Shown here in pieces: positions 1-64,000 of a stretch of 64,000 nt of DNA. The notes below the pieces were generated by a model. That model did not search any database and was not told where the DNA came from. It saw only the letters and a program-made list of their open reading frames with translations. The position numbers were made by a program, and so were the translations under genes. The stretch is taken from the NCBI RefSeq assembly GCF_014084105.1, contig NZ_CP048289.1, positions 5,155,922 through 5,219,921 on the forward strand. The letters run 5' to 3'. Source of the DNA: Streptacidiphilus sp. P02-A3a (lineage in GTDB: Bacteria > Actinomycetota > Actinomycetes > Streptomycetales > Streptomycetaceae). Each line of letters starts with the position of its first letter. Position 1 is the first letter of the stretch.

Positions 1-1
1 G

Positions 2-3000
2 GACGTGCTGGCGGCCGCCTGGCAGCGGGTGACCGACCGCACCGGGGTGCTGCGCGCCCGGGTCGCCTGGCAGGACGTGCCCGAGCCGCTGCTGGTGGTC
101 CAGCGCCGGGCGACCGTGCCGGTCACCCGGCTGGACTGGCGCGACCTGCCCGAGGACGTCCGCCGCGCCCGCCTGGGCGACCTGCTGGACCGCGACCGCG
201 CGCGCGGCGTCGACCTGGCGCGGGCCCCGCTGCAACGCCTGGCGCTGGCCCGGGTCTCCGACACCGCCGTCCAGGTGGTGTGGACCTTCCACCACCTGGT
301 GCTGGACGGCTGGAGCCTGTTCCAGGTGCTGTCGGACGTCTTCACCGCCCACCGCGCCCTGTCCGCGCACGGACCGGACGCCCCGGTCGCCCTGCCGGAC
401 CGCCGCCCCTACCGCGACTACCTGGCCTGGCTGGGCGGCCGCGACTGGGCCCGCGCCGAAGGGCACTGGCGGGACCGGCTCTCCGGGCTGGCCGAGGCCA
501 CCCCGCTGCCCTGGGACCGCGAGCCGCGGGAGACCCACCGCGCGGAGTCCAGCCAGGCGGTCCGGGCGACCGTGCCCGCCGCCGCCACCCGGGCGCTGGA
601 GCAGCTCGCCCGGACCTCGGGGCTGACCCTGAACACCCTGGTCCAGGGCGCGTGGGCACTGCTGCTCGGGCGTCAGGCGGGCCTGGACGAGGTGGTGTTC
701 GGCACCACCGTGTCCGGGCGGCCGGCCGAGCTGCCCGGCTCCGAGGCGATGACCGGCCTGTTCATCACGACCCTGCCCACCCGCACCACCATCGCGGGCG
801 ACGGCACCCTGCTGGACTGGCTCCGTCGGTTGCAGCACGAGCAGAGCGAGGACCGGCGCTTCGACTACGTGCCGCTCACCCGGATCCGGACGTTCACCGG
901 CCTGCCCGAGCGGGTCGCGCTGTTCGACAGCATCGTCGTCTTCGAGAACTACCCGGTGGACGACGACCTGGCCGCCGCCCACGGTCTGGGCCTGAGCGGC
1001 CTGGACGGCATCGAGACCACCAACTACCCGCTGAGCCTGGTCGCCTACCCGGGTCCGGAGCTGGACCTGCGGCTCTGCTACGACCCGGAGCTGTTCGACG
1101 CCGCCACCGTGCGGCGGATGGCCGGGCAGCTCACCGTACTGCTCGCGGGCATGCCCGAGGGCGGGCAACTCCCGCCCGCGCGGCTGCCGTCGCTCACCGC
1201 CGACGGCCGCGCGCGGGTGCTCCACGGCTGGAACGACACCGCCGTCGACCTCCCCGAGCGCAGCGTCGCCGAGCTCTTCGCCGAGCAGGTGCGCCGCACT
1301 CCCGACGCGACCGCCCTGGAGGCCGGTGCCGAGCGGGTCAGCTACCGGGAGCTGGACGCCCGCGCCGCCGCCCTGGCCGACCGGCTGCTGGCGCTCGGGG
1401 TCCGGGTGGAGCGGCCGGTCGGGGTGCTGCTGAACCGTTCCGTCGGGCTGATCGAGGCGCAGCTGGCACTGGTCCGCACCGGCGGGGTGTACCTGCCGCT
1501 GGACGGCCGGGCGCCCCGGGAGCGGCTGCGCCGGATGCTCGCCGAGACCGGCGCGGAGCTGCTGCTCACCGACGCGCGGTGGGCGGAGACCGCGGAGGCC
1601 CTGCTCCCCGGCCGGGTGCTGCGGCTCGACGGCCCGCTGCCCGCGCCCCGGCCCGGAGCGGCCCCGGCCGCCCCGGCGGTGCATCCCGACAACCTCCAGT
1701 ACCTGATGTTCACCTCGGGCTCCACCGGCGTCCCCAAGGGCGTCGCGGTGCGCCAGCGCGACGTCGCCGCGCTCGCCCGGGACCGGGCCTTCAGCGGCCA
1801 CGACCGGGTGCTGGTGCACTCCCCGCACGCCTTCGACGCCGCCACCTACGAGGTGTGGGTGCCGCTGCTGCGCGGCGGCACCGCCGTGCTGGCCCCGCCG
1901 ACGGAGCTGGACGCCGCCGTGGTCCGCCGCGCCGTCACCGAGCAGGGCGTGCGCTGCCTGTGGCTGACCGTCGGCCTGTTCCGGCTGCTCGCCCAGGAGG
2001 ACCCGGCCTGCCTGCGCGGCGCCCGGGAGGTCTGGACCGGCGGCGAGGCGGTGCCCGGCGCGGTCGTCCGCCGGGTGCTGGAGGCCTGCCCCGGACTGAC
2101 CGTGGTCGACGGCTACGGACCGACCGAGACCACCACCTTCGCCACCCGCCGGGTCTTCCGCTCCGGCGACCCGCTGCCCGCCGTGCTGCCGATCGGCCGC
2201 CCGCTGGACAACACCCGGGCGTACGTGCTGGACGCGGCGCTCCAGCCGCAGCCGCCGGGCATCACCGGGGAGCTGTACCTCGCCGGGGCCGGTCTGGCCC
2301 GGGGCTACCAGGGGCGGCCCGGGGAGACCGCGGCCCGCTACCTCGCCGACCCCTTCGGTCCGCCCGGCGGCCGGATGTACCGCACCGGCGACACCGTGCG
2401 CTGGAGCGACGACGGCGAGCTGCACTTCGTCGGCCGCGCCGACGACCAGGTCAAGATCCGCGGGTTCCGGATCGAACCCGCCGAGATCGAGGCGCGGCTG
2501 ACCGCGCACCCGGGCGTCGCCGAGGCGGTCGTGTCGCTGGACCAGGACGCCGGACGCAAGCGCCTGGTCGCCCACCTGGTGCCGGTCGGCGGCGGCCCGG
2601 CGCCGTCCGCCTCGGCGCTGCGCGCGCACCTGGCGGCCGACCTGCCGGACTACATGCTGCCCGCCGCGTTCGTCACCGTGCCGGAGCTGCCGCTGACCGG
2701 CAACGGCAAGGTGGACCGGCGGCGGCTGCCCGCGCCCGACTGGTCGGCCGCCGGGGACAGCGCGTACCGCCCGGCGGGCACCGGGACCGAGCGGGTCCTC
2801 GCCGCCATCTGGGCGGAGCTGCTCGGGGTGGAGCGCGTCGGCGTCGACGACAACTTCTTCATGCTGGGCGGCGACTCGATCCTCAGCATCCAGGTGGTCT
2901 CCCGGGCCCGGGCGGCCGGGCTCGCGCTGAGCCCGCGCGACCTGTTCCGGCACCCCACGGTCGCCGCGCTGGCTGCCGCTGCGGGCACCGCCGGGTCCGT

Positions 3001-6000
3001 CGCCGGTACCGGGCCGGTCCACGGCGAGGTCCGGCTCACCCCCGTCCAGCACTGGTTCCTGGACCCGCAGCCGACGCAGGCCGCCCACTTCAACCAGTCG
3101 GTGCTGGTGGCGGCGCCGGGCGAGGTCGATCCGGAGGTCCTGCGCCGGGCGCTGACCGCCCTGTGGGCGCACCACGACGCGCTGCGCTGCCGGTTCACCG
3201 CCGACGCCGACGGGGCCTGGCGGCAGCACTGCGCCCCGGCCGACGCCGCCCCGCCGGAGCTGCTGCGGGTCTGCGACCTCGGCGGGCTGGATCCGGCGGC
3301 GGCCGAGCAGACCGAGGCGCGGGTGACCGCGGCCGCGCAGGCCGGGTTCCGGTTGGACTCCCCGCCGCTGTTCACCGCCCGGCTGTTCACCGGCGACGGG
3401 GCCCGGCCCGCCCGGCTGCTGCTGACGGCGCACCACCTGGTGGTCGACGGCGTCTCCTGGCGGGTGCTGCTGGAGGACCTGGAGACCGCCTACCGGCAGG
3501 CCACGGACGGACGGCCGCTGCGGCTGCCCGCGCGCACCAGCTCCGTCCAGGAGTGGACCCGCAGGCTGCACGAGCACACTGGGAACGGCGGCTTCGCCGA
3601 CCAGTCGGCGCACTGGCGGGCCGTCGCCCGGCACTGCGCGGCGCCGCTGCCGGTGGACGGCGACGGCGACGGCGGCAACACCGGCGCCGACCTGCGGGCG
3701 GTGACGGTCGTCCTGGACCGGGAGCGCACCGACCAGCTGCTGCGCAAGGTGCCCGGGGTCTACCGCACCCGGATCGACGACGTCCTGCTGACCGCCCTCG
3801 GCCGGGTGCTCGCCGGGTGGACCGGACGGCGCACCGTCGCCGTCGGCCTGGAGGGGCACGGCCGCGAGGACCAGCTGTTCGAGGACGTCGACCTGTCCCG
3901 CACGGTCGGCTGGTTCACCACCCTGTTCCCGGTCGCGCTGGAGGTCCCGGAGGGGGACTGGGGCGCCGCGCTGAAGTCGGTCAAGGAGCAGCTGCGGGCG
4001 GTGCCGCAGCGCGGTCTCGGCTACGGCGCGCTGCGCCACCTGGCCCGGGATCCCGGGCTCGCGGACGCGGCGACCCCCGGTGTCAGCTTCAACTACCTGG
4101 GGCGGTTCGACTGGTCGGCGCCCGGCGCGGCCCTGGTCGGCGCGGTCCCCGGCGGCCTCGACGGCGCCGAGGCGCCCGGCACCGCGCGCCCGCACCTGCT
4201 GGACGTGGTGGCCCGGGTGGAGCGGGACCGGCTGGAGATCAGCTGGTACTACAGCGACCGGCTGCACCACGAGCGGACCGTCACCGGGCTCGCGGAGGGC
4301 ATGCTGCGGGCGCTGGAGGAGATCGTCGCGCACTGCGCCCTCCCGGACGCGGGCGGCCGCACCCCCGCCGACTTCCCGCTGGCCCGGCTCGACCAGGCGG
4401 GCGTGGACCGGGTGGTGGGTGACGGACGCGCGGTGGCGGACGTCTACCCGCTGACGCCGATGCAGGCCGGGATGCTCTTCCACAGCCTGCTGGACCCGGC
4501 CGGTGGCAGCTACCTCAACCAGGTGCAGCTGGTGCTGACCGGGGTCACCGACCCGGACGCGCTGGCCGAGGCGTGGCGCCGGACCGTGGACGCCAACCCG
4601 GTCCTGCGCACCCGGCTGGCCTGGCAGGAGACCGCCGAGCCGGTCCAGGTGGTGCAGCGGCGGGCCGCCCTGGAGGTGGCCCGGCACGACTGGGGCGGGC
4701 GGTCGGCGGAGCCCGACGGGCCGGAGATGGCGCGGCTGCTGGCGGAGGACCGGCGGCGCGGCGTCGACCTGACCGCCGCTCCGCTGATGCGGCTGGCCCT
4801 GATCCGGCTGTCGCCGACCCGGGTGCGGCTGGTGTGGACCTTCCACCACGTGCTGCTCGACGGCTGGAGCGCGGCCCAGGTCTTCGACGAGGTGTGCGAG
4901 CGCTATGCCGCGCTGGCCTCGGGACGGCAGCCGCGGCTGCCCGAGCGGCCGCCCTTCGGCGACTACCTGCGCTGGCTCGCCGGTCAGGACCGGGCCCGGG
5001 CCGAGCGGTACTGGCGGGAGACGCTGGCCGGGTTCCCGGCGCCCACCGGGCTGCCCCGGGACCGGCGGCCCGCCGAGGCGCACCGCGCCTCCTCGTCCGC
5101 GTCGGTGCGGGTGAGCCTGGACGCCGAGCTGTCGGCGCGGCTGCGGGAGACCGCCCAGCAGGCGGGGCTGACCGTCAACACCGTGCTGCAGGGCGCCTGG
5201 GCGCTGCTGCTACAGCGCTACGGCGGCGGTGACGACGTGGTGTTCGGCACCATCGTCTCCGGCCGCCCGGCCGAACTGCCGGGCGTGACCTCGATGGTGG
5301 GCCTGTTCATCAACACCCTGCCGACCCGGGTGCGGATCGACGGACGGGCCCCGCTGCGGGACTGGCTGAGCGAACTGCAGGCCGCCCAGTCGGAGTCCCG
5401 GCGGCACGACTTCGTCTCGCTGGCGCAGGTGCAGACCTGGAGCGAGGTGCCCGGCGGGACCAACCTGTTCGACAGCATCCTGGTCTTCGAGAACTACCCG
5501 TTCGACGCGGACGCGATCGCCCGGCACGGCCTGGGCATGGAGCAGGAACGCGACGTGGAACCGACCAACTACCCGCTCAGCGTGGTGGTGGCGCCGGGCG
5601 ACACGCTGTCGGTCAACCTCGACTACGACCCCGCCGCCTTCGACGCCGCGACCGTCGCGGGCCTCGGCGCGGGCCTGCGGACGCTGCTGGCGGGCATGGC
5701 GGCCGGTCTCGACCGGACACCGGCGGAGCTGCCGCTGGTGGAGCCGGAGCGCGGACGCGAGCTGCTGGAACGATTCGGCGGAACGGTGGCCGACGCCCCG
5801 CGGCGCACCCTGGCCGAGGCGTTCGGCCGCCGGGCCGCGGCCACCCCCGACGCCCCGGCCGTCCGCTGCGGCTCCGAGCTGCTCAGCTACCGGGAGCTCG
5901 ACCAGCGGGCCAACCGGCTGGCCCGGCTGCTGGTCGCGGCGGGCGCCGGACCGGAGCGCTTCGTCGCGCTGGCGCTGCCGCGCACCGCCGACCTGGTGGT

Positions 6001-9000
6001 GGCACTGCTGGCGGTGCTCAAGAGCGGCGCCGGCTACCTGCCGGTGGACCCGGGATACCCGGCCGACCGGATCGCCTTCCTCTTCGCGGACGTGCGGCCG
6101 GACGCCGTGGTCACCGGCGCCGGGACGGCCGACCGGCTGCCGCGGGGACCGTTCACCCGGATCCTGCTGGACGACCCCGACTGCGCCGCGCGGCTGGCCG
6201 CCGCCTCGGCCGCCGACCTCGGCGACGACGAGCGGTCCGGGCCGCTGCTGCCGGAGCACCCCGCGTACGTGATCCACACCTCGGGTTCGACCGGCCGTCC
6301 GAAGGGCGTCGTGGTCGCCCAGTCCTCGGTGCTGGCCCTGACCGACTGGGCGGCGGCCGAGTTCGGCGGCCGGGGGCTGGCCCACGTGCTGGCCTCCACC
6401 TCGCTGAACTTCGACGTGTCGGTGTTCGAGATCTTCGCGCCGCTGCTGGCGGGCGGCTGCGTGGAACTCGTCCGCGACCTGCTGGCCCTGGCCGAGCGGG
6501 CCGAGCCGTGGCGCGCGGGCCTGCTCAGCGCGGTGCCCTCGGCCCTGGAGCGGCTGCTGGCGGAGGACGCGGTGCGGGTGACGGCGGACACGGTGGTGCT
6601 CGCGGGCGAGGGCCTGCCCGCCCGGACCGTCCGCCAGGTGCGCGCGGCGATACCCGGCTGCCGGGTGCTGAACATCTACGGCCCGACCGAGGCCACCGTC
6701 TACGCCACCGCCTTCGGCTGCGACCCGGCCGACCCCGACCGCGACCCGCCGATCGGCCGACCGGTCGGCGGCGCCCGGGCCTACGTGCTGGACGACCGGC
6801 TGCGCCCGGTGCCGGTGGGCGTGCCCGGGCAGCTGTTCCTGGCCGGAACCGGCGTGGCGCGCGGCTACCTGGGCCGCCCCGGCCTGACCGCGTCCAGGTT
6901 CCCGGCCGACCCCTACGGTCCGCCCGGTCGGCGCATGTACCGCACCGGCGACCTGGCCCGCTGGACCGCCGACGGCGACCTGGTCTACCTCGGCCGCACC
7001 GACGACCAGGTGAAGGTGCGCGGCTTCCGGATCGAGCTCGGCGAGGTGGAGGCCGCGCTGGCCGCCCACCCGCGGGTGTCGGCCGCCGCCGCCCGGGTGG
7101 TCGAGCACGACGGCCACCGGCGGCTGGTGGGCTACGCGGTGCCGCGCGACGGCGGGCTGCCGGACCCGGCGCAGTGGCGGGCCTTCCTCGGCCGCACCCT
7201 CCCCGACCACCTGGTCCCCGCTCTGGTGGTGCCGCTGGAGCGGCTGCCGCTGGGCGCCACCGGCAAGCTGGACCGGCGGGCGCTGCCCGATCCGGTGTGG
7301 GCCGCCCCGGCCGGGCGCGGCGACCGGCCGCCGCGCACCGACGCGGAACGGACGCTCGCCGCGATCTGGTCCGAGGTGCTCGGCCAGCCGGAGGTGAACG
7401 CGGACGACAACTACTTCGCGCTGGGCGGCGACTCGATCCTGGGCATCCAGATCGTCTCGGCGGCCCGCCGGGCCGGGCTGGCGCTGACGCCCCGCCAGCT
7501 GTTCACCCACCAGACCGTCGCCGAACTCGCCGCCGCCGCGACCGACTCCCCGACCGCGGCCCCCGCCGCGGTCGCCGCCGAGCAGGGCCCGGTGGTCGGC
7601 GGGGTTCCGCTCACCCCGGTCCAGCACTGGCTGTTCGAGACCGTTCCCGGCGACCCGGCCCGGTTCGTCCAGGCGGTCTCCTTCGAGCTGGTGGCGGACG
7701 CCGACCCGGCGCTGCTGGGCGCCGCGCTGACGGCGGTGCTGGAGCAGCACGACGCGCTGCGGCTGCGGTTCGCGGCGAACGACGGCGACGGCGACGGCGG
7801 CAGCAGCGGCGACGGGCGATGGCGCCAGCACGGCACCGCCCCCGGCGGTCCGGCCGAGCCGCGGGTGCACGAGCTGCCCGGCGGCGCGGCGGCGGGACCC
7901 GCGGTCGCGCTGGCGGCCGAGTCCCTGGCCGGGAGCTTCGACCTGGCCGCCGGTCCGCTGCTGCGGGCCGCGCTGTGCCGCTTCGCCGACGACCGGCGCC
8001 CGGTGCTGCTGCTGGCCGCGCACCACCTGGTGGTGGACGCGGTGTCCTGGCGGCTGCTGCTGGAGGACCTGGACACCGGCTACCGGGCGCTGCGGGCCGG
8101 CGGGCGGATCGACCTCGGCCCGAAGAGCACGTCGTTCCGGGCCTGGGCCGAGCGGCTGGCCGCGCACACCACCGGCGGCGGATTCGACGACGAACTCGCC
8201 CACTGGCACGCCGTCGAGGACCCCGCGCCGCTGCTGCCGACCGACCGTGCCGGGGCCAACACCGCCGCCGCCGAGCGGACGCTGACCGTCGGCCTGGACG
8301 CCGAGGAGACCCGGCGGCTGCTGCGGGACGTACCCGAGGCCTACCGCACCCGCGTCAACGACGTGCTGCTCTGCGCCCTGGGCCGGGTACTGGCCCGCTG
8401 GACCGGCCGCGACCGGGTGGCCGTGGCGCTGGAGGGCCACGGCCGCGAGGACCACCTGTTCCCGGACGTCGACCTGGCCCGGACCGTCGGCTGGTTCACC
8501 ACCATGTACCCGGTGGTGCTGGAGGTACCGCGGGAGGCGGACACCGGCACGGCGCTGAAGGCGGTCAAGGAGAGCCTGCGGGCGGTGCCGGGCGGCGGCC
8601 TCGGCTACGGCGCGCTGCGCTACCTGCGGCCCGCGCCGGACCCGGAGCTGCCGGGCCTGCCGCTGGTCGGCTTCAACTACCTGGGCCGCCAGGACTGGAA
8701 CGGCGCCCCGGGCGGCCTGCTGCACGCCCCGCACGGACCGCTCACCGGCGGGATGGACCGTTCCGCGGACCGGCCGCACCTGCTGGACGTGCTCGGGCAG
8801 GTCAGCGCCGGGCGGCTGGAGCTCACCTGGTCGTACTCCGGCGAGGTGCACCGGCGCGAGACCGTCGCCCGGCTGGCGGCCGAGACGGCGGCGGAGCTGC
8901 GGGCCATCGTCCGGCACTGCGCCGAGCCCGGCGCGGGCGGGCGCACCCCGTCCGACTTCCCGCTGGCCCGGCTGGACCAGGCGGCCGTCGACCGGCTGGC

Positions 9001-12000
9001 GGGCACCGGGCGCGAGGTGGCCGAGATCTATCCGCTGACGCCCACCCAGACCGGTATGGTCGTGCACGGCCTGGACGAGGCGGAGCACGGCCTCTACGTC
9101 GAGCAGATCACCTTCGTCCTGGACGGCGCCCGCGACCCGGCGCTGCTGGCCGCCGCCTGGCAGCACGTGGTCGACCGCACCCCGGTGCTGCGCACCGCCG
9201 TGGCGCTGCGCGACGTGCCGGTGCCGCTGCAACTGGTGCGCCGGGAGGCGGCGCTGCCGGTCACCGGGCACGACTGGAGCACGCTGCCCGAGCGGTCGCG
9301 CGCGGCGGAGCTGGAGCGGCTGCTCGGCGAGCAGCGGGCCACACCCTTCGCCCTGGACCGGGCCCCGCTGCTGCGCCTGGCCCTGGTCCGGCTGGGGCCG
9401 GACGCGGTGCGCGTGGTGTGGACCTTCCACCACCTGCTGCTCGACGGCTGGAGCGTCTTCCACGTGCTGTCCGACGTCCTGGTCGCGCACGCCGCGCTGG
9501 CCCGGGGCGAGCAGCCGGTGCTGCCCGAGCGGCGGCCCTTCGCGGACTACGCCGCCTGGCTGGCCGCCCGCGACCGCGCCGGGGCCACCGGGCACTGGCG
9601 CGACGTGCTGGCGGACCTGGCCGCGCCCACCGCGCTGCCCTACGACCGCAGGCCCGCCGGGGACGCCACCGCCCGCTCCGGGACCTGGCTGTCGCAGCGG
9701 CTCGGCGAGGCGGCGACCGACCGGCTGCTGGAGTTCGCCCGGCGGCACCGGCTCACCCTGAACACCCTGGTCCAGGGCGCCTGGGCGCTGCTGCTGTCCC
9801 GCTGGAGCGGTGAGCGGCGGGTCTGCTTCGGCACCACCGTCTCCGGCCGCCCGGCCGACCTGCCCGGCGCCGACACCGTCGTCGGCCTGTTCATCACCAC
9901 CCTGCCGGTGCGGGTCGCCGTCGACGGCGGCGCCCGCTGCGGCGCCTGGCTGCGCGCGACGCAGGAGGCCAGGGCCGAGGACCGCAGGTTCGACCACGCG
10001 CCGCTGACCGAGCTGCACGGACTGAGCGGACTCCCGCCGGGGACCCCGATGTTCGACAGCCTGGTGGTCTTCGAGAACTACCCGGTCGGCGACGCCACGG
10101 CGGGCGCGCACGGCCTGCTGCTGCGCGACCTGGACGCCAGGGAGGCCACCAACTACCCGCTCACCGTGGTCATCTCCCCCGGCGAGCGGCTCAGCGTGGA
10201 ACTCGGCTACGACCCGCGCTGCTTCGACCCGGACACGGCGGAGTCGCTGGCCGGGCAGCTGCTGCACACCCTGTCCGCGCTGGCCGCCGCGCCGGACACC
10301 GCCCGGCTGGACGACATCGACGTGCTGCCGCCCGGGCAACGGGCCCGGCTGCTGCGCCCGGCGGCGCGCCCGGCGCTCGGCCCGGTGCCCCCGGCCACCC
10401 TGCCCGACCTGGTCGAGGCCGCGGTGGACCGCTGGCCGACCGCGACCGCGCTCAGCGCGCCCGGCCTGGAGCTCCGCTTCGCCGAGGCCGAGGCCCGGGC
10501 CAACCGGCTGGCGCACCGGCTGATCGCCCGGGGCGCCGGTCCCGGCGGCCTGGTCGCGCTGCTGCTGCCGCGCTCGGCGGAGATGCTGCTGGCCGAGCTG
10601 GCGGTGGCGAAGACCGGCGCCGCGTTCCTGCCGGTCGACCCGGCCTACCCGGACGAGCGGATCGCGCTGATGCTGCGGGACGCCGCCCCCGCGCTCACCC
10701 TGGACGCCAAGGAGGTGTCCGAGCTGCTGGCCGCGCCCTCGGGCGGCGTCCCCGACCACCGGCCCACCGACGCCGACCGGACCCGCCCGCTCGACCTGGA
10801 CGACCCGGCGTACGTCATCTACACCTCCGGATCCACCGGCACCCCGAAGGGCGTCGTGGTCACCCACCGCGGTCTGGCGGCGTTCGCCGCGGCCGAGGCG
10901 GCGCACTACCAGGTGGCGCCGGGCGACCGGGTGCTGGCCTTCGCCACCCCCAGCTTCGACGCCTCGGTGCTGGAGCTGTGCCTGGCGCTGCCGCACGGCG
11001 CCCGGCTGGTGGTGCCCGCCCCCGGCCCGCTGCTCGGCGCGCCACTGGCCGAGGTGCTGCGGGCGGAGGGGATCACCCACACCCTGCTGCCGCCGGCCGC
11101 GCTGGCCACCCTGCCGTCCGACTCCCCGGCGACGCTGCCCGCGCTGAAGACGCTGATCGTCGGCGCCGACGCCTGCGGCGCCGACCTGGTCGCCCGCTGG
11201 GCCCCGCACCACCGGATGGTCAACTCCTACGGGCCGACCGAGGCCACCGTGGTCGCCGCCTGGTCCGCCCCGCTGACGGCGGACGGCGCCGCGCCGCCGA
11301 TCGGCCGCCCGCTGCCCGCCACCGGGGCCTACCTGCTGGACGCCCGGCTGCGGCCGGTCCCCGACAACGCCCCGGGCGAGCTGTGGCTGAGCGGACCGGC
11401 GCTGGCCCGGGGCTACCTGGGACGTCCCGGCCTGACCGCCGCCCGGTTCACCGCCGACCCGTTCGGGCCGCCCGGCAGCCGCATGTACCGCACCGGTGAC
11501 CTGGTCCGCCGCGACTCCGGCGGCGAGCTGCACTACCTGGGCCGCGCCGACCACCAGCTCAAGCTGCGCGGCCACCGGATCGAGGCGGGCGAGGTGGAGG
11601 CGGCGCTGGTGCGCCACCCGGGCGTGCTGGACGCGGTGGTGAGCGTCCGCGAGGACGAACCCGGGCAGCAGCGGCTGGTCGCCCACCTGCTCGCCGCCGC
11701 CGACGCCGGGGCGCCGCCGACCGCCGCCGAGCTGCGCGCGCTGGCGGCCCGCTCGCTGCCGGGGTACATGGTCCCCTCGGCGTTCGTGGTCCTCGACCGC
11801 TTCCCGCTCACCGAGAACGGCAAGACCGACCGGCGCGCGCTGCCCGCCCCCGCGCCCGCGGCCGCGGTCACCGAGCAGCAGCGGGCCGCCCAGGTGGCGC
11901 CGCGCACGCCCACCGAGGAGGCGGTGGCGGCCATCTGGGCGCAGGCCCTGGGCACGGCCGTCGGCGTGGAGGACGACTACTTCCTGCTCGGCGGCGACTC

Positions 12001-12175
12001 CATGCGCGCCCTGCTGATCGCCTCCCGCGCGAACGACGCCTTCGGCGTCGCGCTCACCCCCCGCGACGTCCTGGTCTCCCGCACCGTGGCCGCCCTGGCG
12101 GAGCTGGTGGAGGAGCACGTGCTGAGCGAACTCGAAGACGCCGCGTACGGCGGCCCCGACGATGACGAACGGTGA
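2..12175 (+). CDS. NRPS1, three modules visible, 5' end outside window
   Basis: Cytosolic multimodular peptide synthetase; the reading frame is already open at base 2, so the true start lies upstream. Domain order with approximate nucleotide limits: C (2-1190, lacks its first ~50 residues), A 1240-2740, T (Ser codon 2876), E 3020-4390, C 4435-5710, A 5800-7290, T (Ser 7433), E 7590-8970, C 9020-10310, A 10410-11850, T (Ser 11999). All C domains keep HHxxxDG (HHLVLDG, HHVLLDG, HHLLLDG) and look like the D-donor (DCL) type that follows E domains, so an E module is expected just upstream. The E domains keep HHxxxD and EGHGRE. Specificity codes read by eye: DAYWWGGTFK (resembles the valine code DAFWIGGTFK), DVFSVAIVYK (unassigned) and DALLIGSVVK (hydrophobic or aromatic, uncertain). 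No thioesterase. The stop lies 13 nt before the likely start of NRPS2, which argues for co-translation and a hand-over from an L-configured residue. Confidence 0.95.
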
Positions 12176-12188
12176 GGAACGCACGACC

Positions 12189-32189
<20,001 letters not shown>

Positions 32190-32193
32190 CCAC

Positions 32194-32218
32194 CCGACCC
32201 CGACCCCGACCCCGACCA
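32194..32218 (+). repeat. Short tandem hexamer repeat before mbtH
   Basis: The 62-nt gap between NRPS2 and the MbtH gene holds about four tandem copies of a CCGACC-like hexamer, then CGACCACCA-type degenerate copies, before the GGAGGA ribosome site at 32239-32244. It is probably replication slippage; no function is visible. Confidence 0.6.
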
Positions 32219-32251
32219 CCACGACCACCACCGACGACGGAGGAACGAGAG

Positions 32252-32455
32252 ATGGACGAGAACACCCGCTACCAGGTGCTGCGCAACGACGAGGAGCAGT
32301 ACTCGCTGTGGCCGACGGACGTCGAGGTGCCCGCGGGCTGGCAGCCCGTCGGCAAGGAGGGCTCCGAGGCGGAGTGCTCCGCCTACGTCGACGAGGTCTG
32401 GACCGACATGCGCCCGCGCAGCCTGCGCGAGCGCATGGAGAACGCCGGGGCCTGA
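32252..32455 (+). CDS. MbtH-like NRPS chaperone (first copy)
   Basis: 67-residue MbtH-family protein, full length for the family. It shows the family pattern: NDEEQYSLWP near residue 11, the VPAGW segment, and the C-terminal WTDMRPRSL block with conserved Trp residues. MbtH proteins bind adenylation domains and are often needed for their solubility and activity. The start is fixed by GGAGGA at 32239-32244, 7 nt before the ATG. It follows NRPS2 by 62 nt in the same direction, so it is probably in the same operon and serves NRPS1/NRPS2. A second paralogue lies at 44528. Confidence 0.95.
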   Translation: MDENTRYQVLRNDEEQYSLWPTDVEVPAGWQPVGKEGSEAECSAYVDEVWTDMRPRSLRERMENAGA

Positions 32456-32461
32456 CCGCCC

Positions 32462-32493
32462 GGGGCGGGGGCGCCGACCGGCGCCCCCGCCCC
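32462..32493 (+). terminator. Strong GC hairpin after mbtH
   Basis: Perfect 14-bp inverted repeat (32462-32475 with 32480-32493) around a 4-nt GACC loop, beginning 6 nt after the MbtH stop codon. There is no T tract, as is usual for Streptomyces terminators. It would end or attenuate the NRPS1-NRPS2-mbtH transcript before the acetyltransferase gene. Confidence 0.7.
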
Positions 32494-32561
32494 CGCCCCG
32501 CACCCATCCGGACACCCGTCCCGCGCACCCATCCGCACCGCGAACACCTTGGAGGAACGCC

Positions 32562-33074
32562 ATGACCCCTGTGCTGCGCACCGAGCACCTGGAATTCATC
32601 CCCTACCGGGCCGAGGACGAGGACGTCTTCGTCGCCCTGCTGCGCGACGAGGAGGTGTGCCGCTGGATGGGCCAGGAGCAGGCCCCCGAGGCGGACATCC
32701 GCACGTTGTTCCGGATGATCCTGAGCGATGTGTACCCCAGACGGATGTTCGACGTGTGGGGCCTGTGGCTGGACGGGGCCTACGTCGGCCACGCGGAGCT
32801 GAAGAAGACCGGGAACGTCGACGGCCACGAGCTCATCACCGCGCTGGTCCCCGAGTTCTGGGGTCGGCGGCTGGGCCCGGAGGCCGCCCGCGGCGTGCTC
32901 CGGTACGCCGCCGACGACCTCGGCCTCAAGGAGGTCTACGGCATGGTGGGAGCCGGGAACAGCGCGAGCCTGACCGCCTGTCAGCGGATGGGCTTCCGGC
33001 ATGTCCGCGATGTCGTCGGCGACGACGGAACGGTGACGAAGATGCTGGTGATCTCGACGACGGAGCCGACATGA
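32562..33074 (+). CDS. GNAT-family N-acetyltransferase (RimJ/RimL-like)
   Basis: 170-residue protein resembling the RimJ/RimL branch of GNAT acetyltransferases, which move acetyl from acetyl-CoA to an amine. Visible features: an N-terminal LRTEHLEFIPYRAEDED-like opening, an EFWGRRLGPEAARGVL segment matching the acetyl-CoA pyrophosphate loop (Q/R-x-x-G-x-G/A type), and the late NSASLTACQRMGF motif (N-x-x-S...GF) typical of the fold. GGAGGA at 32551-32556 sets the ATG. Its stop overlaps the MFS start (ATGA), so the two are translationally coupled. Possible roles are acetylating the peptide, for example its basic residues, as tailoring or self-protection; the substrate cannot be told from sequence. 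Confidence 0.85.
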   Translation: MTPVLRTEHLEFIPYRAEDEDVFVALLRDEEVCRWMGQEQAPEADIRTLFRMILSDVYPRRMFDVWGLWLDGAYVGHAELKKTGNVDGHELITALVPEFWGRRLGPEAARGVLRYAADDLGLKEVYGMVGAGNSASLTACQRMGFRHVRDVVGDDGTVTKMLVISTTEPT

Positions 33075-34402
33075 CCCGACCGGCCACGGACGACACCACC
33101 GGTTTAGCGGAGGCCGGTCGCGACCGGTCGCCGAGCCTGTGGCGCAACCGCTCCTTCAACCTCCTCTGGACCGGCGAGTGCCTCTCGGACACCGGCAGCG
33201 CCATGGCGGGACTGGCGCTGCCGCTGCTGGTGCTGCAACTGACCGGCTCACCGACGCAGGCCGGTCTGATCGGCACCGCCGGTCTCGTGGTCACGACCGC
33301 CTGCCGACTGCCGGCCGGTGTCCTGGTCGACCGCTACGACCGCCGCCGGCTGATGATCGGCTGCGACGTCCTGCGGCTGCTGGTGTACGCGGGTCTGGCC
33401 GCCGCGGTGGTGGCCGGCACCGCCGACCTGGCCATGATCCTGGCCGTGGTGGCGGTCAGCTCCGCCGCCACGGCGATCTTCAGCACCGCCGAGTTCGCCG
33501 CGGTCCCCAGCCTGGTGCGACCGGACCAGATCGTCGGCGCGGTGGCCCGCAACGAGGCGCGGAGCTACGGCACCTCCCTGGCCGGGCCGCCGCTGGGCGG
33601 CCTGCTGTTCGGGCTCGGCCGGACGCTGCCGTTCCTCGGCAACGCCCTGTCCTTCCTGCTGTCACTGGTGGCGGTGCTGTTCATCCGCCAACCCATGCAG
33701 CAGCCCCGGCCCGCCGCGGCCGCCGCCGCCGCGGGATCGCCGGGCCGGGCGGGGCTGCGGTTCCTGCTCGGCAATCCGTTCCTGCGGGCCCTGCTGGTCA
33801 TCGCCGCCCCGCTGAACATGGCCTTCACCGGCATGATCTTCGCGATGACCGTCGCCCTGCGCCGCTCCGGCATGTCGCCGGTGCTGGTCGGCGTGGTCAG
33901 CACGATCTTCGCCGTGGGCGGCTTCCTCGGCGCCTTCGCCGCCCCGGCGCTGCAACGTCGGCTGCGGCTGCCGACGCTGGTCAGGACGCTCTGCTGGTCG
34001 ACCGCGGTCCTGATGGCGGTCAGCGTGCTGCCGACCATCGGCATCCTGACCGCGGTGCCCGTGGCCGCCGCGGTGTTCCTCGGCCCGACCGCCAATGCCG
34101 CCCTGTTCGGCTACCAGGCGGCGATCACCCCGGACCACCTCCAGGGCCGGGTGGTCAGCCTGATCCTGGTCGCCGCCACCTCGGCCGCCGCGCTGGCGCC
34201 CGCCCTGGCCGGGCTGCTGCTGGCCCACTTCAGCAGCCGGACCGCGCTGCTGGCCTTCCCGCTGCTGGCCACCGTCGCCGCGCTGGTGGCCACGCTCAGC
34301 AAGGGCATCGGCTCCATGTCCACCCAGCCGACCGCGCCCGCTCAGCCTGAGCCCACTGGACCCGCTGGACCTGCTGGACCCGCTGGACCCGCTCAGCCGT
34401 GA
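33071..34402 (+). CDS. MFS exporter, EntS/MFS_3-like
   Basis: 443-residue integral membrane transporter of the major facilitator superfamily with about 12 hydrophobic segments. The first half carries the loop-2/3 signature (GVLVDRYDRRRLMIG). The overall form resembles the MFS_3 group that includes the enterobactin exporter EntS and macrolide efflux pumps. It likely exports the NRPS product or gives self-resistance. The start overlaps the acetyltransferase stop (ATGA). Codon 12 is TTA, so expression may need bldA. The C-terminus ends in a Gly-Pro-Ala triplet repeat. Its stop overlaps the convergent activator gene by 10 nt. Confidence 0.9.
   Translation: MTRPATDDTTGLAEAGRDRSPSLWRNRSFNLLWTGECLSDTGSAMAGLALPLLVLQLTGSPTQAGLIGTAGLVVTTACRLPAGVLVDRYDRRRLMIGCDVLRLLVYAGLAAAVVAGTADLAMILAVVAVSSAATAIFSTAEFAAVPSLVRPDQIVGAVARNEARSYGTSLAGPPLGGLLFGLGRTLPFLGNALSFLLSLVAVLFIRQPMQQPRPAAAAAAAGSPGRAGLRFLLGNPFLRALLVIAAPLNMAFTGMIFAMTVALRRSGMSPVLVGVVSTIFAVGGFLGAFAAPALQRRLRLPTLVRTLCWSTAVLMAVSVLPTIGILTAVPVAAAVFLGPTANAALFGYQAAITPDHLQGRVVSLILVAATSAAALAPALAGLLLAHFSSRTALLAFPLLATVAALVATLSKGIGSMSTQPTAPAQPEPTGPAGPAGPAGPAQP
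33104..33106 (+). promoter_or_regulatory. TTA codon at position 12 of the MFS exporter
   Basis: The codons ACC-GGT-TTA-GCG follow in frame from the ATG at 33071. An early TTA is the placement most often linked to bldA-dependent translation in Streptomyces. Together with the TTA in NRPS2 it would tie synthesis and export to the same developmental signal (inference). Confidence 0.7.
34358..34393 (+). repeat. Four tandem Gly-Pro-Ala codon triplets at exporter C-terminus
   Basis: Nine-nucleotide unit GGACCCGCT (one copy with CCT) in four tandem copies encodes [12 protein letters not shown] just before the stop. It is a flexible cytosolic tail with no known transport role and probably arose by slippage. 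Confidence 0.8.
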
Positions 34403-37400
34403 GGCTGCCCGGTGCGGTCCTCGGCCTCCAGCGCGGCCAGGAACGCGCTCGCCCGATCGGCCTCCGCGGCCCCGATCCGCCGGTACATCCCGACCGCCTG
34501 CCTCAGTTCGAGCAGGGCGGCGGCGCGGTCACCGGCGCGGGCCGCGCAGCGGGCGCCGCCCTCCAGCGCCATCGCCTCCTCGATCACGCTGCCGATCTCG
34601 CGGGCGAGGTCCACGGCCCGCCGGTAGACGGCCCTGGCCTCGGCCGGTCCGGTGGTCTCGGCCACCAGCGCGCCGGTGCTGACCAGGACCTCGACCACGC
34701 CCTGCGGCTCGCCGAGGTCCTGGAACAGGCTCAGGGCGCGTTCCAGCAGCTCGGCCGCCGCCGTCAGGTCCCCGGTCGCCTGCCGGACCCGGCCCAGCTC
34801 GCGCCGGGCGTTGGCCTCGCCCTGGCGGCTGCCGATGTCCTGGAAGATCGTCAGGGCGCGCTCGAACTGCTCAGCCGCGGCCGGGACGTCGCCCGCCGCG
34901 AACCGCACCCGGCCCAGGTCGCACCGGGCGAACGCCTCGTTCGGGCGGTGGCCGATGTCCTGGAAGATGGCCAGCGCCTGCTCCTGGAGCGCGGTCGCCA
35001 CCGGGAAGTCCCCGGCCGCCTGCCGCACCCGGCCCAGGTCCCCCAGCGCGTTGGCCTCGCCCTGGCGGCTGCCGATGTCCTGGTAGATCGTCAGCGAGCG
35101 CTGGAACAGCGCCGTCGCCTCCGGCAGGTCGCCCGCCGCGAACCGCATCCGCCCCAGGTCCCAGTGGGCGTTCGCCTCGCCGAGGCCGTCGCCGAACTCC
35201 TGGAAGATGGCCAGCGCGCGTTGGAACAGCTCCACCGCCGCCGGCAGGTCCATCTCCGCGTACCGCACCCGCCCCAGGTCCTGCAGCGCGTCGGCCTCCT
35301 CGCTGAGGCGCCGGGGGAGGCTCCGGTAGGCAGCGATGGAGCGCTCCTGGAGTTCGGCCGACCCCGGGAAGTCCCCGGTCGCCAGCCGCAGTCGGCCCAG
35401 CTGGTACAGGCCCCTGGCCTCGCCGTGGACGCTGCCGAGGTCCTGGTAGATGGCCAGGGCCTGCTCCTGCGCGCCGGTGGCGGCGGCGAGGTCCCCCAGC
35501 TGGTAGTGGATGCGCCCCAGGTCCCACAGCGCGTTCGCCTCGCCGAGGCGGTCGTCGGACTCCCGGGCGGCGGTCGCCGCGGCCCGGTGCAGCGCCACGG
35601 CCTGCGGCCAGGGGCCGTCCTGCTGGAGGTAGGAGGTCAGCGCGCCGGTCAGGGCGATCAGGCGGCGCGGCTGGTCGGCGACGCGGCCGACACCGGCGAG
35701 CAGGTTGTCGTGCTCGGCCCGCATCCAGGCCAGCGCGGTCGCCCGGTCGGTGATCCCGGGCGCCACCGCGCGCGCGGCGGCGGCCCGGGGCGGCCCGGGC
35801 CGGGTGTAGCGGGCGAGGTGGCCGTCCGCGAGGTCGGCGGTCTGCTGGTAGTAGTCCAGCAGCTCGCGCAGCGCGGTGTCCCGCTCCCCGGCCGCGCCCG
35901 GGTCCTGGCCGCCCAGTGTGCGGGCGTAGAGCCGGAGCAGGTCGTGGAACTGGTAGCGGCCCGGGGTGTGCTGGGTCAGCAGGTTGTGGTCGAGCAGGGA
36001 CTCCAGCAGCCGCTCGGCGGCGCGCTCGTCCACCCCGGCCAGGTTCGCGGCGGCGTACACGTCGAAGTCGGCCCCGGGGACCACCGCGAGCAGCCGGAAC
36101 AGCCGCTGCTCGGCGCCGGTCAGCGCGGTGTAGGAGGACTCGAAGACCGCCGCGAGGTCGCGGTCCGCGTCCTGGAGGTAGTCCAGTCGGCGGTGCTCGT
36201 CGTGGAGTTGCTCCACGACGTCCTCGATCCGCAGGGCGCGGCGGTGCCGCAGCCGGGCGGCGGTGATCCGGATGGCCAGCGGCATCCGACCGCACAGGGC
36301 GGCCAACTCCGCTACCGCGGGGTGGTCCTGCGGGATCCGGCCGGGACCGGCGACGGTGTGCAGCAGGGCGACCGCGTCGGCCTCGGGCAGTACGTCGAGG
36401 GCGAGCGACTGCGCGTCTTCGAGACCGGTCAGCCGTCTGCGGCTGGTGACCATCACCAGGCACCCGGGGGTGGCCGGGAGCAGCGGCCGGACCTGCGCGG
36501 CACCGGCCGCGTTGTCCAGGAAGATCAGCGTCCGGGTGCCCGCGAGCCGGTCCCGGTAGAACGCGGCGCGCTCCCCCAGGCCCACCGGGATCAGCTGCGG
36601 CGGCACGCCGAGCGAGCGCAGGAACCAGTCCAGCGCGGTACCGGCGTCGAGCGGTGCCATGCCGGGGGTGTGCCCGTGCAGGTCGATGAACAGCTGCCCG
36701 TCCGGGAACTGCTCACGCACCCGGTGGGCGGCCCGGATCGCCAGCGCCGTCTTGCCGATACCGGCCATGCCGTCGATCGCGGAGACCACCACCATGCCCG
36801 CGGCGGAACCGGTCGGGGCTTCCCGGGCGAGGGCCAGCAGCCGGTCGAGCTCCCGCGTGCGGCCGGTGAACGTGCGCGGTTCGACCGGCAGTTGGAAGCG
36901 CGGGCCGCGGACCGCCGCCGGGGCGGCCGCAGCGGCGGCGCCGGGGCCGGGGGTGGCCGCGCCGCCCGTGCCGGGTGTCGGCGCGGGGGCGGCGAGGTCG
37001 GGGTCGGCCCGCAGGATCCGGCCGTGCAGCTCCCGCAGCGGCGCCGAGGGCTCCACCCCGAGCTGCTCGACCAGGGTGCGGCGCAGCCCTTGGAACGCCT
37101 CCAGCGACTCGGCCTGCCGTCCGGCGCGGTACAGGGCGAGCATCAACTGCCGGTGCAGTTCCTCCCGCAGGGGGTGCGCCCGGACCAGGGACTGGGTCTC
37201 GGCGACCAGTTCGCTGTGCCGTCCCAGCCGCAGATCCGCCTCGATCCGCCCCTCCAGGGCCAGCAGCCGGGTCTCCTCCAGTCGTTGGATCTCGGCGGCG
37301 GCGTCCGCGGAGGTCGGCAGGTCGGACAGCGGCTCCCCCCGCCACAGGGCCAGCGCCGTGGCCAGGGTGTCCCGGGCGGCGGCGTTGTCGCCCGCGTGCA

Positions 37401-37740
37401 GGGCGCGGCGCCCCTCGGCGCAGGTGTCGGTGAACACCCGGGTGTCGAGCTCGCCGTCCCCGACCTGGGCCAGGTAGCCCAGGTCCGGGACGGTGAGCAC
37501 CCGCCCGGCCGCCGGGCCGAGCTGACGGCGCAGCCGCGACACGTGGTTGCGCAGCCCGGCGGTGGTCGCGGCGGGCCGCTCCTCGCCCCAGACCGCCTGC
37601 GCCAGCTTCTCCCCCGACACCGCCTGGTTGGCGTTCAGCAGCAGCACCGCGAGCACGGTGCGCGGGATCCCCGCGGGCAGCGCCACCGGCTCCCCACGAC
37701 CGTCGTCGACGCTCAATGGTCCGAGCAGGTTGAACCGCAC
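34393..37740 (-). CDS. Large SARP-family activator with NB-ARC and TPR regions (AfsR-like)
   Basis: 1115-residue regulator. Residues 1-95 form an OmpR-type winged helix (LLGPLSV...LRNHVSRLRRQLG) and residues ~97-245 the bacterial transcriptional activation domain, together the SARP core. A Pro/Ala/Gly-rich linker (~250-280) leads to an NB-ARC ATPase with Walker A GMAGIGKT at 324-331, a Walker B-like LIFLDNA and a GLPL-like CGRMPLAI. From ~700 to 1080 there are regular ~40-residue TPR repeats with recurring LGEANAxxDLGRVR and ALxIFQDIG. The start is the GTG at 37740, with GGAGG 6 nt upstream; a GTG one codon earlier is too close to that site. SARPs bind heptameric direct repeats and switch on antibiotic clusters, so this is the likely pathway activator. 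It is convergent with, and overlaps by 10 nt, the MFS gene. Confidence 0.93.
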   Translation of the reverse strand: MRFNLLGPLSVDDGRGEPVALPAGIPRTVLAVLLLNANQAVSGEKLAQAVWGEERPAATTAGLRNHVSRLRRQLGPAAGRVLTVPDLGYLAQVGDGELDTRVFTDTCAEGRRALHAGDNAAARDTLATALALWRGEPLSDLPTSADAAAEIQRLEETRLLALEGRIEADLRLGRHSELVAETQSLVRAHPLREELHRQLMLALYRAGRQAESLEAFQGLRRTLVEQLGVEPSAPLRELHGRILRADPDLAAPAPTPGTGGAATPGPGAAAAAAPAAVRGPRFQLPVEPRTFTGRTRELDRLLALAREAPTGSAAGMVVVSAIDGMAGIGKTALAIRAAHRVREQFPDGQLFIDLHGHTPGMAPLDAGTALDWFLRSLGVPPQLIPVGLGERAAFYRDRLAGTRTLIFLDNAAGAAQVRPLLPATPGCLVMVTSRRRLTGLEDAQSLALDVLPEADAVALLHTVAGPGRIPQDHPAVAELAALCGRMPLAIRITAARLRHRRALRIEDVVEQLHDEHRRLDYLQDADRDLAAVFESSYTALTGAEQRLFRLLAVVPGADFDVYAAANLAGVDERAAERLLESLLDHNLLTQHTPGRYQFHDLLRLYARTLGGQDPGAAGERDTALRELLDYYQQTADLADGHLARYTRPGPPRAAAARAVAPGITDRATALAWMRAEHDNLLAGVGRVADQPRRLIALTGALTSYLQQDGPWPQAVALHRAAATAARESDDRLGEANALWDLGRIHYQLGDLAAATGAQEQALAIYQDLGSVHGEARGLYQLGRLRLATGDFPGSAELQERSIAAYRSLPRRLSEEADALQDLGRVRYAEMDLPAAVELFQRALAIFQEFGDGLGEANAHWDLGRMRFAAGDLPEATALFQRSLTIYQDIGSRQGEANALGDLGRVRQAAGDFPVATALQEQALAIFQDIGHRPNEAFARCDLGRVRFAAGDVPAAAEQFERALTIFQDIGSRQGEANARRELGRVRQATGDLTAAAELLERALSLFQDLGEPQGVVEVLVSTGALVAETTGPAEARAVYRRAVDLAREIGSVIEEAMALEGGARCAARAGDRAAALLELRQAVGMYRRIGAAEADRASAFLAALEAEDRTGQPHG

Positions 37741-37810
37741 CACACGCCTCCGCTGTCGAAATCCGCTGCCGGAACAGCCCGCGCTCCCGCCCCGGGAGCC
37801 GTCGCCGATG

Positions 37811-37839
37811 ATCTTATGTGTTGATGACCGGATATGTAT
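37811..37839 (-). promoter_or_regulatory. Candidate promoter of the SARP gene
   Basis: In the 210-nt divergent gap, an AT-rich pocket read on the minus strand offers TAAGAT (37816-37811) as a -10 box, with ATACAT (37839-37834) 17 nt upstream as a weak -35. It would put the transcript start about 60 nt before the GTG. Predicted by eye only. Confidence 0.3.
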
Positions 37840-37900
37840 GGACCGAGGTTCAGCGGGCTGCTCGACCGGCCGACCGGATGCTGGCTGTAACCTGCTCGCA

Positions 37901-37932
37901 CGAACCTGCCCGCCCGAACCTGCCCGCCCGAA
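37901..37932 (+). repeat. Tandem 14-bp direct repeat in the aldo/keto reductase leader
   Basis: CGAACCTGCCCGCC occurs twice in perfect tandem (37901-37914 and 37915-37928), and a third copy begins at 37929. It lies between a TAACCT -10-like box (37888-37893) and the ribosome site of the reductase, in the region shared with the divergent SARP gene. It could be a protein-binding repeat or slippage. Confidence 0.6.
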
Positions 37933-37950
37933 TCGCGAAGGATGTCGCAC

Positions 37951-38934
37951 GTGTCGCTGGAACGCCTGCGGACCGGTGCTCCCCAGACCGCCGGGTTCGG
38001 GCTGGGGCTGGCCGCGGTCGCCCGTCCCGGGTACATCACGCTGGGCCGGAGCGAGGACCTGCCCGCCGACCGCTCGGTCGAGGCGCTGCGGCAGCGCGCG
38101 CACCAACTGCTGGACGCCGCCTACGCCCAGGGCGTCCGGTACTTCGACGTGGCCCGCTCCTACGGTCGCGCCGAGGAGTTCCTGGCCTCCTGGCTCGGTG
38201 GGCACCCGGAGGCCGCGGACGCGGTGGTCGGCAGCAAGTGGGGCTACACGTACACCGCCGGGTGGCGCACCGACGCCGAGGTGCACGAGGTCAAGGACCA
38301 CGGCGCGGCCGCCTTCGAGCGGCAGTCGGCCGAGACCCGCGCGCTGCTCGGCCCACGGCTCGACCTCTACCAGATCCACTCGCTCACCCCGGACAGTCCG
38401 GCACTGACCGATACCGCGCTGCACCGGCGGCTGGCCCGGCTCGCGGACGAGGGGGTCACCATCGGCTTCTCGTCCAGCGGCCCGGCCCAGGCGGACGCGA
38501 TCCGGGCCGCGTTGGCGGTCGCGGTGGACGGGGCGCCGCTCTTCCGCAGCGTCCAGGCCACCTACAACCTGCTGGAGCCCTCGGCCGGTCCGGCGCTCGC
38601 CGAGGCCCACGCGAGCGGGCTCACGGTGATCGTCAAGGAGGGCATGGCCAACGGCCGCCTGGCCGACCGGAACGCGACCGGCCCGGACACCGCCGCCCTG
38701 CGCGGGACCGCGGCGGCGATCGGAGCCACCCCCGACGCCGTGGCGCTGGCCGCGGTGGCGGCCCAGCCGTGGGTGGACGTGGTGCTCTCGGGAGCCGCCG
38801 ACGTCCAGCAGCTCGGCAGCAACCTCGCCGCGGCGCGGGCCCGGCTCGGCCCCGAGGACCTGGACCGGCTGGCCGTGCTGGCGCAACCTGCCGCGGACTA
38901 CTGGGCGTACCGGGCGCGCCTCCCGTGGACGTGA
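37951..38934 (+). CDS. Aldo/keto reductase family oxidoreductase
   Basis: 327-residue NADPH-dependent oxidoreductase of the aldo/keto reductase superfamily (TIM barrel). The catalytic tetrad is visible as Asp66 and Tyr71 (YFDVARSYG), Lys96 (GSKWGY) and His143 (YQIHSL). The C-terminal LSGAADVQQLGSNLAA matches the cofactor-binding end of the barrel. The GTG at 37951 is preferred over the ATG at 37942 because GAAGGA (37937-37942) is 8 nt upstream of the GTG and would overlap the ATG. It is divergent from the SARP gene and ends 11 nt before the convergent MFS gene. The substrate is unknown; it may act on a keto or aldehyde intermediate or simply flank the cluster. Confidence 0.88.
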   Translation: MSLERLRTGAPQTAGFGLGLAAVARPGYITLGRSEDLPADRSVEALRQRAHQLLDAAYAQGVRYFDVARSYGRAEEFLASWLGGHPEAADAVVGSKWGYTYTAGWRTDAEVHEVKDHGAAAFERQSAETRALLGPRLDLYQIHSLTPDSPALTDTALHRRLARLADEGVTIGFSSSGPAQADAIRAALAVAVDGAPLFRSVQATYNLLEPSAGPALAEAHASGLTVIVKEGMANGRLADRNATGPDTAALRGTAAAIGATPDAVALAAVAAQPWVDVVLSGAADVQQLGSNLAAARARLGPEDLDRLAVLAQPAADYWAYRARLPWT

Positions 38935-38945
38935 CACCCCGCCCG

Positions 38946-40439
38946 TCAGCTCCCTGACCACCGACCCGGTCGCCGGGCGGGTCGGCCGCCGACTACCGCG
39001 AGCGGTGATCCGGCCGGGGGTCCGGGCAGCAGGCGGGCCGGGACCAGGGCGAGGGCGGTGACGGCGGCCAGGGCCAGGGCGGTGGGGGTCGTGGCCGGGC
39101 CGGACGAGCCGGCGGCTCCGGCGGCGACGGCGATGCCGAGGGTCGGGCCGAGGTTCATGGCGGTCTGCTTGAGCCCGCTGACGACCCCGGCGTAGCCGGG
39201 AGGCGTCTCACCGGCGACCGAGCCGGTGGCGGTGACCATCACTGTGGCGAAGCCCGCGCCCAGCAGCACGGCGGTGGCCGCGATGAACGGCAGGCCGGTG
39301 CCGGGGTCGAACCGGGCCAGGCCGCCGATACCGAGCACGACCAGCAGCGTTCCCGCGGTCGCGCAGCGGCGCGGGCCGTACCGACGCAGCGCCAGGGCCG
39401 CCACCGGTGCGCCGAGGATCATCGCCCCGGTCAGCGGCAGCATCCGCAGGCCGCAGGCGAGCGGCCCGAGCCGGAGCGTGTCCTGGAGGTAGAAGGTGGC
39501 GGTGAACAGCGCGCCGTTCAGGCCCGCGCCGGTGACCAGCAGGATGGCCATCGACGCGACCACCGGTGCCGACCCGGCCACCGCGCGCGGCACGATCGGC
39601 TGCGCGGTGCGGCGTTCGTGCCGTGCGAACAGCGCGGTCAGGGCTGCGGCGAGGGCGAGTTCGAGCAGCGTGCGCGGCGCCGTCCAGCCGCGGGCGGGCA
39701 CCTCGGCCAGGGCGTGCACCAGGACCGCCGGGGCCGCCGCGAGCAGTACCGCTCCGGGCAGGTCGAGCCGCCCCGGCGCGGCAGCCGGGCCCGGACCGGC
39801 GGCGGGCGTCGGCGGCCGGGCGACCAGCGCGAGCGCGGCGATCAGCAGCGCGATCGGGGCGTTGATCCAGAAGACGGACCGCCAGCCCAGGTGTTCCAGC
39901 AGCAGGCCGCCGAGTACCGGACCGGTCCCGGCGGCCACGGCGATGGCGCTGGTACGCACCGCGATCGGGGTGCCGAGCCGGTCCGCCGGGTAGGCCAGCC
40001 GCAGCAGCGCCAGGGTGGCGGGCTGTAGCAGTGCGCCGAAGCCGCCCTGCACCACCCGCATTCCGACCACCCAGCCGACCGTGGGCGCGAGCGCGATCCC
40101 GGCCGACGCCGCCCCGAACCCGAGCACGCCGACGACCAGCAGCCGCAGGTGTCCGCACCGGTCGCCGAGCCGCCCGGCGACCACCAGCAGCGAGGCCACC
40201 GCGACCAGGTAGCCGGTGCTCGTCCACTGCACCTGGGCCACGTCGGCGCCGAGGCTCCGGCCCAGGCTGGGCTGCGCCACCAGCAGCACCGTGCCGTCCA
40301 TCGCCACCAGCATCGACCCGGCCACGCTGACCAGCAGTGCCAACCGGCGCCGGACCGATCCGCCGTCGCCGGGCCCGGTGGTGTCGCCGGGTCCGGTGGT
40401 GTCGCGGGCTTCGGCGGCGGTGCGCGGTGCGGCGGTCAC
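38946..40439 (-). CDS. MFS drug exporter, DHA2 (EmrB/QacA, 14-TM) type
   Basis: 497-residue membrane exporter. The first helix carries the family signature around MDGTVLLVAQPSLGRSLGAD, followed by the WTSTGYLVAVASLLVVAGRLGDRCG motif A region and a GxxxGPxLGG motif C (GTGPVLGGLLLEHLGWRSVFWINAP). About 14 hydrophobic segments are present. The GTG start overlaps the TetR stop (GTGA), so the pair is translationally coupled and shares the repressor-controlled promoter. The N-terminus has a duplicated DTTGPG. A classic repressor/pump resistance pair, possibly for the cluster product. Confidence 0.92.
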   Translation of the reverse strand: MTAAPRTAAEARDTTGPGDTTGPGDGGSVRRRLALLVSVAGSMLVAMDGTVLLVAQPSLGRSLGADVAQVQWTSTGYLVAVASLLVVAGRLGDRCGHLRLLVVGVLGFGAASAGIALAPTVGWVVGMRVVQGGFGALLQPATLALLRLAYPADRLGTPIAVRTSAIAVAAGTGPVLGGLLLEHLGWRSVFWINAPIALLIAALALVARPPTPAAGPGPAAAPGRLDLPGAVLLAAAPAVLVHALAEVPARGWTAPRTLLELALAAALTALFARHERRTAQPIVPRAVAGSAPVVASMAILLVTGAGLNGALFTATFYLQDTLRLGPLACGLRMLPLTGAMILGAPVAALALRRYGPRRCATAGTLLVVLGIGGLARFDPGTGLPFIAATAVLLGAGFATVMVTATGSVAGETPPGYAGVVSGLKQTAMNLGPTLGIAVAAGAAGSSGPATTPTALALAAVTALALVPARLLPGPPAGSPLAVVGGRPARRPGRWSGS

Positions 40440-41083
40440 TGCGGCTCCGGGCCGAGGTGGGCGTCCAGCACCGCCGCCAGCAGGCGTTCGAGGCGCTCGG
40501 CGGGGTCGTCCGCCGGAGCACCCGCCACCGGCGGCCGGGCGGCGGACAGGACCAGCGGGAGGCTCCCCCACGCCCACAGCTGGGCGACTCCGTGCAGGTT
40601 CGACCAGAGCGCGGCGGCGGCCACGGCCGCTCCGCCGTCGTCGTCCGGCTCCGGGCGGCACTGGGCGACCAGGTCGGTCATCCGCGCGAACAGCGGCAGC
40701 GAGGACTCGCGCAGCCTGGGCTGGTCCGGTGGCGGCGGCGCTCCCTCCAGCAGGTCGTGGCGGAACATCAGCTCGAACATGCCCCGGCGCTCCAGCGCGT
40801 ACTCGACGTACACCCGGGCGACGGCGCGCAGTCGCGTCCGGGCCGACCCGGGCGCGGCCAGCGCGGCCGCGAACCGGGTGCCGAGCTCCTGGAAGCCGCG
40901 CCGGGCGATCGCCGAGAGCAGCGCGTGGTGGGTGGGGAAGTACCGGCGCGGCGCCCCGTGCGAGACCCCCGCCCGGCGGGCGATCTCCCGCAGCCCGAGC
41001 GAGGTCGATCCCTCGGCGAGTACCAGCTCCACCCCGGCGTCGACCAGCCGCTCCCGCAGTGAACCCTGTTGTCCCTGTTCCAT
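40436..41083 (-). CDS. TetR-family repressor of the adjacent MFS gene
   Basis: 215-residue regulator with an N-terminal TetR helix-turn-helix (about residues 29-52: SLGLREIARRAGVSHGAPRRYF) and a helical C-terminal ligand domain ending with a WSNLHGVAQLWAWG-type segment. The ATG at 41083 is chosen; a GTG two codons upstream is possible. No Shine-Dalgarno sequence precedes either, which suggests a leaderless transcript. Two palindromic operator copies immediately upstream, one touching the start codon, indicate autoregulation and control of the co-transcribed exporter. The ligand may be the cluster peptide. Confidence 0.92.
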   Translation of the reverse strand: MEQGQQGSLRERLVDAGVELVLAEGSTSLGLREIARRAGVSHGAPRRYFPTHHALLSAIARRGFQELGTRFAAALAAPGSARTRLRAVARVYVEYALERRGMFELMFRHDLLEGAPPPPDQPRLRESSLPLFARMTDLVAQCRPEPDDDGGAAVAAAALWSNLHGVAQLWAWGSLPLVLSAARPPVAGAPADDPAERLERLLAAVLDAHLGPEPQ

Positions 41084-41120
41084 GGACACTGTCTACCAGC
41101 TGGCCGTAGACACTGTCTAC
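41082..41120 (-). promoter_or_regulatory. Two TetR operator copies overlapping the tetR-MFS promoter
   Basis: GTAGACACTGTCTAC (41106-41120) is a perfect 15-bp palindrome. ATGGACACTGTCTAC (41082-41096) matches it at 13 of 15 bases, with centres 24 bp apart. On the minus strand each copy supplies a TAGACA hexamer (41119-41114 and 41095-41090) separated by 18 bp. These could serve as the -35 (one change from TTGACA) and -10 of a leaderless promoter. Bound repressor would cover both boxes. Confidence 0.75.
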
Positions 41121-41152
41121 AGCCAGTCGGCCGGGGGCGGGCGGCCGGACGC

Positions 41153-41193
41153 ACGAGATCCCGCCCGATCGGGGTGACCGGGCGGGATCTCGT
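41153..41193 (-). terminator. 15-bp hairpin downstream of the serine hydrolase
   Basis: Perfect inverted repeat of 15 bp (41153-41167 with 41179-41193) with an 11-nt loop, lying 28 nt beyond the stop of the minus-strand hydrolase gene and before the tetR operators. It should terminate the hydrolase transcript and insulate the tetR promoter. Confidence 0.75.
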
Positions 41194-41221
41194 CAGGCAG
41201 GACCGAGGTGACGGGCCGTGC

Positions 41222-42478
41222 CTAGCCGGCGGTCTCCTCCTTGGCGACCTTGACGGCGTTGCTGACCGCGAGCTTCTTGGCGGCCGGGGTGGCCGCGGTG
41301 CCGCAGAACACCGGGGTCAGCGCCAGCAGCTCGGACGCGTAGATGTTCATGTTGTTGGACGCGTTGGCCGAGATGGTGACCTGGCGGGAGCCGTTCTTGG
41401 TCGAGTAGGCGTAGGTCTGGTAGCCCTCGATGATCCCGTCGTGGCCGTACACGTCGACGCCGCAGGGGAGTTCGTACTCGCGCAGGCCGAGGCCGTAGCG
41501 GGTGGTCGAGTTCACGAACTCGGTGTTCTCCATCTGCGCCAGCTCGGCGGCCGGGAGCAGCTTGCCGGTGGTCAGCGCGAGCAGGTAGTTGTTCAGGTCC
41601 GAGGTGCTGGAGATCAGCGCCCCGGCCGTCCAGAGCCAGGAGGCGGTCTGGTTGGTCGCGTCGAACAGCGGCTTGGTCGGGTCGTCCTGGGTGAGGTAGC
41701 CGATGGAGTGCACGCCCGGGATGGTGGTCTGCGGCACCACGAAGTAGGTGTGGTTCAGGTGCAGCGGGGTGAGGATCCGCTGCTGCAGCACCGTGGCGTA
41801 CTGCTGCCCGGTCACGTGCTCGACCAGCAGGCCGAGGACCACGAAGTTGGTGTTGGAGTAGCTGTACTCGCTGCCGGGGGTGAACTGCTGCCCGTGCTTG
41901 ACCGCGTCCGCGACCAGCGCCTGCGGCTGGTAGGTCTTGTAGCGGAAGCCCTGGTAGCCGGTGACGGTGTCGCCGGTCAGCAGGTCGTTGGTGTAGTCGT
42001 AGAGGCCGCTGGTGTGGTCCAGCAGCTCGCGGACGGTGATCGGCGAGCCCTTGGGCAGCAGACCGGCCGGGAGGTACGCGCTGGCCACCGTGTCGAGGTT
42101 GACCTTCTTCTGCGCCACCAGCTGCAACACCAGGACCGCGGTGAAGTCCTTGGTGATGCTGCCCACGCGGAACTCTCCGCCGGGGTTGACCGCCGCCTTC
42201 GTGGCTATGTCGCCGGAGCCCACGCTGACGGTGTAGCTCTTCTTCCCGGACCCGTCCTGCACCTGGGCGAAGACGCCCGGCGCGCCGGACTTGACGACCG
42301 CCTGCAGCGCCGTGCGCAGCGCCGTCAGGTTGGGGGCGGGGGTCGGAGCCGGGGCTGCCGCCTTGCTGACCACGGTCGCGTTGGCCGGTGCTCCGGTCGC
42401 CAGGACCGAGGCGAGGGTTCCGGCCAGTACTGCGCCGACCAGGGTTCCCCTGGCGGCGCGGGTACGACGTCGATACAC
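41222..42478 (-). CDS. Secreted SxxK serine hydrolase (DD-peptidase / class C beta-lactamase fold)
   Basis: 418-residue protein of the beta-lactamase/penicillin-binding superfamily. Catalytic motifs: SITK at 106-109 (SxxK), YSN at 206-208 and HDG at 345-347 (the KTG equivalent). The N-terminus has an Arg-rich n-region, a hydrophobic stretch and an A-N-A cleavage site near residue 33, so export is likely. The GTG at 42478 is favoured because GGAG (42488-42485) lies 6 nt upstream; ATGs at 42484 and 42502 are alternatives. Exported members are usually DD-carboxypeptidases or esterases, perhaps protecting the cell wall here. Cytosolic relatives serve as trans-acting macrocyclising thioesterases for NRPSs that end in a D residue, as NRPS2 does, but the signal peptide argues against that role. 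Confidence 0.88.
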   Translation of the reverse strand: MYRRRTRAARGTLVGAVLAGTLASVLATGAPANATVVSKAAAPAPTPAPNLTALRTALQAVVKSGAPGVFAQVQDGSGKKSYTVSVGSGDIATKAAVNPGGEFRVGSITKDFTAVLVLQLVAQKKVNLDTVASAYLPAGLLPKGSPITVRELLDHTSGLYDYTNDLLTGDTVTGYQGFRYKTYQPQALVADAVKHGQQFTPGSEYSYSNTNFVVLGLLVEHVTGQQYATVLQQRILTPLHLNHTYFVVPQTTIPGVHSIGYLTQDDPTKPLFDATNQTASWLWTAGALISSTSDLNNYLLALTTGKLLPAAELAQMENTEFVNSTTRYGLGLREYELPCGVDVYGHDGIIEGYQTYAYSTKNGSRQVTISANASNNMNIYASELLALTPVFCGTAATPAAKKLAVSNAVKVAKEETAG

Positions 42479-42710
42479 GTACATCTCCAGTTCCGTGCTC
42501 ATACAAACAGATCGCGCCCAGCATCGCAGAGATCGGGCTGCCCCGGCCGGGAGTTGATCCGGCGGCGGCTGTGAGATGGCCGACCCCGGGACGGGCCGCA
42601 CCGGCCTCGAACTCCCCTCCGCAGGGTGACACCGCCCACGAAGCCGGTACGTCGGCGGGCAGCCTCGCTAGGCTTTCGAGAGCACCCGCCGCACCACCGC
42701 CGGAGGAGTC

Positions 42711-43016
42711 GTGGAGATCGCACACGCCCAGCAGCTCGCCTGGGAGAACAAGAACGCCAAGGGGTTCAACACCACCAATGTGGCCCTGGAGTTCGGCCTG
42801 CTCAGCGCCGAGGTGGGCGAGGCCTTCACCGCGTGGCGCAAGGGCCTGCCCGACCTCGGCGAGGAACTGGCCGACGTCTTCCTCTACCTGACGGCCCTGG
42901 CCGAGATGAACGGCGTGGACCTCGCCTCCGAAGTGGCCCGGAAGATCGAGAAGAACGCGCGACGGACGTACGCGCGGGACTCGCGCGGGGTACCGGTCCG
43001 CACAAGCGACAGGTAA
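42711..43016 (+). CDS. MazG-like nucleotide pyrophosphohydrolase
   Basis: 101-residue all-helical protein with the MazG metal-binding pattern ExxE...ExxD (E34, E37, E52, D55) in GLLSAEVGEA and GEELADVFLYL. MazG-type enzymes hydrolyse (d)NTPs to monophosphate and pyrophosphate. The length fits the short single-domain subgroup. GTG start with GGAGGA at 42702-42707, rather close (3 nt). A TAGGCT box at 42669-42674 could be its -10. It is probably housekeeping rather than biosynthetic and may mark an inserted or ancestral gene within the cluster. Confidence 0.85.
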   Translation: MEIAHAQQLAWENKNAKGFNTTNVALEFGLLSAEVGEAFTAWRKGLPDLGEELADVFLYLTALAEMNGVDLASEVARKIEKNARRTYARDSRGVPVRTSDR

Positions 43017-43065
43017 CCGCCGCACCGGTCCAGAATCGAGGGCAACCGGACGAAGGGCTTCGACC

Positions 43066-44250
43066 ATGCGCATCCTGATCATCGGCGGCGGCATCGCCGG
43101 GACCGCGACCGCGCTGGCCCTGCACCAGGCGGGGTTCGCGGTCTCCGTCCACGAGGCCCACCCCGACAGCGCGGAGGACATCGGGGCGTTCCTCACCCTG
43201 GCCGACAACGGCATGCGGGCCCTGGCGCAGATCGGCGCGGCCGAGACGGTCACTGCCGTGGGCTTCCCGCTGACCACCATGCGGGTGCTCGCCGCCGACG
43301 GCGACGAGGTCGCCGAGATCCCGCTGGGTGAGGCCGACCGGCCGCTGTCCCGCTTCCGCTGCCTGCGCCGGAGCGAGCTGAACCGCGCGCTCCAGGCCGA
43401 GGCCGGGCGGCGCGGCATCGCCCTGGCGCACGGGGTGCGGCTGACCGCCCTGAGCGACCGTCCCGCCTCGGTCCGGGCGACCTTCAGCGACGGCAGTACC
43501 GCGAGCGGGGACCTGCTGATCGGCGCGGACGGGATCAACTCCACCGTCCGCTCGTCGCTCGACCCCGGTGGCGCCGGTCCGCGCTACGCGGGACAGCGGG
43601 TCTACTACGGCTACTGCTCCGGTGTGCTGCCGGGCGGGGACTCCGAGCGGATCACGATGATCCGCGGCAGCGGCGCCGCCTTCGGCTGCGCGACCTCGCC
43701 CAGCGGCGAGACCCACTGGTTCGCCCGGGTGTCCGGACCGGCGGCCACGGCGGCCGAGCTCGCGGGCGGCACGCCGACGCGGTGGCGCGACCTGCTGCTC
43801 CCGCTGCTCCGCGCGGACGCCACACCGGCGGCGGACCTCGTCGCCGCGACGGACCGCCGGATCATGGTGACCAACGCCTGCGACCTGCCTCCGGGCGCGC
43901 CGTGGGCCGAGCACCGGACGCTGCTCATCGGCGACGCCGCGCACGCCGCCTCCCCGGCCACCGGCCAGGGGGCCGCCATGGCGCTGGAGGACGCGGTGGT
44001 CCTGGCCAAGGCGCTGCGCGACTACCCGGGGACCGCGACCGCCCTGGCCGCCTACGAGCGGCTCCGCCGCCCCAGGGTGGAGCGGAACACCGCCGCCAGC
44101 GCCCGGATCACCGACGGCACGGCGCCGCCGCGTCCCGACCCGGGCCGGACGCCGGGCCCCGGAGCCGGGGGCGGCGGCCGACCGGTCACCCGGGTGGACC
44201 CGGAGCTGCTCCGCCAACTCGACTGGGACACCCCCCTCACCTCGGTGTGA
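43066..44250 (+). CDS. FAD-dependent monooxygenase (aromatic hydroxylase type)
   Basis: 394-residue flavoprotein of the PHBH-like group A monooxygenases. The N-terminal Rossmann motif GGGIAG is at residues 7-12. A DG motif follows ([13 protein letters not shown]), and the GD motif ([25 protein letters not shown]) binds the FAD ribityl/pyrophosphate. Such enzymes hydroxylate or epoxidise small substrates with NAD(P)H and O2. GAAGGG at 43052-43057 lies 8 nt before the ATG. The last ~40 residues form a Pro/Gly-rich tail. It may tailor the peptide or a precursor, for example by hydroxylating an aromatic residue; the substrate is not readable from sequence. Confidence 0.9.
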
Positions 44251-44527
44251 TCCGCGTTGGCGGCCGACGACCGAGCAACTGGCGTCCGCCGTGCCCGCTT
44301 TGGACCGCGACTCGAAAATCTGTGGGACAAGTTCACCCAGGCGACTCTCCGCGGCGGTCTGTTGTTCTTGGCGGCCGATCATGGTCGTGCCGAGACCGCG
44401 CCCACCGCCGAGGTGCGGCGGGATCACAGCACCGGGCACGTGGTGGACACCGCGGCCGCTCGCACCCGCCGTCGCCACGGCGGCCGCGGTGCGGTCGGCC
44501 GGCCACCGTTCAGAGAGGACACACCCC

Positions 44528-44743
44528 ATGGCGAACCCATTCGAAGACGCGGACGGCACCTACCTGGTGCTGGTCAACGAGGAGAACCAGCACTCGCTCT
44601 GGCCCGCCTTCGCCGAGGTCCCGGCCGGCTGGACGGTCGCCTGCGGCCCCACCGGACGCCAGGACTGCCTCGACTACGTCGAAGCCAACTGGACCGACAT
44701 GCGCCCGGCCAGCCTGATCCGGGCCATGGCAGAGGCGAACTGA
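44528..44743 (+). CDS. MbtH-like NRPS chaperone (second copy)
   Basis: 71-residue MbtH-family protein with [16 protein letters not shown] and the WTDMRPASL block. It is clearly diverged from the copy at 32252, with different N- and C-termini. AGAGGA (44514-44519) is 8 nt upstream of the ATG. It sits 277 nt after the monooxygenase, so it probably has its own promoter, and 101 nt before the type II thioesterase. It may be paired with the third NRPS, while the first copy is paired with NRPS1/2 (inference from position). Confidence 0.95.
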
Positions 44744-44785
44744 CGGCCCGCTAGGCTGCGACTGCCAGCCACAGCCAGTACGCGC

Positions 44786-44807
44786 GGCCCGGGCAGTCGC
44801 CCGGGCC
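44786..44807 (+). terminator. Short perfect hairpin between mbtH and thioesterase
   Basis: GGCCCGGGC (44786-44794), AGTC loop, GCCCGGGCC (44799-44807). It is a 9-bp perfect stem 42 nt after the MbtH stop and 37 nt before the thioesterase ATG. It may be a weak terminator or an mRNA processing structure. Confidence 0.45.
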
Positions 44808-44844
44808 CGCTGCTGTTCTCCCCCGCACCGAAGAGGCCTCGCGC

Positions 44845-45642
44845 ATGTCCCTTCCCGCCAGCACCGACAACCCCTGGGTCCGCCCCTGGAATCCGCGCCC
44901 CCACGCCCGGATCCAGCTGCTGTGCCTGCACCCGGCGGGCGCCGGGGCCTCCTTCTACCAGGACTGGTCCGCCGCGCTGCCCCTCGACGTCGAGTTGCTG
45001 GCCGTGCAACTCCCGGGCCGGGAGAGCCGGTTCGTGGAGCCGCTGCTGGAGGACTACGAGCAGGCGGTAGCCGCCACGTACGCCGCGCTGCGCCCGTACC
45101 TCGCCCGGCCGTACGCGCTCTTCGGCCACAGCATGGGCGCGCTGCTCGCGTACGGGGTCGCGCTCGCCGCGCGGCGGCACGGCGATCCCGCGCCCGCGCG
45201 GCTGTTCGTCAGCGGCGCCGCCGGTCCCGGCGTCCCGCGCGACAACACCGGACGCCCGGGCTGGACGGACGACGAACTCGTCGCCGAACTGGTCCGGTTG
45301 GGCGGCACGCCGAAGGAGGTCCTGGCGCACGCCGAACTGCTCAACCTGCTCCTGCCGTTGCTCCGCGCCGACTTCACGCTCTGCGACTCCTTCGAGGCGT
45401 CCCCGGCCTTCACCGTGGGCGCGGAGCCGCCGCTGGACTGCCCGGTCTCGATCCTCGGCGGCGACGAGGACGAGCGGACCGCCGCCGAGCTCGCCCACTG
45501 GTCCGCGGTGACCAGCGGCGGCTCGACCCAGCGGGCCTTCCCCGGCGGCCACTTCTTCCTCCGCGACCCGTCCGGACCGGCGGTCCGAGCCGCGGTCGCC
45601 GCGGACCTGGCCGCCCGACGTGATCCGAAAGACCGGCCCTAG
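44845..45642 (+). CDS. Type II thioesterase (NRPS editing)
   Basis: 265-residue alpha/beta hydrolase. Nucleophile Ser96 lies in GHSMG; an Asp in LGGDEDE (~209) and a His in GGHFF (~236) complete the triad. The LCLHPAGAGASFYQDW start is the family oxyanion region. Type II thioesterases remove wrong or stalled acyl groups from carrier-protein arms. GAAGAGG (44830-44836) precedes the ATG. The stop shares a CTAG with the stop of the convergent cupin gene. NRPS1 and NRPS2 have no integral thioesterase, so this stand-alone enzyme could also contribute to release, although such enzymes usually only proofread. Confidence 0.93.
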   Translation: MSLPASTDNPWVRPWNPRPHARIQLLCLHPAGAGASFYQDWSAALPLDVELLAVQLPGRESRFVEPLLEDYEQAVAATYAALRPYLARPYALFGHSMGALLAYGVALAARRHGDPAPARLFVSGAAGPGVPRDNTGRPGWTDDELVAELVRLGGTPKEVLAHAELLNLLLPLLRADFTLCDSFEASPAFTVGAEPPLDCPVSILGGDEDERTAAELAHWSAVTSGGSTQRAFPGGHFFLRDPSGPAVRAAVAADLAARRDPKDRP

Positions 45643-46229
45643 ACCGGCGCGGCGGCGGTCAGCACCGGCTGGTCGTAGGTGCGGCGGATGCTGGTGCCCC
45701 GCTGCCGCACGTCCACGCCGTAGACGTGCAGCGAGACGGCGGTGGCGGTGGTCGCGTTGCGCACCCGGTGGATGTCGCCGGGCGGCGTGACCCAGGTGAC
45801 CGCGCCGGCCGGGTGGACGGTGGTGGCGACCGGGAGCAGCACGGTCCGCTCACCTCCGGCGTCCAGCCGGTAGCTCGTCTCCTCCTCGGCGCCCAGGTGG
45901 GTGCCGACCACGCACCACGCGGTGTGGTCGTGGATGCTGGTCCGCTGTCCGGGCAGCCACACCAGGGCGACCACGGAGAAGGAGCCGTCCGCTTCGACGT
46001 GCAGCACGTGCTGGCGGTATCCGGCCGGATCGGGTTCCAGCTGCGCGGGCGGCACCAGGTCGGTGCGGCACAGGAACGGTGCCAGCGCGTCGGCGACCCG
46101 TCGCGCGCGTTCCTCGGCCGTCGGGGCGGCCCGCACCCCGGCTCGGATGGCGGCCACGAGTTCGCTGAGGAGTTCGGTCATGAGAGGCGACTGCTCCAGT
46201 GCGGTGAGGGCGATCTGACGGATAGTCAC
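45639..46229 (-). CDS. Cysteine dioxygenase-type cupin
   Basis: 196-residue cupin with both cysteine dioxygenase motifs intact: GQRTSIHDH (G-x5-HxH, H100 and H102) and PPGDIHRVRN (PxGxxHxxxN, H154). The three His would bind Fe(II). Family members oxidise L-cysteine to cysteine sulfinate with O2; thiol substrates other than cysteine are possible. The GTG at 46229 begins 11 nt after the upstream PLP-enzyme gene on the same strand, so the two form an operon. No clear Shine-Dalgarno sequence is seen, and an ATG 15 codons in is an alternative. The stop overlaps that of the convergent thioesterase. Confidence 0.88.
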   Translation of the reverse strand: MTIRQIALTALEQSPLMTELLSELVAAIRAGVRAAPTAEERARRVADALAPFLCRTDLVPPAQLEPDPAGYRQHVLHVEADGSFSVVALVWLPGQRTSIHDHTAWCVVGTHLGAEEETSYRLDAGGERTVLLPVATTVHPAGAVTWVTPPGDIHRVRNATTATAVSLHVYGVDVRQRGTSIRRTYDQPVLTAAAPV

Positions 46230-46240
46230 ATACGCTGGTG

Positions 46241-47557
46241 TCAGGCCATGGCGGGCAGCGGCCCGGGAACCGCCGCCACCGCCGCGATCGCAGCCAGGCT
46301 CGCCGGGTCGTGCACGGCCGCCCGGGGGACGGTCAGGTCGGGTTGACGGGTCGTCAGTACATGGTCCCGGGCGAACCGGGCCCGGCCGCCGCCGGTGATG
46401 TTCAGCAGCACCGACGCCCTGGTGTCGATCCGGCCCGCCGCCACGGCCGCCCGCAGCGCGGCGAGCGCGACCCCGGCGGCCGGTTCGATGTCGATCCCCT
46501 CCAGCTCCTGGAAGGAGGCCATGGCCGCCAGCGCTGCCCCGCGGTCGGCGACGAGGACGTCCCCGGCGCTCTCGGTCAGCGCCTCGCACAGGCCGCCACG
46601 CAGGTCGTACGGCGGGCGGCGGTTGGTCAGTTCCGGCGCGAACGCCAGCTCGGTGGCCCGGCGTTGGCCCTCCTCGGAGCCGCTCTCCCAGAGGCGTTCG
46701 CCGGTCTCCCAGGCGCGGTACACCGGCGCGTAGGCGTCGTTCTGAGCCAGAATCAGCTGCGGCAGCGGTCCCGGGCGGCTACATCGGAGCCGGAGCGCGG
46801 CCTCGTGCACGGCGATGGCCCCGGCTCCGCTGCCGATCGCCTGCAAGTAGTACTCGGGCAGTTGACCCATCGTCTCGACGGCGGCGAGCAGCACGGTGGC
46901 CAGACCGTCCCGGCGGCCGACGTTCCTGGTCCCGCCCTCGTGGACGAAGCCGGGGAGCCGGGCCAGCGCGTCGCTGAGCGCGATGGCGTCGGCGTAGTCG
47001 GCCCCCTCGACCGCGATCAGGCGTACCAGTGCGGAGCGCGGGCCACGGGTGCGCAGTCGGGGCACGGCGGAGGCGGGGACCACGATGGCCACCGGGACCT
47101 CGTACCGCGAGCAGAGTTCGGCGAAGGCGGCGGCGGTGTTGCCCGCCGAGGCGACCACCAGCGTCCCGGCGTCCGCCGGGATCCGGCCGATCACCGCGGC
47201 GGCCTCAAGTTCCTTGAAGGTACCGGTAGTCAGGTCGCCGCCGCGCTCGGGCCAGTAGCCGTTGAAGGCGATCCACAGCTCGTCCAGGCCGAGTTCGGCG
47301 GCCAGCCGCTCGCTGCGGTGCACCACGGTCCGGCCGGTGCCCTCAAGCGTGCGCCGCACCGGCAGCCAGTCGCGGTAGCGGAACACCCCGCTCTGACTGG
47401 CGTCGGGGACGAACTCGGTTGCCTGGTAGTCGGTTTGCCACAGCCCGGGCTCGTGCTGCCCGGCGCAGCCGAGGGTCAGGCCATCGTCGGCCTGTCGTCT
47501 CCCGCAGACGGAGCACACGAGGCGGTAGTGGGACGCGTCGGTCGAATCACCGTGCAT
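46241..47557 (-). CDS. PLP enzyme, threonine synthase / cysteate synthase-like
   Basis: 438-residue fold-type II PLP enzyme. The N-terminus has a zinc-ribbon-like CSVCG...C (Cys15, Cys18, Cys31). The PLP lysine is K115 in TGTFKELEA. SAGNTAAAFA and IGSGAGA match the substrate and phosphate loops of the threonine synthase group. The opening YRLVCSVCG, the LWQTDY and VFRYRDWLPV segments and the IAFNGYWPE stretch remind me of cysteate synthases, which make cysteate from phosphoserine and sulfite, but I cannot separate the subfamilies by eye. ATG at 47557; GAGAG lies ~11 nt upstream. First gene of an operon with the cysteine-dioxygenase-like cupin, divergent from the Dpg genes. It probably makes or modifies a non-standard amino acid. 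Confidence 0.8.
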   Translation of the reverse strand: MHGDSTDASHYRLVCSVCGRRQADDGLTLGCAGQHEPGLWQTDYQATEFVPDASQSGVFRYRDWLPVRRTLEGTGRTVVHRSERLAAELGLDELWIAFNGYWPERGGDLTTGTFKELEAAAVIGRIPADAGTLVVASAGNTAAAFAELCSRYEVPVAIVVPASAVPRLRTRGPRSALVRLIAVEGADYADAIALSDALARLPGFVHEGGTRNVGRRDGLATVLLAAVETMGQLPEYYLQAIGSGAGAIAVHEAALRLRCSRPGPLPQLILAQNDAYAPVYRAWETGERLWESGSEEGQRRATELAFAPELTNRRPPYDLRGGLCEALTESAGDVLVADRGAALAAMASFQELEGIDIEPAAGVALAALRAAVAAGRIDTRASVLLNITGGGRARFARDHVLTTRQPDLTVPRAAVHDPASLAAIAAVAAVPGPLPAMA

Positions 47558-47894
47558 GGTGCTGTTCACTCTCGGTGTGGTCGGTGCGTCAGGATCCCGC
47601 CGTACAGCCGATCCCGGGCTGTCCGGGTCAACTGGCCCGGTACCGGCGCGGTGCACTCGCGGCTCAGAGCCTGGGGCGCGCGACGGAACAGCGGATCTCG
47701 CTCGTGCGAACGCGAGATGAATTCACCCTTGATAGTGGTGGCTTCCCGAGCGGTTCATCTTCCTTCATTGGCACGTCAGTTGCGGTACGCCGATGATATT
47801 GACTAGCCTTCAGCCGGAGAAGCACCGATCGCAACGGTTCGCCGTGCCGATCTCAAGGGCAGCGCTGCACTCCGAACCACCGCGAAGGACAAGC
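47558..47894. promoter_or_regulatory. Divergent intergenic region upstream of the Dpg operon
   Basis: 337 nt with no supported gene, lying between the PLP-enzyme gene (leftward) and hpgT (rightward), and AT-richer than its surroundings from about 47715 to 47815. It holds a 7-bp perfect inverted repeat, ATCTCGC (47695-47701) and GCGAGAT (47712-47718), around a 10-nt spacer, a possible operator. A TTGACT box (47799-47804) has no convincing -10 partner. Both divergent operons are likely started from here. Confidence 0.5.
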
Positions 47895-49196
47895 GTGGCG
47901 AACCACCGACCCAGTGTTTTCACGGAAATCGACCTGTCGGACCTTCACGCTTCACTGGCCGCCCCGGTCAGCGAATCCATGAACTTCCTCAACGAGATCG
48001 CCCACCGGTTCCCGGACGCCATATCCCTGGCCGCCGGGCGGCCGTTCGAGGGTTTCCTCGACCCGGACGACGTCCACCGCTATTTCGACGCCTACCGTCA
48101 GCACCTGAGCTCCCGCCTGGGCGGCGACGAGGCTGCCGTACGCCGCACGCTGCTTCAGTACGGGCGCACCAAGGGCATCATCCACGAGCTGATCGCCGAC
48201 CACCTGCGGGTGGACGAGGGGATCACCGCCGATCCGGAGGCCCTGGTGGTCACCGTCGGCTGCCAGGAGGCCCTCTACCTGACGCTGCGCGCGCTGCGCC
48301 GCAGCGACCGGGACGCGGTGCTGGCGGTGACGCCCAGCTATGTCGGGGTGCACGGGGCCGCCCAGCTGGTGGACATGCCGGTGCTGCCGGTCCGCGAGTC
48401 GCCCGAGGGCATCGACCTGGAGGACCTGCGGGCGCAGGTCCGGTGCGCCCGGGCGGCCGGCCTCAACCCCCGGGCCTGCTACGTCATCCCCGACTTCGCC
48501 AACCCCAGCGGGATCAGGCTCGACCTCGACACCCGGCGGCAACTGCTGCGGATCGCCGCCGAAGAGGACCTCCTGATCCTGGAGGACAACCCCTACGGCC
48601 TGTTCGGCGACCCGGCCGGACCGCCGACGCTCAAGGCCCTGGACAGCACTGCCCGGGTCGTCTACCTGGGCTCCTTCGCCAAGACCGGCCTTCCGGGCGC
48701 GCGGGTCGGCTTCGCCCTGGCGGACCAGCGGATGGCCGGGTCGCCGGGGGTCCTGGCGGACCAGCTGGCCAAGATCAAGAGCATGCTGACGGTCAACACC
48801 TCGCCGATCGCGCAGGCCGTGATCGGCGGCAAGCTGCTGGCCCACGGGTCCAGCCTGCGAGCCGCCAACGCCCGTGAGACCGCGCACTACCAGCAGAACC
48901 TGGCTCAGGTGCTGTCCGGACTGGCGAAACGATTCAGCGACTCCCCCGGGGTCTCCTGGAACACCCCCGCCGGCGGTTTCTTCCTGCTGCTCACCGTGCC
49001 CTTCCCGGTCGGCGACGAACTGCTCGAAGTCAGCGCCGAGAAGTTCCGAGTGCTGTGGACACCGGTCCACCATTTCTATGCCGACGCCCGGGCACGCAAT
49101 GTCATGCGGCTCTCCTTCAGCCATCTGCGATCCGACGAGATCGAAGCGGGACTCGACCGCCTGGCGGACTTCATCCGCGAACAGCCGCACACCTGA
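47895..49196 (+). CDS. hpgT: PLP aminotransferase for (di)hydroxyphenylglycine, HpgT-like
   Basis: 433-residue fold-type I aminotransferase. Lys263 in SFAKTGLPGARVGF is the PLP lysine; NPYGLF and PDFANPSG are aspartate-aminotransferase-like cofactor contacts. It belongs to the group that includes HpgT of glycopeptide clusters, which converts 3,5-dihydroxyphenylglyoxylate (and 4-hydroxyphenylglyoxylate) to the phenylglycine. The assignment rests on family resemblance plus its place directly before dpgA-D. GTG start with AAGGA (47885-47889) 5 nt upstream. No hydroxymandelate synthase or oxidase gene is present, so it probably serves Dpg only. Confidence 0.88.
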   Translation: MANHRPSVFTEIDLSDLHASLAAPVSESMNFLNEIAHRFPDAISLAAGRPFEGFLDPDDVHRYFDAYRQHLSSRLGGDEAAVRRTLLQYGRTKGIIHELIADHLRVDEGITADPEALVVTVGCQEALYLTLRALRRSDRDAVLAVTPSYVGVHGAAQLVDMPVLPVRESPEGIDLEDLRAQVRCARAAGLNPRACYVIPDFANPSGIRLDLDTRRQLLRIAAEEDLLILEDNPYGLFGDPAGPPTLKALDSTARVVYLGSFAKTGLPGARVGFALADQRMAGSPGVLADQLAKIKSMLTVNTSPIAQAVIGGKLLAHGSSLRAANARETAHYQQNLAQVLSGLAKRFSDSPGVSWNTPAGGFFLLLTVPFPVGDELLEVSAEKFRVLWTPVHHFYADARARNVMRLSFSHLRSDEIEAGLDRLADFIREQPHT

Positions 49197-49220
49197 CAGC
49201 CGATTCAGAAAAGGGAGGCC

Positions 49221-49288
49221 GTGAATCCGATGGACGTGTACACGCCGCTTTTGCGGAGCAAACCGAGAAGCTGGGGCTGGACGTACCG

Positions 49289-49292
<4 letters not shown>
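49221..49292 (+). CDS. Possible 20-23 residue leader ORF coupled to dpgA
   Basis: A strong GGGAGG (49213-49218) lies ~70 nt before the dpgA ATG and faces a small frame starting at GTG 49221 or, with better spacing (11 nt), ATG 49230. The frame ends at TGA 49290-49292, which overlaps the dpgA ATG as ATGA. The peptide (MDVYTPLLRSKPRSWGWTYR from the ATG) resembles nothing I know. It may only load ribosomes onto dpgA by translational coupling. It could also reflect a frameshift that removed the true dpgA N-terminus. Confidence 0.4.
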
Positions 49293-52520
<3,228 letters not shown>

Positions 52521-52587
52521 CCGCTCCCGGCTCCCGGCTCCGCTGACGACCCTGCCCATCCCACCGGAACAGCTCAGAAAGCCGACC

Positions 52588-53394
52588 ATGCCGACAGACC
52601 TCACCCGGATCCGCTACGAGAAGCGCGACCGCGTCGCCCACGTCACACTCGACCGTCCGGAACGCCTGAACGCCATGGATCTGCGGATGCACGAGGAACT
52701 GGCCCGCGTCTGGGACGACTTCGAGGCCGACGACGACCTCTGGCTCGCCGTCCTCACCGGTGCCGGGGACCGGGCGTTCTCGGCCGGACAGGACCTCAAG
52801 GAACTCGCCGCCCGGATCACCGACGGCAGCAACGCCCCGTCCACCTTCGGCAGCCGGGGCAAGCCCGGGTGGCCCCGGCTCACCGAGCGGTTCGACCTGG
52901 CCAAGCCGGTGATCGCCCGGGTCAACGGCCACGCCTTCGGCGGCGGCTTCGAACTCGCGCTCGCCTGCGACGTGATCGTGGCCTCGGACACCGCCACCTT
53001 CGCCCTGCCGGAGGCCAAGCTCGGCCTGATCGCCGGTGCGGGCGGGGTGTTCCGGCTCGCCCGGCAGGCACCGCACCGGGTCGCCGTCGGACACCTGATC
53101 ACCGGTCGCCCGATGACCGCCGCCCGCGCCTACGAACTGGGCCTGGTCAACGAGGTCGTGGCCGCCGACGACCTGGACACCTGCGTGGACGCCTGGATCG
53201 CGGACATCCTGCGCTGCGCCCCGCTCGCCGTCCGCGCGGTCAAGCAGGCCGCCGCCGCAGCGGCCACCCTGCCACTCGACCAGGCCTTCCAGACCCGGTT
53301 CCCCTGGGAGGAGCGGCGGATGCACAGCGCGGACGCGGAAGAGGGACCGCTCGCCTTCGTCGAGAAGCGGTCCCCGGAGTGGAAAGCCCGCTGA
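52588..53394 (+). CDS. dpgD: DpgD, enoyl-CoA hydratase of the Dpg pathway
   Basis: 268-residue standard crotonase. [11 protein letters not shown] begins the fold, [11 protein letters not shown] and [19 protein letters not shown] form the CoA/oxyanion site, and [16 protein letters not shown] follows in the usual place. In glycopeptide producers DpgD assists DpgA/DpgB in forming 3,5-dihydroxyphenylacetyl-CoA. It lies 67 nt after dpgC in the same direction and completes the hpgT-dpgABCD set. The ATG follows a weak AGAAAG. Confidence 0.93.
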
Positions 53395-53649
53395 ACCCCT
53401 CAGTAACTATGCGATTTGTTCGAGAGTTTGACCTTCATTCACCATCCGGGCTCTCTCCAGGACTCTGCCTCGGGCAGCGTGAGCCCCGAGCATGATCCAC
53501 AGACCAGCCTGACCCCACTGATTCCTGATCCCAGGTATCCCAGGCGTCCCACCCGAAGCGGCTCTCAGGGCCGCCTCACCACCGTGGGTGGGCATCCAAT
53601 GACGCCGACCAGGCGCATGGCCGCTGCTAAACGAACCGGAGCACTGAAG
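53395..53649 (+). promoter_or_regulatory. Leader region of the third NRPS
   Basis: 255 nt between dpgD and NRPS3 without a supported gene. The first 50 nt are clearly AT-richer than the surroundings and include TTGACC (53428-53433), a possible -35, though no good -10 follows at 17-18 nt. GGAG (53638-53641), 8 nt before ATG 53650, fixes the NRPS3 start. Base composition changes from here into NRPS3. Confidence 0.4.

Positions 53650-64000
<10,351 letters not shown>

Follow-up and report, generated by a model that had tools for sequence, protein, structure and literature searches.

Genes at the locus

The window, by which we mean the whole 64,000-nucleotide stretch of Streptacidiphilus sp. P02-A3a DNA analysed here, carries between positions 45639 and 47557 two minus-strand genes, one for a PLP enzyme and one for a cupin. 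A sequence-only reading had presented them as a tight operon beside the Dpg genes, and this description holds: both genes are real, adjoin DpgA-D (Table 1) and lie 11 bp apart if the cupin starts at GTG 46229. Other candidate starts for the cupin are ATG 46181 and some further in, and its stop end is at 45639.

Table 1. Genes of the synthase cluster and its flank, in window positions
Feature	Position	Strand	Evidence and remarks
MbtH-like protein	44552-44743	+	PF03621, 87 bits
Stand-alone thioesterase	44845-45642	+	PF00975, 158 bits
Cupin, Gln-type thiol-dioxygenase-like, apparently accessory	45639 to about 46229	minus	PF05995, PDB matches
PLP enzyme, cysteate synthase family	46241-47557	minus	ATG start, 438 aa; longer GTG starts possible
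Aminotransferase, class I/II	47793-49196	+	PF00155; beside synthase in 10/10 clusters, others 73-81% identical
DpgA, 3,5-dihydroxyphenylacetyl-CoA synthase	49187-50392	+	NF042429, 664 bits (cut-off 425); 10/10 clusters
DpgB	50389-51177	+	NF042431, 265.7 bits (cut-off 140); 10/10 clusters
DpgC	51174-52520	+	NF042432, 703.7 bits (cut-off 530); 10/10 clusters
DpgD	52588-53394	+	NF042430, 469.4 bits (cut-off 400); 10/10 clusters
Cognate NRPS, beginning	53650-64000, continues to ~89000	+	start codon picked by eye among candidates

By its sequence, the PLP enzyme is a member of the cysteate synthase family. It matches TIGR03844 (cysteate synthase) at 410.2 bits, above the equivalog cut-off of 324.9, and its best PDB matches are 9K3C and 9K3O ('Cysteate synthase') at 326 bits, which agrees with the earlier description of the protein as cysteate-synthase-like; the PF00291 match scores 118 bits. 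An identity as threonine synthase was rejected, since the best threonine synthase in the PDB reached 43 bits against 326 for cysteate synthase, and all threonine synthase models listed scored 87 bits or less. The enzyme agrees with the family at 73 of the 73 columns that are near-invariant (at least 52 of 54 rows). Its K115 aligns with the lysine of four threonine-synthase-type rows, and many of the other near-invariant columns differ from those rows. Identity to archaeal relatives is about 40-44%, and the enzyme is the single match above the TIGR03844 cut-off in the 9.33 Mb source genome. The enzyme that gave the family its name combines phosphoserine with sulfite to yield cysteate, a reaction that Graham and colleagues reportedly described in 2009; the window enzyme would likely make L-cysteate from the same substrates, O-phosphoserine and sulfite. 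A role in defence was also considered and was rejected, as PADLOC gave no match.

The cupin matches PF05995 (CDO_I) at 34.9 bits (cut-off 23) and none of the NCBIfam models. Its closest PDB matches (6XB9, 4QMA, 4WVZ and 3USS) score from 97 to 86 bits, and mammalian cysteine dioxygenase structures score about 25. The motifs YRQ, HDH and GDIH are present in the window copy and in all six cluster relatives; we take their three His to be iron ligands and the Gln to be the signature of the 3-mercaptopropionate dioxygenase-like type, so that the cupin carries the full set of three His and Gln expected of a Gln-type thiol dioxygenase. This Gln, also kept in the cluster relatives, aligns to that of YQQ in 3-mercaptopropionate dioxygenase (6XB9, 4TLF, 4WVZ), which shares the HDH and GDIH motifs; the window cupin differs in sitting in an NRPS cluster. 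An Arg at the classical carboxylate position, which we assume to be Arg60 of mammalian cysteine dioxygenase, was not seen in the cupin, and most mammalian matches begin past that position. These results refine the earlier label of 'cysteine-dioxygenase-like', the protein resembling Gln-type 3-mercaptopropionate dioxygenases more closely than classical cysteine dioxygenase. The source genome has two further genes of the cysteine dioxygenase family, which score higher against Pfam, at 117 and 67 bits. A single-sequence fold prediction of the cupin had a mean pLDDT of 45 and was set aside.

Among the neighbours, the class I/II aminotransferase probably serves dihydroxyphenylglycine. Eight of the 10 clusters, the window counted, have an MbtH match in the vicinity of the synthase. 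It is uncertain whether the stand-alone thioesterase belongs to the cluster: a thioesterase was found near the synthase in one relative only (G434, 53%), a match in G512 (32%) lying 30 kb off. Assignment of all the NRPS genes of the window to one cluster was rejected because the upstream NRPS pair (-6328..32189) is not beside the synthase in the relatives' flanks that were read; this pair is probably separate from the synthase cluster.

Conservation of the cluster and spread of the synthase

In the synthase tree, the window falls within a 10-cluster clade supported at 100/100. The synthase, the aminotransferase and DpgA-D are present in all 10, the window counted, while the cupin is present in seven (the window, G518, G495, G548, G552, G457 and G434). 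A search for the pair in other NRPS clusters, as the sequence-only reading had proposed, thus yielded six further genomes with an adjacent synthase-cupin pair, and this recurrence, together with the single TIGR03844 match in the source genome, indicates that the pairing is not due to chance. The cupin is missing from G530, G437 and G512, and all three genomes retain DATKMGHV-type domains; the G512 contig stops just past the first NRPS module, with the expected cupin side still covered. The most economical reading of the synthase tree would be one gain of the cupin and about three losses. Presence in 7 of 10 clusters makes the cupin look accessory, and its absence from three suggests that it is not required. 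No cupin of the window type was found around the synthase in other cluster types within the stretches examined. These absences weaken the earlier proposal that the residue is a joint product of both enzymes. The same proposal would have suffered had the pair occurred widely outside biosynthetic clusters; no such spread was seen, and related cupins without a synthase do occur elsewhere in the relatives' genomes. A LysR-type gene adjoins the related cupin at 4 of 7 loci inspected by eye, one of these having been confirmed by Pfam.

The synthase itself is uncommon. At E 1e-60, TIGR03844 matches were counted in 2 of 394 genomes of the class draw, 23 of 394 of the family draw and 3 of 14 genomes of the genus. 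A scan of genome contigs with the PLP protein, which reaches only relatives having a short peptide in common with it, returned 33 loci; these included Kitasatospora, Streptomyces, Saccharothrix, Actinophytocola and acidobacteria, as well as an oscillatorian cyanobacterium, Eremiobacterota, a spirochaete and methanogens.

Adenylation-domain codes and residue 236

The cognate NRPS comprises two proteins (~53650 to ~89000) that together hold 11 A domains and finish in a thioesterase-like part; a simple pattern revealed no epimerase motif in it. Its A-domain codes are, in order, four of DVWH[MI]SLVD, then DAFFWGVTF, DATKMGHVG, DAYHGGTLC, DAFWWGGTF, DATKMGHVG, DVWHMGLVE and DAFWWGGTF. We take DVWH[MI]SLVD and DVWHMGLVE to be Ser-like, DAFFWGVTF Ile-like, DAYHGGTLC Dpg-like and DAFWWGGTF Val-like, which gives a predicted peptide order of Ser-Ser-Ser-Ser-Ile-Cya-Dpg-Val-Cya-Ser-Val, with cysteate at residues 6 and 9. 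The two DATKMGHVG domains, which lie beyond the window end (genome C1:5227130-5227441 and C1:5236651-5236965), are the likely users of cysteate. The sequence-only reading had suggested an unusual residue for a nearby NRPS, and cysteate appears to be the best reading of that residue. On-line oxidation of a loaded cysteine is an unlikely source of it, as none of the 11 codes was read as a Cys code.

Seven of the 9 relatives (G518, G530, G434, G548, G437, G457 and G552) share the succession DATKMGHVG, Dpg-like, Val-like, DATKMGHVG and differ among themselves in module 10 and the first modules; in G437 another DATKMGHVG, its third, precedes these. The codes obtained for the first A domains of G434 and G457 were misaligned and were left uninterpreted. 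In G495 the NRPS is shorter and has the first DATKMGHVG only; in G512 it is cut by the contig end, and DATKMGHVG and DATKMGHVA sit on two other contigs.

A profile of the A-domain core (A1) served as a control and was run over the 394 genomes of the family draw at E 1e-38. It matched 19 genomes, 18 of which are among the 23 with a synthase (Fisher p about 1e-25, not corrected for kinship). Thirty loci were read and one place was left unread; 28 had the code DATKMGHVG, one DATKMGHVA and one DLTKMGHVG. Ala236 is present in 29 of the 30, each of them from a genome with a synthase. The exception, with Leu236, comes from G480, a synthase-less genome whose best TIGR03844 score of 67 bits is under the cut-off. 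Class draws at E 1e-33 added four synthase-less genomes, all with DLTKVGEVG, and at E 1e-17 the class draw gave 26 readable domains from 23 synthase-less genomes (these four counted in). Position 236 in the 26 domains is Leu in 18, Phe in 7 and Met in 1, and a small residue was found in none. Seven places without a locus were unread in this search, three of them in synthase genomes (G000, G208). In a further domain search, 8 of 30 loci were unread (64 bits or less), as were the places without a locus (best 105 bits). In a combined set of 57 domains, a small residue 236 occurs in 22, all in synthase genomes, and the domains of synthase-less genomes are bulky at this position in 27 of 27 cases; the eight bulky domains in synthase genomes are five Asn-like (Glu322) and three Asp-like.

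A tree for position 236 was built from 12 of 29 DATKMGHV-type rows plus L164, all 27 rows of L207-L210 and L254-L276, and 17 of 22 further loci, the omissions being the partial L239 and four that were Thr-type or unrelated (L234, L235, L236 and L242). It requires six changes (bootstrap 5-7), of which two are forced by well-supported branches, and a test of independent pairs found two on well-supported branches and six on the best tree and had no power; kinship thus accounts for part of the association. The link appears to be functional and not only physical, as the synthase of G532 lies 4.3 Mb away from three DATKMGHVG domains. The same change at 236 is seen in other pocket lineages, with DATKIGAVN (G646 and plasmid NBC_01340) against DLTKIGAVN (G089) and DSTKxGHVG against DFTKxGHVG. 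Synthase-bearing Streptomyces clusters of unlike type also carry DATKMGHVG: G208, G661, G734, G691, G563, G674 and G549, together with S. resistomycificus, S. turgidiscabies and S. coacervatus, which the coded entries may duplicate. Streptomyces plasmid NBC_01435 has the synthase and DATKMGHVG twice. The code lies on contigs other than that of the synthase in S. specialis, S. dioscori and Actinophytocola genomes, and a DGPKMGHVG domain is found in Actinophytocola 11 kb from the synthase.

The association is not strict. Within the family draw, the A1 profile gave no match at E 1e-38 in five of the 23 genomes with a synthase. Of these, G564 and G688 carry DSTKIGHVG on the same stretch as the synthase and G646 carries DATKIGAVN, a code shared with plasmid NBC_01340, on which Dpg genes are also present; no A1-like domain was recognised in G486 or G614. 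In S. albipurpureus a bulky DITKMGHVG lies about 1.1 kb away from the synthase, and a partial DATKMG domain is present at another site; further bulky Asp-type domains lie on non-synthase contigs of acidobacterium AA13 (DLTKVGHVG) and Saccharothrix (DFTKIGHVG). These five genomes and three bulky Asp-type domains argue against a strict rule. DSTKVGHVG in Saccharothrix and acidobacterium AA24 is weak evidence, being on contigs other than the synthase's. In S. cellostaticus the synthase and DpgA-C are present, and a DATKMGHVG-like code was not recovered.

Proposed route to cysteate, alternatives and known systems

Methanosarcinales make cysteate from O-phospho-L-serine and sulfite in coenzyme M synthesis, and our results suggest that the PLP enzyme would carry out the same reaction to give L-cysteate, which would be chosen by two A domains of the 11-module NRPS for residues 6 and 9. 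The pocket of these domains would be of the aspartate type, enlarged at residue 236 (DATKMGHVG replacing DLTKxGHxG). A sulfonate takes up more room than a carboxylate, and residue 236 presumably lines the pocket, so that cysteate may be accommodated by a smaller side chain at this position in combination with the retained Lys278 and His322. The cupin, a putative non-haem iron thiol dioxygenase, would most likely, to judge from its family, oxidise cysteine or a similar small thiol to a sulfinate, the breakdown of which would free sulfite near the synthase; it would be a non-essential helper. We consider this combination of cysteate synthesis, selection by two A domains and help with sulfite from the cupin to be probable. 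Family membership, gene order, conservation and the link between code and synthase are seen directly in the sequences, and the substrates, the peptide order and the part of the cupin in sulfite supply are inferred from them. A broader proposal seems to us evenly balanced, namely that replacement of a bulky Leu or Phe by Ala or Ser at 236 repeatedly made Asp-type A domains cysteate-selecting, and that the cupin was added as a sulfite source.

Two alternatives concern the fate or nature of the synthase product, and we regard both as unlikely. The DATKMGHVG domains may take plain aspartate, with the synthase serving another product such as a sulfonolipid: their code is one residue off the Asp-like DLTKMGHVG of G480, and a Spirochaetales copy of the synthase adjoins a serine-palmitoyltransferase-like gene. 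Against this, a small 236 occurred in synthase genomes alone (22 of 22 rows), and small-236 domains are found together with the synthase in several unlike cluster types. The PLP enzyme may alternatively have drifted to a different nucleophile, or to phosphohomoserine, in a beta- or gamma-replacement yielding another unusual residue. Enzymes of this fold switch nucleophile readily, and the archaeal relatives are only about 40-44% identical, but the retention of every near-invariant family column, a score well above the equivalog cut-off and the apparently acid-selective pocket of the linked A domains speak against such drift.

More doubt attaches to the cupin. It is possible, and a prospect to be taken seriously although we do not favour it, that the cysteate part is right and that the cupin detoxifies a thiol or hitchhikes, supplying no sulfur to the peptide; its absence from three of the clusters and the occurrence of related cupins elsewhere, at four of seven loci beside a LysR-type gene, are consistent with this. 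Against this speaks its retention directly downstream of the synthase in both branches of the clade's deepest split (G434/G457 versus the rest). We think it very improbable that the cupin makes the residue by converting cysteine to cysteine sulfinate, which would be loaded or oxidised on to cysteate, leaving the PLP enzyme a secondary part. Membership of the thiol dioxygenase family and a place directly after the synthase in seven clusters would fit this role, but the clusters without a cupin keep DATKMGHV-type domains, and none was found around the synthase in the stretches examined of other cluster types.

If residue 236 and the synthase act as we propose, the two could predict sulfonated peptides from sequence in actinomycetes and perhaps acidobacteria, and this marker and one-residue rule would let genomes be mined for clusters of such peptides, to which cysteate gives a permanent negative charge. 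In the window clade, a thiol dioxygenase would have joined as a local sulfite source. The window further predicts, for Kitasatospora and relatives, a peptide family whose members contain a single Dpg and, as a rule, two cysteates, for which no described product was found in the literature searched.

By score and near-invariant residues, the window enzyme belongs to the same family as the cysteate synthase of Methanosarcinales; it differs in its place in an actinomycete NRPS cluster and in a separate subclade of the tree. The SbzM cupin of altemicidin biosynthesis also acts on cysteine sulfur and yields a sulfonamide by another route. The literature searched contained no synthase-cupin pair in a Dpg-type cluster and no cysteate synthase in papers on nonribosomal peptides or biosynthetic gene clusters; nor was the position-236 rule found there, the searched literature being mostly without subscription papers. 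Two papers on cysteic acid adenylation domains give no code in the parts covered. Stenothricin contains cysteic acid (PMC10880069), as do the discodermins, for which a cysteic acid A domain was predicted as Asp (PMC12858407). Both share this residue with the predicted window peptide and differ from it in scaffold. Cysteate-containing nonribosomal peptides are thus already known, and what the literature searched did not show are the cupin pairing and the residue-236 rule. The cysteate peptide of Streptomyces lincolnensis, which we take to be cysteoamide, is said to have been described by Wang et al. in 2018 (J Org Chem 83, 7102). It too is a cysteate-bearing nonribosomal peptide of an actinomycete; the window cluster has Dpg genes, 11 modules and the cupin. 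Streptomyces clusters with the order DAYWWGGTF-DATKMGHVG may be of the cysteoamide kind.

Surroundings of the synthase-linked NRPS

Among the relatives whose flanks were read, the upstream NRPS pair was not found at the place beside the synthase, and this pair is apparently separate from the synthase-linked NRPS. The serine hydrolase between the two regions may possibly have a role in self-resistance.

Positions of neighbouring and paralogous features
Feature	Position	Strand	Remark
NRPS pair, second in window	window 1-32189, extending upstream to -6328		9 A domains and one partial
Beta-lactamase/D-aminopeptidase-like serine hydrolase	window 41222-42601	-	between both NRPS regions
Paralogous Gln-type cupins	L212:3219-4902; L215:4194-5812; L216; L217		adjoining LysR regulator

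The LysR neighbour of these cupins was confirmed by Pfam in locus L212, where an apparent amino-acid ABC transporter lies nearby, and was assigned by eye in L215, L216 and L217.

Cysteate synthases in other genomes

In one Kitasatospora-group genome (G532), the synthase (C1:7013215) and three DATKMGHVG domains (C1:2715326-2735079) are 4.3 Mb apart. NRPS clusters with a cysteate synthase (L218-L223) were also observed on Streptomyces plasmid records (NZ_CP108366.1 and NZ_CP109493.1) of 1.0-1.7 Mb, typed as mobilizable.

In a Spirochaetales locus (L043:2389-4959), the synthase adjoins a serine-palmitoyltransferase-like gene (323 bits, under the cut-off of that model), an arrangement that suggests sulfonolipid synthesis. 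In an acidobacterial region (L041:6517-11293), the synthase is adjoined by NRPS-like genes and by SbnA and SbnB, both exceeding NCBIfam cut-offs; this locus is predicted to encode the supply of diaminopropionate and of cysteate side by side.
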